The position numbers and the translations under genes were made by a program. The notes beneath the pieces were generated by a model. It made no database searches, was not told the origin of the DNA, and worked only from the letters and a program-made list of their open reading frames with translations. A DNA stretch of 64,000 nt from Oscillospiraceae bacterium. GTDB taxonomy: Bacteria; Bacillota; Clostridia; Oscillospirales; CAG-272. This document shows positions 1-64,000 of this stretch, piece by piece. Position 1 is the stretch's first letter; each line of letters starts with the position of its first letter. The stretch lies in assembly GCA_015063845.1 (NCBI GenBank), contig SVTJ01000004.1, positions 1-64,000 on the forward strand. The letters run 5' to 3'.

Positions 1-1005
1 CATTCCTTGCACGATACCGCCGCTCTTTTCGAGAAGCGCTTTATCGGTGACCTTTACTGTAAAGCATTTATTTCCCATTGCGGATATCCTTATATCGCTT
101 ATATTTACCTCATACTGCTTAGGCTGTGTTCCGTCAAGTGTGGAAAGTATATAAGCTTTTCCGCTCTTGAGCTCGTTTCTCATTCCAATAGGCATAGGTT
201 CGAGCAGAAGGTTTTTGGGCAGGGTTGCGAACGCGCCGAATACACCGCATTCGGTATTCTGTAAAAGCGTTCCCGTTTTGCCTGAGCTGAAGTATCCTCG
301 AACCTCGCCGGGTGCGCCCGAAAGACCCTTGACTACGCCGTTTATCGTTACTCCGACTACCGAACCTCTTTGCATAGGTGTCAGCTTACCTGTATCTGCA
401 TCGCAAATACCGTGTCCAAGTCCGCCAAAGCTGAGTGTCTCGGGCATGATATACGTTACAGTTCCAATTCCCGCACCGCTGTCACGGACGTACATTCCCG
501 TTTTGTATTTGCCGTCCTCTGTGCAATATGCGGGCGTTAGTGTGGTCTTTGCCGCCTTACCGTCTCGGGTGAATTCAAGCTCTATTGCTTTTCCACTTGA
601 GCTTTCGGTTATCTCTGTCAACGTTTGAGCGTCTGTGAGCGTTATGCCGTTTGCCTTTATGAGCACGTCGTTTGGACGCAATCCTGCCGCATTTGCTGGG
701 CAGAGCTTACCGTTTTGCGTTTTAACGTCACACATACCCGTGACTATAACGCCCTCGGTCATAAACTTAACACCGAACGGAATGCCGCCGGGGTAAAGCT
801 TTAACGAGGAGTAGTCAGCCGAGCTCGTCCTTGCTGAGGACTGTATCGACATCGTATTTGCGTCGACGTAGCGTACCGCATTGCCAAAGCCAGAAATGCA
901 GGGAACGGTTGCGACTGTGGGAGAAGCCGCGCTTGACACGAGCGAGCCGAACATAGCAAAGACGACCGCGACCGCCAACAAAAATCTCAAAATTTTCTTT
1001 GCCAT
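1..1005 (-). CDS. spoIVB: SpoIVB-type serine peptidase (S55), C-terminally truncated by window edge
   Basis: The reading frame is open from ATG at 1005 down to base 1, about 335 codons. It begins with a signal-anchor (MAKKILRFLLAVAVVFAMFG). A PDZ domain covers roughly residues 90-170, and an S55 peptidase region follows with the GGLGHGICDADTG stretch that carries the family's catalytic His. The last visible residues are SGGIVQGM, which in SpoIVB come just before the SGSP box with the nucleophilic Ser, so that residue lies just outside the window. In Bacillus, SpoIVB is made in the forespore and secreted into the intermembrane space, where it triggers SpoIVFB processing of pro-sigma-K. A sigK gene lies 6 kb away. 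A purine-rich ribosome site (AAGAAAGGAA) precedes the ATG. Identity is firm; activity cannot be judged without the missing end. Confidence 0.9.
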   Translation of the reverse strand, partial: MAKKILRFLLAVAVVFAMFGSLVSSAASPTVATVPCISGFGNAVRYVDANTMSIQSSARTSSADYSSLKLYPGGIPFGVKFMTEGVIVTGMCDVKTQNGKLCPANAAGLRPNDVLIKANGITLTDAQTLTEITESSSGKAIELEFTRDGKAAKTTLTPAYCTEDGKYKTGMYVRDSGAGIGTVTYIMPETLSFGGLGHGICDADTGKLTPMQRGSVVGVTINGVVKGLSGAPGEVRGYFSSGKTGTLLQNTECGVFGAFATLPKNLLLEPMPIGMRNELKSGKAYILSTLDGTQPKQYEVNISDIRISAMGNKCFTVKVTDKALLEKSGGIVQGM

Positions 1006-1217
1006 AGCTTTTCCTTTCTTATATTAAATTTTGTTTTCAATAATTTTGCGACCTTTGCCGCAATAATATAATATGTAAACGCGACTCGTGCAATACTTGC
1101 AATATTGTCGCAGCGTGCCAATTTTTAAAGCTTGGGGAAATTTTTATTTTCGGTGTGAGATCAAAAGCGCAGATAAGAGCTGGAATTGTTAATTTTTTTG
1201 ATTTTTTGATGAAGATA

Positions 1218-1246
1218 TTGACAAGCATAATCTTTAATGTTAAAAT
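1218..1246 (+). promoter_or_regulatory. Sigma-70/sigma-A-type promoter of the marR-ABC operon
   Basis: TTGACA at 1218-1223 and TAAAAT at 1241-1246 are separated by 17 bases, a near-consensus housekeeping promoter. It points at the MarR gene starting at 1288. The inverted repeat at 1248-1271 starts directly after the -10 box, so it covers the transcription start. Confidence 0.75.
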
Positions 1247-1247
1247 T

Positions 1248-1271
1248 AATTAGTTTTCTAACTAACTAATT
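1248..1271. promoter_or_regulatory. Inverted repeat, probable operator of the MarR regulator
   Basis: AATTAGTT (1248-1255) and AACTAATT (1264-1271) are perfect 8-base inverted arms with an 8-base spacer. A nested TTAGTT/AACTAA pair lies at 1250-1265. The element sits between the -10 box and the ribosome site of the marR gene, the usual place for an autoregulatory MarR site. Binding by this MarR is inferred from position and symmetry. Confidence 0.6.
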
Positions 1272-1287
1272 TAACGAGGAGTTATTT

Positions 1288-1779
1288 ATGTCAAGAAAAA
1301 TAAAAGCACAATGTCCCGCTCCGCCTCCCAAAAGGGCAGAGCTGAGCGACAATCCCGTGAAGCTTTGTAACGAGATATCGCGTATATTTCGCACAAGAAT
1401 GAGAGAGGAATGCGATATTGACGGTGTTATGTCACAGCCCGGTGCTCGCCTTGTGCTGTCGTTCCTTGCTATAAGCGACGGAGTCAGCCAAAGAGAGCTT
1501 GTCGAGCGCACACATCTGCGTGCACCTACGGTCAGTTTGATCGTGAAAAAGATGATAGACGAGGGAATAGTCGAGCTCAAATCGGACGCTGCGGATGCGA
1601 GAATAAAAAGAGTTTATCTGACCAAGTATGGCAGACAAGTAGACCGTGACGGGATCAGCAACATCAAAAATATGGACAGTGTGGCTCTTGAAGGCATAAC
1701 TGATGAGGAATGCGAGACGCTTATGGTCTTGCTTGGCAAGATAAGGGGAAATCTCTTGAAAACGGGTGAAAAGCAATGA
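1288..1779 (+). CDS. MarR-family transcriptional regulator
   Basis: This 163-residue protein has a MarR winged helix. The recognition segment is RELVERTHLRAPTVSLIVKK and the wing is DAADARIKRVYLTKYGR, matching the family pattern D-x-R-x(2)-x-V-x-LT-x(2)-G. MarR proteins are dimeric repressors, often released by small toxic ligands. The ribosome site AACGAGGAG lies just upstream of the ATG. The stop overlaps the next start by four bases (ATGA), so the regulator is translationally coupled to the ABC exporter. Promoter and inverted repeat upstream suggest autoregulation of the whole operon. The ligand is unknown. Confidence 0.88.
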   Translation: MSRKIKAQCPAPPPKRAELSDNPVKLCNEISRIFRTRMREECDIDGVMSQPGARLVLSFLAISDGVSQRELVERTHLRAPTVSLIVKKMIDEGIVELKSDAADARIKRVYLTKYGRQVDRDGISNIKNMDSVALEGITDEECETLMVLLGKIRGNLLKTGEKQ

Positions 1780-3584
1780 AAAGAATTTTTAATTATTTAA
1801 AGAAATACTCTTTTCTTGCCATAATTTCGCCTCTGTTGATGATAGGTGAAGTTGCGGCTGATCTTTGCTTGCCAAAGCTGATGACTGTCATAGTTGACTG
1901 CGGTATTGCCGCAAACGGTGACGTTTCGTCATCAAAGCTTGGCAGTACGGTTATGAGAATAGTCTTCGGTGACGGCACTTACAGCTCGATGCAGGTCATT
2001 ATAACCTTTGGTATACTAATGCTTGTGGTGGTACTAATTGGCGGATTTTTCGGTGTTATGTGCGCGTATACTGCAGCCAAGGCATCTCAGGGAGTAGGCG
2101 ATGACCTCAGATGCGATGCATACAAAAAGGTGATGTCGCTCTCCATCGAGCAAACGGATAAATTTACAACGGGCTCTCTCGTTACCAGAATGACAAACGA
2201 TATCGCGATGATAGTTGAGTTTGTTGAGATGCTGTTACGTATGCTCGTTCGCTCTCCGATGTTCTTTATCGGCGGTCTTATAATGCTTATGACGCTTGAC
2301 TTCAGCTTCGGTATCATAATGCTCTGCGCGCTTCCCGTAATGGCAATAATGCTTATTTTTGTGCTTGGAAAAGCGATCCCGATATACGGTACAGTGCAGA
2401 AAAAGCTGGATAGACTTAACTGCGTGGTTCAGGAGAACGTAACCGGCGCGAGAGTGATAAAGGCATACGTAAAGGAAGAATACGAGGCAGAGCGCTTTGA
2501 AAAAGCAAACAGAGACCTGCGCGACACGAACATTCGCGTTCAGCGCATAATGGCGGTCATGCACCCCGTACTCACGGTAGTCATGAATCTTGCTATAATC
2601 GCGGTCATCTACATAGGCGGTTGGAGAATAGAGAACGTAGCCGATTCGGGTATGACGGCTGGAACTATAATGGCGGCTATCACCTATATCACGCAGGTGC
2701 TTATGTCTATTATGATGGTAACGATGATGTTCCAGTCGATATCCCGCGCGATGGCGTCCGTCAAACGTGTGAACGAGGTGTTGGACACAGATCCCGTTAT
2801 ATGCTCGGGAGAGGTTACGGATGCACAGAATGACGTTGCCGTTTCCTTTAGAAACGTAAGCTTCCGTTATCCGGGAACGTCCGGCCGCCCCGTTTTGCAC
2901 GATATAAATATTGACATCAAAAAGGGAGAGACCTTTGCAATTATCGGAGCTACGGGCTCGGGCAAAACGTCGCTTGTCAATCTTATCCCTCGTTTTTACG
3001 ATGCTACCGACGGAGAAGTGCTTGTTGACGGAGAACCGATAAAAAATTATGACTTACATGCGCTTCGTCAAAAAATTGCTTTCGTGATGCAAAAGAGCGA
3101 GCTGTTCTCGGGAAGCGTTGCGGACAATTTGCGTTGGGGCAAGGAGGACGCAAGCGACGATGCGATAGCCGCTGCCGCGCGTATCGCGCAGGCAGAAGAG
3201 TTCATACTCGGATTTAACGACGGATACGGCACTTATATTGCCGAAAAAGGCGCATCGCTTTCGGGTGGACAAAAGCAGAGGATGTCCATTGCGCGTGCTC
3301 TTGTTCGCCGTCCTGAGCTTCTCATACTTGACGATGCGACATCTGCTCTCGACCTTTCCACCGAGAGTAAGCTCCGTGCGGCTCTTAAGGCTGAGCTTTC
3401 CGATACAACTGTGATAATGATAGCTCAAAGAATAGCCAGCGTTAAGGATGCGGACAGAATAGCCGTTATAGAGCAGGGAACTATAAGCGCCTGCGCTTCT
3501 CACGACGAGCTTATGAAGACGAGTGAAACTTACCGTGAGATATACAATTCTCAAATGAAGAACGGAGGTGGCATCAATGAATAA
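1776..3584 (+). CDS. ABC exporter half-transporter with degenerate ATP site (subunit 1 of heterodimer)
   Basis: This 602-residue protein has an N-terminal six-helix exporter membrane domain and a C-terminal nucleotide-binding domain. Walker A is GATGSGKTS near residue 391 and the signature is LSGGQKQR. Walker B reads LILDD, so Asp520 replaces the catalytic Glu. The switch position reads AQRI, with Gln551 instead of His. These two changes mark the degenerate site of BmrCD/LmrCD/TM287-288-type heterodimeric exporters. The partner follows directly at 3577, and the last bases of this gene overlap its start. With a MarR regulator in front, the pair probably exports a drug or toxic metabolite; the substrate is not shown by sequence. 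Confidence 0.9.
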   Translation: MKRIFNYLKKYSFLAIISPLLMIGEVAADLCLPKLMTVIVDCGIAANGDVSSSKLGSTVMRIVFGDGTYSSMQVIITFGILMLVVVLIGGFFGVMCAYTAAKASQGVGDDLRCDAYKKVMSLSIEQTDKFTTGSLVTRMTNDIAMIVEFVEMLLRMLVRSPMFFIGGLIMLMTLDFSFGIIMLCALPVMAIMLIFVLGKAIPIYGTVQKKLDRLNCVVQENVTGARVIKAYVKEEYEAERFEKANRDLRDTNIRVQRIMAVMHPVLTVVMNLAIIAVIYIGGWRIENVADSGMTAGTIMAAITYITQVLMSIMMVTMMFQSISRAMASVKRVNEVLDTDPVICSGEVTDAQNDVAVSFRNVSFRYPGTSGRPVLHDINIDIKKGETFAIIGATGSGKTSLVNLIPRFYDATDGEVLVDGEPIKNYDLHALRQKIAFVMQKSELFSGSVADNLRWGKEDASDDAIAAAARIAQAEEFILGFNDGYGTYIAEKGASLSGGQKQRMSIARALVRRPELLILDDATSALDLSTESKLRAALKAELSDTTVIMIAQRIASVKDADRIAVIEQGTISACASHDELMKTSETYREIYNSQMKNGGGINE

Positions 3585-5457
3585 GGCTCAGCCTAACACA
3601 AATAATATGCCGCCACTCCGTCCTATGGGCGGTCCGGGCGGCAGAGGCGGCGGACCTATGGGCGCAAGAGTTAATAAGGAAAAGCCAAAAAACATAAAAA
3701 AGACACTTCTGCGGCTTCTTTCTTATATCGGCAAGAGTAAAATGTTAGTTATTGCTCTTATCGTCATTATGGTGGTCGTAACCCTCACCGACCTTGCAGG
3801 CCCCGCTATGCAGGGAGCGGCGATAGACACGATATCGCTCAAGGGCGGTAAGCTATCCGTAGATATGCCTGCAATGCTTGGATATCTAGGGGTTATGGCT
3901 GTGCTGTTCGTTATCAGCTCTTCGATGACGCTTTTTCAAGGCTTTATCGCCGCGAAGCTTTCGCAGAATACGGTATACAGCTTGCGTAACGACCTTTTAA
4001 AAAAGATATCCAAGCTTCCTATAAAGTATACCGATACGCACAAGCACGGAGATATAATGTCGAGAATGACAAATGACGTTGAGAACGTCTCAAACGCTAT
4101 TTCTCAGTCAATAGCATCGCTTATATCAAGTGTGATGACGCTTATCGGTGCGTTTACCCTTATGATGATATACGGTTGGGTCATGGCGCTTATAGCTTGC
4201 GTAACAATACCGCTGACTATTCTCGTTTCAACAAATCTCGCAAAATTTATGCGCAAATATTTTGTTCGTCGTCAAAAGCTGCTCGGTCAGCTAAACGGCG
4301 AGGTCGAGGAGATGGTGACGTCTTATAAAACGGTGGTCGCTTATGGCAAGGAAAAGAAAGCAGTAGATGAGTTTACCGATACCAGCCACAAATTCAAAAA
4401 ATGCAGTATAAGCGCAAGAGTTTGGGGCTCGATAATGGGACCTTGTATGAACTTCCTCGGTAACTTCCAATACGTGCTTATTGCGGCATTCGGCGGATTT
4501 TTCGTGCTCAATCCCGTGCCTTTTATGAGAACGCTGACAATTGGTAATATACAGTCGATGCTTCAGTATACAAAGAAATTCACACGTCCTATAAATGAGA
4601 TCGCAAATCAGTATGCCAATATACTGACAGCTCTCGCGGGTGCTGAGCGTATATTTGAGATCATGGACAGTGCGGATGAGATCGACGAGGGAACTGCGAA
4701 CGTCGAGATATCCGATATAAAGGGCAACATTGAGTTCGAGAATATTGATTTTGGCTATGAGGAAAATGAGCCCGTCCTCAAAGGACTGAGCCTCAGCGTG
4801 AGATCGGGGCAAAAGATCGCGATAGTTGGAGCTACGGGCTCGGGAAAAACGACTATTGTAAATCTGCTCACAAGGTTTTACGAGGTAGACGGTGGCAGAA
4901 TAACCGTTGACGGAGTGGATATAAGAGATATCCCCAAGGATACGCTCAGACGCTCTATCGCCATAGTTCTTCAGGATACGGTGCTGTTCTCGGATACGAT
5001 CAGAGCAAACATAAAGTACGGTAAAGAGGATGCGAGCGACGAGGATATGAAGGCTGCCGCGCGTTTTGCAAAGGCGGATATCTTTATTGAGCGACTTCCC
5101 GACGGTTATGACAGTATGCTTGCTGAATCGGGTAGCAACCTTTCGCAGGGTCAGCGTCAGCTTTTGTCTATCGCGCGCGCCGTGCTTGCTGACCCAAAGA
5201 TACTTATACTTGACGAGGCTACCTCAAGTGTCGATACAAGAACGGAGATGTATATACAGCAGGCAATGGTGGCGCTTATGAGTAACCGTACCTCGCTGAT
5301 AATCGCGCACAGACTTTCTACCATAAGAGACGCAGACGTTATAGTTGTTGTCAAGGACGGAGCAATAGCTGAGGCGGGAGGACACGACGAGCTTCTTGCC
5401 GCAGGCGGAGAATATTTCAAGCTGTACAGCAGTCAGTTTGCGGGGGTAGCAACGTGA
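3577..5457 (+). CDS. ABC exporter half-transporter with canonical ATP site (subunit 2 of heterodimer)
   Basis: The ATG at 3577 is preferred over an in-frame GTG at 3568 because GGAGGTG (3563-3569) then sits at normal spacing; this gives 626 residues. A Gly/Pro-rich cytoplasmic leader of about 35 residues precedes the membrane domain. The nucleotide-binding domain is canonical: Walker A GATGSGKTT near 418, Walker B LILDE with Glu547, and switch His578 in AHRLST. The signature is LSQGQ, a variant common in the competent partner of these heterodimers. The protein complements the degenerate subunit encoded just upstream. The stop overlaps the GTG start of the next gene by four bases. Confidence 0.9.
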   Translation: MNKAQPNTNNMPPLRPMGGPGGRGGGPMGARVNKEKPKNIKKTLLRLLSYIGKSKMLVIALIVIMVVVTLTDLAGPAMQGAAIDTISLKGGKLSVDMPAMLGYLGVMAVLFVISSSMTLFQGFIAAKLSQNTVYSLRNDLLKKISKLPIKYTDTHKHGDIMSRMTNDVENVSNAISQSIASLISSVMTLIGAFTLMMIYGWVMALIACVTIPLTILVSTNLAKFMRKYFVRRQKLLGQLNGEVEEMVTSYKTVVAYGKEKKAVDEFTDTSHKFKKCSISARVWGSIMGPCMNFLGNFQYVLIAAFGGFFVLNPVPFMRTLTIGNIQSMLQYTKKFTRPINEIANQYANILTALAGAERIFEIMDSADEIDEGTANVEISDIKGNIEFENIDFGYEENEPVLKGLSLSVRSGQKIAIVGATGSGKTTIVNLLTRFYEVDGGRITVDGVDIRDIPKDTLRRSIAIVLQDTVLFSDTIRANIKYGKEDASDEDMKAAARFAKADIFIERLPDGYDSMLAESGSNLSQGQRQLLSIARAVLADPKILILDEATSSVDTRTEMYIQQAMVALMSNRTSLIIAHRLSTIRDADVIVVVKDGAIAEAGGHDELLAAGGEYFKLYSSQFAGVAT

Positions 5458-6203
5458 GTGACGGATACTTTGAAAAATTCACATCGCTCTGTCAGGATGA
5501 CAGGGCGATGTACGGAAGTGATGCGGATAACATCGGAACGTATAACGAAAAGAGATTTCACCGCGTTTTCAAAAGATTTGTGTGTGAGGATGCGAATTGC
5601 TATGAGGTGAAGGTGGGACGGTACGTCGCGGACGTACTGTGTGACGGACATATAACCGAGATACAAACCAAGAAATTCTCAAGTCTCAAGAAAAAGATAG
5701 AGTATTATCTGCGAGATACCGATTATACGGTGTCCGTGGTTAAACCGCTTGTGTGCAAAAAGCGCATAGTACGTGCAGACCGAGATACGGGAGAGGTGAT
5801 GTATACCCGTTCTTCTCCTAAAAAAGAGGGAATATCGGACGCGCTTTGCGAGCTGTATCACCTGCGCGAGTTACTCTCGAACGAGAGGCTTCGCGTGCAC
5901 CTTGTTTATGTTGAGGCGGAGGAGTACAGATACTCCGAGAGAGTACGATATAGAAAAAGCGGAGCGTATGAAAATGACCTTTTTCCTATTCGCATAGTGG
6001 ATGAGGAGGTGCTCTGCGGAGCGGCTTCTTACGAGCGTTTTCTGCCCGAGAACCTCGAAGATGGCGAATTCACCGTCAAGCAGTATGAAAAGCAGACGGA
6101 TATCAAGGGTAAAGCGGCTTACAGCGCGCTCAATATCCTCACCGCACTTGGTTTTCTCGAAAAGCGGACTGACGGCAAAAGGCTTTTATTTAAATGGAGA
6201 TAG
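5454..6203 (+). CDS. Uncharacterised protein with PD-(D/E)XK-nuclease-like motif and C-terminal winged helix
   Basis: This 249-residue protein starts with GTG at 5454, overlapping the ABC gene stop as GTGA. I do not recognise a named family. Residues 32-73 carry a spaced E32...D60...E69-I-Q-T-K73 pattern on a strand-rich segment (YVADVLCDGHITEIQTKKF), which resembles the active site of PD-(D/E)XK nucleases with an E-x-Q variant. The last 45 residues (from about 205) look like a winged helix ending in EKRTDGKRLLFKW. There is no signal peptide or membrane segment. The tight overlap places it in the MarR/ABC operon. A nuclease fold is an inference from motif spacing only. Confidence 0.6.
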   Translation: MSDGYFEKFTSLCQDDRAMYGSDADNIGTYNEKRFHRVFKRFVCEDANCYEVKVGRYVADVLCDGHITEIQTKKFSSLKKKIEYYLRDTDYTVSVVKPLVCKKRIVRADRDTGEVMYTRSSPKKEGISDALCELYHLRELLSNERLRVHLVYVEAEEYRYSERVRYRKSGAYENDLFPIRIVDEEVLCGAASYERFLPENLEDGEFTVKQYEKQTDIKGKAAYSALNILTALGFLEKRTDGKRLLFKWR

Positions 6204-6209
6204 TTTTTT

Positions 6210-6248
6210 GAGGGGAACTTCTTTTGGAAGCTCTCCTCGAATTTTTTT
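6210..6248 (+). terminator. Rho-independent terminator of the marR-ABC operon
   Basis: GAGGGGAACTTCT (6210-6222) pairs, with one mismatch and two G-U pairs, with GGAAGCTCTCCTC (6226-6238). A seven-T run follows at 6242-6248, starting about 40 bases after the last gene's stop. Confidence 0.7.
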
Positions 6249-6257
6249 GAAAACTTC

Positions 6258-6518
6258 AAATTAGGATTTAGCGAAATGTTTGTTTGTGTACCGAACGGGA
6301 GCACCAAGGCGCTCCCCTACCAATGCGCCAATGTTGAAGGCGGTAGGGGAGGGGCTTGCTCCTCCCGTTTTTAAATTAGGATTTGTCGAATAGTTAGATC
6401 CAACAGATCGTAGGGGCGATTCACGAATCGCCCGTTTATAGCATTATGTTCTCGTGGCGGGCGATTCGTGAATCGCCCCTACGGAATTGTAATTCAACAC
6501 ACCTATAAATCCTAATTT
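6258..6518. repeat. Composite palindromic repeat element (REP/MITE-like), non-coding
   Basis: This fills most of the 425-base gap 6204-6628, which holds no gene. AAATTAGGATTT occurs at 6258-6269 and 6373-6384 and inverted at 6507-6518. Between them lie two hairpins. The first has 28-base arms 6294-6321 and 6342-6369 with 24 of 28 matches. The second has perfect 26-base arms 6409-6434 and 6458-6483. Each arm of the second is itself a palindrome (GGGCGATTC, two bases, GAATCGCCC), so it can fold as a cruciform or clover. No transposase is present. Such intergenic hairpins are common in gut Clostridia; their function is not established. Confidence 0.75.
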
Positions 6519-6564
6519 AACGAATATCTTAATGTCAGCTTTTCTTTTTTAAAACAAAAGTAGG

Positions 6565-6593
6565 TTGCAATTTTGGTGAAAGTATGTTATACT
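6565..6593 (+). promoter_or_regulatory. Promoter of the P-loop kinase-like gene
   Basis: TTGCAA (6565-6570) and TATACT (6588-6593) with a 17-base spacer lie 35 bases upstream of the start at 6629. Confidence 0.65.
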
Positions 6594-6628
6594 AATATAA
6601 ACAACATTGAAAGAGAGGTTCTTTCTCT

Positions 6629-7210
6629 ATGGAAAGCAAAAAACTGATACTTGTGGCGTCTCCAGCAGGCTGCGGAAAGACGTATCTCGCCAAAAAGCTT
6701 GCAAGAGCACTTGGAAACGTAGTGTACATAGATAAGGATGTTCTCAACCCCTTTGGAAAGCAGATGTGCAGACTTTCAGGTGTTGACTACAATCCCGATT
6801 GTGAGTTCTTTGTAAGAGAGGTCAGACCTGTTGAATATACCGTTACTATGGATATGGCATTCGAGGCACTTGAATTCTCGGATACGGTCATCGTCAACGC
6901 GCCCTTCGGTAAGGAACTTTGGGACAGCGCTTATATGACCGAGCTTAAAGCAAAGGCTGAGACCTTTGACGCGCATCTTTACGTAGCATTTATAGAGAGC
7001 TCATCCGAGATATGCAAAAAGCGCGTGACGGAAAGAAATAACATAAGAGATAAATGGAAGCTCGAAAACTGGGATGAGTATATAAAGAACATCAACTTCC
7101 GCTCTCCCACACATCTTGCGGATATCCTTGACCTTTATCTTTATCACAATGCTACCGATGAGATAGCGGCGGAGAGTTTTGCAGGTCTCTTGGAATTTCT
7201 CGGTAAATGA
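6629..7210 (+). CDS. Small P-loop NTPase, kinase-like
   Basis: This 193-residue cytoplasmic protein starts with a strand and Walker A loop (SPAGCGKTYLAKKLA, residues about 11-25), followed by a DKD motif (IDKDVLN). Later come an FIESSSEICKKRVTERN lid-like stretch and a short C-terminal helix region. This layout fits the AAA_33/zeta-toxin/adenylate-kinase-like group of small-molecule kinases, but the substrate is not evident. The gene is monocistronic with its own promoter. It converges on sigK with no gap: its stop is 7208-7210 and the sigK stop begins at 7211, with no terminator visible between. Confidence 0.7.
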   Translation: MESKKLILVASPAGCGKTYLAKKLARALGNVVYIDKDVLNPFGKQMCRLSGVDYNPDCEFFVREVRPVEYTVTMDMAFEALEFSDTVIVNAPFGKELWDSAYMTELKAKAETFDAHLYVAFIESSSEICKKRVTERNNIRDKWKLENWDEYIKNINFRSPTHLADILDLYLYHNATDEIAAESFAGLLEFLGK

Positions 7211-7888
7211 TCATAGCTGCGCCCTTAGTTTTTCAAGGGCACTCTTCTCAAGTCGGCTGACGTATGAGCGTGAGATATTTAGCCTTTCGGCGATCTCCCT
7301 CTGCGTCAGCGCTTTTTTGCCCGAGAGACCGTAACGCATGGTGATTATTCTGCGTTCACGAGGCGTAAGTACAGTCTGGACAAGACGAAGCGCCTTGTTG
7401 GATGATATTTTTCTTTGCACGTCCGTTGCAAGATCGTCCTCACTTTTTATAACGTCTATATAAGAAAGCGGATTGCCGTCGCGGTCAACGTCTATTGTGT
7501 CGTTCAGTGATATTTCAGTAGCAAGCTTTTTTTGAGACCTGAAGTGCATGAGTATTTCGTTTTGTATACATCTTGCCGCATACGTTGCAAATTTTGCGCC
7601 GTTTGCCACCTTGAACGTGTCAACTGCTTTTATAAGTCCAATAGTTCCTATGGAAACAAGGTCTTCTTGGTTTTTACTTGAAGCATAATACTTTCTTACG
7701 ATGTGAGAGACCAGACGAAGATTGTGAAGTATTAGCTTCTGCCTTGCCGCTTCGTCGCCCTTTTCTGCTTTTTTGAAGTATTCATGCTCTTCTGATGCGG
7801 ACAATGGTGGCGGGAAGTTTTGTGGAGTGCTGATGCCGAGGATAAAGTGGATAAAGCTTGACAGCATTGAAAAAATAGATGAAAGCAT
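7211..7888 (-). CDS. sigK: RNA polymerase sporulation sigma factor sigma-K
   Basis: This 225-residue sigma-70-family factor has a hydrophobic N-terminal pro-region (MLSSIFSMLSSFIHFILG) followed by PPPLSASEEHEYF, as in pro-sigma-K. Region 2 includes NLRLVSHIVRKYY and DLVSIGTIGLIKAVDTF, then TYAARCIQNEILMHFR. Region 4 has the helix-turn-helix LTQREIAERLNISRSYVSRL. In Bacillus the mother cell makes an inactive precursor that SpoIVFB cleaves after the SpoIVB signal; a spoIVB gene lies at 1-1005. The gene is contiguous, with no skin-like insertion. AAAGGAGGAA lies seven bases before the ATG at 7888. Sigma-E could share the region 2 features, but the PLS-SEE leader and hydrophobic pro-peptide fit sigma-K better. 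Confidence 0.9.
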   Translation of the reverse strand: MLSSIFSMLSSFIHFILGISTPQNFPPPLSASEEHEYFKKAEKGDEAARQKLILHNLRLVSHIVRKYYASSKNQEDLVSIGTIGLIKAVDTFKVANGAKFATYAARCIQNEILMHFRSQKKLATEISLNDTIDVDRDGNPLSYIDVIKSEDDLATDVQRKISSNKALRLVQTVLTPRERRIITMRYGLSGKKALTQREIAERLNISRSYVSRLEKSALEKLRAQL

Positions 7889-8249
7889 AGTTCTTCCTCC
7901 TTTACTTGTTTTATCATATGCTGTTGTGGTTTATAATATTTATATATGTGTTATTAACTTATATTTCTCAAAACGGATAAATGCTGTACTGCTGTAATGT
8001 AAAGAACAAATATACAATGACGAAAAACAAAAATATTATATAATAATTTCATATAATTAAAGCGAAATTCACAATATTCTTTATGACGAAAAATGAAAAG
8101 TATATTTTTTAACATTGCGATATTAAGTTTTTGAAAAACAGTGATATTATAGTGATGAAAAATACAAATTAAATTGCAACTATCCTTTTTGGATAAACCT
8201 CTTATTTATGGATACAATAAGAATGAAATCCATTTATGAGGTAAACTCT
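7889..8249. other. AT-rich divergent intergenic region between sigK and the spoVAF-like gene
   Basis: The region is about 360 bases, very AT-rich, and holds no gene. I find no good housekeeping promoter. Sporulation sigma promoters are expected on both sides; TGAAAA near 8094 with GATATTA at 8119, and a second GATATTA at 8143, are weak sigma-G-like candidates only. Confidence 0.4.
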
Positions 8250-9656
8250 ATGCAGAAATTGAGTGAAAAATATGAGGATAACGTAAGCTATTTTGAAAAG
8301 ACGCTGAGAGTTAGTGAAAGCTTTGACGTTTTGTGCAAAAAGCTTTCGATTGGAGATGGGGAGCTGACTTTCTTTTTTATAGACGGTTTTTCTAAAGATA
8401 CTGTTTTGCAAAAGCTTATGATGCATTTTCTGTCGTTAAAGTCGGTTTCGGGCACGGCGACACAGTATATGACTAAAAATCTGCCGTATATCGAAACGGA
8501 CGTTGTAAGTAATGCCGACGTAGCGGTTACGGCGGTGCTTTCGGGATGTACGCTTATGCTTGGATCAAGCTTTGGCGCGGAGGCACTTATTATCGATACA
8601 CGTACGTATCCTGCGCGTCAACCCGAGGAATCGGAGGGCGATAGGGTCATGAGGGGAGCTCGCGACGGCTTTGTTGAAACGCTGATCTTCAATACTGCGC
8701 TTATCCGCAGAAGAATAAGAAATCCATCGCTAACAATGCAGTATTATTCAATCGGTAGGGATTCTCGGACCGACGTCGTTCTTTGCTTTATGGATGACCG
8801 AGTAGACAAAAAATACGTCGAGAAGTTATCGCAAAAGCTTTCGTCTATCGATACCGATGCTTTATGTATGGGACATGAATCGCTCAAAGAGTGTCTTGTA
8901 AAAAGCAAATGGTATAATCCTTTTCCAAAAATACGCACCACAGAACGTCCCGATGTGGCTTCGGCGCAGCTTCTTGAGGGTAGTGTGCTTGTAGTTATCG
9001 ACAACAGCCCCGAGGTGATGATACTGCCATCGTCGATATTTGACTTTATGCAGGAGGCGAACGACTTTTATTTTCCGCCTCTTACGGGTACGTATATCCG
9101 TATTGTCAGATACGTAGTGTTCTTTTTAACGCTTATTATTACGCCCGTGTGGTATCTTATGACAAGATATCCCGATTTTGTTCCTTCGTTTTTGCAATTT
9201 GCTATGCCCGAACAACCCGGAAAGCTGCCGATCATTGTTCAGCTGTTGCTTGTTGAGTTTATAATCGATGCTTTGCGGCTCGCGTCTCTTAACACGCCGA
9301 ATATGCTGAATAACTCCTTATCGGTCGTGGGTGGACTTATACTCGGCGATTTTGCTGTCGACGTTGGCTGGTTGACGCCTGAGGTGATATTGTATATGGC
9401 GTTTGTGGCGATAGCTAACTTTACGCAAAGAAGCTACGAGCTTGGATATGCGATAAAGTTTTTGAGAATATTCTTGCTTATCGTCACGGGTATATTTGGA
9501 TTTTGGGGATTCTGCGTAGGAGTGGTGGTGTGCGTCATACTGCTTGCGACCAACTCTACTGTCAACGGAAAGAGAAAATATCTGTATCCATTAATACCTT
9601 TTGACGGCAAGGCGATGCTTTCAATGGTGGTGCGGATAAAAAAGCCGAAAAATTGA
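8250..9656 (+). CDS. spoVAF: Spore germination protein of the SpoVAF/GerA-A family
   Basis: The ATG at 8250 is chosen over 8208 because GAGGT (8238-8242) is correctly spaced and the protein then begins MQKLSEKYEDNVSYFEKTL, like SpoVAF. It has 468 residues. An N-terminal cytoplasmic domain (about 1-270) contains FFFIDGFSKD and the ARQPEESEGDRVMRGARDGF segment shared by GerA A-subunits. Membrane helices follow from about 285 to 450, with LTGTYIRIVR before the first and RLASLNTPNMLNNSLSVVGG between helices. It sits in the spore inner membrane and takes part in germination. No spoVA neighbours are present, so assignment to SpoVAF rather than a GerAA orphan rests on the N-terminus and length. It is divergent from sigK. 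Confidence 0.85.
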   Translation: MQKLSEKYEDNVSYFEKTLRVSESFDVLCKKLSIGDGELTFFFIDGFSKDTVLQKLMMHFLSLKSVSGTATQYMTKNLPYIETDVVSNADVAVTAVLSGCTLMLGSSFGAEALIIDTRTYPARQPEESEGDRVMRGARDGFVETLIFNTALIRRRIRNPSLTMQYYSIGRDSRTDVVLCFMDDRVDKKYVEKLSQKLSSIDTDALCMGHESLKECLVKSKWYNPFPKIRTTERPDVASAQLLEGSVLVVIDNSPEVMILPSSIFDFMQEANDFYFPPLTGTYIRIVRYVVFFLTLIITPVWYLMTRYPDFVPSFLQFAMPEQPGKLPIIVQLLLVEFIIDALRLASLNTPNMLNNSLSVVGGLILGDFAVDVGWLTPEVILYMAFVAIANFTQRSYELGYAIKFLRIFLLIVTGIFGFWGFCVGVVVCVILLATNSTVNGKRKYLYPLIPFDGKAMLSMVVRIKKPKN

Positions 9657-9712
9657 CGGTTTTCTTCCTTTTTATTATATATACGTGTGCGCGTAAGCGA
9701 TACGTAGCTTTT

Positions 9713-9755
9713 TTGAGGGGAACTATATGCAAAAAAGTTCCCCTCAATTTTGTTT
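9713..9755 (+). terminator. Rho-independent terminator after the spoVAF-like gene
   Basis: TTGAGGGGAACT (9713-9724) and AGTTCCCCTCAA (9736-9747) form a perfect 12-bp stem, followed by TTTTGTTT. It begins about 57 bases after the stop codon. Confidence 0.8.
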
Positions 9756-10006
9756 GCAAATCGTTGAAAACAGTATTGAGAAGTACTTGTACACACGTAC
9801 TTTGATATGGACTGACTAAGAAAAGCGCAGAAAATGACATTTAAATCGTGTTTTTCGCTCGAATAGCTGTTTGGTTTTTGTCTTGAAGACGCAAAAAAAA
9901 CTTTATTGGATGGTTTTTGGCGTTAAAATGTACAATATTTGTGCAAATTGCCTTTTTAAAGGGCTAAATAGCGAATAAATTCTATGTTTTGACTAACAAA
10001 AATCTA
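9756..10006. other. Gene-free spacer before the S10 operon promoter
   Basis: No coding frame or strong signal is visible. A small inverted pair AAGTAC/GTACTT lies at 9781-9802. The stretch separates the sporulation block from the ribosomal cluster. Confidence 0.5.
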
Positions 10007-10035
10007 TTGCAATATGGACGATTATATGGTAAAAT
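10007..10035 (+). promoter_or_regulatory. Promoter of the S10-spc-alpha ribosomal cluster
   Basis: TTGCAA (10007-10012) and TAAAAT (10030-10035) are 17 bases apart. No other convincing promoter was seen before rpsJ, so transcription probably starts near 10042 and leaves a leader of about 335 nt. Confidence 0.65.
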
Positions 10036-10041
10036 ATATAA

Positions 10042-10376
10042 GCTTGATATGCGTAGAAGCGAGAGGTTGCCGCCAAAAGTGACGTTTTGACGGGTAATTT
10101 TCGTGGAGTATGTCCGTTTTGATCGGGCGAATGCATACGAAGCGGGCACTGTGGCTCATCATGCGGAGCTGCGTGCGTTTTGGTGTTCCCGAAGGTCATC
10201 GGCAGATGCTGATGCTGATGATTTCGGATTTTTAAATGGACACAAAAGAAACGCACGGCACAGTGTTGGCTAAGTTTGCGCCCCCTGAAACGCAGTTCGC
10301 GAAGGGTTTGCGAATATGGTTTCTACTTCGCAGACGTACGCGAGCAAGCGAATACTTAAATAAGGAGGAAAAACAG
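10042..10376 (+). promoter_or_regulatory. Long structured 5' leader of the S10 operon
   Basis: About 335 transcribed bases precede the rpsJ start without a coding signal; an in-frame ATG at 10236 lacks a ribosome site and ribosomal homology. The GC content is higher than in other intergenic DNA. Foldable pieces include CGGGCAC (near 10143) with GTGTTCCCG, which encloses GCTC...GAGC and a competing CATGC/GCGTG pairing. Another hairpin CATCGGCA/TGCTGATG lies just before a T-rich stretch near 10230. S10 operons of other bacteria are controlled through leaders (L4 in E. coli). Whether this leader regulates is inference, and I cannot name the RNA family. Confidence 0.5.
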
Positions 10377-10688
10377 GTGGCAGTCAATGAAAAGATCAGA
10401 GTAAGACTGAAGAGCTATGATCACACACTTATCGATGCGGCAGCAGAGAAGATCGTAGAGCTGGCTAAGAGAAACGGCGCAACCGTTTCCGGTCCTATTC
10501 CGCTTCCTACCGAGAAGGAGATCGTAACAATCCTTCGCGCGGTACACAAGTATAAGGATAGCCGTGAGCAGTTCGAAATGAGAACACACAAGAGACTCAT
10601 CGACATCATTAAGCCCTCACAGAAGGTTGTGGACGCGCTTATGAGCGTTGAGCTTCCCGCAGGCGTTGAGATCGAAGTAAAAATCTAA
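10377..10688 (+). CDS. rpsJ: 30S ribosomal protein S10
   Basis: This 103-residue protein matches S10 from end to end ([46 protein letters not shown]). GTG at 10377 is the start because GGAGG (10364-10368) sits at correct spacing and the protein then has the normal S10 length; the longer frame reading from 10236 is not supported. S10 is in the 30S head and also acts as NusE in antitermination. It is the first gene of the ribosomal cluster. Confidence 0.96.
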
Positions 10689-10817
10689 ATCAAGCACTTC
10701 GAGCATCAACAAACAAAGATAACAGCCGATGCGAGACATCGCAGTTCGGTAACTTTGTAAATCATGTTGGCACAAACCCTTAGGTGTCAACCAATAATTT
10801 ACAGGAGGAAACAAAAA

Positions 10818-11447
10818 ATGAAAAAGGGTATTATCGGTAAGAAGATCGGTATGACACAGATCTTTGACGAGATCGGCAACGTAGTTCCGGTCACCGTTAT
10901 CCAGGCAGGTCCGTGCGTAGTAGCACAGAAGAAGACCGTTGAAACCGACGGTTACAATGCAGTTCAGCTTGGCTTCGCTGAAGTAAAAGAGAAGCACATG
11001 ACAAAGGCCGAGATCGGTCACTTTGCAAAAGCAGGTGTTGAGAACAAGAAGCACCTCAAGGAGTTCCGTCTTGACGACGTATCCGCACTCAACGTAGGCG
11101 ACGTCATTACAGCCGATACCTTCGCCGCAGGCGAGAAGGTCGACGTTACAGGTATGACAAAGGGCCACGGTTACTCGGGCGTTATCAAGAGATGGAATCA
11201 CCACCACCTCAGAATGACCCACGGTACAGGACCTATCCACCGTCAGCCCGGTTCTATGGGTGTTATTGACCCTGCAAGAATCTTCAAGAACAAGAAGATG
11301 GCAGGTCAGTACGGTAACGAGCAGGTAACAGTACTCAACCTTAAGGTAGTTAAGATCGACGCAGAGAAGAACCTCATCGCAGTTAAGGGCGCAATTCCCG
11401 GAGCGAAGGACGGTATAGTATTCATCCGCGACTCGATCAAAGCATAA
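10818..11447 (+). CDS. rplC: 50S ribosomal protein L3
   Basis: This 209-residue protein begins [18 protein letters not shown], the usual L3 start. The ATG at 10818 follows AGGAGG (10803-10808). The central [16 protein letters not shown] and the [20 protein letters not shown] loop reach toward the peptidyl transferase centre, and are followed by [10 protein letters not shown]. The gap from rpsJ is 129 bases, longer than the other spacers here, and without a clear promoter. Confidence 0.96.
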
Positions 11448-11467
11448 GCGGAAGGAGGAAACAAACA

Positions 11468-12178
11468 ATGCCGAACATTAAAGTTATGGATATGACAGGT
11501 AAAGAAGTCGGAGAAATGACTCTGTCTGACGTTATATTCGGAGCAGAAGTCAACAACGCCGTCCTCCATGCCGCAGTAAGAGCATATCTTATGAATCAGA
11601 GACAGGGCACACAGTCCACTCTTACACGCACCGAGGTATCCGGTGGCGGTAAGAAGCCTTGGAGACAGAAGGGAACAGGTAGAGCTCGTCAGGGTTCGAC
11701 ACGTGCTCCTCAGTGGACACACGGTGGAGTTGCTCTTGGCCCGAAGCCCAGAGATTACAGACTCGCACTTAATAAAAAGACAAAGAGAGTTGCTCTCTTC
11801 AGCGCACTTTCCGCTAAGGTTGCGGCAGGTGAGCTCATAGTTGTAGACGAGATCAAGCTCGACGCATACAAGACCGCAGAGATGGTCAAGATGCTAGCAG
11901 CACTCGGATGCAAGAAGGAAGTTACCAAGAATTATAAGGTAACCACCGTACAGGATGGCGAAGTTGTTAAGGAGAGAAAGACAAGAACCGCAACTGTTGC
12001 AGAGAAGGCTCTTATCGTTCTTCCTGCGGCAGAGGGATTTGTCGTAAAGAGCTGCGCTAACATCCCCGGTGTTGAGACCACTCTTTACAGCACCATCAAT
12101 GTTTACGAGGTGCTCAAGGCTGAGAAGGTCGTTATGACACGCGCAGCCGTTGAAAAGCTTGAGGAGGTGTACGCATAA
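11468..12178 (+). CDS. rplD: 50S ribosomal protein L4
   Basis: At 236 residues it is about 30 longer than the common bacterial form. The loop that enters the exit tunnel is conserved ([19 protein letters not shown], then [19 protein letters not shown]). The extra length lies in a charged insertion at about 150-180 ([20 protein letters not shown]) before the C-terminal strand-helix units. In E. coli L4 represses its own operon. The stop shares one base with the rplW start (TAATG). Confidence 0.95.
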
Positions 12179-12471
12179 TGAAAATGGTACAGGATATCAT
12201 CATTAAGCCTATCATCACAGAGGCAAGCATGGACAAACTCGCTGAGAAGAAATACACCTTCAAGGTAGCAAGCGATGCAACAAAGCCCGAGATTGCAAAG
12301 GCAGTTGAGGAGCTGTTTGGCGTTAAGGTTGCTTGCGTAAACACAGTCAGCATGAAGAAGAAGCCCAAGAGACTCGGCGTTCACTTCGGATACACATCCG
12401 AGTGGAAGAAGGCAATCGTTACACTTACGAGCGATTCCAAGACAATCGAGTTCTTCGACGGCCTTAATTGA
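12178..12471 (+). CDS. rplW: 50S ribosomal protein L23
   Basis: The 97-residue protein has the L23 pattern [21 protein letters not shown] and ALVELFGVKV-type segment ([15 protein letters not shown]), then KKKPKRLG. L23 lines the tunnel exit and docks SRP and trigger factor. Its ribosome site, GAGGAGGTG, lies inside the end of rplD, so the two are translationally coupled. Confidence 0.95.
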
Positions 12472-12490
12472 TGGTAGGAGGTAAAGAAGA

Positions 12491-13321
12491 ATGCCTACAA
12501 AGAAGTATAAGCCTACTACACCGTCGAGAAGACATATGACGGTTCCTACTTTCGAGGAGATCACAAAGTTCAGCCCCGAAAGAAGCTTGGTAGTAATTAA
12601 GAAGAAGTTTGCCGGACGTAACAGCTACGGCAGAATCACCGTACGTCATAAGGGCGGCGGAAACAAGGTCAAGTACAGAATTATCGACTTCAAGAGAGCC
12701 AACACTGCTCCCGCAACCGTAATCGGTATCGAGTACGACCCCAACAGAAGTGCATACATCGCACTCCTTCAGAACGAGGCAGGAGAGAAGAGCTACATCA
12801 TCGCTCCCGTAGGTCTTAAGGACGGCGACGTTGTTTACACAGGCGCAGATGCAGATATCAAGCCCGGTAACACACTTCCCATCGAGAACATTCCCGTTGG
12901 TACTTTTATCCACAACATTGAGCTCTACCCCGGTAAGGGCGCACAGCTCGTTCGTTCCGCAGGAGTTGCAGCACAGCTCATCTCCAAGGAGAACGGCATA
13001 GCTCAGGTAAGACTTCCCTCCGGTGAGGTAAGAATCATCCGTCTTGACTGTAAGGCAACTATCGGTCAGGTTGGTAACATTGAGCACGATACCGTTAAGA
13101 TCGGTAAAGCAGGTAAGAAGAGACACATGGGCATCCGTCCTACAGTTCGCGGTTCGGTAATGAACCCCTGCGACCACCCTCACGGTGGTGGTGAAGGTAA
13201 GTCTCCTATCGGACGTCCTTCTCCTGTAACACCTTGGGGTAAGCCTGCTCTTGGTTATAAGACCAGAAACAAGAAGGCTAGAACAGACAAGTTCATAGTA
13301 AAACGCAGAAACGCTAAATAA
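12491..13321 (+). CDS. rplB: 50S ribosomal protein L2
   Basis: This full-length L2 has 276 residues. It begins [18 protein letters not shown] and carries [16 protein letters not shown] and, near the C-terminus, [19 protein letters not shown] with the invariant His that lies near the peptidyl transferase centre. It is preceded by GTAGGAGGT. L2 is needed for subunit joining. Confidence 0.97.
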
Positions 13322-13335
13322 GGAGGGAATATAAG

Positions 13336-13617
13336 ATGAGCAGAAGTTTGAAGAAGGCGCCTTTCGTAGAAGCTAAGCTCTATGAGAGAATATGCGCTAT
13401 GAACGAAAAGAACGAGAAGAAAGTTATCAAGACTTGGTCTCGTGCATCCACGATATTCCCTGAGTTCGTAGGTCACACCATTGCAGTTCACGACGGACGC
13501 AAGCACGTTCCGGTATACGTTACCGAGGACATGGTAGGACACAAGCTCGGCGAGTTCGCACTTACAAGAACATTCAAGGGCCACGCAGGCTCCAAGACAT
13601 CCAACAACGGTAAATAA
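13336..13617 (+). CDS. rpsS: 30S ribosomal protein S19
   Basis: This 93-residue S19 shows [32 protein letters not shown], and [18 protein letters not shown]19 binds 16S rRNA with S13 in the 30S head. Spacing from rplB is 14 bases with AGGAGG between. Confidence 0.96.
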
Positions 13618-13640
13618 TGCGAGAGGGAGGAACAATTAAG

Positions 13641-13976
13641 ATGGAAGCAAAAGCAACACTTAAATATGCAAGAATTTCCCCGCGCAAGGTTAAGATCGTT
13701 CTCGACCTCATCAGAGGTAAGGATGCAGGAACAGCAATGGCAATACTCAAGAACACCAACAAGAGTGCTTCTGAGTACCTTGTAAAGCTGCTGGGAAGTG
13801 CAATCGCAAATGCGGTTAACAATTTTCAGATGGATGAGACAAAGCTGTACGTTTCCGAGTGCTTCGTATGCCCCGGACCTACGCTTAAGAGAATTATGCC
13901 TCGCGCTAAGGGAAGCGCAGACAGAATTCTTAAGAGAACGTCTCACGTAACCATCGTAGTCAAGGAAAGAGACTGA
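13641..13976 (+). CDS. rplV: 50S ribosomal protein L22
   Basis: The start is ATG 13641 (MEAKATLKYARISPRKVKIV), giving 111 residues, rather than an in-frame ATG at 13617 that would add eight non-conserved residues ahead of the GAGGGAGG ribosome site. The tunnel-lining hairpin is visible as CPGPTLKRIMPRAKGSADRI. The C-terminus is HVTIVVKERD. Confidence 0.95.
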   Translation: MEAKATLKYARISPRKVKIVLDLIRGKDAGTAMAILKNTNKSASEYLVKLLGSAIANAVNNFQMDETKLYVSECFVCPGPTLKRIMPRAKGSADRILKRTSHVTIVVKERD

Positions 13977-13994
13977 GAGAGGAGGTAAAGCTTA

Positions 13995-14762
13995 ATGGGT
14001 CAGAAGGTAAATCCCCACGGACTTAGAGTGGGTGTAATTAAGAACTGGGATTCAAGATGGTTCACATCGGACGAGAAGTTCGGCGATACCCTTGTATCCG
14101 ACTACAACATCAGAAAGTATCTTAAGAAGGAGCTCCAGGCTGCTGGCGTTCCTAAGATCGAGATCGAGCGCGACAGCAAGAGAGTTCGCGTATTCGTTCA
14201 CTGCGCAAAGCCCGGTATGGTTATCGGACGCGGCGGAGTAGAGATCGAGAAGTATAAGAACGAGCTTCAGAAGATGGTTGGAATGCCCGTTGCCCTCAAC
14301 GTTGTTGAGGTTAGACAGCCCGACCTCAATGCTCAGCTCGTAGCAGAGAACATCTGCGGACAGCTCGAGAGAAGAGTAGCTTTCCGCCGTGCTATGAAGA
14401 TGGCGATCAGAAACACCATGAGACTTGGCGCAAAGGGAATCAAGATTTCCTGCAGCGGACGTCTCGCAGGCGCTGAGATTGCAAGAACAGAGCACTATCA
14501 CGAAGGAACAATTCCGCTTCAGACGCTCAGAGCCGACATTGAGTACGGTTTCTGGGAAGCAAATACAACCTACGGAAAGATCGGCGTCAAGGTATGGATA
14601 TACAAGGGCGAGGTTCTCAACGAGGTAAACAGACCGTCTGCAAACGCACCCAGAGATAACAGACGTGGCGATCGCCGTGACAACAGAAACGGTGAGAGAC
14701 GCGGACGTAGAAATGACGGTGCAAGAGGCGAAAGAGCTCCGAGAGAAGGAGGACGTAAATAA
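13995..14762 (+). CDS. rpsC: 30S ribosomal protein S3
   Basis: This protein has 255 residues. It begins [18 protein letters not shown], with the KH domain loop [15 protein letters not shown] and the C-terminal domain ([20 protein letters not shown]). A basic, disordered tail of about 35 residues rich in Arg, Asp, Asn and Gly ([17 protein letters not shown]) extends beyond the common form. S3 forms part of the mRNA entry channel and its helicase activity. The stop overlaps the rplP start by one base. Confidence 0.96.
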
Positions 14763-15175
14763 TGTTAATGCCGAAGAGAGTTAAGTTCCGTCGCGTACAG
14801 CGCGGTAGACTTAAAGGAAAAGCAACAAGCGGCAATAAGGTTACAAACGGTTCTTACGGTCTTGTAGCACTTGAGCCTGCATGGATCACCAGCAACCAGA
14901 TCGAGGCTGCCCGTATCGCGATGACAAGATACATCAAGAGAGGCGGTAAGGTTTGGATAAAGATATTCCCCGATAAGCCTATCACTGAGAAGCCTGCTGA
15001 AACTCGAATGGGTTCAGGTAAGGGTTCACCCGAGTACTGGGTAGCAGTCGTTAAGCCGGGTAGAGTAATGTTCGAGATGGACGGAGTTGCAGAGGACGTA
15101 GCAAGAGAGGCTATGCGTCTCGCGTCTCACAAGCTCCCCATCAAGTGTAAGTTCGTTGTAAAGGAGGAAGCATAA
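14762..15175 (+). CDS. rplP: 50S ribosomal protein L16
   Basis: This 137-residue L16 begins [19 protein letters not shown], as is usual in Firmicutes. It contains [38 protein letters not shown] and [16 protein letters not shown]. It binds near the A site of the 50S. AAGGAGG within the end of rpsC supports the start at 14762. Confidence 0.96.
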
Positions 15176-15176
15176 G

Positions 15177-15377
15177 ATGAAGGCAACTAAATTCGTAAAT
15201 GAATTGAGAGAAATGAGTGCCGATGAGCTTAACGCAAAGCTCAAGGAGCTCAAGGAAGAACTTTTCAATCTTCGCTTCCAGCACGCAATCAACCAGCTTG
15301 ACAACCCCCAGAGAATCGTGGAAGTCAAGAAGAACATTGCCCGTGTAATGACGATCCTTTCAGAGAAAAATGCGTAA
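15177..15377 (+). CDS. rpmC: 50S ribosomal protein L29
   Basis: This is a 66-residue two-helix hairpin protein with the L29 pattern ([39 protein letters not shown]). It lies next to L23 at the tunnel exit. It begins one base after the rplP stop. Confidence 0.95.
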
Positions 15378-15389
15378 GGAGGAATAGTC

Positions 15390-15647
15390 ATGGAAGAAAG
15401 AAATCTGAGAAAAGTTAGAGTCGGACGCGTTGTTAGCGACAAGATGAACAAGACAGTTGTCGTTGCGATCGAGGACAACGTAAAGCATCCGATCTACGGC
15501 AAGATCATCAAGCGTACCTTGAAGGTTCATGCTCACGACGAGAAAAACGAGTGCGGCATCGGCGACAAGGTTGAAATTATGGAGACAAGACCTCTCTCTA
15601 AGACAAAGAGATGGCGCGTTGTCGAGATAATCGAAAAAGCTAAGTAA
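15390..15647 (+). CDS. rpsQ: 30S ribosomal protein S17
   Basis: This 85-residue OB-fold protein has [39 protein letters not shown] and the [19 protein letters not shown] end of S17, a primary 16S rRNA binder. GGAGG precedes it. Confidence 0.95.
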
Positions 15648-15715
15648 TTTTAGCTCCAAAAAACCATATACAGTAAATACGGCAGAAATCGTATTGAAAT
15701 CAGGAGGAAAATAAA

Positions 15716-16084
15716 GTGATACAGCAACAAACACTCATGAAGGTTGCCGATAACACCGGAGCTAAAGAGCTGATGTGCATTCGCGTACTCGGCGGTACAG
15801 GCCGCAGATACGCAAACATCGGTGACGTGGTCGTAGCTTGCGTAAAGAAGGCTACTCCCGGCGGTGTAGTAAAGAAAGGCGACGTCGTTAAGGCAGTTGT
15901 AGTAAGAAGCGTAAAGGGCATGAAGCGTGCCGACGGTTCCTACATCAAGTTTGACGAGAACGCAGCGGTAATCATAAGAGAAGATAAGACGCCTCGCGGT
16001 ACCCGTATATTTGGACCGGTGGCAAGAGAACTCCGCGAGAAGGACTACCTCAAGATATTGTCCCTCGCTCCGGAAGTACTTTAA
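15716..16084 (+). CDS. rplN: 50S ribosomal protein L14
   Basis: This 122-residue L14 uses a GTG start, with AGGAGG at 15702-15707 fixing the choice. Conserved stretches are [40 protein letters not shown] and [20 protein letters not shown]. It forms an intersubunit bridge. The 68 bases upstream are T- and A-rich with no promoter that I can identify. Confidence 0.95.
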
Positions 16085-16099
16085 TGGAGGTATCGAGAA

Positions 16100-16447
16100 A
16101 TGAATATTAGAAGAGACGATACAGTCATTGTTCTTTCCGGTGACGACAAGGGCGTAAAGGGAAAGGTAATCGCCGTTTCCCCCAAGGAAGGTAAAGTAAT
16201 CGTAGAGAAGGTCAACATGATCCACAAGCACGTAAAGCCCCGTAAGCAGGGTGAGGCTGGCGGAATCATTGACGCAGAAGGCGCAATTTACGCGTCAAAG
16301 GTAGCTCTTTATTGCCCCAAGTGCGATAAGGGCGTTAGAGTAAAGACCGAAAGAACAGTAGATGGAGATAATAAGACCATCAAGACTATCTGTGCAAAGT
16401 GCGGTCAGGTGCTCAGAGAAGAAACAATCAAGGGAGGTAACAACTGA
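16100..16447 (+). CDS. rplX: 50S ribosomal protein L24 (zinc-ribbon form)
   Basis: At 115 residues it has an N-terminal KOW motif ([20 protein letters not shown]) and the [13 protein letters not shown] stretch of L24. The C-terminal part carries CPKC and CAKCGQVL, four cysteines that would bind zinc, as in many Firmicute L24 proteins. L24 initiates 50S assembly. The TGA stop shares its last base with the rplE ATG. Confidence 0.95.
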
Positions 16448-16989
16448 TGGCAAGAATTAAAGATATGTACAAGGCCGAGGTTGCACCCGCCCTTATGAAG
16501 AAGTTCGAGTACAAGAGCGTAATGCAGATCCCCAAGCTCGACAAGATCGTAATCAACTGCGGTGTTGGCGATGCAAAGGATAACTCCAAGGCTCTCGACT
16601 CCGTTATCAATGACCTCACAATAATCGCAGGTCAGAAGGCAGTTCCCACATACGCAAAGAAGTCCGTTGCAAACTTCAAGCTCCGTGAGGGTATGAAGAT
16701 CGGTGCAAAGGTAACACTGCGTGGCGACAGAATGTATGAGTTCGTAGACAGACTCTTCAACTTCGCACTTCCCAGAGTTCGTGACTTCAAGGGTATCAAC
16801 CCCAACGCGTTCGACGGTAGAGGAAACTATGCGCTTGGTCTTAAGGAGCAGCTCATATTCCCCGAGATCGAGTACGACAAGGTTGACAAGATCCGCGGTA
16901 TGGATATCTGCTTCGTAACGACAGCAAATACCGACGAAGAGGCAAGAGAGCTTCTTAAGCTCCTCGGCGCTCCCTTCGCAAACAACTGA
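16447..16989 (+). CDS. rplE: 50S ribosomal protein L5
   Basis: This 180-residue L5 has [40 protein letters not shown]-like sequence ([20 protein letters not shown]), the [19 protein letters not shown] loop and a C-terminal [20 protein letters not shown]. It binds 5S rRNA. Confidence 0.96.
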
Positions 16990-17005
16990 TAGGAGGTAAG
17001 TAAAG

Positions 17006-17191
17006 ATGGCAAAGAAGGCTATGGTTCTTAAGCAGCAGAAGAAGCAGAAGTTCTCCACCAGAGAGTACAACAGATGCAAGATCTGCGGTCGTCCCCACGC
17101 TTATCTCCGCAAGTACGGTATCTGCCGTATCTGCTTCCGTGAGCTCGCATACAAGGGCGAGATCCCCGGAGTAAAGAAGGCAAGCTGGTAA
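17006..17191 (+). CDS. rpsZ: 30S ribosomal protein S14, type Z
   Basis: This is the short 61-residue zinc form, with Cys24, Cys27, Cys40 and Cys43 in [20 protein letters not shown]. Type Z S14 in the spc operon is standard for Firmicutes. It follows rplE by 16 bases with GGAGG. Confidence 0.96.
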
Positions 17192-17218
17192 TCAAAAACC
17201 ACAAAAACAGTTTTCAGA

Positions 17219-17244
17219 CGTGCTGCAACACGCGTTGCAGCGTG
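17219..17244 (+). promoter_or_regulatory. mRNA hairpin in the rpsZ-rpsH gap
   Basis: CGTGCTGCAAC (17219-17229) and GTTGCAGCGTG (17234-17244) form an 11-bp stem with two G-U pairs and a four-base loop. No T-run follows, so it is not a typical terminator. The 180-base gap (17192-17371) also holds GCCGT/ACGGC about 40 bases before rpsH. S8 autoregulates the spc mRNA in E. coli, so a regulatory or processing site is possible; function is inference. Confidence 0.5.
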
Positions 17245-17371
17245 TCGTGAAAGCCCCCTAAACTATCAGAAGGAAGCTAATCCAAAAGAGATGGGCTTAA
17301 CCGCTGATATGCCGCCGTGAAGATTACGGCAGCAAGAAAATATTTAACTTGCATACAGGAGGAAAATTAAT

Positions 17372-17770
17372 ATGCAAATGTCAGATGTAATCGCCGACAT
17401 GCTCACCAGAATAAGAAATGCTAACGATGCAAAGCACGCAACTGTTGACATTCCGGCATCTAAGATGAAGAAGGCTATCGCAGACATTCTCGTCGAAGAG
17501 GGCTACGTAAAGTCCTACCAGGTTATCGAGGATGGCAAGCAGGGTGTTATCCGTGTAACTCTTAAGTACGGTCAGGGTAAGAGCAAGGTCATTCGCGGTA
17601 TCCGCAGAGTGTCCAAGCCCGGTCTCCGTATTTACGCAGGCTACGAGGATATGCCTAAGGTTATGAACGGACTCGGAATCGCAATCGTTTCCACGTCCAA
17701 GGGTATTATGACAGACAAGAAGGCTCGCGCTACTAAGATCGGTGGCGAAGTCCTCGCGTTTGTATGGTAA
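17372..17770 (+). CDS. rpsH: 30S ribosomal protein S8
   Basis: This 132-residue S8 begins [18 protein letters not shown] and contains [12 protein letters not shown] and the C-terminal [19 protein letters not shown] region that binds 16S helix 21. AGGAGG precedes the ATG. It follows an unusually long gap for this cluster, which holds two hairpins. Confidence 0.96.
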
Positions 17771-17791
17771 TGAAAGCGGGAGGTAGATGAT

Positions 17792-18364
17792 ATGTCAAGA
17801 ATAGGAAGAATGCCTATAACAGTTCCCGCAGGTGTTACCGTAACCATTGCGGATGGCAACAATGTAACAGTAAAGGGTCCTCTCGGAACACTTACACAGA
17901 AGTTCAACGAGCGTATGAGCATAAAGCTCGAGGGCTCTGAGCTTATCGTAACTCGTCCTACCGACGAGAAGGAAGATAGAAGTGTTCACGGACTTACCCG
18001 CGCGCTCCTCAACAACATGGTAGTTGGTGTAACGCAGGGCTTTTCTAAGACACTTGAAATAATCGGTGTAGGCTATAAGGCAGCAAAGGTCGGAAAGACC
18101 GTTGAGCTTTACCTTGGACACTCTCTTAGATCCAACGGCAAGCCTCAGGAGAAATTCTGCATCACCGAGCCCGAGGGAATCACCCTCGACGTAAATGAGA
18201 AGGCAGTCCCGATAACCATCGTAGTTAAGGGAATCGACAAGCAGGCAGTTGGTCAGATGGCAGCAGTCATCAGAGGCAAGAGACCGCCTGAGCCTTATCA
18301 CGGCAAGGGAGTTAAGTACTCCGACGAAAGAATTCGCCGTAAGGCCGGAAAAACCGGTAAATAA
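17792..18364 (+). CDS. rplF: 50S ribosomal protein L6
   Basis: At 190 residues it has two L6 repeats. Conserved stretches include MSRIGRMPITVPAGVTV, TRALLNNMVVGVTQGF, GVGYKAA and the C-terminal signature IRGKRPPEPYHGKGVKYSDE. The protein lies near the GTPase-associated centre. Confidence 0.96.
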   Translation: MSRIGRMPITVPAGVTVTIADGNNVTVKGPLGTLTQKFNERMSIKLEGSELIVTRPTDEKEDRSVHGLTRALLNNMVVGVTQGFSKTLEIIGVGYKAAKVGKTVELYLGHSLRSNGKPQEKFCITEPEGITLDVNEKAVPITIVVKGIDKQAVGQMAAVIRGKRPPEPYHGKGVKYSDERIRRKAGKTGK

Positions 18365-18382
18365 TGAAAGGAGTGGAGACAA

Positions 18383-18742
18383 ATGGTATCAAGAAAAGAC
18401 GCTAACAAGGCTCGTCTTAAGAGACATAAGAGAGTCAGAGCAAAGATTTCAGGAACTGCTGCTCGTCCCCGTCTGTGTGTATATCGCTCTAATGCGAATA
18501 TCAGAGCGCAGATCATTGACGACGTTGCAGGCGTAACATTGGTTGCCGCTTCTACCCATGAAAAGGATTTTGAGGGTAACGGCGGAAACAAGGCAGCAGC
18601 AAAGTGGGTTGGACAGACAATCGCAGAAAGAGCTGCAGCAAAGGGTATCACCGAAGTCGTATTCGACAGAGGCGGCTATCTTTATCACGGACGTGTATCG
18701 GAATTGGCTGAAGGCGCTCGCGAGGGCGGACTGAAGTTCTAA
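18383..18742 (+). CDS. rplR: 50S ribosomal protein L18
   Basis: This 119-residue 5S rRNA binder has [37 protein letters not shown] and [20 protein letters not shown], ending in GAREGGLKF. Its stop codon lies inside a perfect hairpin described separately. Confidence 0.95.
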
Positions 18743-18760
18743 TTACCGTTTGGTAATTAG
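18739..18760 (+). promoter_or_regulatory. Hairpin overlapping the rplR stop codon
   Basis: CTAATTACC (18739-18747) and GGTAATTAG (18752-18760) form a perfect 9-bp stem with a GTTT loop, and the left arm includes the TAA stop. No U-run follows. It sits in the 80-base gap before rpsE and could be a processing or stability element. Confidence 0.5.
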
Positions 18761-18822
18761 TCCGGTTTGTACACTGTTCAAACACAAAAACATTGTATTG
18801 AACAAATTTAAGGAGAAAAAAC

Positions 18823-19326
18823 ATGGCAACAAAGATTAATCCCGAAGAGCTGGATCTTCACGAGCAGCTCGTCGCATTGAACCGTGTTTCCAAGACCGTA
18901 AAGGGTGGTCGTATAGCTCGTTTCGCAGCGCTTATGGTAGTAGGCGACGGTAACGGTCACGTTGGAGTAGGACTTGGAAAGGCAGCTGAAGTCCCCGAGG
19001 CTATTCGCAAGGGTATTGAGGATGCGAAGAAAAATATGATCACAGTTTCATTGAAGGGCTCTACGATCCCTCATGAAGTAATAGGCGTTTACGGTGCAGG
19101 AAAGGTGCTTCTTAAGCCTGCCGCACCCGGTACAGGTATTATCGCAGGCGGTAAGGTAAGAATGGTACTTGAGGCTGTTGGTATTTCCAACATTCGTGCG
19201 AAGTGCCTCCGCTCCAACAATCCTACGAACGTTGTTAAGGCAACTATCGCAGGACTTGAGGCTCTCCGTTCGGCTGAAGAGGTTGCAAAGACCCGTGATA
19301 TCACCGTTGATCAGGTAAAGGGCTAA
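18823..19326 (+). CDS. rpsE: 30S ribosomal protein S5
   Basis: This 167-residue S5 has the double-stranded-RNA-binding-like N-domain ([39 protein letters not shown]) and the [21 protein letters not shown]-domain. It contributes to decoding accuracy and the mRNA entry helicase. GGAGA precedes the ATG. Confidence 0.96.
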
Positions 19327-19339
19327 GGAGGGAAACGAA

Positions 19340-19513
19340 ATGAAGAAAGTAACTCTCGTAAAGAGCCTTATCGGCGCAAAGCCCAATCAGAAGGCAACAG
19401 CAAAGTCCCTTGGACTTGTAAAGATCGGTGATAGCATCACTCACGAGGACAACGCAGTTCTCGCTGGTAAGATCAAGGTCATATCCCACCTCGTAAAGAC
19501 GGAAAACGTATAA
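19340..19513 (+). CDS. rpmD: 50S ribosomal protein L30
   Basis: This short gene encodes 57 residues beginning [20 protein letters not shown], then [17 protein letters not shown], the normal L30 sequence and length. GGAGG lies seven bases before the start at 19340, and the stop is 19511-19513. Confidence 0.93.
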
Positions 19514-19526
19514 GGAGGTAGAGACA

Positions 19527-19967
19527 ATGAAACTTAATGAACTTTCACCCGCACAGGGCTCCGCAAAGGCAGCATGGCGTAAGGGTAGAGGTCCCGGAAG
19601 CGGAAACGGAAAGACCGCAGGTAAGGGACACAAGGGTCAGAACGCACGTTCCGGCGGTGGCGTACGTCCCGGATTTGAGGGAGGTCAGCTTCCTCTTTAC
19701 AGAAAGCTTCCTAAGAGAGGCTTTAAGAACAGATTTGCAGTAAATTATGCAATCGTAAACGTTGCAGCACTCAATGTATTTGAGGACGGTGCTGTTGTTG
19801 ATTTGGATGCACTCGTAGCAGCTAAGATCGTTCGCAAGCCCCTTGATGGACTTAAGGTTCTCGGTAACGGCGAGCTTACCAAAAAAATAACTGTTAAGGC
19901 AACAGTCTTTTCTGCAACAGCTAAGGAAAAGATAGAGGCAGCAGGTGGAAAGACAGAGGAGGTATAA
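19527..19967 (+). CDS. rplO: 50S ribosomal protein L15
   Basis: This 146-residue L15 begins [20 protein letters not shown]. It has the Gly-rich arm [20 protein letters not shown] and the [17 protein letters not shown] block, with a folded C-terminal domain. AAGGAGG precedes it. Confidence 0.96.
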
Positions 19968-19969
19968 GT

Positions 19970-21385
19970 ATGTTCAAGACGCTTAAAAACGCTTGGAAAA
20001 TACATGAGCTTAGAAACAAGCTCCTCTTCACGTTACTCATCGTTGTTCTTTATCGTCTGGGAGCAAACATTCCCGTTCCTTACGTAGATCCCAACACGAT
20101 CAATCAGGCTTCCGAGATATTCGGACAGTCAATTCTCCAGTACCTCAACATCCTTTCGGGTGAGGCTCTCGCGAAGGCAACGCTTCTCGCACTCGGTGTA
20201 TCTCCGTACATCACGGCATCCATCGTAATGCAGCTCTTGACTATCGCAATCCCTCCCCTTGAGAGACTGTCTAAGGACGGAGAAAACGGTAAAAAGAAGA
20301 TAACGGCGATCACTCGTGTAGTTACAGTTGCACTTGCTCTTGTAACGAGTATCGGATACGCAATGTTCCTTGATAACAACGGATTGCTCGTATCTCTTCC
20401 CGCAGACGCCGGAAAGGGAACCGAGATATTCCGTTACGCTGTTATCGTAGCCTGCTACTGTGCAGGTGCGGCTCTCGTTATGTGGCTTGCTGAGAAGATC
20501 AACGACCACGGTATCGGAAACGGTATCTCGATGATCCTCTTTGCGAACATTATCGCAGGCGCTCCTTCGACTATTATGTCGATCTGGAACACCGCAACGG
20601 CAAGCAAATTCGGTCAGGCATCGGATGCAGTTAACCTCACAGTAGGAATTATCCTCGCTGTTGTAGTTGTAATCATGTTCCTTGCTATGCTTATGCTCAT
20701 AGTTTGGATGTCCGACGCTGAGAGAAGAATACCGATACAGTACGCAAAGCGTGTAGTTGGAAGAAAGATGTACGGCGGTCAGAACACAAACCTTCCCTTA
20801 AAGGTCAATATGTCCGGCGTTATGCCCATCATCTTCGCTAACTCCATCGTTGCAATACCTGCAACCATTGCAACGTTTATTCCTAAGCAGGATAACGGAT
20901 TTACAAAGTTCATCAACGGTGATTGGGGCTTTGTAAACAACATTGAGAATGGCACACTTCAGGCTGTGGTAAGAAGCCTTATAAGCTTCAATTACAGCGG
21001 ATGGATATACGTACTCGTATTCCTCGCACTTCTCATTGCATTTGCATACTTCTACGTAGCAATTTCCTTCAATCCTGTTGAGGTTGCAAACAACATCAAA
21101 AATAACGGCGGCGCGATCCCCGGCATTCGTTCGGGCAGACCTACGGTAGACTTCATCAAGAAGGTTCTTAACAGAATCACTCTTGTTGGCGCACTTCTCG
21201 TAGCTCTTATCGCAGTGTTCCCCATGATGGCGAACATCGTAGCGCTTTACTTCGAGAGCCAGGCATTTATCACACTCGCATTCAGCGGATCGTCGATAAT
21301 GATCGTTGTCGGAGTTGCGCTTGAAACAGTTCGTGAGCTTGAGGCACAGATGTCGCTCCGTAACTACAAGGGATTCCTTGATTAA
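19970..21385 (+). CDS. secY: Protein translocase subunit SecY
   Basis: At 471 residues it is about 40 longer than the usual Firmicute form, mainly in external loops (around LDNNGLLVSLPADAGKG and around NNIENGTLQAVV). Ten membrane helices are apparent. Conserved parts include RLGANIPVPYVD, ALGVSPYITASIVMQLL, IVWMSDAERRIPIQYAKRVV and FYVAISFNPVEVANNIKNNG. It forms the Sec channel with SecE and SecG. It begins two bases after the rplO stop. Confidence 0.96.
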   Translation: MFKTLKNAWKIHELRNKLLFTLLIVVLYRLGANIPVPYVDPNTINQASEIFGQSILQYLNILSGEALAKATLLALGVSPYITASIVMQLLTIAIPPLERLSKDGENGKKKITAITRVVTVALALVTSIGYAMFLDNNGLLVSLPADAGKGTEIFRYAVIVACYCAGAALVMWLAEKINDHGIGNGISMILFANIIAGAPSTIMSIWNTATASKFGQASDAVNLTVGIILAVVVVIMFLAMLMLIVWMSDAERRIPIQYAKRVVGRKMYGGQNTNLPLKVNMSGVMPIIFANSIVAIPATIATFIPKQDNGFTKFINGDWGFVNNIENGTLQAVVRSLISFNYSGWIYVLVFLALLIAFAYFYVAISFNPVEVANNIKNNGGAIPGIRSGRPTVDFIKKVLNRITLVGALLVALIAVFPMMANIVALYFESQAFITLAFSGSSIMIVVGVALETVRELEAQMSLRNYKGFLD

Positions 21386-21409
21386 TTCCTATCCATTTGG
21401 AGGACAGTT

Positions 21410-22051
21410 ATGAATTTGATTCTTATGGGTGCTCCCGGCGCAGGTAAGGGAACACAGTCTGCAAAGATTTCGGAAAAATGGAATATTCCCGCGGTATCAA
21501 CAGGTGATATGCTTCGCGCAGCGGTAAAAGAGGGCACAGAGCTCGGCGTTACTGCAAAGTCCTATATGGATGCGGGTAAGCTCGTTCCCGATGAGGTCGT
21601 TATAGGAATTATTAAAGATTATCTATCGTCAGACAAATGCACTAACGGATTTATACTTGACGGCTTCCCCCGTTCTATTCCCCAGGCTGAAGCGCTTGAC
21701 GGAATGGGCGTGAGAATCGATGCGGCTCTCAGCATAGAGGTCGCAGACGAAGCTATAGTTGAGCGTATGAGCGGTCGTAGGATCTGCTCGGGCTGCGGAG
21801 CTTCTTATCACGTAAAGTATAACCCTCCCAAGACAGCAGATGTCTGTGACGCATGTGGTGCATCTCTTTACACAAGAGATGATGACGCAGCAGAGACAGT
21901 ACTCAACCGTCTTAAGACTTTCCACCAGACGACCGAGCCGCTTAAGGATTACTATGCGGCAAAGGGACTTCTTATCTGCGTAGAGGGTCAGGAAAAGGTT
22001 GAGGACACGACAGCGGCAGTAATGTCTGCGTTGTCGAAGTTTGAGGCGTAA
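21410..22051 (+). CDS. adk: Adenylate kinase (zinc-lid form)
   Basis: This 213-residue enzyme has the P-loop [11 protein letters not shown] (residues 7-17), the AMP-site [16 protein letters not shown] and [13 protein letters not shown]. The long lid carries CSGCG and CDACG, a four-Cys zinc site typical of Gram-positive Adk. It interconverts ATP plus AMP with two ADP. Its place between secY and map is standard. Confidence 0.96.
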
Positions 22052-22056
22052 GACAC

Positions 22057-22818
22057 ATGATTCAACTAAAAAATTCGGCTCAGATCAGTGCTATGATCGA
22101 GGCAGGACGCATCACGGGCGAGGCATTGCTCATTGCCCGTGAGCACGTCCGCGAGGGAGTCAGCACAAAGGAACTCGATACCCTTATTCGAAATCACATT
22201 GAGAAAAGCGGCGCAAGACCTTCTTTTCTCGGATATTCGGGTTTTCCCGCATCTGCTTGTATAAGCGTAAATGACGAAGTCATTCACGGAATACCTTCAA
22301 AAAACAGGATATTGCGTGAGGGAGATATCGTCAAAATAGATGTAGGCGCATTTTATAAGGGCTTTCACGGTGACAGCGCAAGAACGATCGCCGTCGGAAA
22401 CGTAAGCGAAGAGGCACTCAACCTTATAAAGGTTACGAGAGATAGCTTTTTTGCGGGCGTTGCGGCTGTAAAGGCGGGCAATCGTATAGGAGACGTTGGT
22501 AACGCGATCCAAGGATGCGTAGAGGGAGCAGGGTACTCCGTCGTAAAGAGATATATCGGACACGGCGTGGGAAGAGCACTTCACGAGGCTCCGGATGTTC
22601 CTAATTTTGGAACAGCAGGCAGAGGCGTGCGCTTGTGCGCAGGTATGACGCTTGCAATAGAACCGATGGTAAATATCGGATCTGAGGAAGTATATGAGCT
22701 GCCCGACGGCTGGACGGTGAAAACCCGTGACGGGTCACTTTCGGCTCATTACGAAAACACCATTGCCTTGACATCTGAGGGAGTGATAATCACTACCCTT
22801 ATAGATAAGGACTGGTAA
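22057..22818 (+). CDS. map: Methionine aminopeptidase, type I
   Basis: This 253-residue metallopeptidase removes N-terminal Met. Metal-ligand regions are visible: DVGAFYKGFHGDSART (two Asp), GHGVGRALHEAPDVP (His), AGMTLAIEPM (Glu) and HYENTIAL (Glu). It lacks the N-terminal SH3-binding zinc extension, so it is class Ia. It starts six bases after adk. Confidence 0.95.
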   Translation: MIQLKNSAQISAMIEAGRITGEALLIAREHVREGVSTKELDTLIRNHIEKSGARPSFLGYSGFPASACISVNDEVIHGIPSKNRILREGDIVKIDVGAFYKGFHGDSARTIAVGNVSEEALNLIKVTRDSFFAGVAAVKAGNRIGDVGNAIQGCVEGAGYSVVKRYIGHGVGRALHEAPDVPNFGTAGRGVRLCAGMTLAIEPMVNIGSEEVYELPDGWTVKTRDGSLSAHYENTIALTSEGVIITTLIDKDW

Positions 22819-22860
22819 GTTGAAAAAGTCACAGAAAACTTGACAAGAGAGGAAAAAGTT

Positions 22861-23079
22861 ATGCCTAAGGATGATGTAATAGAGTTTGAGGGCACAGTTG
22901 TGGAAGCACTTCCCAACGCGACCTTCAAGGTAAAGCTCCCGAACGGGCACATAGTAACAGCCCACATTTCGGGAAAATTAAGAATGAACTATATCAGAAT
23001 ACTGCCTGGTGACCGTGTGACCATAGAGGTATCGGTATACGACCTCAATAAGGGACGCATCACTTGGCGTGCAAAGTAA
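22861..23079 (+). CDS. infA: Translation initiation factor IF-1
   Basis: The 72-residue OB-fold protein starts [20 protein letters not shown] and contains [20 protein letters not shown] and [20 protein letters not shown], the full IF-1. The ATG at 22861 is chosen over an upstream TTG at 22840 because it gives the family length and follows GAGAGGAAAAAG. No KOW-domain gene lies between map and infA. Confidence 0.95.
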
Positions 23080-23103
23080 GAAAGAAAGGGTTGGTATAAT
23101 AGA

Positions 23104-23217
23104 ATGAAGGTTAAACCATCCGTAAAGAAGATCTGCGAAAAGTGCAAGATCATCAAGAGAAAAGGCAAAGTAATGGTTATCTGCGAAAACCCTAAGCATA
23201 AGCAGAAACAGGGCTGA
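23104..23217 (+). CDS. rpmJ: 50S ribosomal protein L36 (zinc form)
   Basis: This 37-residue protein, [20 protein letters not shown] then [17 protein letters not shown], has the zinc ligands Cys11, Cys14, Cys27 and His32. An AAAGGG-like ribosome site precedes the ATG at 23104, and the gene stops at 23217. Confidence 0.94.
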
Positions 23218-23253
23218 TTGCCACAAAATCTAACAGAGAGGTGAATAAACAGA

Positions 23254-23622
23254 ATGGCTCGTATAGCTGGTGTTGATATTCCTAACAATAAGCGCGTAGA
23301 AATCGCTCTGACCTATATTTACGGTATCGGACGCAAGAGTGCAAACGATATTCTTGCAAAGACAGGCATTAATCCTGACACACGCGCAAAGGATCTTACC
23401 GAAGATGAAGTTGCAAAGCTTCGTGACGAGATCGAAAATTCCTACGTTGTGGAAGGTGACCTCCGCCGTGACGTTGCTCTCAATATCAAGAGAATGGTTG
23501 AGATCAACTGCTACAGAGGCATCAGACACAGAAAGGGTCTGCCCGTAAGAGGACAGAGAACAAAGACAAATGCAAGAACTCGTAAGGGTCCTGCAAAGAC
23601 AATTGCAAATAAGAAGAAGTAA
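23254..23622 (+). CDS. rpsM: 30S ribosomal protein S13
   Basis: This 122-residue S13 begins [20 protein letters not shown] and has [34 protein letters not shown] and a basic C-tail ending NKKK. It contacts S19 and P-site tRNA. Confidence 0.96.
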
Positions 23623-23637
23623 GGAGGATGCAGTAAG

Positions 23638-24033
23638 ATGGCTAAAGTTGCAAAGAAAGTTATCAAGAGACGCCGCGAGAAAAAGAATATTGAAAAAGGC
23701 GCAGTTCATATCGCCGCTACCTTCAATAACACTATCGTGACAGTTACCGACGTTGCCGGCAATGCTATTTCTTGGGCATCCGCAGGTGAGCTTGGATTCA
23801 AGGGCTCCAGAAAGTCTACTCCTTTCGCAGCTCAGATGGCTTCCGAGACAGCAGCAAAGGCTGCTATGGAGCATGGTCTGAAGTCTGTTGAGGTATACGT
23901 AAAGGGACCCGGATCGGGACGTGAGTCCGCAATCCGCGCACTTGAAACAGTTGGTCTTCAGATCACAATGATCAAGGACGTAACACCCGTTCCTCACAAC
24001 GGTTGCCGTCCGCCTAAGCGCAGACGCGTTTAA
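23638..24033 (+). CDS. rpsK: 30S ribosomal protein S11
   Basis: This 131-residue S11 has [36 protein letters not shown] and [15 protein letters not shown], ending [16 protein letters not shown]. It is part of the 30S platform. GGAGG lies before the start. Confidence 0.96.
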
Positions 24034-24057
24034 TCAAAAACTGGAGGTAAAAAAGTA

Positions 24058-24684
24058 ATGGCAAGATATACAGGTCCTGCATGTAAGCTTTGCCGCAGAG
24101 AGGGAACAAAGCTCTTCCTCAAGGGTGAGAGATGTACCAGCGGTAAGTGTGCACTTGATCGCAGAGCATCCGCTCCCGGTCAGCATGGCGCAGCAAACAA
24201 GAAGCAGAGAGAGTACGGAATGCAGCTTCGTGAGAAGCAGAAGGCAAAGAGATACTACGGCGTTCTTGAGAAGCAGTTCAAGAACTACTTTGAGGAAGCA
24301 GACCGCAAAGAGGGCATGACTGGTGAGAACCTTCTCAAGCTCATCGAGCGCAGACTTGATAACGTAGTATATAGAATGGGTATGGCAGAGAGCCGTAAGG
24401 AAGCTCGTCAGCTCGTTCTTCATGAGCATTTTGAGCTTAACGGCAAGAAGGTAAACATTCCTTCCATCATCGTAAGCGCAGGCGACGAGATAAAGGTAAG
24501 AGAGAACTTCCGTTCTTCCGCAAAGTGCAAGGCACTTGCAGAGGGACTCGAGTCCAAGATCGCTCCTAAGTGGCTCAGCGTTGACAAAGCAGGTCTTAGC
24601 GCGAAGGTAGTAGCACTTCCCGCAAGAGACGATATCGACTTTGAATTCAACGAGCAGCTTATCGTCGAGCTCTACTCCAAGTAA
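24058..24684 (+). CDS. rpsD: 30S ribosomal protein S4 (zinc-binding form)
   Basis: This 208-residue S4 carries Cys9, Cys12, Cys26 and Cys31, the zinc site seen in Thermus S4. The S4 RNA-binding domain is clear ([35 protein letters not shown]). It starts 16S assembly. Here rpsD lies inside the alpha operon, between rpsK and rpoA, unlike in Bacillus subtilis where it is separate. Confidence 0.96.
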
Positions 24685-24707
24685 TAGCCTTTGTTTGTGT
24701 CGAGCCT

Positions 24708-24761
24708 GTTGCCTTTAAAAAAAGGCAACGCCGCACAAATTGAAGTACAGCTAAAGCTGTA
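24708..24761 (+). promoter_or_regulatory. Two hairpins in the rpsD-rpoA gap
   Basis: GTTGCCTTT/AAAGGCAAC (24708-24716 and 24721-24729) and TACAGCT/AGCTGTA (24746-24752 and 24755-24761) are perfect inverted repeats within a 128-base gap. Neither is followed by a clear U-run. S4 controls alpha-operon translation in other bacteria; a role here is speculative. Confidence 0.45.
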
Positions 24762-24812
24762 TACGTATCGGTTTTTGCTTAACAAAAATTAAATTTAGGA
24801 GGGTTATTTGGA

Positions 24813-25787
24813 ATGATCGAGATAGAAAAGCCCAATATAACGACGGTTAACCTCAGTGAGGACGGAACCAGCGGAAAATTTATCGTTGAGCCTCTTGAAA
24901 GAGGATTTGGAATTACTCTGGGCAACTCGTTGCGCAGAATAATGCTCAGTTCCTTGCCCGGATATGCTGTAACAAGCATAAAGATCGACGGAGTTCTTCA
25001 CGAGATCTCAACGATCCCCGGAGTAAAAGAGGACGTAACGAAGATAGTTCTTAACGTAAAGGGAATAATTGCAAAGCTTCACTGCCACGCACCCAAGACA
25101 GTTATAATCGATGTCGTTGGCGAGCAGGAAGTAACAGCAGGAGATATCAAGCTTGATTCTGATATCGAGATACTCAATCCCACGCATCACATTGCAACCG
25201 TTGGAGAAGGCGAGAGATTCTATATGGAGCTCACGTTTGATCACGGCAGAGGATATATTTCCCAGGAGAGAAACAAGCAGCTTGACGCTCAGATGAGAGC
25301 AGGCAACGTTTCCGCACCTATCGGAACTATTTTCACGGATTCTATCTATACGCCTGTTTACAACGTAAACTATAACGTTGAGAACACCCGTGTAGGTAAC
25401 GTTACCGACTTTGATAAGCTTACGCTTGAGGTTCTCACTAACGGCACAATAAGTGCAAAAGAAGCGATTTCATTTGCAGCCAAGATTCTCAACGAGCATC
25501 TCAACTTGTTTGTTGATTTGTCAGACGAGGCGAAGAATGTAGAGATAATGGTCGAAAGAGAAGAAACCAAGAAAGAAAAGGTTCTTGAGATGACTGTTGA
25601 AGATCTTGACATGTCTGTACGAAGCCTTAACTGCTTGAAGCGTGCTAGCATCGACACAGTAGAGGATCTTACGAACCGCACTGTGGAAGACATGATGAAG
25701 GTTAGAAACCTCGGTAAGAAGTCGCTTGAAGAAATTATACAGAAGCTGCACTCTCTTGGACTCGACCTCCGCAAAGAGGAAGAATAA
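24813..25787 (+). CDS. rpoA: DNA-directed RNA polymerase subunit alpha
   Basis: At 324 residues it has the N-terminal dimerisation domain ([36 protein letters not shown]), a linker and the C-terminal DNA-binding domain (residues about 255-324; [31 protein letters not shown]). The alpha CTD contacts UP elements and activators. AGGAGGG precedes the ATG at 24813. Confidence 0.97.
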
Positions 25788-25837
25788 GAGCGCAGTATAA
25801 CAGATAAGATAAAATACGGCAAAAGGAGGGAAATATA

Positions 25838-26260
25838 ATGCCCGGAACAAGAAAACTTGGCAGACCCACCGCACACAGAAAAGCTATGATGCGCGGTATG
25901 GTAACCTTATTGCTGGAGAACGGACAGGTAGAGACAACTCTTACAAGAGCGAAGGAAGTTCGTTCGATAGCTGAAAAAATGATTACACTTGGCAAGAAGA
26001 ATACTCTTGCAAGTCGCCGTGCAGCACTCGCATACATCACAAAGGAAGAGGTTGTAACAAAGGTATTTGTTGAGCTTGCTCCCTTGTACGCAGAGCGTAA
26101 CGGTGGATATACACAGATCTTCAAGCTCGGACCCCGCAGAGGCGACGGTGCTGAGATGGCGATCGTAAAGCTTATCGACTACACAAAGCCCGATGCAAAG
26201 AAGGCTAAGAAGGATAAGAAGGAAAAGAAGGTTGAAGCACCTCTCGTAGATGCGAAGTAA
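25838..26260 (+). CDS. rplQ: 50S ribosomal protein L17
   Basis: This 140-residue L17 begins [20 protein letters not shown] and has [17 protein letters not shown] and [21 protein letters not shown] Lys-rich C-tail of about 20 residues ([11 protein letters not shown]) extends the usual form. It is the last gene of the cluster, with a terminator directly after. Confidence 0.96.
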
Positions 26261-26272
26261 TCTTTGAATTCC

Positions 26273-26312
26273 AAAAAGGGTACGCACCCAATCGGGTGCG
26301 TACCCTTTTTTT
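26273..26312 (+). terminator. Strong terminator of the ribosomal cluster
   Basis: A perfect 17-bp inverted repeat (26273-26289 and 26294-26310) with an AATC loop includes GGGTACGCACCC, and seven Ts run at 26306-26312. It starts 12 bases after the rplQ stop. Confidence 0.92.
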
Positions 26313-26323
26313 GCTTTTTTGTA

Positions 26324-26352
26324 TTTACAAATGTTATTTTTTGTGATATACT
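26324..26352 (+). promoter_or_regulatory. Promoter of the structured RNA/leader and LRR lipoprotein
   Basis: TTTACA (26324-26329) and TATACT (26347-26352) with 17 bases between. The expected start near 26359 coincides with the first base of the nested inverted repeat described next. Confidence 0.75.
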
Positions 26353-26358
26353 AAAGAT

Positions 26359-26536
26359 GCCAAACAAAATCAAATATTAAACCGTATTAAAAAGGCACGC
26401 CATTTTTATTTTTTCAATAAAAATGTGTATGCTCTTCTTTTGCGTGCTTTGATACGGTAAAAGATTTTGTTTGGCGACAGTTGGAGCTACACGTTTTTGG
26501 TGCGTATAGCTTCGGTTGTACGCACTTTTTGTTTTT
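26359..26536 (+). ncRNA. Candidate structured RNA or attenuator leader
   Basis: A nested fold begins right at the predicted transcription start. Its outer arms are perfect 13-base repeats, 26359-26371 with 26463-26475. Inside lie ACCGTAT/ATACGGT (26381-26387, 26452-26458), GCACGC/GCGTGC (26395-26400, 26442-26447) and a 9-bp apical stem, 26402-26410 with 26416-26424. The RNA ends in an intrinsic terminator at 26500-26536. With its own promoter and terminator it could be a free RNA of about 175 nt, or a leader that attenuates the lipoprotein gene at 26576. I could not match it to riboswitches, T-boxes or 6S RNA that I know. Confidence 0.55.
26500..26536 (+). terminator. UUCG-capped intrinsic terminator inside the 5' leader
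   Basis: GTGCGTATAGC (26500-26510) and GTTGTACGCAC (26515-26525) form an 11-bp stem with two G-U pairs around a TTCG tetraloop, followed by TTTTTGTTTTT. It lies 40 bases before the lipoprotein start, so transcription must read through it. Confidence 0.85.
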
Positions 26537-26575
26537 AAATTTACGGCAAATTTGCCAAATGAAAGGGAAAGCATT

Positions 26576-29500
26576 ATGAAGCATTCTTTGAAATTTATCA
26601 CGCTTCTTCTTTGTTTTGTTATGCTTGCAACCGTAGTGTTGATAAGCTGCGACAGCGGAGATGGTAACAGCGGTACTGACAGCGGTACGTCAGACGGTGG
26701 AACGACTGACAGCGGTACGTCAGACGGCGGAAGCAATAACGGTGGCACGTCTGGCGGCGGAAGCAATAACGGCGGCACCTCGGGTGGCGGAAGCAATAAC
26801 GGCGGCACGTCGGGCGGCGAGACCCAAGCTGTAGCTGCCGAAAGTGTCTCTCTTGATAAAACGGCACTTACGCTTGGTAAGGGAAAAAGCGAGACGTTAG
26901 TGGCAACTATCACTCCCGAGAATACGACCAATAAAAGCTTGACCTGGAAGACCTCAAACGCAGGTGTTGCGAGCGTCAATAATGGTACTGTTACGTCGGT
27001 TGGCACAGGTAAGGCAATTATCACAGTCACCACGTCAAATGGCAAGAGCACTACCTGTTCTGTAGAGGTGGTTGAGTATAGCTTGGGGCTGGAGTATCTT
27101 TTGAGCGCCGATGAGAGCTACTATACGCTAACAGGCAGAGGAGAGTGCACCGATACGAAGATAGTAATTCCCGATAAGTATGAGGGAAAGCCTGTAAAGA
27201 AAATCGGTGAACAAGCCTTTTATGGTGACAAAAAGCTTGTTTCAGTGGTTATGAATTCTTATATCACTGAAATCGGAGTGAGCTCATTTGCGGGATGCAT
27301 TTATTTAGGTTCTGTTACTATCCCTGCATCAGTAGAAAAAATATCCAATTACGCGTTTGATTCTTGTTCTACTTTGGAAGCCGTATATTTCAGCAAAAAC
27401 AGCTCTGTTTCCTCTATTGGAAGCAATGTGTTTGCGAACTGTGTCAACTTGACGAGCATAACAATACCTAATAGTGTCACAAGCATAGGCTCTTATGTGT
27501 TCAGGGACTGCGCGGGACTTACGAGCGTGAGCATTGGTAGCGCTGTTACGAGCATTGGCTATGGGGCATTTGATGGTTGCACCAACATTCAAAGCGCAAC
27601 TATGCCCACAATAGCTATATCGTATATTCCAAAAACGAATTTAAAGACGGTCGTCATAAATGGCGAAAGTATAGGCGAAAATGCTTTCAAAAATATGACG
27701 GGACTTACGAGCGTGAGCATTGGTAACGGTGTCACGAGCATCGGCTCAGGTGCGTTCTCTGGTTGCACGGGGCTGACGAGAGTGTATATCAACGATATAG
27801 CAAGCTGGTGTAAAATATCCTTTGACGGTTATTATTCAAATCCGCTGTGTTATGCGAAAAAACTGTACGTTAATAATAAACTTGTAACTGACCTTGTGAT
27901 ATCCGACGGTGTTACGAGCATTGGCTCATATGCGTTTTATGGTTGCACGGGACTTACGAGCATAACTATACCTAATAGTGTTATATCTATTGGTGATTCT
28001 GCGTTTGAAAATTGTAGCGGTATTCAATCGGTGAGCTTTGAAAGCAACAGCAAGCTGACCAAAATCGGCTCTGGTTCGTTCAGAAATTGCAGTAGTCTAA
28101 AGTCTATTGCAATTCCGAGGAGTGTAACGAGTATTGGATCATTTTCGGGATGTAACAGCCTTGAAAGTATTACATTGCCTTTTACGGGGGCATCTGTTAA
28201 TGCAAGCGGTTATGAGGCACATTTTGGTTATATTTTTGGAGGTAGCTGGACAAACGATCCTAATACTACGTCGTGGGATTATTATGACAGTAACACAGGT
28301 TGCTACTATACGTATAATATCCCCAACACTCTTAAAACAGTTATAATCGATGGAGCTACGTCAATTAAGGCGCCTGCTTTCCAAAATTGTAAGGGTATTA
28401 CATCAATTACAATTTCCGATAGCGTAACAAGCATCGAAAGTGGAGCTTTTAGCGGTTGCTCATCTCTTAAGAGTATAACACTTCCGTTTGTAGGTGGCTC
28501 TGCAACAGCTACGAGTGCAAGTGCTTCAACCTTATTTGGATATATATTCGGTACGTCAAGCTATACGGGCGGAGTTATAACACAGCAGTATTATTCTTCT
28601 ACCAAATTTTCCAATTATTATATTCCTGCATCGCTTAAGTCGGTAACGATAACGGGCGGTAATATATTATACGGTGCGTTCTATAATTGCACGGAACTTA
28701 CGAGTGTGAGCATTGGTAACGGTGTTACGAGCATCGGCTCTGAGGCGTTCTATAGATGCACGGGGCTGACGGGAGTGTATATCAACGATATAGCAAGCTG
28801 GTGTAAAATATCCTTTTACAATTATTTATCAAATCCGCTGTATTATGCGGAAAAACTGTACGTTAATAATAAACTTGTAACTGACCTTGTGATACCCGAC
28901 GGTGTTACGAGCATCGGCGGTTATGCGTTCAGGGGATGCACGGGGCTTACGAGCATAGAGATACCTAATAGTGTCACGAGCATCGGCTCTCAAGCGTTCG
29001 ATGGTTGCACGGGACTTACGAGCGTGAGCATTGGTAACGGTGTTACGAGCATCGGCTCTTATGCGTTCTATAAATGCACGGGACTTACGAGCATAGAGAT
29101 ACCTAACAGTGTCACGAGAATCGGCTCTTATGCGTTCGATGGCTGCACGGGACTTACGAGTATAATTATACCTAATAGTGTTACGAGCATCGGCGAAGAT
29201 GCGTTCGAGAATTGCACGGGGCTGACGAGAGTGTATATCAACGATATAGCAAGCTGGTGTAAAATATCCTTTTACAATTATTTATCAAATCCGCTGTATT
29301 ATGCGGAAAAACTGTACGTTAATAATAAACTTGTAACTGACCTTGTGATACCCGACGGTGTTACGAGCATCGGCTCTTATGCGTTCTATAAATGCACGGG
29401 ACTTACGAGCGTGAGCATTGGTAACGGTGTCACGAGCATCGGCTCTTATGCGTTCTATAAATGCACGGGACTTACGAGCGTGAGCATTGGTAACGGTGTC

Positions 29501-30211
29501 ACGAGCATCGGCTTATATGCGTTCTATGGTTGCACGGGACTTACGAGCATAGAGATACCTAACAGTGTCACGAGCATCGATCAAGAAGTGTTCTCTGGAT
29601 GCACGGGGCTTACGAGTATAGCTATACCTAATAGTGTTACGAGCATAGGCAGGGCTGCGTTCTATAAATGCACGGGACTTACGAGCGTGAGCATTGGTAA
29701 CGGTGTTACGAACATCGACGATTCTGCGTTCCAGAATTGCACGGGGCTTGAGAGCATAACTGTTGCTTCGGGAAACCCAAAGTACTGTGCTAAAGGAAAC
29801 TGCCTCATAGAAATTTCAAGTGGAAAGTTAGAATTGGGATGTAAGAACAGTGTTATTCCCGACGACGGAAGTGTCACGAGCATCGGCGGTTATGCGTTCT
29901 ATGGTTGCACGGGACTTACGAGCATAGAGATACCTAACAGTGTCACGAGCATCCGCGGTTATGCGTTTTATGGTTGCACGGGGCTTACGAGCATAGAGAT
30001 ACCTAACAGTGTCACTTGGATCGGCGCTCATGCGTTCTCTGGTTGCACAGGGCTTAAGAGTGTAACTTTTGAAAACAAGAGTGGTTGGTGCTATTCATCA
30101 TTCTTATCGGCGACAAGCGGAAATATTTCAAGCAGTGCTATTAATAATACCTCAACCGCGGCTAAATATCTGACGAACGATTATTGTTACTACGACTGGA
30201 AACGCAGCTGA
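26576..30211 (+). CDS. BspA-like leucine-rich repeat lipoprotein with BIG2 domain
   Basis: The ATG at 26576 follows GAAAGGGA; an upstream ATG at 26516 lies in the terminator and is rejected. The 1,211-residue product has a lipoprotein signal with lipobox LISC (Cys25). A Gly/Ser/Asn/Thr-rich linker to about residue 80 includes tandem GGTSGGGSNN units. An Ig-like BIG2 domain follows at about 85-165 (VSLDKTALTLGKGKSETLVA). From about 200 to the end it consists of LRR_5 repeats of the type CTGLTSIEIPNSVTSIGSYA. Such proteins sit on the cell surface and bind host or matrix ligands in Treponema, Tannerella and gut Clostridia; the ligand here is unknown. Three copies of a 161-base unit indicate recent internal duplication. 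An intrinsic terminator precedes the gene. Confidence 0.88.
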   Translation: MKHSLKFITLLLCFVMLATVVLISCDSGDGNSGTDSGTSDGGTTDSGTSDGGSNNGGTSGGGSNNGGTSGGGSNNGGTSGGETQAVAAESVSLDKTALTLGKGKSETLVATITPENTTNKSLTWKTSNAGVASVNNGTVTSVGTGKAIITVTTSNGKSTTCSVEVVEYSLGLEYLLSADESYYTLTGRGECTDTKIVIPDKYEGKPVKKIGEQAFYGDKKLVSVVMNSYITEIGVSSFAGCIYLGSVTIPASVEKISNYAFDSCSTLEAVYFSKNSSVSSIGSNVFANCVNLTSITIPNSVTSIGSYVFRDCAGLTSVSIGSAVTSIGYGAFDGCTNIQSATMPTIAISYIPKTNLKTVVINGESIGENAFKNMTGLTSVSIGNGVTSIGSGAFSGCTGLTRVYINDIASWCKISFDGYYSNPLCYAKKLYVNNKLVTDLVISDGVTSIGSYAFYGCTGLTSITIPNSVISIGDSAFENCSGIQSVSFESNSKLTKIGSGSFRNCSSLKSIAIPRSVTSIGSFSGCNSLESITLPFTGASVNASGYEAHFGYIFGGSWTNDPNTTSWDYYDSNTGCYYTYNIPNTLKTVIIDGATSIKAPAFQNCKGITSITISDSVTSIESGAFSGCSSLKSITLPFVGGSATATSASASTLFGYIFGTSSYTGGVITQQYYSSTKFSNYYIPASLKSVTITGGNILYGAFYNCTELTSVSIGNGVTSIGSEAFYRCTGLTGVYINDIASWCKISFYNYLSNPLYYAEKLYVNNKLVTDLVIPDGVTSIGGYAFRGCTGLTSIEIPNSVTSIGSQAFDGCTGLTSVSIGNGVTSIGSYAFYKCTGLTSIEIPNSVTRIGSYAFDGCTGLTSIIIPNSVTSIGEDAFENCTGLTRVYINDIASWCKISFYNYLSNPLYYAEKLYVNNKLVTDLVIPDGVTSIGSYAFYKCTGLTSVSIGNGVTSIGSYAFYKCTGLTSVSIGNGVTSIGLYAFYGCTGLTSIEIPNSVTSIDQEVFSGCTGLTSIAIPNSVTSIGRAAFYKCTGLTSVSIGNGVTNIDDSAFQNCTGLESITVASGNPKYCAKGNCLIEISSGKLELGCKNSVIPDDGSVTSIGGYAFYGCTGLTSIEIPNSVTSIRGYAFYGCTGLTSIEIPNSVTWIGAHAFSGCTGLKSVTFENKSGWCYSSFLSATSGNISSSAINNTSTAAKYLTNDYCYYDWKRS
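27765..29374 (+). repeat. Internal DNA repeats of the LRR gene
   Basis: A 161-base unit encoding CTGLTRVYINDIASWCKISF and onward occurs at 27765-27925, 28758-28918 and 29214-29374. The last two, 456 bases (152 codons) apart, differ by one base that I can see; the first is more diverged. Many shorter LRR-coding units (23 codons) surround them. Confidence 0.85.
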
Positions 30212-30242
30212 TAGGCGTCAAAACAAAAAACAATAAACAAAC

Positions 30243-30280
30243 AGACCGACATCGCTTATCGCGGTGTCGGTCTTGTTGTA
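30243..30280 (+). terminator. Terminator after the LRR lipoprotein gene
   Basis: AGACCGACATCGC (30243-30255) pairs with GCGGTGTCGGTCT (30261-30273) with one G-U pair, followed by a T-rich TTGTTGT. A second perfect hairpin, AACCCCGCC/GGCGGGGTT, follows at 30288-30310. Confidence 0.7.
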
Positions 30281-30373
30281 ATCCGAAAACCCCGCCATAG
30301 TGGCGGGGTTCTGTATAGGCATTGCCGATGAGCAGAAAGTAAATAAAAAGTCAGAGCAGAATGTTCTTATGTC

Positions 30374-30501
30374 AAAGGCTCCCTTGTGCAAAGGGAGCTG
30401 TCAGCGAAGCTGACTGAGGGATTGTTTTGCTTTGAGTTTCGCCTTTACAATCCCTCCGTCACGGCAAGCCGTGCCACCTCCCTTTACACAAGGGAGGCTT
30501 T
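30374..30501. repeat. Palindromic intergenic repeat element (MITE/REP-like)
   Basis: This element lies in the 449-base gap 30212-30660, which has no other gene. The outer arms, 30374-30397 and 30478-30501, match at 22 of 24 positions and each holds an inner palindrome (CTCCCTT...AAGGGAG). The inner arms GAGGGATTGT (30416-30425) and ACAATCCCTC (30447-30456) are perfect, and small hairpins (CAGC/GCTG, CGGC/GCCG) sit between. The perfect palindrome CCCGCTTAAGCGGG follows at 30505-30518. No transposase is present. The sequence resembles dispersed repeats common in gut Clostridia. Confidence 0.7.
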
Positions 30502-30660
30502 AGTCCCGCTTAAGCGGGTTTACGTAATAATTGCATGGCTGGCAGACCAATACACAGCGCACTTGTGCGTTTATTTGTGTGTCATTGAGCGTTGGCAGTT
30601 ATCGAATTATCACCCCTTTTTCGACAGCGGCATATAATATTGACAAAGGAGGTGTATAAA

Positions 30661-30921
30661 TTGACGGACAGAACGAGATATCAATACAAAGACTGTTCGG
30701 CGGTGCTTGGAACGCTGACCTTGGCGCAGAAGGCCCAGAAGGCGTTGTCGAGCGCCGCTATACCAACAAGCATCAGCAAAAGCGATACCTCCTCCTTGCA
30801 CCGCGGCTGTGTATGGAGCGTGAATTTTTCCTGTAATCAGCAAGAAAACGTACGCGCCGTGCTTGCGTCCGCAGGTATCAAGGTAAAGGCATGGAGCAAT
30901 GGCGATGATATATCTGGATAA
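30661..30921 (+). CDS. DUF3343 family protein
   Basis: TTG at 30661 is the start, set by AAAGGAGGTG (30645-30654); it gives 86 residues. The sequence CSAVLGTLTLAQKAQKALSS, then IPTSISKSDTSSLHRGCVWS and VRAVLASAGIKVKAW, fits the DUF3343 pattern: an alpha/beta fold with a Gly-Cys near the middle. DUF3343 proteins are often beside cysteine desulfurases or selenium genes and are thought to carry sulfur or selenium; that role is not proven. It overlaps the desulfurase gene by 17 bases. Confidence 0.7.
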   Translation: MTDRTRYQYKDCSAVLGTLTLAQKAQKALSSAAIPTSISKSDTSSLHRGCVWSVNFSCNQQENVRAVLASAGIKVKAWSNGDDISG

Positions 30922-32056
30922 TGCCGCTACGACCTTTCCGAAGCCTCAGAGCGTTATAGACGAGACGTGCAGATGTATGCGTGAGTACGGTGGCAATCCC
31001 GGCCGCGGCGCTCACTCGCTGTCTCTTGCGGCGGCAGGGAAGGTGTTTGAGTGCAGAGAGGAGCTTTGCGCGCTGTTTGACGCATCTGACACCGATAGGG
31101 TGTTCTTCACCCCAAATACGACCTATGGTATAAATTTCGTGCTTAAGGGGCTACTCAGAAAAGGTGACCACGTGCTGATATCCGATATGGAGCATAATGC
31201 CGTATGGCGCCCTATCGAAAGGCTCGCGGAGCAGGGAGTTATAGAATACGACGTATTCAAGACGTATGCTAAAAGCCCTCATTCGTCCTCGTGGCGCATT
31301 TGCGCGGACATAGAACGGCATATAAAACCGAACACGAGAATGGTGGTATGCACACACGCATCGAATATCTGCTCTTTTGTGATGCCCGTGCGTGAGATAG
31401 GTGTGCTTTGTAAAAAGCGAGGAATACTTCTTGTGACCGATGGCGCGCAAGGCGCAGGACACGAGCATATCAGTATGCGCGATATGAATATCAGTGCGCT
31501 TTGCGTCCCGGGGCATAAAGGCCTTTACGGTCCTCAAGGCAGCGGAGCTGTTATACTTGGAGAGGGTATTACGCTCGACACACTGGTGGAGGGCGGAAAC
31601 GGAGTGGCGTCTATGAGCCCCCAAATGCCCCTACAATCGCCGGAGAGGTACGAGGCGGGTACTTTATCAACTCCTGCGATAGCAGGGCTTTGCGAGGGCG
31701 TACGGACGGTCAAGAGCCGTGGTATCGACGAGATAGTATACGGCGAGCGGCAGATGAGCCGCCGTATTCGTGAAATGCTTGGCAATATGAAAGATACCGA
31801 GCTGTACGCCCCCGAGCATATCGGCAGTATAATACTGTTCAATTTCAAGGGAATACCGTCGGAGACAGCAGCCACTGAGCTTGACAGGCAAGGCGTTTGC
31901 GTTCGCGGTGGTTTTCATTGCGCCGCTCTTGCTCATAACACCTTGGAAACTCCTTCGGGGGGCGCTGTGAGAATAAGCTTGGGAATGTACAACCGTCAGG
32001 AGGAGATAGCTGCCTTGCAAAAAGCACTGTTTGCGGCTTGGAAAGCATTAACGTAA
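30905..32056 (+). CDS. Cysteine desulfurase-like, class V aminotransferase fold
   Basis: ATG 30905 is preferred to 30899 because GGAG (30893-30896) is then properly spaced and the protein begins MIYLDNAATTFPKPQSV, as the family does; this gives 383 residues. Lys205 in CVPGHKGLYGPQG should bind PLP. THASNICSFVMPV and DGAQGAG form the cofactor pocket, and Cys339 in RGGFHCAALAH is the persulfide Cys of the group II (SufS/CsdA-like) loop. It would take sulfur, or selenium, from Cys or Sec. No suf, selD or isc genes are nearby. It is co-transcribed with the DUF3343 gene. Confidence 0.85.
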   Translation: MIYLDNAATTFPKPQSVIDETCRCMREYGGNPGRGAHSLSLAAAGKVFECREELCALFDASDTDRVFFTPNTTYGINFVLKGLLRKGDHVLISDMEHNAVWRPIERLAEQGVIEYDVFKTYAKSPHSSSWRICADIERHIKPNTRMVVCTHASNICSFVMPVREIGVLCKKRGILLVTDGAQGAGHEHISMRDMNISALCVPGHKGLYGPQGSGAVILGEGITLDTLVEGGNGVASMSPQMPLQSPERYEAGTLSTPAIAGLCEGVRTVKSRGIDEIVYGERQMSRRIREMLGNMKDTELYAPEHIGSIILFNFKGIPSETAATELDRQGVCVRGGFHCAALAHNTLETPSGGAVRISLGMYNRQEEIAALQKALFAAWKALT

Positions 32057-32094
32057 AAAAAGCATACGAACGAATATTCGTTCGTATGCTTTTT
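32057..32094. terminator. Bidirectional terminator, perfect 38-base palindrome
   Basis: The two 19-base halves (32057-32075 and 32076-32094) are exact inverted complements, with As at the left end and Ts at the right. It lies directly after the desulfurase stop and 12 bases beyond the end of the convergent minus-strand gene, so it can serve both. Confidence 0.88.
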
Positions 32095-32106
32095 GATTTT
32101 GATAAA

Positions 32107-34761
32107 TTATGCTGCAACTACTGCTACAAATCCGCTGCTTGTAAGCTCAACTGAGAAGTTTACGATAGCTGCTGCGGATATAAGATTCTTTTCGAGTGCC
32201 GCTCTGCTTTCCTCGGGAGCATTTTCAAGCTTGCTGTTCATGGATGCGAGCATTTCTGCCTTTTCGGTGTCCGAAAGCTGCTTGCCCGAGTTAAGGGGAT
32301 TGTATTTGGGGGTATCGTCTCCGCCGTATACCGTATCAACAAACGTATCGCTAACGACTGTGGAATTTGTTACACGGTCGATATACTCTGCCGCGGTTAT
32401 TCCCGTTGCGCTGTCAGCTCCAAACGTGGGCTTGCCCGACGTGGAGGAAGCGCTCATTGCTATATTCATCATATCAGCGACTGCCTTGGACTCAGCATCA
32501 TACTGTTCGTCGGAGAGCTGACCTGCTTCTTTCGCATCGGAGAGGTTTCCGAATACGTCGGATACAAGCTCTGACGTGGGCTCCGCACTCTTTTCCGCAA
32601 CTCCGTAGCTCTGCATGAGAGAGGGAGTGGATATCTTCTGGATAGTGGAAGCGGATGCAGGGGTAAGATCCTCGAGAAGGACCTTAACTTCTCCCTCGGT
32701 CTTGGCCTTGTCATCGCCCTTAGCAGCGTCGATAACGCTGACTGTCTGGGAAAGACCAGTCATAAGCTCGATATAGTTGGAGTCCTTGTTAGCGGACGAA
32801 TTGATGTGGTCTGCTACGTCATACACCTCGGTAAGAGGCATCTTGAGCTTTCCTGAAACCTTTTCGGACTGAAGAATACCTATAAGAATTATGGAAGTGT
32901 TCTCAGGACCTATCGTCTGTGTTGCACGGAAATCGTCAAGTACGGGACCGAGGTCTGCGATCATGGTGTTGACCTCGAGCTCGCTTCCGTCGTTTGTCTT
33001 GTTGAACATTTCGGATATCTGCTTAAAGCTGTGTGCAAGAAGCTCAGCCTCGTGCTGAGTATCCGTGACCTTTTCTTTGTTGAGATGCACGGTATCAACG
33101 TCAACCACCTGAGTGTTTGCGGAGAAGGTCTGTGCGCTGTCAAGAACAACGTCTGTTGTGTTTCCGTTGAGGTCCGCAACCGTTATGGGTGTGGTTGAAA
33201 GCCAAGCCTGCACCATATCCGTGCTGACGTTGCCGCCCTCAAAAGTTTTGAGCGCATTTGCGCTGAGAGCGAGGGAAGATTCATCGGTTATATTGATACC
33301 GTTGTTGTTAAACACCTTTTTGAGCTTTTTGGAGAGAGCCTTATTACGCTTTTCTTCATCTGTCTCGGTGTTTTCTGTGCCTTCGCCGCCTTCACCGCCT
33401 GTCTGAGCTTCTCCTGAAGCTACGACCTCGGTCTGGTTTTCAGCTATAAACGCCGATATCTCAGATGCAAGTTCATCGTTCATTTTCGTATACATTACGT
33501 CTGTATCGGTATGCATTGCGATCTTGTCGCCGAGAATTCCCAAGCCGCATTCAGTCAGCGCGGGTATCATAACGTGCAGACGCTCATTGTCAAGCAGACC
33601 CTTAAAGACCTTTGTGGAGACCTCTTCGTCTCCCAAAACAGTCATAGGCGCACTCTTGAGCATAGTGATGGGATACTTTGTCGATATATCCGCAACGACG
33701 TTGAGTATCGTAGGAACGTCCTCTCTTGCGGTATCAAAGGTTTCGTTAGCCAATACGTCGATGAGCGTATTTACGAGAGGGTCGATATTCTTTCCAAACG
33801 AGGGCTTGCCGATGCCTGAATATTTCTCACCGTTCTGCCACTTTTCGTCGGCGTTTTTCAAAAATTCGGGAAGTACAGTGGGTATAAGAGCAGTTTCCTT
33901 GAAGTCCTCAGCCGTGTCTCTCCAAGCCTCGGCGGTAGCGTTTCCGTCGTATGCCTCGGCAGCCTTTCTGGACTGATTTATCGCGGACATAAAGGAAGCG
34001 ATAAACTGAGTTTCGCTCTTAAGAGAGACCTTGTGTCCGTCGACACGGTAGGTCGTAAGTCTATTATAAACAGCCTCTCCGCCAACGATCTTCATAGTAA
34101 CCGTAGCGGCGTTTTTGGAAACTCCGTCAGTGACGTTGTGTACTATCTGCGCTCCACCGTCCATACTCTCGGTCACACTCGCAACGGGAGTGGCGATACA
34201 AGCTATGCCGCAAACGATCGGTATGCAGATAACAAAGAAAGTCATAAGTCCCGAAAGCGCACCGAGTGTTGCGCCTATCGGAGAAAACTTTCCGTTGAGT
34301 ATTCCTTTATGCTTGCTTTGCTTTTTTAGCTTTTTATCATGCTTTTTAGCTTGCTCGTCATCAGTAGCCTCAGAGGAAGCTTCCGCAGGCGCATTCTTTT
34401 CGGTAAGACGGATAAAAAGCTTTGTCAGTGGCATTTTTGCTATGTTGAGCAAGCCTCTTACCAAAGCAAAAACGGGGTAGAACAATACGGGGGCAATTAT
34501 CATTGAGAAGATCGCCTTTAGCATATTGCCCGAAAGGAAAGCGGACACTCCTGACATAGGAATTATGCTTACCAAAATAGTTGCTACAAGCCACGCTATA
34601 CCCATTGACGCAAACGTAGCTATTATAGTTGCAACAGCTGTAATGATCATCTTAACAGCAGAGTATTGCCACTTATATTTCTTTCCGACAAGAAAGCCGA
34701 TAAGACCGGCAACTATCATGCAGATCAAGAACAACAGCGAATAAATCAGAGAAAACATCAT
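32107..34761 (-). CDS. Large membrane protein, CvpA-like N-terminus with long extracytoplasmic domain
   Basis: This 884-residue protein has membrane helices at about 4-24, 36-66, 82-105 and 160-192, with a GFLVGKKYKWQYSAVK turn between the first two, like CvpA proteins. A charged cytoplasmic loop (about 115-155, Lys-rich) precedes the fourth helix. The remaining 690 residues are largely helical, low in Cys, with an acidic Gly/Glu/Thr stretch near residue 450. The segment YNRLTTYRVDGHKVSLKSET resembles one in the 54874 gene (RSYACTFKDGERIALIREIE), so the two look homologous. AAAGGAG precedes tandem ATGs at 34761 and 34758. It is a single gene with its own promoter. Function unknown. Confidence 0.75.
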   Translation of the reverse strand: MMFSLIYSLLFLICMIVAGLIGFLVGKKYKWQYSAVKMIITAVATIIATFASMGIAWLVATILVSIIPMSGVSAFLSGNMLKAIFSMIIAPVLFYPVFALVRGLLNIAKMPLTKLFIRLTEKNAPAEASSEATDDEQAKKHDKKLKKQSKHKGILNGKFSPIGATLGALSGLMTFFVICIPIVCGIACIATPVASVTESMDGGAQIVHNVTDGVSKNAATVTMKIVGGEAVYNRLTTYRVDGHKVSLKSETQFIASFMSAINQSRKAAEAYDGNATAEAWRDTAEDFKETALIPTVLPEFLKNADEKWQNGEKYSGIGKPSFGKNIDPLVNTLIDVLANETFDTAREDVPTILNVVADISTKYPITMLKSAPMTVLGDEEVSTKVFKGLLDNERLHVMIPALTECGLGILGDKIAMHTDTDVMYTKMNDELASEISAFIAENQTEVVASGEAQTGGEGGEGTENTETDEEKRNKALSKKLKKVFNNNGINITDESSLALSANALKTFEGGNVSTDMVQAWLSTTPITVADLNGNTTDVVLDSAQTFSANTQVVDVDTVHLNKEKVTDTQHEAELLAHSFKQISEMFNKTNDGSELEVNTMIADLGPVLDDFRATQTIGPENTSIILIGILQSEKVSGKLKMPLTEVYDVADHINSSANKDSNYIELMTGLSQTVSVIDAAKGDDKAKTEGEVKVLLEDLTPASASTIQKISTPSLMQSYGVAEKSAEPTSELVSDVFGNLSDAKEAGQLSDEQYDAESKAVADMMNIAMSASSTSGKPTFGADSATGITAAEYIDRVTNSTVVSDTFVDTVYGGDDTPKYNPLNSGKQLSDTEKAEMLASMNSKLENAPEESRAALEKNLISAAAIVNFSVELTSSGFVAVVAA

Positions 34762-34805
34762 TAACTCCTTTCTGTTATCTTCATGTTTAAAATACTTCTA
34801 AATAT

Positions 34806-34834
34806 ATTATACTACTCCAAAACATCTAAGTCAA
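34806..34834 (-). promoter_or_regulatory. Promoter of the large CvpA-like gene
   Basis: On the minus strand, TTGACT (34834-34829) and TATAAT (34811-34806) are 17 bases apart, about 45 bases before the start codon. Confidence 0.75.
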
Positions 34835-34849
34835 TACACAAAAGGAATT

Positions 34850-35422
34850 TTATGCTTTATATTCATTCTCAATTATAGCGCAAATTCCGATAGTACGGTA
34901 GCTTCCTTTGACGAGAAGCGAGCTTCTTTGATATCCCTCAAAAGTCATTCCGAGTTTTTTCATGACGGCAAGAGACGCGTCGTTGCCTTGCATAAATCTT
35001 GCCTCTATGCGATGCAGACCAAGCTCGCAAAATCCGAAATCAAGTATTCTTTTTGCGGCTTCCGTAGCAAGTCCCATGCCGTGGTAGTCAGGGTTAAGAA
35101 CGTATCCTATCTCCGCTTTATTATGAGGACAGTCTATCTTTGTAAATCCGACGGTACCTATCATCTTTCCCGTGTCTGCAAGGATCACCGCCCAGTCGTA
35201 AAACTCGCAGGATGCGTATCTGCTCTCGACGTACGCAAGGTAGTCCCTCGTATAGTTGACAGATGTGTGCGGAGACCACAAAAGATATTTGGTTACTTCC
35301 TCTCTGCTTGCGTAATCATACATATCATAAGCATCGGTGACGTGCGCCGGGCGCAAAATGAGACGCTGAGTATATAGCGTTGGCATGCGTGAAAATACCT
35401 TATATAGCTTTTCTTTTTTCAT
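34850..35422 (-). CDS. GNAT N-acetyltransferase, RimJ/RimL type
   Basis: This 190-residue protein has the RimJ/L start TLYTQRLILRPAHVTDAYDM, the acetyl-CoA loop region ADTGKMIGTVGFTKID and EIGYVLNPDYHGMGLATEAA (the V-x(n)-R/Q-x-x-G-x-G/A motif is here HGMGLA), then HRIEARFMQGNDASLAVMKK and LGMTFEGYQR. It transfers acetyl groups to protein N-termini or small amines; the substrate is not defined. GAGGT precedes the ATG at 35422. A separate promoter suggests a monocistronic unit. Confidence 0.85.
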   Translation of the reverse strand: MKKEKLYKVFSRMPTLYTQRLILRPAHVTDAYDMYDYASREEVTKYLLWSPHTSVNYTRDYLAYVESRYASCEFYDWAVILADTGKMIGTVGFTKIDCPHNKAEIGYVLNPDYHGMGLATEAAKRILDFGFCELGLHRIEARFMQGNDASLAVMKKLGMTFEGYQRSSLLVKGSYRTIGICAIIENEYKA

Positions 35423-35455
35423 AGTGCCGTTACCTCTTATTCGTACTTATCTATA

Positions 35456-35484
35456 ATTATAGTCTTAATTTTCCCGATTTGCAA
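35456..35484 (-). promoter_or_regulatory. Promoter of the GNAT gene
   Basis: On the minus strand, TTGCAA (35484-35479) and TATAAT (35461-35456) with a 17-base spacer. Confidence 0.7.
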
Positions 35485-35535
35485 TAAGTTGCGAATATTT
35501 TGTGGTAAATATTTGATAATTATTTGCAATGTCCT

Positions 35536-35564
35536 TTGACAAATAGATATTGTTGTGGTATAAT
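35536..35564 (+). promoter_or_regulatory. Perfect-consensus promoter of the racemase-murE-manA operon
   Basis: TTGACA (35536-35541) and TATAAT (35559-35564) with a 17-base spacer match the full sigma-A consensus. It lies 42 bases before the first start at 35607. Confidence 0.85.
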
Positions 35565-35606
35565 TACTATGTATAATTGTATTCAGAACGAACTTTGGTG
35601 GAGATA

Positions 35607-35984
35607 ATGAAAAGCAGATCGGTATTGTTTTCGCAAGAGAGCAGAGCGGTGGTGATGCTTGGTGACTGCCTCGCGTCGCGCGTGCTTGCTCTAAGACTGT
35701 ACGTTTTTTACGGAACGACGTGTGTTATTTGCGATAGAAAAAGAAGTATATTCGCGTGGTTGCTCCCGTTTGGCGCATTCAGAAAGATCTTTTGCGAGAA
35801 CGGTTGCGCGGTGCTTTTGCAACAGCTTGAGGATATAGCGGAGGAAGACTGCGAGATACTCAGATTTCTTGTTGTGTCAAAGAGAGCGTATTCGAATAGC
35901 CCCGAGCTTTGTATGAGGGGGCTTGAGGACAGATATATAATTACCGACAAAAAGAACATAGTGTCGTTTTTGAATTGTAAATGA
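35607..35984 (+). CDS. Uncharacterised 125-residue protein
   Basis: I do not recognise the family. ATG 35607 follows GGTGGAGAT; an ATG at 35577 would lie too close to the promoter start. The product is cytoplasmic-looking and contains four to five Cys (TTCVICDRKR, ENGCAV, EEDCEI, ELCMRG) and basic patches (KRSIFAWLLPFGAFRK). It has a possible alpha/beta order (RAVVMLGDCLASRVLALRLY, then EILRFLVVSKRAYSNSPELC). It heads the operon with an Asp/Glu racemase, MurE-like ligase and ManA, so a cell-wall-related role is possible but not shown. Confidence 0.6.
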   Translation: MKSRSVLFSQESRAVVMLGDCLASRVLALRLYVFYGTTCVICDRKRSIFAWLLPFGAFRKIFCENGCAVLLQQLEDIAEEDCEILRFLVVSKRAYSNSPELCMRGLEDRYIITDKKNIVSFLNCK

Positions 35985-36002
35985 GCGTAACGGAGAGGGA
36001 GA

Positions 36003-36746
36003 ATGGATACGGCGATAAATAAGACTTTGGGTGTTCTTGGCGGACTTGGACCGATGTCAAGCGTTTATTTTTACGAGATGCTGACTGAGCATACGAGTGC
36101 CGAGAGCGACCAACAGCATTTGAATATTTTGTTGTCCTCACGCGCGGATACACCCGACAGGACAGCGTTTATTATGGGCAGATCCAAGGACAATCCCATC
36201 CATACTATGTTGTCCGAGGTCTCAAAGCTTATTGCGGCGGGAGCAGACGTTATTGCGATACCCTGCAATACAGCACATTACTTTTATGATGCGATAAGCG
36301 AGGCGGCAAGCGTACCTGTGATAAATATAATCCGTCAAACAGCTGCCTTTTGCAAGCAAGAGGGGATAAAAAAAGCGGGAATTCTTGCGACCGAGGGAAC
36401 TGTAAGCTCGGGAGCGTACAGCTCGGTGTTTTCTCTTGCGGGAATAGAGTGCATATGTCCCGATGAAAGCGGACAGGCTGTCATTTCGGATATTATCTAC
36501 GGTCAGATAAAGAAGGGCGGAGAGCCCGATATGCAAAGCTTTTTTGCGGTTTGCGAGCAGCTTCGCGCAAAGGGCTGCGAAAGAATAATACTCGGCTGTA
36601 CTGAGCTGTCGTTGCTCAAAAAGAGCGGACTGCTCGATGCCAATATATATATTGATTCTCTTGAGGTGCTCGCGTATTCGGCTATAAAGCTGTGCGGTAA
36701 GACCCCTGCGGGTTTTGACGACCGACTGATGAGCTTCAGACCTTGA
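36003..36746 (+). CDS. Aspartate/glutamate racemase family protein
   Basis: This 247-residue PLP-independent racemase begins with GVLGGLGPMSSVYFYEM. The two catalytic Cys are Cys88 in IPCNTAH and Cys199 in GCTEL. The family interconverts L- and D-Asp or Glu. The next gene is a MurE-type ligase, so it may supply a D-amino acid for peptidoglycan. Asp specificity (RacX/aspartate racemase group) fits the N-terminal sequence better than MurI. Confidence 0.85.
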   Translation: MDTAINKTLGVLGGLGPMSSVYFYEMLTEHTSAESDQQHLNILLSSRADTPDRTAFIMGRSKDNPIHTMLSEVSKLIAAGADVIAIPCNTAHYFYDAISEAASVPVINIIRQTAAFCKQEGIKKAGILATEGTVSSGAYSSVFSLAGIECICPDESGQAVISDIIYGQIKKGGEPDMQSFFAVCEQLRAKGCERIILGCTELSLLKKSGLLDANIYIDSLEVLAYSAIKLCGKTPAGFDDRLMSFRP

Positions 36747-36764
36747 GAGAGATTGGAGGAAGAT

Positions 36765-38264
36765 ATGCTTTTATGTGAGCTTATGAACGTTATTGACTAC
36801 AAGGAGGTCATTAACCGTAAGGGAATAGACGTTGAGAAAACTCACGTGACCTCGCTTTGTTGTGATTCGAGAAAAGCGTGCGACGATGCAATGTTCGTAT
36901 GTATCTCGGGTTCTTTGGCTGACGGTCACGACTACGCAAAGGCGGCGTATGGCGGCGGTTGCAGGATATTCGTTACCGAGCACCGTACAAATCTGCCCGA
37001 TGACGCAATAATTATCATTACGGGGGATACAAGAGTTGCGCTTGCGCGACTTTCAGCTGTCTTTTTCGGATACCCCGCGGATGAGATGACCATTATAGGT
37101 ATCACGGGTACAAAGGGCAAAACCACGTCCTCACTGCTGATATACAACGTGCTTAACGAGAGCGGAATACCTACGGGTTATATCGGCTCTAACGGTGTCA
37201 GCTATCTTGATTATCAGTTTACTACTCTCAATACCACTCCCGAGAGCTTTGACTTGCACGCGCATATGCGAAAAATGGTGGATAGCGGAGTAAAGACGCT
37301 TGTTATGGAGGTGTCTTCTCAGGCACTCAAGATGGCAAGAGTTCACGGTATAAAGTTCGATATTTGCGTATTTACAAATCTCGCCCCCGACCACATCGGC
37401 GAGTTTGAGCACCCTGACTTTGACGATTATAAGAACTGTAAGAGAACGTTGTTCTCGGATTACAGCGCAAAATACGTCGTTTATAACGCAGATGATGAAT
37501 ACGCGCTTCAGGTCGTTGGCGGCGCGAGATGTAGCAAGGCGAGTGTTTCCGTTGGAAACGACGCGGATTACCGTGCTGATTCTATCACATATTTCCGCTC
37601 AGCAGGTAGCATCGGCGTAAGCTTTGAGTGTACGTCAGAGGGCAAGAGCTTTCCCGTGGCACTCTCTTTCCCGGGTGAGTTCAGCGTTTACAATGCGCTG
37701 ACCGCAATTGCCGTATGTAAGAGACTCGGGCTTAGTGCGGGAGCTATAACAAAAGCAATGCTTCATATTCGTATCAAGGGTAGATTCGAAACACACGAGC
37801 TTCCAAACGGAGCTACTGTGGTTATCGACTACGCGCATAACGGAGTTAGCTTGAAAGCGGCCCTGAGCGCGCTCAGAATATATAATCCCACAAGACTTAT
37901 CTGCTTGTTCGGTTCGGTTGGCGGACGTACAAAAATGCGACGCGCAGAGCTTGGTCTTGTAGCATCGCGTGATGCGGATTTCTGCATACTCACGTCGGAC
38001 AATCCCGATAATGAGTCGCCAAACGCTATAATCGGAGAGATAGCAACTTACTTTACGGCAGGAACTTGTCCTTACGTTTCTATTCCCGACAGACGCGAGG
38101 CTATAGAGTACGCGCTTGATAATTCTCAAAAGGGAGATATAATCTTGCTTGCGGGCAAGGGACACGAATCATATCAAATAATATGCGGTATCCGCGAGAA
38201 ATTCAGCGAGACAGAGATCGTTGAGGAGTATTGCAAGGCGCACGCAGGTGAGGGGGAAGAATGA
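36765..38264 (+). CDS. murE: MurE-type UDP-MurNAc-tripeptide ligase
   Basis: ATG 36765 is supported by GGAGGA (36755-36760); it gives 499 residues. Motifs include CDSRKACDDAMFVCISG (uridine domain), the ATP loop GITGTKGKTTSSLL near 112, TTPESFDLHAHM, EVSSQALKMARV, FTNLAPDHIGEFEHPDFDDY, VIDYAHNGVSLKAAL and GSVGGRTKMRRAELG. MurE adds the third amino acid (DAP or Lys) to UDP-MurNAc-L-Ala-D-Glu. The specificity box reads DNPD (412-415), not the DNPR of DAP-adding enzymes, so the amino acid is uncertain. It could be a second, specialised MurE. The stop overlaps manA by four bases. Confidence 0.85.
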   Translation: MLLCELMNVIDYKEVINRKGIDVEKTHVTSLCCDSRKACDDAMFVCISGSLADGHDYAKAAYGGGCRIFVTEHRTNLPDDAIIIITGDTRVALARLSAVFFGYPADEMTIIGITGTKGKTTSSLLIYNVLNESGIPTGYIGSNGVSYLDYQFTTLNTTPESFDLHAHMRKMVDSGVKTLVMEVSSQALKMARVHGIKFDICVFTNLAPDHIGEFEHPDFDDYKNCKRTLFSDYSAKYVVYNADDEYALQVVGGARCSKASVSVGNDADYRADSITYFRSAGSIGVSFECTSEGKSFPVALSFPGEFSVYNALTAIAVCKRLGLSAGAITKAMLHIRIKGRFETHELPNGATVVIDYAHNGVSLKAALSALRIYNPTRLICLFGSVGGRTKMRRAELGLVASRDADFCILTSDNPDNESPNAIIGEIATYFTAGTCPYVSIPDRREAIEYALDNSQKGDIILLAGKGHESYQIICGIREKFSETEIVEEYCKAHAGEGEE

Positions 38265-39226
38265 AAAAGTATCCGTTAAAGCTGACATATACGGCTAAGA
38301 CCGCTCTTTGGGCGGGCAAAAGATTGAAAGAGGAATACGGCAAGCAGTCCGAGCTTGAAAAAATATCCGAAACGTGGGAGCTTTCCGTCCGTGATGACGA
38401 GATGGCAAGAATTATAGGCGGCGAGGCTGACGGAATGACACTTGCCGAGTATTTTGCGAGTTGCGGTTACGATTGCGTGACTCCAAGCTTTAAGGTAGGG
38501 GACCGCTTTCCTTTGCTCGTGAAATTCATAGATGCCGAGGACTATCTTTCGGTGCAGGTGCATCCCGATGATGCTTATGCGGGAACTGTCCATAACGACA
38601 GTGGAAAGACCGAAATGTGGTATATCGTTGATGCAAAGCAAGGCTCGAAGCTTGTGTACGGACTTCGCGAGGGCGTGTCAAGCGAGGATTTTGCCAAGGC
38701 TGTTTCAGAGGGAAGAATAGGCGATACCGTGCAATACGTGGACGTAAAGCCAGGAGAGACCTACTTTATCCCCGCAGGTATGCTCCATGCGATAGGCGCT
38801 GGAATACTGATTGCCGAGATACAGCAAAATTCCGACCTTACTTACAGAGTTTACGACTTTGACCGTGTAGGAGCTGACGGAAAGAAGCGAGAGCTTCACG
38901 TGAGCAAGGCTATCGACGTTACCCGTCCTTATTCCGAGGAGGAGATCAGCGCTATAAGATACGAGCGCGGAAAGGTCGAATGTGAGGGTGAGCTGCTTGC
39001 AAACTCAAAATACTTCAAGGTAAGACGCCTTGCGCAAAACGGAACGACAAAGCTTACGTCTGCTCCCGAGAGCTTTGTCTCATTGCTCTGCGTTGAGGGA
39101 GTGGGAGAGATCGTTGCGGACGGCATAGGCTATAAGATAACCAAGGGAGATAGCTATTTTATCCCTGCGGGAATGGGAGAGTTTCTTGTCGACGGCAAGC
39201 TTACGCTTATAGTTTCAGAAGTGTAA
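38261..39226 (+). CDS. manA: Mannose-6-phosphate isomerase, class I
   Basis: This 321-residue cupin enzyme interconverts mannose-6-P and fructose-6-P. The zinc ligands are in LSVQVHPDDAYA and GKTEMWYI (Gln, His, Glu), with a later His in FIPAGMLHAIGAG and the active-site EIQQNSDLTYRVYDFDR. Length and the C-terminal cupin (YKITKGDSYFIPAG) are normal for Firmicute ManA. It is the last gene of the operon; a bidirectional terminator follows. Confidence 0.92.
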   Translation: MKKYPLKLTYTAKTALWAGKRLKEEYGKQSELEKISETWELSVRDDEMARIIGGEADGMTLAEYFASCGYDCVTPSFKVGDRFPLLVKFIDAEDYLSVQVHPDDAYAGTVHNDSGKTEMWYIVDAKQGSKLVYGLREGVSSEDFAKAVSEGRIGDTVQYVDVKPGETYFIPAGMLHAIGAGILIAEIQQNSDLTYRVYDFDRVGADGKKRELHVSKAIDVTRPYSEEEISAIRYERGKVECEGELLANSKYFKVRRLAQNGTTKLTSAPESFVSLLCVEGVGEIVADGIGYKITKGDSYFIPAGMGEFLVDGKLTLIVSEV

Positions 39227-39231
39227 AAATG

Positions 39232-39262
39232 AAAAGAGCTGACATATGTCAGCTCTTTTTTT
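39232..39262. terminator. Bidirectional terminator between manA and the GH20 gene
   Basis: A perfect 28-base palindrome (39232-39259) with AAAAGAGCTGACAT on the left and its complement on the right, then extra Ts to 39262. It serves manA on plus and the GH20 gene (stop at 39266) on minus. Confidence 0.85.
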
Positions 39263-39265
39263 GTG

Positions 39266-40879
39266 CTACATTCTATTGACAGATACCGTTCTGCCCCAAT
39301 TGTGAGGTGTGGGCATATCTGTCGTTTCATCTGCGGGGAGAATACCGTTGTAGGGAAGTATCTCCTCTTCGAGCTCGGGAATGGAATCTACCTTTCCGAG
39401 TACGTATTCATTAAGTCTGTCGCGCTGTGAACGCAGACGCAAGAGCATTCCGCCAAGGCGTATCTCCTGAACGTCAAAGCCGTGAGGCTTGTTGTCGTGA
39501 TACCACAGCGTGCGGAATTTCTCAACAAAGCTCTCTACCGCAACTATTACCTTTTCGTAGTCGCCAATGATATCTGTGAGCTGTTCCTTGTTGCCTGATT
39601 TGTAAGCGTCGCGCGTGCGTACACCAAGGTCGTATTTTATGCTCAGCGTATATGACAGTGAGCCGAGGCAGTCATAAAGATACGCATATTCGCTTTCTTT
39701 TTCGGCAAGCTTCAAAAGCTTGTCGGAGAGAGCCGCATACTGTTCCTTTACGCCTATCTTTACGCACTTGTCAAAGATACCGAGAAAGGCATCGTTATAG
39801 AACAGATATTTGTGAACGCCCGAAAAGTTTCTTCTTACCTTTCCCATGTCAACCGGAAGATCAAGAAGCATCATATCGTCAAAGCTTTCACCCGTTACGT
39901 CCTCAAACTCCTTCTTTATCTGCTCCATATCGGTGATACCGTCGTATATTCTCTTTGTGGCGAAGAGCGAGGGGAGGGAAGCCCATGGAGAGCACTCTCT
40001 GCCGTCGTCGCCCCACATTGTCATAAGTATGTTTTCTACGCCCTGCTCGCGACATGAGAGCATTGCGGGGGTCATACTTTCAAGCGTGTATGAGTTCGTG
40101 GGAACAAATCCGCTCCACACCCAAGCGCCGCCTGCAAACCATGTCTCACCGGGGAACTTTGCGTGCGCTTTGAACATAGTATCATAGCGGCTTTTGTCTG
40201 TGCTGTAATAGTCCCAGTACATCTGCTCAACTCCCTCGGGGCATGCAGATATGACTTCATCGGTTATAATGTCGGGGTCCTCAACGTAGTATTCGCCCTT
40301 TGTGGCAAGACGGAAAAACATATCCGACCACATAAGAGGCTTAAAGCCGTGCTTTTTCGCAATCTCTATAACTCTTTCGAGGTGCTTGTGAATAATATCG
40401 AATCTGTTTTGATATCCGTTTCTTCTGAGATATCTGCCAAGTCCGACGTTGTGCGCCTCGTCCATACCAATGTGGATATAATCGGAAGTATAGCACTCGC
40501 GCAGGCTTGCAAACATACGGTCTATGAGCTCATATGTCTTTTCGTCGCCGATAAGAAGAATATCATCGATATCTCTTATGGCTCTGTACGGCTGCCAATA
40601 AAACAGCTGATTGAGGTGTGCGAGCGTCTGAATGCAGGGAATGACCTCGACGCCTATCGAGTTGCAATACTCCACCATATCCTTGAGCTCCGCTTGAGAG
40701 TATCTGCCACGAAGGTAGCCGAAATAAGGCTCTTCGGGGATCTCATACGTGTCCTCGGTGTAAAGCTGGATCATATTGTAACCAAAGCCTTTTATCGTGT
40801 AAGCGAATTTTTTTACCTGTTCGGGTGTCATTACCGCATTTCTTGACATATCAAGCATTACGCCAAATCTTTTTGCCAT
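39266..40879 (-). CDS. Glycoside hydrolase family 20 beta-N-acetylhexosaminidase, intracellular
   Basis: This 537-residue enzyme has the GH20 catalytic pair Asp140-Glu141 in YIHIGMDEAH. It starts directly with the barrel (MAKRFGVMLDMSRNAVMTPE, FGYNMIQLYTEDTYEI) and continues with PLMWSDMFFRLA and GGAWVWSGFVP. It lacks a signal peptide, so it is cytoplasmic like streptococcal GcnA and Paenibacillus Hex1. A helical C-terminal domain of about 200 residues follows. It releases terminal GlcNAc or GalNAc by substrate assistance. It lies 10 bases after the NahK gene, which would phosphorylate the released sugar. Confidence 0.88.
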   Translation of the reverse strand: MAKRFGVMLDMSRNAVMTPEQVKKFAYTIKGFGYNMIQLYTEDTYEIPEEPYFGYLRGRYSQAELKDMVEYCNSIGVEVIPCIQTLAHLNQLFYWQPYRAIRDIDDILLIGDEKTYELIDRMFASLRECYTSDYIHIGMDEAHNVGLGRYLRRNGYQNRFDIIHKHLERVIEIAKKHGFKPLMWSDMFFRLATKGEYYVEDPDIITDEVISACPEGVEQMYWDYYSTDKSRYDTMFKAHAKFPGETWFAGGAWVWSGFVPTNSYTLESMTPAMLSCREQGVENILMTMWGDDGRECSPWASLPSLFATKRIYDGITDMEQIKKEFEDVTGESFDDMMLLDLPVDMGKVRRNFSGVHKYLFYNDAFLGIFDKCVKIGVKEQYAALSDKLLKLAEKESEYAYLYDCLGSLSYTLSIKYDLGVRTRDAYKSGNKEQLTDIIGDYEKVIVAVESFVEKFRTLWYHDNKPHGFDVQEIRLGGMLLRLRSQRDRLNEYVLGKVDSIPELEEEILPYNGILPADETTDMPTPHNWGRTVSVNRM

Positions 40880-40889
40880 AGCTGTTACC

Positions 40890-41987
40890 TCAGTTCAATC
40901 TTTCTATTATTGCGTTCATTTCGGGCAGCTTTCTCTCCATATCCGCTACGAGTGCAAACTGGCAGCGCGCACGGTCAAGGTTGTGCTTGTCTCGGTGTAT
41001 CTTGAAATATACGTCTCCGTCAAGATAGTCTGTGAGAAAACGCATTCCGCATTCGAGTGTCATCATTATAGCACCGATGGGTAGGAGCGCAAGCTCGGTC
41101 TTTGTGAGGCTTCCGTTGCAACCGCGCAAGAATCCCTTGGCATATGCTTCAAACAGCTCAAGATCAAGAGATACTTTTGAGAGGTCGGTCTCGTCCTCGG
41201 TAGCGGTGTTTGCGCCAAATCTGATAGAGTCGCCGAAGTCGTTTACGGAATATCCGGGCATTACGGTATCAAGGTCGACAACACATACGGGCTGTCCCGT
41301 AGTCGCATCAAACAAAATGTTGTTGAGCTTTGTGTCGTTGTGAGTAACTCTGAGAGGAAGTGTTCCGTTCGCGTAAGCGTTCTCAAGTGTCTTGCAGAAT
41401 TCAGCTCTTGCCTTTGCAAATTCAAGCTCTGGTGCGACCTCTTCTGCTCTGCCTGCGGTATTCTTTTTTTCTGCCGTCAAGAGATTTTCAAATCTCCACG
41501 GCGTGTTGTGGAAGTTTTCGATCGTTACGTGGAGCTTATCGGCAGGGTAGTCGGACAATAGCTGCTGGAACTGACCGAATGCCTCGCCGCACGCCTCGAA
41601 ATCAGAGGTGTGCTCTACTTTTTCTCTGGCTACCGTGCTCTCGACGAACTCAAACACTCTCCAATAATTACCGCCTTCGTCACGGAAAACGCTGTTTCCG
41701 TCAATAGCGGGAATGACGATAAGCGTGCATCTTGATACGTCCTTGCCGCTCATAGCAGCCTTGGAAAGCATATGAGAGGTGATTCCGAGAATATTTTCCA
41801 TAAGCTCATACGGCTTTGTGAAAATAGAGGTATTCATTCTCTGGAGAATATAGCGTTTTTGAAGTACGACAAGAAACGTATCGTTTATATGACCGTTTCC
41901 GTAGGGTATGCAATAGGTAGGCTTTTTGCCAAAGAATGCGCGAAGCGCATCGTTTATGTATCTTGCGTTCTTGTTTTCTGTTGTCAT
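40890..41987 (-). CDS. nahK: N-acetylhexosamine 1-kinase
   Basis: ATG 41987 is chosen over an upstream TTG at 42014 because AAAGGTGGA is correctly spaced; it gives 365 residues. The sequence follows bifidobacterial NahK closely from memory: PYGNGHINDTFLV, RYILQRMNTSIF, FHNTPWRFENL, RVTHNDTKLNNIL (catalytic Asp218), VVDLDTVMPGYSVNDFGDSI and LECGMRFLTDYLDGDVYFK. It belongs to the aminoglycoside phosphotransferase fold. It makes GlcNAc-1-P or GalNAc-1-P, for the lacto-N-biose/galacto-N-biose type pathway. No LNB phosphorylase or GalT/GalE gene is in the window. It is co-transcribed with GH20 downstream. Confidence 0.88.
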   Translation of the reverse strand: MTTENKNARYINDALRAFFGKKPTYCIPYGNGHINDTFLVVLQKRYILQRMNTSIFTKPYELMENILGITSHMLSKAAMSGKDVSRCTLIVIPAIDGNSVFRDEGGNYWRVFEFVESTVAREKVEHTSDFEACGEAFGQFQQLLSDYPADKLHVTIENFHNTPWRFENLLTAEKKNTAGRAEEVAPELEFAKARAEFCKTLENAYANGTLPLRVTHNDTKLNNILFDATTGQPVCVVDLDTVMPGYSVNDFGDSIRFGANTATEDETDLSKVSLDLELFEAYAKGFLRGCNGSLTKTELALLPIGAIMMTLECGMRFLTDYLDGDVYFKIHRDKHNLDRARCQFALVADMERKLPEMNAIIERLN

Positions 41988-42028
41988 TTTGCATCCACCT
42001 TTTTTTGAATTCAAAGTATTACACGTTC

Positions 42029-42057
42029 ATTATATATTATTTTTTTTGATTTGTCTA
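42029..42057 (-). promoter_or_regulatory. Promoter of the nahK-GH20 operon
   Basis: On the minus strand, TAGACA (42057-42052) and TATAAT (42034-42029) with a 17-base spacer, about 42 bases before the nahK start. Upstream of it TTGCACT (42084-42090) and AGTGCAA (42111-42117) form an inverted pair that might bind a regulator. Confidence 0.65.
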
Positions 42058-42125
42058 TACGTTTTGCAAGATTAGGTCTTAATTTGCACTATTTTTGACC
42101 GAATATGCAAAGTGCAATTTGCGTT

Positions 42126-42159
42126 AAAAAAGATGGAGCTTCTTTTGAGAAGCTCCATC
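42126..42159 (-). terminator. Terminator of the ABC-activase run (minus strand)
   Basis: A perfect 12-bp stem, 42132-42143 with 42148-42159, loop TTTG. On the minus strand it is followed by six Ts (plus-strand As at 42126-42131). It lies about 22 bases beyond the stop of the 42182 gene. Confidence 0.85.
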
Positions 42160-42181
42160 AAAAAGGCTTTGGCATATGTTT

Positions 42182-43438
42182 TCAAACGGTTTGCTCCTTG
42201 GGGAGCTTGCTGTTTGCGAGCATAAGCTTTATTCGGTTTTCTTGATTTACCGCTGTTGCACCTGCGTCATAGTCGATAGCGACGATATTGATATTAGGAT
42301 TTTTCTCCTTTATCGGCTTCATCATACCTTTACCGCATATGTGATTCGGCAAACATCCAAACGGCTGTGTGCAGACGATGTTCGGTATGCCTTTGTCGGC
42401 AAGCTCGAGCATTTCCGCCGTGAGCAGCCAGCCTTCACCCATCTTGACACCAATACCGATGTGGTCCTTAACCAGTGCTATCGTATGCTCAAAATAAGTA
42501 GGCGGTTCAAAATCCGAGTTTTGCTTTATTATTTCGATAACATCCTTTTGCTTCTTGAGTAAGAACTTAAACGCAATGCGGAATATGATGGATTTAAATT
42601 TGTTTATGCCGTAGAGCTTAGTGTCGATTATGTTGTTGTAAACCGAGTAAAGCATAAAATCTAACAACCCGGGAACGGTGACCTCTGCTCCCTCGCTCAC
42701 AAGAAAATCCTCGAGATTGTTGTTGGCAAGCGGAGAGTATTTGACAAATATTTCGCCGACAACGCCAACCTTGGGCTTTTCTACCGCCTCGCGGGGGATA
42801 TTGTTAAAGTCATTGATGATACTGACGTAGTCTTGTTTTATCTTTCTGTACGCCACCGTCGAATGTTCGGTCATTTCATCCGCAAGTCTATTTGTCCAAT
42901 ACTCTGCAAGTCTCTCACTATCGCCCTTCTTTATTTCATAAGGACGGCACTGATTGCGCAATAACATAAGCAGGTCTGCATAGAAGATAGCATACATCAT
43001 TCTGTGAAGCATACCGAGCGTCAGCTTAAAGCCGGGATGCTTTTCAAGCCCTGCAAGGCTGAAGGAAATAACGGGAACGTTGGGATATCCTGCCTTTACC
43101 AATGCCTTACGAATGAGATTTATGTAGTTTGAGGCGCGGCAACCGCCGCCCGTCTGAAACATTATAAGAGCTACCTTGTCGGGGTCGTATTTTCCGCTTT
43201 GAAGCGCATCAATAAACTGACCGATGACAAGGATCGCGGGATAGCAAGTGTCGTTATGACAGTATTTCAGTCCCGTGTCCTTTATATGCTGTCCTTGCGT
43301 GAGCAAAAGCTCAGCCTTGAATCCGTAGTTTGAAAATACCTTTGATATGAGCGTAAAGTGCATCGGGAGCATATTGGGAATGAGGATGGTGTAATCCTTT
43401 TTCATCTCCTCGGTAAAAGGAATATAGCTTCTTTCCAT
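42182..43438 (-). CDS. 2-hydroxyacyl-CoA dehydratase-like iron-sulfur protein (COG3581/DUF2229 type)
   Basis: ATG 43438 follows AAGGAGGT; it gives 418 residues. Cys residues likely to bind Fe-S clusters are Cys60 and Cys65 (KYCHNDTCYP), Cys100 (TGGGCRASNY) and a C-terminal set (CTQPFGCLPNHICGKG). FVKYSPLANNNLEDFLVSEG is typical of the COG3581 family, which is related to HgdB/BcrB dehydratase subunits. These proteins pair with ASKHA activases and may use ATP to drive low-potential electron transfer. The reaction of this branch is unknown. It lies 10 bases after the activase gene. Confidence 0.8.
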   Translation of the reverse strand: MERSYIPFTEEMKKDYTILIPNMLPMHFTLISKVFSNYGFKAELLLTQGQHIKDTGLKYCHNDTCYPAILVIGQFIDALQSGKYDPDKVALIMFQTGGGCRASNYINLIRKALVKAGYPNVPVISFSLAGLEKHPGFKLTLGMLHRMMYAIFYADLLMLLRNQCRPYEIKKGDSERLAEYWTNRLADEMTEHSTVAYRKIKQDYVSIINDFNNIPREAVEKPKVGVVGEIFVKYSPLANNNLEDFLVSEGAEVTVPGLLDFMLYSVYNNIIDTKLYGINKFKSIIFRIAFKFLLKKQKDVIEIIKQNSDFEPPTYFEHTIALVKDHIGIGVKMGEGWLLTAEMLELADKGIPNIVCTQPFGCLPNHICGKGMMKPIKEKNPNINIVAIDYDAGATAVNQENRIKLMLANSKLPKEQTV

Positions 43439-43448
43439 TTTTACCTCC

Positions 43449-46373
43449 TTATTGCTCAAGCGCACCGATAAGGCTGCGAAGTCTTATCTTTACCGCACCG
43501 AGATTTGTTATCTCGTCTATCTTTATCTGTGTATAAAGCTTGCCCTTATCCTCAAGTATAGAACGCACCTCGTCTGTCGTTATAGCGTCAACTCCACAAC
43601 CGAAGGAGACCAGCTGGACCAGCTGAACATCATCGTTCTCGGTAGCAAAGCGCGCGGCTCTGTAAAGTCTTGCGTGATAAGTCCACTGATTGAGAACACG
43701 AACGCGCTGATGCCCTGTAAGGTGGTAAACGCTGTCCTCGCTGACAACAGCAAAGCCAAGGGAATTCGCAAGCTTATCTATGCCGTGACCTATCTCCGCA
43801 TCAATGTGGTAAGGTCTGCCCGCAAGCACCATAATACGCTTTCCGTGCTCTCGCGCCCAAGCGATAGCTCGCTCGCCTTCATCCTTGATCGCTTTCATAT
43901 AGGTCTTGTATTTTTCAAAGCCGTTATTTACCGCCTTCTTAAGGTCACGTACGGTTATCCAGTCATAGAGAGGACTCAAATACTCGTAAAGCCCCTTAAC
44001 AAGTTCTTTTTTCTTGTTTATGTTGAGGTACGGGAAAAGGAACTTGGTGTCTCTGAGAGACTCCATATTTCCGTTCAACAGCTCGGAGTAGTAAGCGACT
44101 ACGGGACAGTTGAAGTGATTGTCGGAGATATGATCGTCTATGTTGTACGTAAGGCAGGGATAGAAGATGGCATCAACGCCGCACTCCACCAGCTCCTCTA
44201 TATGTCCGTGCATTATCTTTGCGGGATAGCAGGCTGTATCCGAGGGGATAGAGAACTGTCCTTTTTCATACGTACGCCTCGTTGACATAGACGACACCTT
44301 GACGTTGAAGCCAAGGGAAGAGAATATGCCGTGCCAAAGCGGCAGAAGCTCATACATACCGAGAGAGAGGGGGAGACCAATGGTTGCCTTTGAGTCAGTT
44401 CTGCTCTCCAACGACGTAAGATAATCACGTTTAAATGCGTGGAGATTAGGCATTTGCTCGCTTGCCTGAGCGTTTCCAAGCCCTTTTTCGCACTGGTTAC
44501 CCGAAATAAACCTTTTGCCGTTTGCAAAAGTATTGACGGTGAGATGGCAATTGTTTGTACAGCCCTTGCATATGGCTGACTTTGACATGTGCGTAAAGCT
44601 GTCAAGCTCCTCACGGCTTATGATCTTGCTCTCGCGGAGCTTCATCGAGTAAAGTGCCGCGCCGTAAGCGCCCATAAGTCCTGCGATAGAGGGGCGTATG
44701 ACGTCTCTGCCGAGCTCCATCTCAAATGCGCGGAGAACTGCGTCGTTATAAAACGTACCGCCTTGAACTACGATATGCTTTCCAAGCTCATCCGCGCTTC
44801 CAACGCGAATGACCTTATAAATGGCGTTCTTTACAACGCTTATTGAAAGTCCCGCGGAAATGTCCTCGACGGTCGCGCCGTCACGCTGAGACTGCTTGAC
44901 CGACGAATTCATAAATACCGTACAACGGCTTCCAAGTCCCACAGGAGCAGGGCTGAACAAGCCTTTTTTTGCAAATTCGTCTATGGTGTAATCCATAGAG
45001 CGCGCAAAAGTCTCTATAAACGAGCCACATCCCGACGAACAAGCCTCGTTGAGCATTATTCCGTCGATAGCTCCGTTTCTTATCTTAAAGCATTTTATAT
45101 CCTGCCCGCCGATGTCAAGTATAAAATCGACCTCGGGGAGAAAATGCTTTGCGGCGGTGTAGTGAGCTATGGTCTCAACAAGACCGAGATCAACGCCAAA
45201 GGCGTTGCGTATGAGCTCTTCGCCGTATCCCGTGACTGCGCTTCCGCAAATATTTATGCGGTCACCGCAGGCACCGTATATTGTAAGTAGCTGCTCTTTG
45301 ATTATCTCCACGGGATTTCCGCGGTTTGAGCTGTAATAGGAATAAAGTATTTCCTTATTTGAGGATAGAAGCACGAGCTTTGTGGTGGTGCTTCCGCAGT
45401 CGATGCCGAGATACGCATCTCCGCTATAATCTTCAATTTTCTTCCGCGGCACGTCCGCCTGAGAGTGCCTTGCTCTGAACGCCGCATAATCCTCGCGTCC
45501 CTTGAAAAGTGGAGGCAATCTATTGGAGACCGTGACCGTAGACATACTTGCAACGATCTTTTCGCTAAGAGTATCTACGGTGGTATATTTAGCGGCTTTT
45601 TCTGCATAGATCGCCGCTCCGAGTGCGACCGCAAAGCGGCCGTATTCGGGGAAAACTGCGTTTTCATCTGAAAGACCGAGAGTCTCCTTGAAACGCTCGC
45701 GAAGTCCAAGACAATAGTGCAAAGGCCCGCCTAAAAACAGTACCTTGCCCTTTATGCTTCGTCCTTGCGCAAGTCCTGCGATGGTCTGATTTACGACCGC
45801 TTGATAGATGCTTGCTGCAATATCTTCTTTCTTTGCTCCTTGATTGAGGAGAGGCTGGATATCTGTTTTTGCGAAAACTCCGCAGCGTGAAGCGATCGGA
45901 TATATCCGCGTATGCTTAAGACTGAGCTCGTCAAGTTCGTCTGCACTGACGTCAAGAAGCATTGCCATCTGATCGATAAAAGCTCCCGTTCCTCCTGCGC
46001 ACGTTCCGTTCATTCTCTCGTCCGTACCGCCCTCAAAGAATATTATCTTTGCGTCCTCACCGCCAAGCTCTATGACGGCATTTGTGTCGGGCTCAAGCTT
46101 TTTTACTATTTCGCCCGTAGCGAAGACCTCTTGAACAAAGGGAATATCGCACGCTTCTGCAAGTCCAAGACCTGCTGAGCCCGAAAGGGCTATGCAAAAG
46201 CTCTTGCCTTCAAGAAGCGGACGCATCTCGGTGAGCATATCAAGTGTTTTTTGACGTACCTGCGCCATATGACGCTGATAATTTTCGTATATGACCGTAC
46301 CGTTTTCGCACAGTACCGCCTTAACTGTTGTCGATCCAATGTCAATACCAAGAGAGTATATTTTATTCTGCAT
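43449..46373 (-). CDS. Fused acyl-CoA dehydratase activase (two ASKHA ATPase modules plus DUF2229)
   Basis: ATG 46373 follows AAGGAGAG; it gives 974 residues. Two BadF/BadG-type ATPase modules are visible. The first starts with SLGIDIGSTTVKAVL and has GTCAGGTGAFIDQMA; the second starts near 325 with YLGIDCGSTTTKLVLL and has EACSSGCGSFIETFA, where Cys residues would bind the bridging [4Fe-4S] cluster. The C-terminal third begins with CKGCTNNCHL and is a DUF2229-like domain with GRPYHIDAEIGHGID. The family couples ATP hydrolysis to electron injection into dehydratase-type partners; double-cubane cluster proteins are a related case. Its partner is probably the 42182 protein. Confidence 0.85.
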   Translation of the reverse strand: MQNKIYSLGIDIGSTTVKAVLCENGTVIYENYQRHMAQVRQKTLDMLTEMRPLLEGKSFCIALSGSAGLGLAEACDIPFVQEVFATGEIVKKLEPDTNAVIELGGEDAKIIFFEGGTDERMNGTCAGGTGAFIDQMAMLLDVSADELDELSLKHTRIYPIASRCGVFAKTDIQPLLNQGAKKEDIAASIYQAVVNQTIAGLAQGRSIKGKVLFLGGPLHYCLGLRERFKETLGLSDENAVFPEYGRFAVALGAAIYAEKAAKYTTVDTLSEKIVASMSTVTVSNRLPPLFKGREDYAAFRARHSQADVPRKKIEDYSGDAYLGIDCGSTTTKLVLLSSNKEILYSYYSSNRGNPVEIIKEQLLTIYGACGDRINICGSAVTGYGEELIRNAFGVDLGLVETIAHYTAAKHFLPEVDFILDIGGQDIKCFKIRNGAIDGIMLNEACSSGCGSFIETFARSMDYTIDEFAKKGLFSPAPVGLGSRCTVFMNSSVKQSQRDGATVEDISAGLSISVVKNAIYKVIRVGSADELGKHIVVQGGTFYNDAVLRAFEMELGRDVIRPSIAGLMGAYGAALYSMKLRESKIISREELDSFTHMSKSAICKGCTNNCHLTVNTFANGKRFISGNQCEKGLGNAQASEQMPNLHAFKRDYLTSLESRTDSKATIGLPLSLGMYELLPLWHGIFSSLGFNVKVSSMSTRRTYEKGQFSIPSDTACYPAKIMHGHIEELVECGVDAIFYPCLTYNIDDHISDNHFNCPVVAYYSELLNGNMESLRDTKFLFPYLNINKKKELVKGLYEYLSPLYDWITVRDLKKAVNNGFEKYKTYMKAIKDEGERAIAWAREHGKRIMVLAGRPYHIDAEIGHGIDKLANSLGFAVVSEDSVYHLTGHQRVRVLNQWTYHARLYRAARFATENDDVQLVQLVSFGCGVDAITTDEVRSILEDKGKLYTQIKIDEITNLGAVKIRLRSLIGALEQ

Positions 46374-46399
46374 AATTCTCTCCTTATCTTTTTGCAACT

Positions 46400-48298
46400 T
46401 TATTCGAGTTCAAACGCTCCCGTGTAAAGCTGATAGTATTTACCCTTTTCCTCGATAAGCTTTTCATGGCTACCTCTTTCGATTATGTGTCCGTGCTCAA
46501 GCACCATGATAACGTCCGAGTTGCGGACGGTTGACAGTCGGTGTGCGATAACAAATACCGTTCTGCCATGCATAAGAGCGTCCATACCCTTGGATACAAG
46601 AGCTTCTGTTCTCGTGTCGATCGAGGATGTAGCCTCGTCAAGTATCATAACGGGCGGGTCTGCAACTGCCGCGCGGGCGATAGAGAGCAGCTGACGCTGA
46701 CCTTGCGAAAGATTAGCTCCGTTTGAGGTGAGCATTGTGTCGTAGCCGTCGGGAAGTCTTGATATAAAGTCGTGCGCGTTGGCAAGCTTTGCAGCTGCAA
46801 TACACTCATCGTCCGTAGCATCAAGCTTTCCGTAGCGAATGTTTTCCATAACAGTTCCCGTAAAGAGATTGGTGTCCTGAAGAACTATTCCGAGGGAACG
46901 GCGAAGGTCCGCCTTTTTTATCTTGTTGATGTTTATTCCGTCGTATCGTATCTTACCGTCGTCTATATCATAGAAGCGATTGATAAGATTTGTGATAGTG
47001 GTCTTGCCCGCACCCGTAGCACCAACAAACGCCACCTTCTGACCGGGCTCCGCGTACAGTGTGATGTCGTTAAGGACAGTCTTTTCGGGCACGTAACCGA
47101 AGTCCATATGCTCGATACGAACGTCACCCATAAGACGAGTATAAGTGGTAGTTCCGTCCTCGTGGGGATGTTTCCACGCCCACATTCCGGTTCTTTCTTC
47201 ACATTCAACGATCTCTCCGTCTACCTCTTTTGCGTTTACGAGCTTGACGTAGCCGTTGTCGACCTCGCCCTCCTCGTCAAGAAGCTCAAATATACGGCGA
47301 GCGCCTGCCATAGCCATAACGATAGCATTCATCTGCTGTGAAAGCTGGCTGACATTGTTTGTAAACTGTCTTGTCATATTCAAGAAGGGAACTACGACAG
47401 CAATTCCCATAAGCTGTCCCGAGATCGAAACGTTGGGAACTCTGTTGATTATGAGAAGACCGCCGACAAAAGCTACGAAAACGTAGAGAATATTACCGAT
47501 ATTACCCATAATAGGCATAAGAATATTTGCAAAACGGTTTGCCTTGGTGGCATCGGAGCAAAGCTTGTCGTTGACCTCGTCAAAGTCCTCGATGCTCTGC
47601 GCCTCGTGATTGAATACCTTTACTACCTTCTGACCGTTCATCATCTCCTCGGTAAAGCCCTCGGTGGTAGCAATGGATTTTTGCATCTTCATAAAGTACT
47701 TGGCGCTGTTTCCGCCGATCTTTTTGGTGACGAACACCATAGCCACAGTTGCGACAGCGACTACGATAGCCATCCACGCGCTTAGATATAGCATATAGAA
47801 GATGAGGAACGAGAGAATAAGGCCAGACATAACTATCTGGGGAAGCGTTCTCGAAATAAGCTCGCGGAGCGTGTCTATATCGTTGGTATAATACGACATT
47901 ATATCTCCGTGAGGATGCGTGTCGAAATACTTAAGCGGCAAGCTCTGCATCTTTTCAAACATACGCTTGCGGAGCTTGTTCATAAAGCCCTGTGTGACTA
48001 TCGCCATATTTCTGGTGTGCAAGAAAGATGCCACCCAGCCCATAGCATACACGCAAAGCATTATGCCGATGGCGATAAATATTTTGTGACTAATAGCATC
48101 CCAGCCACTGACGATACCCTCGTTGATTATGTTTATGAAAATGTTCATAAAGAGGCTGGCGATAGTGGAAGCGATAGAGGTCAGCAGGATACAGACGAGA
48201 ACGAGTATCAGCTGCTTTTTGTAGTCTGCGAACAGCATTTTCAAAAGACGCGGGATCGCGCCTTTTGCAGATCTTTGATCGTGCATCTGCTTTTTCAT
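46400..48298 (-). CDS. ABC exporter half-transporter with canonical ATP site
   Basis: This 632-residue protein has a six-helix exporter domain and a nucleotide-binding domain with Walker A GATGAGKTT near 425, signature LSQGQ, Walker B MILDE with the catalytic Glu, and switch His in AHRLST. A hydrophilic insertion of about 30 residues (around GMWAWKHPHEDGTTTYTR) separates the two domains. It pairs with the degenerate partner at 48295, overlapping its stop as ATGA. The activase gene follows after 26 bases, so the four genes may share a transcript. Confidence 0.88.
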   Translation of the reverse strand: MKKQMHDQRSAKGAIPRLLKMLFADYKKQLILVLVCILLTSIASTIASLFMNIFINIINEGIVSGWDAISHKIFIAIGIMLCVYAMGWVASFLHTRNMAIVTQGFMNKLRKRMFEKMQSLPLKYFDTHPHGDIMSYYTNDIDTLRELISRTLPQIVMSGLILSFLIFYMLYLSAWMAIVVAVATVAMVFVTKKIGGNSAKYFMKMQKSIATTEGFTEEMMNGQKVVKVFNHEAQSIEDFDEVNDKLCSDATKANRFANILMPIMGNIGNILYVFVAFVGGLLIINRVPNVSISGQLMGIAVVVPFLNMTRQFTNNVSQLSQQMNAIVMAMAGARRIFELLDEEGEVDNGYVKLVNAKEVDGEIVECEERTGMWAWKHPHEDGTTTYTRLMGDVRIEHMDFGYVPEKTVLNDITLYAEPGQKVAFVGATGAGKTTITNLINRFYDIDDGKIRYDGININKIKKADLRRSLGIVLQDTNLFTGTVMENIRYGKLDATDDECIAAAKLANAHDFISRLPDGYDTMLTSNGANLSQGQRQLLSIARAAVADPPVMILDEATSSIDTRTEALVSKGMDALMHGRTVFVIAHRLSTVRNSDVIMVLEHGHIIERGSHEKLIEEKGKYYQLYTGAFELE

Positions 48299-50034
48299 TC
48301 CTCGTCACCTCCCTTTACCTGAGAATCATATACTTCCTTGTATATCGGGCTGGTGCGAAGCAGCTCCTCGTGATTGCCGACAGCCTCGATCCTTCCGTTA
48401 TTCATAACGACTATCTTATCCGCGTGCTCTACCGAGGATATTCTCTGCGCGATGATTATCTTTGTTGTGTTGGGTATCTCCTCTGCGAATGCGCGTCTTA
48501 TAAGAGCGTCCGTCTTTGTATCGACTGCGCTTGTGGAGTCGTCAAGTATAAGTATCTTAGGCTTTTTGAGAAGAGCTCTCGCAATACAAAGTCTTTGCTT
48601 TTGTCCGCCCGAGACGTTTGTGCCTCCACGCTCGATAAAGGTGTCGTACTTATCGGGGAAGTTCTGTATAAATTCATCAGCCTGAGCAAGACGGCATATT
48701 CTTTCCATCTCCTCGTCCGTAGCGTCGGGATTACCCCAGCGCAGATTATCCTTAATCGTTCCCGAGAACAAAACGTTCTTTTGGAGAACGACGGATACTT
48801 CGTTGCGGAGTGTTTCGATATCGTAATCCTTGACGTCCACGCCGCCAACCTTAACAGAGCCCTCGCTAACGTCATAAAGACGCGAAATGAGCTGAATAAG
48901 AGAGGTCTTTCCACTTCCCGTGCCGCCGATTATTCCCAGTGTTTCTCCCGATGCGACAAAAAGATTGATGTCGGAAAGAGCCGGTCTGTTTGCTTTTTTT
49001 GAGTAGCTGAAGCTTACGTTGTTAAACATAATGCTTCCGTCTCTTACCTCGGTCACGGGATTTTCGGGATTGGTTATGGAGCTTTTTTCGTTAAGCACCT
49101 CAACTATACGGTTAGCCGACGCAAAAGACATCGACACCATAACGATTATCATAGATACCATCATAAGGCTCATAAGTATCTGCGCGCCGTAAGTAAGAAG
49201 CGAGGAGAGCTCGCCTACCGTAAGCTCAGTAGCTCCCGATTTAACTATAAGCATAGAGCCGAAGAGGGAGATCATTATCATATTAAAGTTGAAGCAGAAC
49301 TGCATAAGGGGGCTGTTGAGCGCGAGTATTTTTTCAGCCTTTGTGAAGTCGCCGCAAACCTCGTCGGACGCCTTGCCGAACTTCTTTACCTCAAAGTCTT
49401 CTCTTACGTATGCCTTTACAACTCGCATACCCGAAACGTTCTCCTGGACGGAGTTGTTAAGGTTATCGTATTTTTTGAATACCGACTTGAATATGGGGTG
49501 CGCTCTTGTGATAATAAGCGTAAGTCCAACGGCAAGTATGGGAATGATGATAGCAAAAGAGAACGCGGTCTTAGGGCTTGTAACCATAGCCATAACAAAG
49601 GCAAAGATCAGCATAAGAGGGCATCTTACGGCTGTTCTTATTATCATCATATAGGACATCTGCACGTTCGAAACGTCGGTCGTAAGTCTTGTTACGAGAC
49701 CCGATGTTGAGAACTTATCGATGTTCGAAAATGAAAAGCCCTGGACGGCAGAGTACAAGTCGTGGCGTAGATTTTTTGCAAATCCGCAAGCAGCCGTTGC
49801 CGCAAAGTGTCCCGAAAGCGCGCCGCAACAAAGGGATATCACCGCGAGAAGCGCGAGCAACAGCCCGAATTTTACAATAGTCTCCATATCGCAGCCGCTT
49901 TGAATATTATTGACGAGTTTAGCCGTCAGAAAAGGTATAGTACATTCAACGGCGACCTCAGCCGCTATGAATATTGGTGCAAGGATAGAGCTCCGTTTGT
50001 ATTCACGTACGCTCCCAAGTAGTGTTTTTAGCAT
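48295..50034 (-). CDS. ABC exporter half-transporter with degenerate ATP site
   Basis: This 579-residue exporter half has Walker A GGTGSGKTS near 370, signature VSGGQKQR, Walker B LILDD (Asp for Glu) and switch AQRISSV (Gln for His). These are the same two substitutions as in the 1776 protein, so this is the second BmrCD/LmrCD-type heterodimer in the window. GAGGT precedes the ATG at 50034. No adjacent regulator is present. The substrate is unknown. Confidence 0.88.
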   Translation of the reverse strand: MLKTLLGSVREYKRSSILAPIFIAAEVAVECTIPFLTAKLVNNIQSGCDMETIVKFGLLLALLAVISLCCGALSGHFAATAACGFAKNLRHDLYSAVQGFSFSNIDKFSTSGLVTRLTTDVSNVQMSYMMIIRTAVRCPLMLIFAFVMAMVTSPKTAFSFAIIIPILAVGLTLIITRAHPIFKSVFKKYDNLNNSVQENVSGMRVVKAYVREDFEVKKFGKASDEVCGDFTKAEKILALNSPLMQFCFNFNMIMISLFGSMLIVKSGATELTVGELSSLLTYGAQILMSLMMVSMIIVMVSMSFASANRIVEVLNEKSSITNPENPVTEVRDGSIMFNNVSFSYSKKANRPALSDINLFVASGETLGIIGGTGSGKTSLIQLISRLYDVSEGSVKVGGVDVKDYDIETLRNEVSVVLQKNVLFSGTIKDNLRWGNPDATDEEMERICRLAQADEFIQNFPDKYDTFIERGGTNVSGGQKQRLCIARALLKKPKILILDDSTSAVDTKTDALIRRAFAEEIPNTTKIIIAQRISSVEHADKIVVMNNGRIEAVGNHEELLRTSPIYKEVYDSQVKGGDEE

Positions 50035-50220
50035 ACAAAACCTCGAATTATAAGATTAACTATATAAAGTATAATACCATTTAATTACTCAATTTCTCAT
50101 TCTTTGTAAATTATGTTTGAATACAAAATTGACTTTTTGAAAAAATTACGCTCTCTTGTCAATCTTTGGTTAATATAATGGCTCAAAACGGCAAACAATA
50201 ACAAAAAACGGGGATACAAA

Positions 50221-52257
50221 ATGAAGATATTACTACTTACGGCATCCATGGATATTGGCGGAGCGGAGACACACGTATTTGAGCTTGCGTGCGCGCTGGC
50301 AAAAAAAGGAGACGTTGTCACGGTCGCTTCATCGGGGGGCAGACTTGCGCGGGAGCTTCCGAGGCGAGGGTGTGCGCATATAGCGTTGCCTCTTGATAAC
50401 CGCTCTTTTTTGTCACTTGTGAAAGCGAGATCGAGACTTGGAAAGCTTCTGAAAAAAGGCAATTTTGATATAGTACACGCTCATTCGCGAATAGCCGCTT
50501 TTTTAGCATACGGTGCCTGCCGAAGGTCAGGTATTCGTATGGTAACGACAATACACGCCCACTACCGAAAAAATTCATTACTCGACAGTTTATCAAGATG
50601 GGGAAGCGGTGTTATAGCGGTCAGCTACGATCTTTACAGACACGTTCGCAAAAACGGAAAACGCGTACCGATAGAAAACGTCTGTATAATACCGAACGGT
50701 ATTGATACCAAACGATTTTTGCCAATGGTAAAAAAAGAAAAAACGCTGGTAATAGCTTTTCTCAGCAGGCTTGACGCCGACTGTTCAAAAGTGGCTTTTG
50801 CGCTGTGTCGTATAGCCGAAAAGCTTGCCGTAAAATATGACGGCGTACAGATAAGGATCGGTGGTGGCGGCAGTGAATACGGGGCGGTCAAAAAGCTTGC
50901 TTATCAAGTAAATACAAGGGTTGGAAGGGAATTGATACGTGCACTCGGAGAGGTGGATGACACGGTCGGTTTCTTTCAAACCGCGGATGTTTTCGTGGGC
51001 GTTTCGCGCGCTGCGCTTGAGGCAATGTCTTGCGCTGTGCCGCTTGTCCTTGCGGGTGATGAGGGCTTTTTTGGCGTGCTTGACTTGGAAAATATTTCGG
51101 TGGCGGAAAGCACTAATTTTTGCTGCCGCGGCTCATCGTCCTTGACTGATGACGCATTGCTTTCGTCCTTGCTTGAGCTTTTAAAAATGACTTGCGACGA
51201 GCGAATAAAACTGGGAAATGAACTTAGAAAATACGTTGAGCGTACTCATTCCGTCGATGCTATGGCTGAGCGTACAAAGCGTTTTTATTGCGGCATAAGA
51301 AGTGTAAACAAGAGGTCTGACGGGGGGGTTTTGCTGTGCGGATATTATGGCTATGAGAATATGGGAGACGACCTTTTGCTTTTAAGCTCAGCAAGAAAAG
51401 CAAGGCAAAAAAATAGCGATATTACGGTATGCGTGCTGACCGACAAGGGGCGGTGCGACAACGATAGATTTTGTGAAAGATGCGCGCCGAGAAAAAACAT
51501 TTTTTGTGTTGTTTTCGAAATGACAAAAGCAGACACGGTGGTATTTGGCGGCGGAACTCTTCTGCAAAACGCCACGTCAAACCGCTCTCTTCTGTATTAT
51601 CTTTTTATTTTGCGTTGCGCTCAGATAATGGGCATAAGGACTGAGCTTTGGGGCAACGGTATCGGCGAGATAAAAGGGAATCTTTATAGGCGAGTGACGG
51701 CAAAAGCACTTGCTTGCTGTGCTTATGTTGGCGTGCGCGACAAGCTCTCGCTTGTTCGTGTCGCCCGTCTTTTGCAAGAGTACGGTCACACGCTTGGGTC
51801 TATCGAGTATACTCGTGATCTCGCCCTCGGATATTCAAGGGAAAATAGCTATATTGGCAAAATGCTACTGAGTGAGCTTGGCATTTTGCCAAACCAAAGA
51901 TTTGCCGTAGTCATAGTTCGCGGCAAGGAAGACGGTAGCGTTCGAAATGTGATGATATCGTTCTTAGACGGCTTGAAAAAATCGGGAATAAAGCTTGTTT
52001 TCGTTGCTATGTTTCCCGATGAGGATATGGAATTGTGTCGCCAGATAAGCGAGCAGCTTTCGGGAACTTTTGCGGAAAATCTTTCCCCGGGGGATCTGTT
52101 CGGACTAATAAAAAATGCATACGTTGTGTGCTCTATGCGCTATCACGGTCTCGTTCTCGCAGCAGATGCCGCAGTTCCGTTTGTGGGATTTGGAAAAGAG
52201 GAGAAAATTGCCGAGTTTTGCAAAGAAAACGGAGGAAAATTCATACAAGCGCAATAA
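50221..52257 (+). CDS. csaB: Fusion of GT4 glycosyltransferase and CsaB-type polysaccharide pyruvyltransferase
   Basis: This 678-residue protein has two parts. Residues 1 to about 365 are a GT-B glycosyltransferase: LLTASMDIGGAETHVFELAC, DIVHAHSRIAAFLA, PNGIDTKRFLP, FVGVSRAALEAMSCAVPLV. Residues about 375-678 match CsaB: LLCGYYGYENMGDDLLLLSS, VVFGGGTLLQNATSNRSLLY, YTRDLALGY and CSMRYHGLVLAADAAVPFVG. CsaB adds a pyruvyl ketal to secondary cell-wall polysaccharide, the anchor for SLH-domain surface proteins. The fusion would couple sugar addition with pyruvylation. A stop-free frame shows it is a real fusion and not two genes. The ribosome site is the weak AACGGGGA. Confidence 0.88.
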   Translation: MKILLLTASMDIGGAETHVFELACALAKKGDVVTVASSGGRLARELPRRGCAHIALPLDNRSFLSLVKARSRLGKLLKKGNFDIVHAHSRIAAFLAYGACRRSGIRMVTTIHAHYRKNSLLDSLSRWGSGVIAVSYDLYRHVRKNGKRVPIENVCIIPNGIDTKRFLPMVKKEKTLVIAFLSRLDADCSKVAFALCRIAEKLAVKYDGVQIRIGGGGSEYGAVKKLAYQVNTRVGRELIRALGEVDDTVGFFQTADVFVGVSRAALEAMSCAVPLVLAGDEGFFGVLDLENISVAESTNFCCRGSSSLTDDALLSSLLELLKMTCDERIKLGNELRKYVERTHSVDAMAERTKRFYCGIRSVNKRSDGGVLLCGYYGYENMGDDLLLLSSARKARQKNSDITVCVLTDKGRCDNDRFCERCAPRKNIFCVVFEMTKADTVVFGGGTLLQNATSNRSLLYYLFILRCAQIMGIRTELWGNGIGEIKGNLYRRVTAKALACCAYVGVRDKLSLVRVARLLQEYGHTLGSIEYTRDLALGYSRENSYIGKMLLSELGILPNQRFAVVIVRGKEDGSVRNVMISFLDGLKKSGIKLVFVAMFPDEDMELCRQISEQLSGTFAENLSPGDLFGLIKNAYVVCSMRYHGLVLAADAAVPFVGFGKEEKIAEFCKENGGKFIQAQ

Positions 52258-52258
52258 C

Positions 52259-52297
52259 AAAAAGCAGGCTAAGTCCAAAGACTTAGCCTGCTTTTTT
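52259..52297. terminator. Bidirectional terminator between csaB and the PqqD-like gene
   Basis: A perfect 17-bp stem (52259-52275 and 52280-52296) with CAAA loop, As on the left and Ts on the right. It serves both convergent genes. Confidence 0.88.
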
Positions 52298-52302
52298 GCG
52301 TT

Positions 52303-52665
52303 TTATTTTTCTTCCTTGCTCCACTCGATGAAGTGGTAGCTGTCAAGTATCTGAAAATATTTGGCAAGACGCTCGTAGAGCGGATGCGCCTTTTCACCAA
52401 AGTGCTCGTCAACGTCTTTGCCGAGCTCGATTATGTTCTTTTCTCCGTCGAGCAAAGGCCAGACGAAGCTACCCATTTCATCAAGATGAACGTGAGATAC
52501 CTTTGGCTTTTTAAACAGTACCTGCGCTATTTTGTTGAAAACACCCTTGTTCTCAATATCAAGCGTCACAAGCCCTTTTTCGTCTTGAGACCACGCGAGA
52601 TGCGGTGCTCTTTTGGGGCGTTTTTCAAGGTAGTTTTCGGAAATGACGTTCTTTTTCTTTTTCAT
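52303..52665 (-). CDS. PqqD-like small protein
   Basis: This 120-residue protein contains the PqqD/RRE pattern: ENKGVFNKIAQVLFKKPKVS, HVHLDEMGSFVWPLLDGEKN, IIELGKDVDEHFG and ERLAKYFQILDSYHFIEW. PqqD domains bind peptide precursors for radical SAM maturases in RiPP pathways, but none is nearby. It begins three bases beyond the stop of the OPT transporter gene and lacks a clear ribosome site, which suggests translational coupling. A role in handling the transported peptide is an inference. Confidence 0.72.
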   Translation of the reverse strand: MKKKKNVISENYLEKRPKRAPHLAWSQDEKGLVTLDIENKGVFNKIAQVLFKKPKVSHVHLDEMGSFVWPLLDGEKNIIELGKDVDEHFGEKAHPLYERLAKYFQILDSYHFIEWSKEEK

Positions 52666-52668
52666 AGC

Positions 52669-54585
52669 TTATTTTGTCTTACGCTTTTTCCAAACGGAGA
52701 ACATAAGCAGCGTGAGAACTATGATTCCGAAGAACAAAAGTCCCGTTATGCTGGAGAATGGTTCGGGAAGAGAGATGTATTTGGAGATGTCGATAAGCTG
52801 GTCAAGACCGAATACCGCGAGGATCGCGAGAACTATACCGACAAGTCCCTCACCTGCGATCATACCCGAGCAGAAGAGGATACCGTCGTTGATTATAGCC
52901 TTCTTTTCGTTCTCTTCGCGCTTCTTCATCTTGTCAAATGCAAGGCGAACGAGACCGCCGACCATAATACAAGCGTTGAGGTGAACGGGCAGATATATAC
53001 CGATAGCGAAGGGAAGAACGGGAATACCGATGATCTCGGCTACGATAGCTATGAATACACCGATAAATACAAGTCCCCAAGGCAGATTGCCTTCCATAAC
53101 GCCTTCAACGATCATCTTCATAAGAGTTGCCTGAGGAGCTGCAAGCTCTGCGCTTCCAAAGCCCCAAGCCTTATCAAGCAGATAGAGTGTGCCACCTATG
53201 GCAAGAGCTGCCGCAACGACACCGATTATCTCACCGATCTGCTGCTTCTTGGGAGTAGCTCCGAGCAGATAACCTGTCTTGAGGTCCTGCGACGTGTCAC
53301 CCGAGATAGCGGCAACGATACAAATGATAGAGCCGATAGCGATAGCGCTTCTCATTCCGACAGCGCCGCTGCTTCCCGTGAACTTAAGAATAAGAGTTGC
53401 AACGAGAAGAGTAGCTATTGCCATGCCCGAAACGGGGTTATTACTGCTTCCAACAAGTCCGACCATTCTTGACGAAACGGTTGCAAAGAAGAAGCCGAAT
53501 ATAACGACGATTATAGCGCCGAGAAGTGTTACGGGAATAGCGGGAACGAGCCACACGAGAAGTGTAAGTATAGCGATTGCGATAAGAACTATCTTGGTGT
53601 TGATGTCCTGTGCGGTACGGGAAAGGTCAAGCGAGCTTCCGCCCTTCATCGCCTTGATGGAGTCCTTAAACGTTCTGACGATAAGGGGAAGTGATTTTAC
53701 AAGGCTTATGATACCGCCTGCAGCGAGAGCGCCCGCGCCGATATAGCGAATGTAGTTGCTCCAGATAGCGGACGCTCCGCCGTCTGCAAACAGCTCGCCT
53801 ATAGTTACCGTTGTTTCGGGGTAGAGAATAGTGCCTGCGCCAAAGAGAACCACAAGGGGAATGAGAACGAGCCAGCTGAGAACGCCGCCCGCAAACATGT
53901 AAGAGGATATTCTCGGACCGCAAATATAACCGACACTCATTACGGCGGGATATATCTGAGTTCCTATCTCACCCGAGTATCCCTTTATCTTGAGGGATAT
54001 CTCACCAGGGACGGCCTTAATACCGTCGATGATGAACTTGAAGAGTGCCGCAAAGCCCATACCCGCGAATACAGTAGATGCGTTTGAACCACCATTCTCA
54101 CCTGCAAGGAGAACCTCTGCGCAAGCAGTTCCTTCGGGATAGGGGAGAGTTCCGTGCTCTCTTACGATAAGAGCATTACGAAGCGGCACCATGAAGAACA
54201 CGCCAAGCAGACCGCCGAGCAGAGCTATGAGAGTGATCTCAAGTATGCCGGGCTTGTCCATAACGCCGTCCTTTGCCCAAAGGAAAAGAGCGGGGAGCGT
54301 GAAGATGGCGCCTGCTGCGAGAGATTCTCCGGCAGAGCCGATGGTCTGAACCACGTTGCTCTCAAGAATAGAATTTTTGCGCATTATAACGCGGATAACG
54401 CCCATTGCGATAACTGCGGCAGGTATTGATGCAGAGACCGTCATACCTACACGAAGACCGAGATAAGCGTTTGCAGCGCCGAATATGACCGCGAGGAGAA
54501 TACCCATGATGATCGACGTGACCGTTAACTCGGGTGTTACCTTTTCAGCGGGGATATACGGCTTGAAATTTTTTTGATTGTCCAT
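52669..54585 (-). CDS. OPT family oligopeptide transporter
   Basis: This 638-residue protein has about 15 membrane helices. OPT motifs are visible: ELTVTSIIMGILLAVIFGAA, NAYLGLRVGMTVSASIPAAV, GTLPYPEGTACAEVL, GYICGPRISSYMFAGGVLSW, SGDTSQDLKTGYLLGATPKK and PFAIGIYLPVHLNACIMVGG. Prokaryotic OPT proteins import oligopeptides or metal chelates by proton coupling. GGAG precedes the ATG at 54585. It forms a two-gene operon with the PqqD-like gene. Confidence 0.92.
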   Translation of the reverse strand: MDNQKNFKPYIPAEKVTPELTVTSIIMGILLAVIFGAANAYLGLRVGMTVSASIPAAVIAMGVIRVIMRKNSILESNVVQTIGSAGESLAAGAIFTLPALFLWAKDGVMDKPGILEITLIALLGGLLGVFFMVPLRNALIVREHGTLPYPEGTACAEVLLAGENGGSNASTVFAGMGFAALFKFIIDGIKAVPGEISLKIKGYSGEIGTQIYPAVMSVGYICGPRISSYMFAGGVLSWLVLIPLVVLFGAGTILYPETTVTIGELFADGGASAIWSNYIRYIGAGALAAGGIISLVKSLPLIVRTFKDSIKAMKGGSSLDLSRTAQDINTKIVLIAIAILTLLVWLVPAIPVTLLGAIIVVIFGFFFATVSSRMVGLVGSSNNPVSGMAIATLLVATLILKFTGSSGAVGMRSAIAIGSIICIVAAISGDTSQDLKTGYLLGATPKKQQIGEIIGVVAAALAIGGTLYLLDKAWGFGSAELAAPQATLMKMIVEGVMEGNLPWGLVFIGVFIAIVAEIIGIPVLPFAIGIYLPVHLNACIMVGGLVRLAFDKMKKREENEKKAIINDGILFCSGMIAGEGLVGIVLAILAVFGLDQLIDISKYISLPEPFSSITGLLFFGIIVLTLLMFSVWKKRKTK

Positions 54586-54626
54586 AATTATCTCCGTTTC
54601 TTTTTCGTTTTTACATTGACCGCTAT

Positions 54627-54655
54627 ATTATACCACACTTGCCGCGAAATTGCAA
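54627..54655 (-). promoter_or_regulatory. Promoter of the OPT operon
   Basis: On the minus strand, TTGCAA (54655-54650) and TATAAT (54632-54627) with a 17-base spacer, 42 bases before the OPT start. Confidence 0.75.
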
Positions 54656-54740
54656 GCAGTATGAAGATTTTTGTGTTATTTGAATGTTTTTTGACTATCA
54701 AAAATGGTAAATATGCAACAAATTTAGTGGAGTGATTACA

Positions 54741-54769
54741 TTGACAAAAGTGTGATAGTGTGATATAAT
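54741..54769 (+). promoter_or_regulatory. Perfect-consensus promoter of the membrane/McrB-like operon
   Basis: TTGACA (54741-54746) and TATAAT (54764-54769) with a 17-base spacer match the full sigma-A consensus. A leader of about 100 bases follows, AT-rich, with an imperfect palindrome near 54782. No other promoter is evident before 62533, so all six genes are likely one transcript. Confidence 0.85.
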
Positions 54770-54873
54770 TTAAGATAACTGTTATTATATGATAATAGGT
54801 ATTTTTTGAATTGTTTTAGTGCGGATAAGAACGGTTTGTTCGCTTTCAGTATACGGTAAAAAGGAGATCGGAG

Positions 54874-56361
54874 ATGTCTTTTTCTATTTTGTCAATATTT
54901 GTGATAGCGGTTTTTGCTCTTTGCCTTGGCATAGAGATATATCGCGGTATCAATAGAGGTGTTCTTAAAACGCTCGTGTCCTTTGGCGCGCTTATAGTGA
55001 GTATAGTTCTTTCTGTTCTCATAGCGCCATTGCTTTCGGGTCTTTTTGTGGACGTAGCGTTCGATTTGTTCGGCAGAGAGCTTTTGCGAAACTTCAGTGC
55101 TCTCGCTTCTATTGCTGAGGTAGTGATCGCGATAATTACAAGTATAGTTCTGTTTTTGCTGGTGTTCTTTATCGTGCGCGCGATAGTTGCTCTTATTATA
55201 AAGAAAGTGTACAGTGCTAAAATACAAAAGCTTGCGGACGAACTTGACGATGAGGACCATGAGGATACGTGGTTAAAGCGAAACAGCAGAGTTGTCAGCG
55301 TCGTCGTAGGTTGTCTTTCGGCAATAGTGCTTACTATGACTATAACATCTCCGCTGCTCGGAATGCTCGATACTGCGCAGAACGTTATTGATTTTGCGGA
55401 AAGCGCAAGTCCCACTATGTTCTCTAACGATAATATGAAGGGGCTGAAGGAAGGGGTCGGTAAATATTCAAACGATGTCCCGGGAAAGGTATTTTACGGA
55501 ATGGGCGGTAAGCTCATATTCCGCTCCTATGCTTGTACGTTTAAGGACGGTGAAAGAATAGCGCTTATACGAGAGATAGAAATACTTGAGGAAGCGACAG
55601 AAAATCTGATGACGCTGATGCCCGTTATGAAAGGCGAGCAGGCTGCCGAGCAGAAGCATCTTGACAGTATTGACGAACTTTGTGATTGCGTTGAAAAAAT
55701 GAAGCTTGGGCGTAGGTTGCTCGCGACCTACATACCTCAAGGAACGCAAGCGTGGTTGGACGGTAATACGCTATTAGGCATAGCAAAGCCCAAGGTCAAT
55801 TCTTTGATAGATCCTACCTTTAACGAAATGCTGAGAGTGTGCGCGAGCTCTTCGGAATACAATATACAGCAAAACACCGTGACGCTTTTGCACGTGTACA
55901 GAATTTTTCTTGAGACAAAGGTGTTGGATATTCCCGAGGATGCTTCTTTTGATGAAGTGCTTGCATTCCTTGAGCAAGCGGGCATACTTGATAAGCTGAC
56001 CGAAGAGCTCAATACTAACCCGTATATGAGCAACGTAAAAAAGTGCGTTGACGATATTATGGTAGACGTTATTGCTGACCAGATCAATCTGCTGGAGTTT
56101 GGCGACGCGGCTTATTTGGGGCTTATGTCAAACATAGCGGACTCGATAAACACCGTAAACTCAAAGGGATATAAGACCGAGGAAGAGAAGAAGGCGGTAA
56201 TGACTTCTCTTACCAAGCAATACATCAAGGACTACGGACTTGACGTAAGCGACACAGCCGCTGAATATACAGCGGGAGTTATCCTGTCAAAATACGGTTC
56301 GTCGTCGGAAGAAATAACTCCTGAGCAAATACAGGATCTGTTTAACTCATACAATAACTAA
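54874..56361 (+). CDS. CvpA-like membrane protein with extracytoplasmic helical domain
   Basis: This 495-residue protein has four N-terminal membrane helices (about 3-22, 32-56, 84-112, 140-165). The turn GIEIYRGINRGVLKTLVSFG is typical of CvpA proteins. A charged cytoplasmic loop (DELDDEDHEDTWLKR) precedes helix four, and about 330 mostly helical residues follow outside. It resembles the 884-residue protein at 32107-34761 in layout and in one segment. AAGGAGA precedes the ATG. It is the first gene of the operon. Function unknown. Confidence 0.78.
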   Translation: MSFSILSIFVIAVFALCLGIEIYRGINRGVLKTLVSFGALIVSIVLSVLIAPLLSGLFVDVAFDLFGRELLRNFSALASIAEVVIAIITSIVLFLLVFFIVRAIVALIIKKVYSAKIQKLADELDDEDHEDTWLKRNSRVVSVVVGCLSAIVLTMTITSPLLGMLDTAQNVIDFAESASPTMFSNDNMKGLKEGVGKYSNDVPGKVFYGMGGKLIFRSYACTFKDGERIALIREIEILEEATENLMTLMPVMKGEQAAEQKHLDSIDELCDCVEKMKLGRRLLATYIPQGTQAWLDGNTLLGIAKPKVNSLIDPTFNEMLRVCASSSEYNIQQNTVTLLHVYRIFLETKVLDIPEDASFDEVLAFLEQAGILDKLTEELNTNPYMSNVKKCVDDIMVDVIADQINLLEFGDAAYLGLMSNIADSINTVNSKGYKTEEEKKAVMTSLTKQYIKDYGLDVSDTAAEYTAGVILSKYGSSSEEITPEQIQDLFNSYNN

Positions 56362-56373
56362 AAAGAGGAAGAT

Positions 56374-57078
56374 ATGGGAGCTTTAGATATAGGAATTACA
56401 TATTTTTTGAGCATACTTTTGCTCATCATATGCTTTATAGCTTACGTATTTCTCGTTGGCAGTGTTTTTCCGAAGCTGATACTGCGTCCGAAATGGGGAA
56501 ACGGAGTGACCAGAGACCGAGGAGTAAAGCGTTATAAATTCAAGGGCGGCAGAGCAGTTGTATACGAGCCCGATCCCAAGGTCAGAAAATACGTAATGCA
56601 GTATATCCTTTCCGAAAACAGCGGAAAGAAGTACGTTAAGTGCAAGGTGGATCCACGCGTCTCGACAATAAAATACGACGTAGTGGTGTACGATGCAAAA
56701 AGCAATGCCATAGACAATATCCATGTAGAGGAAGCAATAGCTACGAAGGGATACACAAGAGCGGCAGAGCTACCTGAAAAAACGTCTTATGTCTCACTTG
56801 TTGTCAGAGAAATCAATTATCACGAGATAGACAAAAGTCCGTTTGCCAGCTATAGCCTTGCACAAGTAATAACCTTTGCATCTTGCAACGTACTGTCAAC
56901 GGTCCTTCTCAGTCTGGTGCTGAGAGGAGCGATAAATAATACTCTTGATACGTTTTTCGATATGAGTATGGACGGTATAGGATTTTGCATCATAACCTCA
57001 ACGATTTTTGGGCTTATGAGCTCGGGACTTATATTTTTGTGTAACTATTCTAAGGGCGTTAGAATAACGCGCAAGTGA
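56374..57078 (+). CDS. Membrane protein with central soluble domain, unknown
   Basis: This 234-residue protein has an N-terminal helix (about 8-32), a soluble, probably beta-rich region of about 140 residues (VKRYKFKGGRAVVYEPDPK; KYDVVVYDAKSNAIDNIHVE), and two C-terminal helices (about 168-188 and 202-226). I do not recognise the family. It lies 12 bases after the CvpA-like gene with AGAGGAAG as ribosome site, so it is co-transcribed. The soluble part would lie between membrane segments and could bind a partner. Confidence 0.68.
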   Translation: MGALDIGITYFLSILLLIICFIAYVFLVGSVFPKLILRPKWGNGVTRDRGVKRYKFKGGRAVVYEPDPKVRKYVMQYILSENSGKKYVKCKVDPRVSTIKYDVVVYDAKSNAIDNIHVEEAIATKGYTRAAELPEKTSYVSLVVREINYHEIDKSPFASYSLAQVITFASCNVLSTVLLSLVLRGAINNTLDTFFDMSMDGIGFCIITSTIFGLMSSGLIFLCNYSKGVRITRK

Positions 57079-57120
57079 GATTTGCCGGTGGGGGAAGATG
57101 CCCACGGAAAGGAGATCTAA

Positions 57121-57768
57121 ATGGCTGATATATATCATCAGACTATCAAGGGAATATATCAATATCCCCAGATGAACGATTTTATATCGGTTAGAAATTA
57201 TATATTCACGTGGCAGAACGAGAAAAGATGCTTGTTGCTCAGATTTGTGAATAATTTCGACCAGGAGATAAATGAACTCGACTTTACGATAACACAGCTT
57301 GATGTTAACGGAAAGCCAATAAAGAGCGTTTCGGTAAATCATAAAAAGTTGAATATAAAGCCGGGTGCCCTTTACGTTCCGAACAAAGGAATTCTTGTCG
57401 AGGACGGTTGCGCGGACTTTAAGATAGCCTTTGACAAGGTGCGTTCGGGAGATTATACATACCGTGTTGTGGACAGACAGCTTGTGGCGTACTATCCCCA
57501 TCCCGAAAAGAAGTTCTTGGACGAGGGAGAGCAAAGACACGGTGAGATATATGGCTTTTACGAGGAAAGAAAGACAGTAGGCAGACCTAAGCTTGCGTAT
57601 ATCGTTGCTGTGCTGACGCTCGTTATGGTACTGTTGTTCAATATAGGATACGTGGTTGCGCCCATAATAGGCTTGGGAGATATCATCGCGGATATGTTCG
57701 AGAGTATTTTCGAGTTCGTCGTGGAATCGATAGAGATGTTCTTTAGCTTTATTGGCAACCTTTGGTAA
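57121..57768 (+). CDS. C-terminally membrane-anchored protein, unknown
   Basis: This 215-residue protein starts without a signal. Residues 1-150 look beta-rich (RNYIFTWQNEKRCLLLRFVN; ELDFTITQLDVNGKPIKSVS), like an immunoglobulin-type or carbohydrate-module fold. Two hydrophobic helices follow at about 157-182 and 188-214. GGAAAGGAG precedes the ATG. The soluble domain would face the cytoplasm. I do not recognise the family; its place in the operon suggests an accessory membrane subunit. Confidence 0.66.
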   Translation: MADIYHQTIKGIYQYPQMNDFISVRNYIFTWQNEKRCLLLRFVNNFDQEINELDFTITQLDVNGKPIKSVSVNHKKLNIKPGALYVPNKGILVEDGCADFKIAFDKVRSGDYTYRVVDRQLVAYYPHPEKKFLDEGEQRHGEIYGFYEERKTVGRPKLAYIVAVLTLVMVLLFNIGYVVAPIIGLGDIIADMFESIFEFVVESIEMFFSFIGNLW

Positions 57769-57789
57769 AAAACGTCGGGAGATCAAGAT

Positions 57790-60700
57790 ATGCTTAAATA
57801 TAAAAACATAATTGAACAGCTGTCCGATATGGACAAGGTGCGCATCTTGAGCGACGTTGACGAGCTTGGAAACGCGAAATACAGAACGCTCGGAATACCG
57901 GCTCTGAAGTTTGCAAGCTTTGAAGACTATTGCCACGGAACATATCCGTCTACGGTCGCTTTGATGAACACATGGGACACCTCGCTCATAGGGGACATAG
58001 CGGCTGATGTGGCGGGCAGAATGCGTGCTGACGGTGTGAGCGTTGCTGAGGTAAAAGGACCAAAGCCCAAAATAGACCCGTGCAGAGTAGCGCTGTCGGA
58101 AGACCCGTGGCTCGCATCTGTCGCTTGCTCGCAAATAGTGAGAGAGGTATATAACGGCGGAGTTAACGTTTCGCTCAGCGATTACGGTATTCGCACCACA
58201 GATACCAAGTGGCTTGATGCAGAGGTCAACGACAGATTTGTCAATGAATACATCATAAATCCCTTCAGCGTGTGTGCCGACAGTGCAAAGATCTGTGCGC
58301 TTGAAACAAGAGGAGACATTCTTGTTGAGGGATATCAAAAAATAAATTCCGCGCTTGAAAAGAAGGCGGAGATCGTTTGCGACGGCGCAAGGGCTATTTG
58401 CAGAGAGATGCCTACCGAAAAAACGGTCAAATATCTGCAAAACGGCGGAATGTTCTATAAGGGCTCTGCCGTGGCGCTTGAAGCTGCGCTACATAGATAC
58501 AATAACTTGTGTAAGGCAATAAAGCATAACACGTCGAGTGAGGAAGAACTCGAGGCGGAGATACAAAACGGAAGGGCAATATCCCCCGAAACTCTCGATG
58601 AGGCGGTAGACAAGCTGCTTGATTTTGCATTCTCTCTCAAACGCGATTGCGAGCAAGCCATGCCTGATGCCGATGCGTCTATTTCGTTAAGAGCCGCACG
58701 AGAGTCGATCGTGCTTCTTAAAAACGAGAAAAATATGCTTCCGCTCAAGAAAAAAGGCTATAAGGTCGCGCTTATAGGCGACTTGGTTATGGGCGAGGAT
58801 AATCTTTGGGAGAACTACGCAGAGGCTATTATGGATACCGATATGACCTTTGCGGGCGCTCGCAGAGGATACGATATCGACAAGGAGAGAAGTGAAGAGC
58901 TGACGGATGCTGCGCTCGAGCTTTGTAAGGATGCGGATATTGCGATAGTATTTCTCGGACTCGGAAAAAAGAGAGAAGCGTTTGCGACAAGATCAAAGAA
59001 AATATCTATTCCAGCAAACCAACAGCATCTCTTGCGAAAGCTTGAGAAATATGCATCAAAGGTGATAGTGGTGATAAGCGGAGATATCGCTCCCGATATC
59101 GTCTACTATAACAGCTGTTCTGCATTGCTGTACGCGCCCATAGATACGTCTTTGAGCGCAAGAGCTCTTATGGACGTGCTGAAGGGAAGCTTTAACCCGA
59201 CGGGAAGACTTGCGAATACCGTGTATTTTGATTCCGATGAGCTTTATGAGAACAGAAGAAAGCTTGTTTTGAAGGATAAGATAAAAACGGGACCGTTCTT
59301 TGGGTACAGACATTACGACGCTTATGAGATACAGGCGGGATACGTATTTGGATATGGACTTAGCTTTACGGAGTTTTCGTATTCCGAGCTTACCGTTGAC
59401 GGAATGGTGGCAAAGCTCAAGGTCAAGAACACGGGAAATGTTGCGGGTGTCGAGACCGTACAGATATACGTCGGAGTAAATGATTCAGCTATCGTCCGCC
59501 CGAGAAAAGAGCTTATGGGTTATGCGAGAGTAAGACTTGAAGCGGGCGAGGAGATAGACGTTAGCATACCGTTCGATATTCCTTATTTATATGACGGAAA
59601 AGATGGCGGTATATACGTTGAAAAGGGCGTGTACACGGTTTATGCCGGTGCATCTGTTTTGGATATACGCGCGGCTGCAAAGGTCAGCATCGGCGGAGCT
59701 GAGATAGAGCACAGTGGAGAGGTGCTCAGCGAATACGTACAAATTGAAAGTAACATTTTGTCTGATAAATACAAACTGGAGGAAGATTTTACAGTCATGA
59801 GAAGAAAGTCAGTATTTAATTTTATAGCGGGAGGCGTGTCGCTTGCGCTTGCGTTGGCTCTTAAGATGTATTGCCTTTTTGCCAACGTGGAAGCTATTTT
59901 CTTTGATCTGTTTGCAATAGCGCTCGGAATAGTCGGAATAACTTTCTTGGTGCTTGAGGCTGTTTATAGAAATAGAGAATACAAAGAGGACAAGGCAAAG
60001 CTTGACGAGGTAAATGCCGAAATGTTCAAGGATGCCGAGGAGATCCCGGTGTACGTTGCTGACAGAATGTTTATCAAGGAATTTGACGTTGCTGCCGAGG
60101 AAAAGGTCGTAGAGGTAGCAGACGCAGGTCTTGAGGGCGTAGACGCACAGTATCATCTTTATATCGATAGCGAGCAGTCGTTTGAGAATGCTGTTCGTGA
60201 GTTCGAATTGCTGGCTACCGAAAAGGGATTTAAATTTAATACAGAGACGGTCAGAGAACTTTTTGCTTCGATAGCATCGTCGAGACTTGTGTTCGTAAAA
60301 GGGCTTGACGAGGAGCATTTTAAGAACCTTTTGATATTGCTTGGCGGGTTTTTTGAAACAACGTCTCATTTTGATGTGGCGGACGACAGCTATGCAACCT
60401 ATGATAACGTACTCTTTAAAAAGAACGATCAGGGAGCGCGAATAAAGACAGACATCTGTCTTTCGTTTGATGCTGCCCGTAATACTCCCCAGAACATTCA
60501 TTTTGCAGGCCTTTACGGAGCTGCTCTTGAGAATTTTAATACCTACTTTGAGCCTTTCGTAAACTTTGCTAAGAATCCTTTGGGTGCTTGCAGAGTAACT
60601 GCTCTTAATGAGAGCTATACCGAAACGACTTACTACATTCCTCAGAACCTGTGGTTCATAGTTAATATTGGTGAAGACGAGCGTATAGATGCGCTTTCTC

Positions 60701-61155
60701 AGAATGTGCTCGATGTGGCTACCGTTACAAACGTAAGATTTGTTGAGTGTGAGAGCACGCCTCACCATGACGGTATCAAGAAGTTCAGCTATTATCAGCT
60801 TGATTATCTTACCGAAAAGCTTGGTGTATCTGCCGATGTGGACGAGGACGATTGGAAGAAGCTCGATAGACTTGAGGAGTACGTTGCGGCTCATACACAG
60901 TACAATATGGGTAACAAGATGTGGCTGTGCCTTGAAAAGTACGTTGCCGTATATCTTGCTTGCGCAGGTGACCGGGCAGAGGTGCTTGAAACAGCGGTCT
61001 GTTCAAAGATTTTGCCGTCCGTTGTAAGTGCTTTGAGCGGAAATATGGACAAGGAAGAAAAGTCTTTCTGTGTCGTACTTGAGGATATACTTGGTGAGGA
61101 CAGCGTCGATAAGTGCAAGGAATTTGTAAAGACGTCGCGCGCCGATATCGTATAA
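57790..61155 (+). CDS. Membrane-anchored, degenerate glycoside hydrolase family 3-like protein with C-terminal extra domain
   Basis: This 1,121-residue protein has no signal peptide. Residues 1-300 follow the GH3 barrel (DKVRILSDVDELGNAKYRTL; MNTWDTSLIGDIAADVAGRM; LSEDPWLASVACSQI), but the substrate-binding KH motif is replaced by SLSDYG and the usual nucleophile region is unclear. Residues 300-500 match the GH3 C-domain (AARESIVLLKNEKNMLPLKK; LKGSFNPTGRLANTVYFDSD; FGYGLSFTEFSYSELTV). An FnIII-like domain lies at about 537-637. Two membrane helices follow (about 677-700, 703-728), then about 390 soluble residues of unknown fold. Topology puts the GH3-like part inside the cell. It is probably inactive or altered. 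It sits directly before an AAA+ gene. Confidence 0.78.
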   Translation: MLKYKNIIEQLSDMDKVRILSDVDELGNAKYRTLGIPALKFASFEDYCHGTYPSTVALMNTWDTSLIGDIAADVAGRMRADGVSVAEVKGPKPKIDPCRVALSEDPWLASVACSQIVREVYNGGVNVSLSDYGIRTTDTKWLDAEVNDRFVNEYIINPFSVCADSAKICALETRGDILVEGYQKINSALEKKAEIVCDGARAICREMPTEKTVKYLQNGGMFYKGSAVALEAALHRYNNLCKAIKHNTSSEEELEAEIQNGRAISPETLDEAVDKLLDFAFSLKRDCEQAMPDADASISLRAARESIVLLKNEKNMLPLKKKGYKVALIGDLVMGEDNLWENYAEAIMDTDMTFAGARRGYDIDKERSEELTDAALELCKDADIAIVFLGLGKKREAFATRSKKISIPANQQHLLRKLEKYASKVIVVISGDIAPDIVYYNSCSALLYAPIDTSLSARALMDVLKGSFNPTGRLANTVYFDSDELYENRRKLVLKDKIKTGPFFGYRHYDAYEIQAGYVFGYGLSFTEFSYSELTVDGMVAKLKVKNTGNVAGVETVQIYVGVNDSAIVRPRKELMGYARVRLEAGEEIDVSIPFDIPYLYDGKDGGIYVEKGVYTVYAGASVLDIRAAAKVSIGGAEIEHSGEVLSEYVQIESNILSDKYKLEEDFTVMRRKSVFNFIAGGVSLALALALKMYCLFANVEAIFFDLFAIALGIVGITFLVLEAVYRNREYKEDKAKLDEVNAEMFKDAEEIPVYVADRMFIKEFDVAAEEKVVEVADAGLEGVDAQYHLYIDSEQSFENAVREFELLATEKGFKFNTETVRELFASIASSRLVFVKGLDEEHFKNLLILLGGFFETTSHFDVADDSYATYDNVLFKKNDQGARIKTDICLSFDAARNTPQNIHFAGLYGAALENFNTYFEPFVNFAKNPLGACRVTALNESYTETTYYIPQNLWFIVNIGEDERIDALSQNVLDVATVTNVRFVECESTPHHDGIKKFSYYQLDYLTEKLGVSADVDEDDWKKLDRLEEYVAAHTQYNMGNKMWLCLEKYVAVYLACAGDRAEVLETAVCSKILPSVVSALSGNMDKEEKSFCVVLEDILGEDSVDKCKEFVKTSRADIV

Positions 61156-61177
61156 GTTTTAAGAGGAGCAATACAAA

Positions 61178-62512
61178 ATGTTTGATATTCCAATGGTAAT
61201 AGAAACGGCGCTGAACGTTGCCGCCACAACACCTTTTGCGAAGTTTGTGGGAGCGATAACGTCGGGCTATGCAATAGCTATATACTTGATCGTGCTTCTT
61301 GTCATAATAGCGGCTATCATATTCGCTGTTATGATAGGCGGAAGCGATAAGCATAATGCCACTGTCTCCGCTCAGACCCCCATCGTAGTAAACGTAGGAA
61401 AAGAAGAAGAGGGAGAAGAAGCAGAGGAGAACGGCGAGAGATTTTGCATGCTATGCGAGATAGACCGCAGACAGCTGAGCTACGGACATAAGAGCTATGA
61501 TAAGAGCTTGACATTAAAGCTTTTGTGCGAGGAGTTCAGAAACTATGCGGCAGGAGAGCTGAAGCTTTATTACGACATAGAGGACATAAGAAGATTTATC
61601 GCAGGAATGGCGGTATCAAAGCTTATCATACTTCAGGGTATGTCGGGAACAGGAAAGACCTCGCTTGCTCACGCATACGGAATGTATATAGACAATATGT
61701 CAACGGTAATACCCGTACAGCCTATGTGGAAAGAAAGAACCGACCTTATAGGATATTATAACGAGTTTACCAAGAGATTTAACGAAACACTTTTGCTTGA
61801 GAAGATGTACGAGGCTAATTACAGCAAGGATATGTATATCACGGTGCTGGACGAGATGAACATAGCGAGAGTAGAGTATTACTTTGCAGAGTTTTTGTCA
61901 CTTCTCGAGCTTCCCAACGCAGAGCAGAGATATCTTGAGGTAGTATCGGATATGTGGGAGAGCGATCCTCAGAGCCTGAAGGACGGAAGAATAAAGCTTC
62001 CCGATAATATGTGGTTTATAGGAACGGCGAATAACGACGACTCGACGTTCGCAATATCCGATAAGGTGTACGATAGAGCAATGATACTCAACCTTGATAC
62101 TAAGTGTGAGAGATTTGCAGCACCCAAGACAGCTCGCAGACCCGTGTCAGCAGAGCAGTTCAACGAGCTTGTATCGATAGCGCTTAAGGAATATGAGATA
62201 AGCCGTAGAAACAGAAAGAGACTTGAGGCACTGGATAAGTACTTGATAGATCACTTCCACATAACGTTCGGAAACAGAATAATGAAGCAGATAAGACAGT
62301 ATATACCCGTATACGTAAGCTGCGGAGGAGACGAGCTCAAGGCACTTGACGATATACTGTCAAAGAAGATAATGAGAAAGCTTGAGACGCAGAACCCGAT
62401 ATATCTGAGGAATTCGGCAGAGGGACTTATTGCGTATATAGACGAGCTTTTCGGCGTCGATAAGATGCCGCTTTGTAAGGAGTATATCCATAGACTTCAG
62501 AGAAACGCGTAA
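61178..62512 (+). CDS. Membrane-anchored McrB-like AAA+ ATPase
   Basis: This 444-residue protein has one membrane helix (about 31-54) after a short N-terminus, an acidic linker (EEEGEEAEENGE), and a AAA+ domain in the C-terminal two thirds. Walker A is GMSGTGKTS near 154. Walker B and the following helix read TVLDEMNIARVEYYFAEFLS (Asp225-Glu226), the McrB/dynein-related signature. Sensor 1 is GTANNDDS (282-289), followed by SDKVYDRAMIL with the Arg finger. It differs from GTP-specific McrB, which has NTAD at this place, so nucleotide use is open. It is placed between the GH3-like gene and the DUF2357 gene, the same AAA+/DUF2357 order as in McrBC-type loci. Confidence 0.82.
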   Translation: MFDIPMVIETALNVAATTPFAKFVGAITSGYAIAIYLIVLLVIIAAIIFAVMIGGSDKHNATVSAQTPIVVNVGKEEEGEEAEENGERFCMLCEIDRRQLSYGHKSYDKSLTLKLLCEEFRNYAAGELKLYYDIEDIRRFIAGMAVSKLIILQGMSGTGKTSLAHAYGMYIDNMSTVIPVQPMWKERTDLIGYYNEFTKRFNETLLLEKMYEANYSKDMYITVLDEMNIARVEYYFAEFLSLLELPNAEQRYLEVVSDMWESDPQSLKDGRIKLPDNMWFIGTANNDDSTFAISDKVYDRAMILNLDTKCERFAAPKTARRPVSAEQFNELVSIALKEYEISRRNRKRLEALDKYLIDHFHITFGNRIMKQIRQYIPVYVSCGGDELKALDDILSKKIMRKLETQNPIYLRNSAEGLIAYIDELFGVDKMPLCKEYIHRLQRNA

Positions 62513-62532
62513 GATCGCAAAGGATTTAACAT

Positions 62533-64000
62533 ATGAACCAATTAGACGTTTTTTACCGTGCGTGGCTTGAATACCGCGCGGTAACCACGAAAAACCGAGA
62601 TTGCAGCTCACAGCGAAGAAATATTTCGCGTACCGATACAGAGAGTGAGACTCTTACTGTAATAAGAAACGTTTGCGACGTTGATGAGGACTGGATCTGC
62701 GAGATAGAAAAGGGCCTTGTTTACATTGAAAAGGCTATAAAGGAAGAAAGACAGTTCATATACTCAAACGGGGAAGTTCTGCCGATAGAAAAGGTAAAGC
62801 ACATATCCAAGGACTCCGTTCAACATCTTGCAAAGCACAGCAATCTTATCACGCGTGAGCAGGAGGGTGACGATATCATCCCCGATAAGCTTTACAGCGT
62901 GGAAAGACTCAATGATTACACTGTATATGAGAATAGATTCCTTTATATGCTCCTTTGCTATCTTAGGGATTTTGTAACTATCAGATACGATAAGATACTT
63001 GAGTTTTCAAATAAGTATGACGGCTCGCTTACTCTTAATAAAACTGTCGTTACCCCTTCGCAGAAAATATCGTATAGCATCGAGCTTCACGAGGAGCGCA
63101 ATAACGATAAGTATCTCAGAGACCATAACGAGGCGAAAGATATAATCGACCGTATGGACCTCATACTTAAGAGTGTGATCGCACTGCTTGCAACACCTCT
63201 TATGGAGGAGCAGGCAAAGGTCGCTATGCTCAAGCCGCCCATAACCAAGACCAACGTCCTTAAGATGGATAATAACTTCAAGGCAGCGGTCGCACTGTAT
63301 GAATACGTTGTTTCATACGATAAGGAGGGATACACGGTCGAGCCTCGAAATACCGACATTTCTCCGTTTGGAGACGATATCGGAGACGAGATAGCAGACG
63401 TTTGCTCTCTTATAAGCTTTTTGACTTATGAACACGGTCTTGATATAGAGGGAGTGCTCAAGAGCGAATATGAGCTTGAGCAGATAAGACGCAAGGAGCA
63501 AGAGATAGCTCAAAAGGCAGAACAGCTCAAAGCGCTAAGAAGAAAGCTTGATAACTCCGAGATGTCTTCCGAGGAGTATATCCTTGCTTTAGAGAAGCAA
63601 ATAAAGCTTATCAATAGCCATATGACGAGCGTTGATTCGTTGTGCCGCGATATAGCGGAGCTTAAGGCTTCTGAGAAGATGCTTAAGGAAACGGTCGAGC
63701 AAAGAGAGCAGGATATAGTTGCGCTTAACGAGGAGATGGCTGCTCGCGAGCTTAAGTATTTTGAGGATATCGAAAGGCTTAAGAGTGAGCATATTCAGCA
63801 GATCAATGAAATGTCCGCAAGACACGAGCAGGAAAAGCTCGAGCTCACTCAAAAGCACGAAGAGGAAAAGCAGGAGCTTATCGCAAAGAACAACGAGCGC
63901 ATAGCCGCTATGCAGAGCCGTATGGACGCGCAGAAAGAAATGGCGAACGAGCAGATCTCTGCGATCCAGGCAAAGCTGAACGAGAGCGAGGCACAAAACG
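62533..64000 (+). CDS. DUF2357/McrC-like protein with long coiled coil, cut by window edge
   Basis: The frame is open from ATG 62533 to the window end, at least 489 codons; the ribosome site is the weak AAAGGA. Residues 1 to about 300 match the DUF2357 N-domain: WICEIEKGLVYIEKAIKEER, HISKDSVQHLAKHSNLITRE, IIPDKLYSVERLNDYTVYEN and RFLYMLLCYL. From about 310 to the edge runs an unbroken heptad coiled coil rich in Glu, Lys, Gln and Ala. DUF2357 proteins often end in a PD-(D/E)XK nuclease and partner with McrB-like ATPases, as in coiled-coil nuclease tandems. The nuclease part, if any, lies beyond the window. No TM helix is visible so far. Confidence 0.78.
   Translation, partial: MNQLDVFYRAWLEYRAVTTKNRDCSSQRRNISRTDTESETLTVIRNVCDVDEDWICEIEKGLVYIEKAIKEERQFIYSNGEVLPIEKVKHISKDSVQHLAKHSNLITREQEGDDIIPDKLYSVERLNDYTVYENRFLYMLLCYLRDFVTIRYDKILEFSNKYDGSLTLNKTVVTPSQKISYSIELHEERNNDKYLRDHNEAKDIIDRMDLILKSVIALLATPLMEEQAKVAMLKPPITKTNVLKMDNNFKAAVALYEYVVSYDKEGYTVEPRNTDISPFGDDIGDEIADVCSLISFLTYEHGLDIEGVLKSEYELEQIRRKEQEIAQKAEQLKALRRKLDNSEMSSEEYILALEKQIKLINSHMTSVDSLCRDIAELKASEKMLKETVEQREQDIVALNEEMAARELKYFEDIERLKSEHIQQINEMSARHEQEKLELTQKHEEEKQELIAKNNERIAAMQSRMDAQKEMANEQISAIQAKLNESEAQN

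What the first reader, a model, noticed from the sequence alone, without database searches (positions are those of the whole stretch)
54741..64000. Six-gene membrane operon combining a GH3-like pseudo-hydrolase, a McrB-like AAA+ ATPase and a DUF2357 coiled-coil protein
One perfect-consensus promoter precedes six tightly spaced genes. They encode a CvpA-like membrane protein, two small membrane proteins, a membrane-anchored GH3-like protein, a membrane-anchored AAA+ of McrB type, and a DUF2357 protein with a very long coiled coil. AAA+ plus DUF2357 is the core of McrBC-like and coiled-coil-nuclease defence systems. Here four extra membrane parts and a cytoplasmic carbohydrate-enzyme-like module are attached. 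I know of no described system with this set. It could be an envelope-located defence system that senses modified glycans or nucleic acids, or a cell-envelope machine unrelated to defence.
Basis: partly seen in the sequence, partly recalled or inferred. Interest (0 to 1): 0.88.

Follow-up and report, generated by a model that had tools for sequence, protein, structure and literature searches.

The report
Membrane AAA+ machine for surface proteins
Gut bacteria carry a conserved set of genes that seems to build a motor in the cell membrane, made from relatives of a DNA-cutting defence enzyme but without the cutting part, and coupled to large proteins on the cell surface.

Summary
The six genes begin a nine-gene operon that runs past the window. 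Beyond 64000 lie the end of the DUF2357 protein (575 aa, no nuclease found), a second AAA+ gene, and two membrane-anchored transglutaminase/MBG-like surface proteins. The GH3-like protein has lost the usual nucleophile motif and ends in a degenerate AAA+ domain without Walker A. So there are one dead and two live AAA+ modules.

In 53 of 72 loci from a public genome scan, AAA+ 1, DUF2357 and AAA+ 2 are adjacent. AAA+ 1 has one predicted membrane helix and AAA+ 2 two or more in all 53. Yet their motor domains are at least 98% identical in DNA in 21 of the 53, which points to gene conversion. Of 48 modules with 3 kb downstream, 48 are followed by an anchored surface protein and 47 by one with a conserved cytoplasmic N-tail.

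Best reading: a McrBC-derived envelope machine that assembles or remodels surface proteins, not defence. Its nearest relative is CoCoPALM, named in print in a few sentences. Confidence is good for an envelope role, low for the exact mechanism.

The parts
54741..54769 (+). Perfect sigma-70-type promoter with extended TG before the first gene
   Evidence: 12 of 12 match, spacer 17; two perfect sites in 64 kb against 0.04 expected
54874..56361 (+). Gene 1 (cvp): 495 aa, about 5 predicted membrane helices in the first 160 aa, weakly CvpA/Colicin_V-like
   Evidence: Colicin_V E 1.8e-4, below cut-off; hydropathy; homologues in the same place in relatives
56374..57078 (+). Gene 2 (tmA): 234 aa, predicted membrane helices at about 1, 164 and 202
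   Evidence: no family match at cut-off
57121..57768 (+). Gene 3 (sB): 215 aa, one predicted membrane helix near 153; in some relatives fused to a giant BspA-type LRR protein
   Evidence: fusion with LRR_5 in L151, L152, L156
57790..59709 (+). Gene 4, N-terminal part: GH3-like fold (barrel, C domain, Fn3-like), nucleophile motif lost
   Evidence: GH3 structures, best E 2.4e-141 by profile and 5.1e-36 by model; nucleophile region of 31 sequences
59812..59949 (+). Gene 4, predicted transmembrane hairpin (residues about 675-720)
   Evidence: hydropathy; helices 675-698 and 703-745 in the model
60190..61131 (+). Gene 4, C-terminal part: degenerate AAA+ domain without Walker A or B
   Evidence: 59 bits, 20% identity to aaa1; profile-profile probability 100, E 8.8e-42, 323 columns; 0 of 52 homologues keep Walker A
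61178..62512 (+). Gene 5 (aaa1): 444 aa, one predicted membrane helix, active-type McrB-like AAA+ with GMSGTGKT, DEMN and GTANNDDS
   Evidence: motor domain nearly identical to aaa2 at contig 64278-65678
62533..64000 (+). Gene 6 (DUF2357 protein): continues to contig position 64260, 575 aa in all, N-terminal DUF2357 domain then a long coiled coil, no nuclease found

Best explanation
This is a McrBC-derived envelope machine. Two live AAA+ subunits (aaa1, one membrane helix; aaa2, a membrane hairpin) and the dead AAA+ domain of the GH3-like protein are anchored in the membrane with their AAA+ parts in the cytoplasm, and probably form a mixed ring. The DUF2357 protein would insert its conserved loop region into the ring and stimulate NTP hydrolysis, as McrC does for McrB; its long coiled coil would act as a lever or tether. 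The ring would act on the cytoplasmic tails or membrane helices of the two downstream surface proteins, above all the conserved N-tail of the second one. NTP-driven force would then assemble, activate or rearrange their large outer parts (MBG-type repeats and, in many species, a transglutaminase-like domain). The dead GH3 domain would serve as a cytoplasmic scaffold or ligand sensor. Shown by sequence: gene set, order, domain identities, lost motifs, predicted anchors, the constant surface-protein pair, and motor homogenisation. Inferred: ring formation, topology, the DUF2357 loop in the pore, action on the N-tails, and what the surface proteins do.
For: The AAA+ profile finds only McrB in the PDB, and 36 of 37 DUF2357-protein N-domains match PF09823 and no other Pfam family. 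AAA+ 1, DUF2357, AAA+ 2 are adjacent in 53 of 72 loci. AAA+ 1 has 1 predicted membrane helix and AAA+ 2 has 2 in 52 of 53, 1 and 3 in the other. A pseudo-AAA+ gene lies just upstream in 44 of 53. Walker A is present in 119 of 119 live and 0 of 52 dead domains. Of 48 modules with at least 3 kb downstream, 48 have within 600 bases the start of an open frame of at least 200 aa with a membrane helix near its start, 47 have the surface protein with the conserved N-tail, and 22 have a transglutaminase core. Cys and His of the transglutaminase are present in all 15 distinct cores aligned, which were picked by likeness to this operon's own. The most conserved part of the DUF2357 protein (R73 to N134) falls partly in a loop that the monomer model leaves unsettled, as expected of a part ordered only on binding. 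McrC works by a DUF2357 stalk that activates McrB in hexamers (PMC11090510, passages). NorQD, another AAA+ pair, works by a finger in the ring pore (PMC13036017, abstract and passages). Relatives in the same genus (L035, L037) carry SipW-type signal peptidases, and L035 a giant LRR surface protein.
Against: No direct test of ring formation, hydrolysis or interaction. The DUF2357 model has no PDB match below E 0.19 and McrC is not among the 50 of 297 matches shown; the profile search of the PDB gave mostly coiled coils and no McrC among the 60 of 162 shown; so the McrC link rests on the Pfam match. The transglutaminase core was not found in 26 of 48 modules, so it cannot be the universal function. 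Nine of 53 modules have no recognised pseudo-AAA+ next to them. Some loci have one AAA+ and no DUF2357 (L144, L145, L154, L182; L126), so DUF2357 may be dispensable, unless these are assembly collapses. The defence-candidate profile PDC-M26A hits aaa1 at 4e-46. Two divergent GH3-like relatives (L049, L050) keep more of the nucleophile motif, with an acidic residue at or next to the place.
Confidence: 0.6

Rival explanations
1. Anti-phage defence: a McrBC/CoCoNuT-like or PDC-M26-like system placed in the envelope, which senses invading nucleic acid or injection and acts through the AAA+/DUF2357 pair, with the surface proteins or GH3 module as effector or sensor.
For: McrB-like AAA+ plus DUF2357 is the McrBC core. 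PADLOC profile PDC-M26A matches aaa1 at E 4.1e-46. The DUF2357 protein of L152 has a weak match to DpdB (5.8e-5). Distribution within the genus is patchy: 15 of 40 genomes, own included, match aaa1, many of them incomplete. AAA+ relatives under 60% identity occur on 265 plasmid records and 2 phage records, none covering 80% of aaa1.
Against: No nuclease recognised in the DUF2357 protein or the operon; the CoCoNuT paper says that CoCoNuTs with a missing or dead McrC nuclease are always next to another nuclease (PMC11090510 section 7). PDC-M26A also matches AAA+ proteins of quite different loci at 2e-45 and 3e-35, so it marks the AAA+ family, not a system. PADLOC lists nothing for genes 2, 3, 4, the DUF2357 N-domain and tg1, and only a weak match (E 0.019) for gene 1. 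The constant partner is a pair of surface proteins (47 of 48). A pattern scan of viral contigs gave no confirmed relative.
Confidence: 0.12
2. A MoxR-like chaperone operon: the AAA+ proteins only fold or activate the transglutaminase proteins, like the aaa-atp/duf58/tgm genes of the bifidobacterial PFNA cluster, without a force-transmitting machine.
For: Same theme of AAA+ plus membrane transglutaminase plus Fn3-type part (PFNA: PMC8430577, abstract and passages). 22 of 48 modules keep a transglutaminase core.
Against: The AAA+ is McrB-type by profile, with DUF2357 instead of DUF58; no transglutaminase core was found in 26 of 48 modules; both AAA+ genes carry predicted membrane anchors in 53 of 53.
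Confidence: 0.2
3. The nearly identical AAA+ copies act as a recombination switch that loops out the DUF2357 gene, so the machine is switched between DUF2357-plus and DUF2357-minus states.
For: In this genome the copies share a 966-base identical run and flank only the DUF2357 gene. Single-AAA+ loci with the transglutaminase gene next and no DUF2357 exist: L144, L145, L154, L182, L126. G016 and G516 have no DUF2357 relative in their assemblies. Contig L172 runs DUF2357 end, AAA+, DUF2357 start, as a circle would.
Against: Most cases are draft metagenome assemblies, where such repeats can be collapsed. In one search, 8 of 10 genomes lacked DUF2357, six of them with the operon contig ending at or in aaa1, so absence from a draft says little. 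In 30 of 53 modules the copies are at most 77.2% identical and could not recombine easily. No reads were available.
Confidence: 0.15
4. The GH3-like protein is a working cytoplasmic glycosidase and the operon is a carbohydrate-use operon with incidental neighbours.
For: Clear GH3 fold. The window protein has a lone Asp near the nucleophile place, and L049 and L050 keep more of the motif.
Against: The motif VVSDW of 7ms2 is not seen in the matching region of any of the 31 aligned sequences, though the alignment there is loose. The domain is fused to a pseudo-AAA+ domain, and the operon holds AAA+, DUF2357 and surface proteins.
Confidence: 0.03

Closest known systems
[quoted passage not shown] PMC11090510, section 7 and passages read)
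   Same: Membrane-anchored McrB-like AAA+, DUF2357 protein with coiled coil, link to surface proteins. CoCoPALM-like sets are present in the same genus (L035, L036, L037, L124): AAA+ of L035-L037 41-48% identical to aaa1, SipW-type signal peptidases in L035 and L037, LRR giant in L035.
   Different: Here two AAA+ genes with different anchors, a pseudo-AAA+ subunit fused to dead GH3, no FtsB-like coiled coil seen on the AAA+, no signal peptidase found in the operon, and transglutaminase/MBG surface proteins. In the AAA+ tree the CoCoPALM-like rows form a separate branch (98/95). No accessory gene of one set is convincingly homologous to the other (best probability 27%).
McrBC (type IV restriction)
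   Same: McrB-type AAA+ and the DUF2357 domain of McrC
   Different: No PD-(D/E)XK nuclease or DNA-binding domain recognised, membrane anchors, surface proteins
CoCoNuT systems
   Same: McrB-like AAA+ and DUF2357 with long coiled coil
   Different: No nuclease, helicase, Hsp70-like or RNA-binding part recognised; anchored in the membrane; no coiled coil seen on the AAA+
Bifidobacterial PFNA cluster (pkb2, fn3, aaa-atp, duf58, tgm)
   Same: AAA+ plus membrane transglutaminase and Fn3-type part in one gene cluster
   Different: MoxR-type AAA+ with DUF58 there; McrB-type AAA+ with DUF2357 here
PADLOC candidate PDC-M26A
   Same: AAA+ domain matches the profile at 4e-46
   Different: The profile is 724 aa; the AAA+ of L041 (838 aa, many predicted membrane helices) matches it equally well (2e-45), and the rest of this operon has no good PADLOC match

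Membership tests
CoCoPALM | McrB-like AAA+ with the NxD signature | tested here: inconclusive
   Motif is N-N-D-D (GTANNDDS in 111 of 119), which can be read as NxD followed by D or as NxxD; the ungapped match to McrB does not decide
CoCoPALM | AAA+ fused to an FtsB-like part (membrane helix plus coiled coil) | tested here: not met
   aaa1 has one predicted helix and aaa2 two, followed by a linker without visible heptads (by eye, no coiled-coil program run); L035-L037 show a helix plus heptad-like stretch (by eye)
CoCoPALM | McrC/DUF2357 homologue with coiled coil | tested here: met
CoCoPALM | Signal peptidase family protein in the operon | tested here: not met
   No S26 match in the nine genes; present in L035 and L037
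McrBC | DUF2357 protein carries a PD-(D/E)XK nuclease | tested here: not met
   575 aa protein ends after the coiled coil and a short tail; no nuclease match
McrBC | McrB-type AAA+ domain | tested here: met
   PDB hits only McrB, best E 9.4e-6; NCBIfam best match McrB, E 4.9e-5 but far below its cut-off
CoCoNuT | Associated nuclease (McrC nuclease, HEPN or other) | tested here: not met
   none recognised in the nine genes by Pfam or, for eight proteins, PADLOC
GH3 glycosidase | GH3 fold | tested here: met
GH3 glycosidase | Catalytic nucleophile Asp in its motif | tested here: not met
   Motif not seen in the nucleophile region of 31 aligned homologues; alignment there is loose, and L049/L050 keep more of it
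AAA+ ATPase (C-terminal domain of the GH3-like protein) | Walker A and Walker B | tested here: not met
   0 of 52 have Walker A; Walker B also replaced in the profile alignment; fold homologous, E 8.8e-42
PDC-M26 defence candidate | Anti-phage activity | not testable with these tools
   Profile match only; the name PDC-M26 occurs in none of the 15 papers listed of 18 found
Transglutaminase-like superfamily (tg1, tg2) | Transglut_core domain with Cys-His | tested here: met
   75.7 and 78.3 bits; Cys and His in all 15 distinct cores aligned, third residue Glu or Asp

The most novel reading that the evidence does not exclude
A new kind of envelope motor: a mixed AAA+ ring of one dead and two live subunits, where the two live subunits have the same motor but opposite membrane topologies (one N-out helix, one N-in hairpin). 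The motor is kept identical by gene conversion, driven by a McrC-type stalk, and pulls or twists on the cytoplasmic tails of two giant surface proteins to build or move a surface structure. The identical motor genes may double as a recombination switch for the stalk gene.
Probability: 0.25. Interest if true: 0.9.

Novelty: new variant of a known kind. Interest (0 to 1): 0.74.

Why it matters
McrBC relatives are usually filed as defence. This operon and its relatives show a branch that appears to have left nucleic acids and gone to work at the cell surface, in uncultured Clostridia, Lachnospiraceae, Erysipelotrichaceae and Mycoplasmatota (record titles, lineages; that Mycoplasmatota lack a cell wall is recalled). 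It gives CoCoPALM-like systems a better-defined cousin with a fixed substrate candidate (the conserved N-tail), which makes the open question of what these machines do testable. The dead GH3/dead AAA+ fusion, and the twin motors with fixed, different anchors but homogenised sequence, are unusual in themselves. It also warns that a defence-candidate profile (PDC-M26A) matches such envelope operons.

Tried and rejected
Nuclease at the end of the DUF2357 protein: looked for beyond the window, not found. GH3 as active enzyme: thought unlikely on the nucleophile region (but see L049 and L050). The idea that aaa2 is a recent local duplication was rejected because the anchor difference is kept in 53 of 53 modules and the copies group by position in 11 of 27 loci of the tree. 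Full-length GH3 search over the order returned mostly ordinary GH3 enzymes (183 of 295 genomes; among the listed matches only G000 and G288 run end to end). Phylum search with the DUF2357 profile returned 67 of 398, but all listed matches except the own genome start at profile position 294 or later, the coiled coil, so it is no measure of spread. Plasmid search: 265 records match, all under 60% identity and none covering 80% of aaa1; phages: 2 partial matches. PDB sequence search with the DUF2357 profile: the 60 shown of 162 are mostly coiled-coil or other long-helix chains, no McrC; Foldseek gave nothing significant. Homology between CoCoPALM accessory genes and genes 1-3 or the surface tails: none convincing. 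A strict Walker B pattern (19 of 119) was too narrow; DEMN is present in 101 of 119.

Limits. The tree used 20 of the 53 modules plus the own genome and six. Most genomes are draft metagenome assemblies. Membrane helices come from a simple hydropathy rule, not a dedicated predictor.
Full report
Where it is. The window is the first 64,000 bases of contig 7 of a 1.88-Mb draft genome; the contig is 125,685 bases long. I fetched the contig on to 84000, listed its open frames to 74000 and mapped the rest coarsely.

Observation. All six genes exist as described. The promoter is a perfect match with an extended TG; chance gives about 0.04 such sites per window and there are two. The operon does not end at 64000: it continues with the end of the DUF2357 gene (575 aa), a second AAA+ gene (contig 64278-65678) and two long genes with an N-terminal membrane helix and a transglutaminase core (75.7 and 78.3 bits), with AgI_II_C2 repeats (42 bits in the second, just below cut-off in the first) and a weak MBG match. 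A GC-rich hairpin followed by a T run comes right after the last gene (sequence, by eye). So there are nine genes between one strong promoter and a likely terminator, ending at contig position 72513.

The GH3-like protein. Its first 640 residues are GH3-like by profile and by predicted structure (mean pLDDT 86.6; best Foldseek E 5.1e-36). The nucleophile motif is not seen in 31 aligned homologues, in a loosely aligned region; two divergent relatives outside that set, L049 and L050, keep more of it. After a membrane hairpin comes a domain that Pfam does not see but that is homologous to the AAA+ of the same operon: 20% identity, 59 bits, and profile against profile probability 100, E 8.8e-42 over 323 columns. 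Walker A and B are gone. Walker A is present in 119 of 119 live AAA+ proteins and 0 of 52 of these domains. So the protein is a likely pseudo-glycosidase joined to a pseudo-ATPase.

Twin motors. In this genome aaa1 and aaa2 share a 966-base identical run covering most of the motor, while their N-terminal anchors differ. The same holds in four others of the seven genomes examined there: 96-100% DNA identity in most motor windows within a genome (longest identical run 220 to 1059 bases), 62-75% protein identity between genomes; in the other two, G421 and G382, the copies are 52-55% identical in protein. In the named genomes, of 53 modules the last 1080 bases of the two copies are at least 98% identical in 21, 94.0% and 82.5% in 2, and at most 77.2% in 30. 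The anchor difference is constant: aaa1 one predicted helix and aaa2 two in 52 of 53, one and three in the other. In a tree of 27 aaa1 and 27 aaa2 motors plus 10 outsiders, the two copies of one locus are sisters in 16 of 27 loci and group by position in 11. Identity at DNA level, not only protein level, points to gene conversion. Contig breaks agree: 15 of the 43 loci mapped are contigs cut inside aaa1, where a near-identical repeat would stop an assembler, and short contigs hold mainly the middle (L039, L146, L147, L149, L153).

Spread. In the genus, 8 of 30 genomes match the DUF2357 protein, own included, but only G319 and G017 closely. In the family, 20 of 295 genomes drawn show a near-whole match to the membrane-hairpin and pseudo-AAA+ part; 86 of 295 match at all, many only by their AAA+.

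What travels together. Of the 72, 53 hold AAA+, DUF2357, AAA+ in a row. Just upstream of these 53, one search counts a GH3-fused pseudo-AAA+ in 29 and a pseudo-AAA+ not labelled GH3 in 15 (L195 among these is a GH3 gene cut by the contig end, so 30 and 14). None is adjacent in 9: L203, and eight others of which seven have at least 6.9 kb of upstream sequence in view; three of these (L183, L187, L197) have a seven-helix protein there instead. Downstream, 48 modules have at least 3 kb of sequence. In all 48 an open frame of at least 200 aa with a membrane helix near its start begins within 600 bases, and 47 have the second surface protein with the conserved N-tail (Y..Y..K-type pattern, then a basic stretch and helix). 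Eighteen of the 48 supplied, or are the same contig as, sequences of the 25-row tail model; of the other 30, 29 match, and the miss (L178) has only 59 bases left after the first surface gene. A transglutaminase core is found in 22 of 48. Of nine first or second surface proteins without it that I scanned, two reach a cut-off for YDG or AgI_II_C2 repeats (L165, L204), five show such repeats or MBG below cut-off, and two show nothing. So the surface pair is the constant partner, and the enzyme domain is optional.

Variation. All nine genes in order: G000, G319 (L122), G565 (L139, same contig as L155, last gene cut by the end of the stretch) and SIG631 (L148). Nine of the 72 loci have no DUF2357. 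In four of these the transglutaminase gene follows a single AAA+ (L144, same contig as L033; L145; L154; L182); in L150, L156 and L198 the contig ends at the AAA+; L173 and L176 were not resolved. L126 is a further single-AAA+ case. G016 and G516 have no DUF2357 relative in the assembly, but neither have six genomes whose operon contig ends at or in aaa1. These may be real losses or assembly collapses.

Relation to known systems. The AAA+ profile finds only McrB in the PDB, and 36 of 37 DUF2357-protein N-domains match PF09823. The McrC link is at family level; the model itself has no significant PDB match. The CoCoNuT paper (PMC11090510; section 7 and passages read) names, in a few sentences, CoCoPALM systems: AAA+ with an FtsB-like helix and coiled coil, coiled-coil McrC homologue, signal peptidase and pilus assembly. 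The same genus as the window carries CoCoPALM-like loci (L035, L036, L037, L124), with SipW-type signal peptidases in the two that I scanned, L035 and L037 (E 2e-19 to 8e-27), and in L035 a 1788-aa LRR protein. They form a separate AAA+ branch (98/95) and share only AAA+ and DUF2357 with the present operon. The present operon fails two CoCoPALM features (FtsB-like coiled coil, signal peptidase), so I call it a relative, not a member.

Not defence, most likely. No nuclease recognised, no strong PADLOC match beyond the AAA+ family profile PDC-M26A, no confirmed relative in the viral-contig scan, and a fixed surface-protein partner. Against this: AAA+ relatives under 60% identity sit on 265 plasmid and 2 phage records. 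Direct tests are lacking.

Mechanism. McrC activates McrB in hexamers through its DUF2357 stalk (passages), and NorQD shows an AAA+ ring turning a finger in its pore to strain a partner (PMC13036017, abstract and passages). By analogy the DUF2357 protein would be stalk and lever of a membrane ring of aaa1, aaa2 and the pseudo-AAA+ domain, acting on the N-tails of the surface proteins. This is inference.

In print? Searches: DUF2357 with McrB and coiled-coil (2 records, one work and its preprint), transglutaminase with DUF2357 (0), CoCoPALM (10 records; only the CoCoNuT paper and its preprint fit by title), McrB/transglutaminase/AAA+/membrane/surface protein (10 of 13 listed), McrBC/CoCoNuT/pilus assembly (10 of 28 listed), GH3/AAA+/transglutaminase/operon (8 of 12 listed). 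None of the listings shows this operon by title or abstract. Most subscription papers and all supplements were out of reach.

Noticed in passing
L035, L036, L037, L124 (relatives of the same genus): CoCoPALM-like loci: AAA+ with helix and heptad-like stretch, DUF2357 protein, SipW-type signal peptidases (L035, L037 scanned), several small proteins whose first helix ends in AWF or SWF like SipW-dependent substrates (one weak TIGR04088 match, below cut-off), and in L035 an LRR giant. They look like a surface-fibre module.
   Followed up: partly
L040:2066-12160: Another AAA+/DUF2357 set: AAA+ with four predicted helices, short DUF2357 protein (20.2 bits, below cut-off), ABC ATPase, polytopic protein and two anchored proteins.
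   Followed up: no
L151:1226-6604, L152:701-6757, L156:1495-6402: The small gene 3 (sB) is fused to a giant BspA-type LRR protein (LRR_5 up to 743 bits) in these relatives.
   Followed up: partly
L172:2-3008: 3-kb Acholeplasmatales contig in the order DUF2357 end, AAA+, DUF2357 start: the loop expected of a repeat in the assembly graph, or of an excised circle.
   Followed up: no
L002:18059-19501 (contig 72558-74000), minus strand: Convergent gene right after the operon that reads by eye as a BspA-like leucine-rich repeat protein; not scanned.
   Followed up: no
window 35536: A second perfect TTGACA-TATAAT promoter in the window.
   Followed up: no
window 50221-52257: Glycosyltransferase-like part followed by a polysaccharide pyruvyl transferase-like part in one open frame, by eye, upstream of the operon.
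   Followed up: no
L041, L042, L043: AAA+ proteins of 796-838 aa with at least six predicted membrane helices next to a DUF2357-like protein; L041 matches PDC-M26A at 2e-45.
   Followed up: partly
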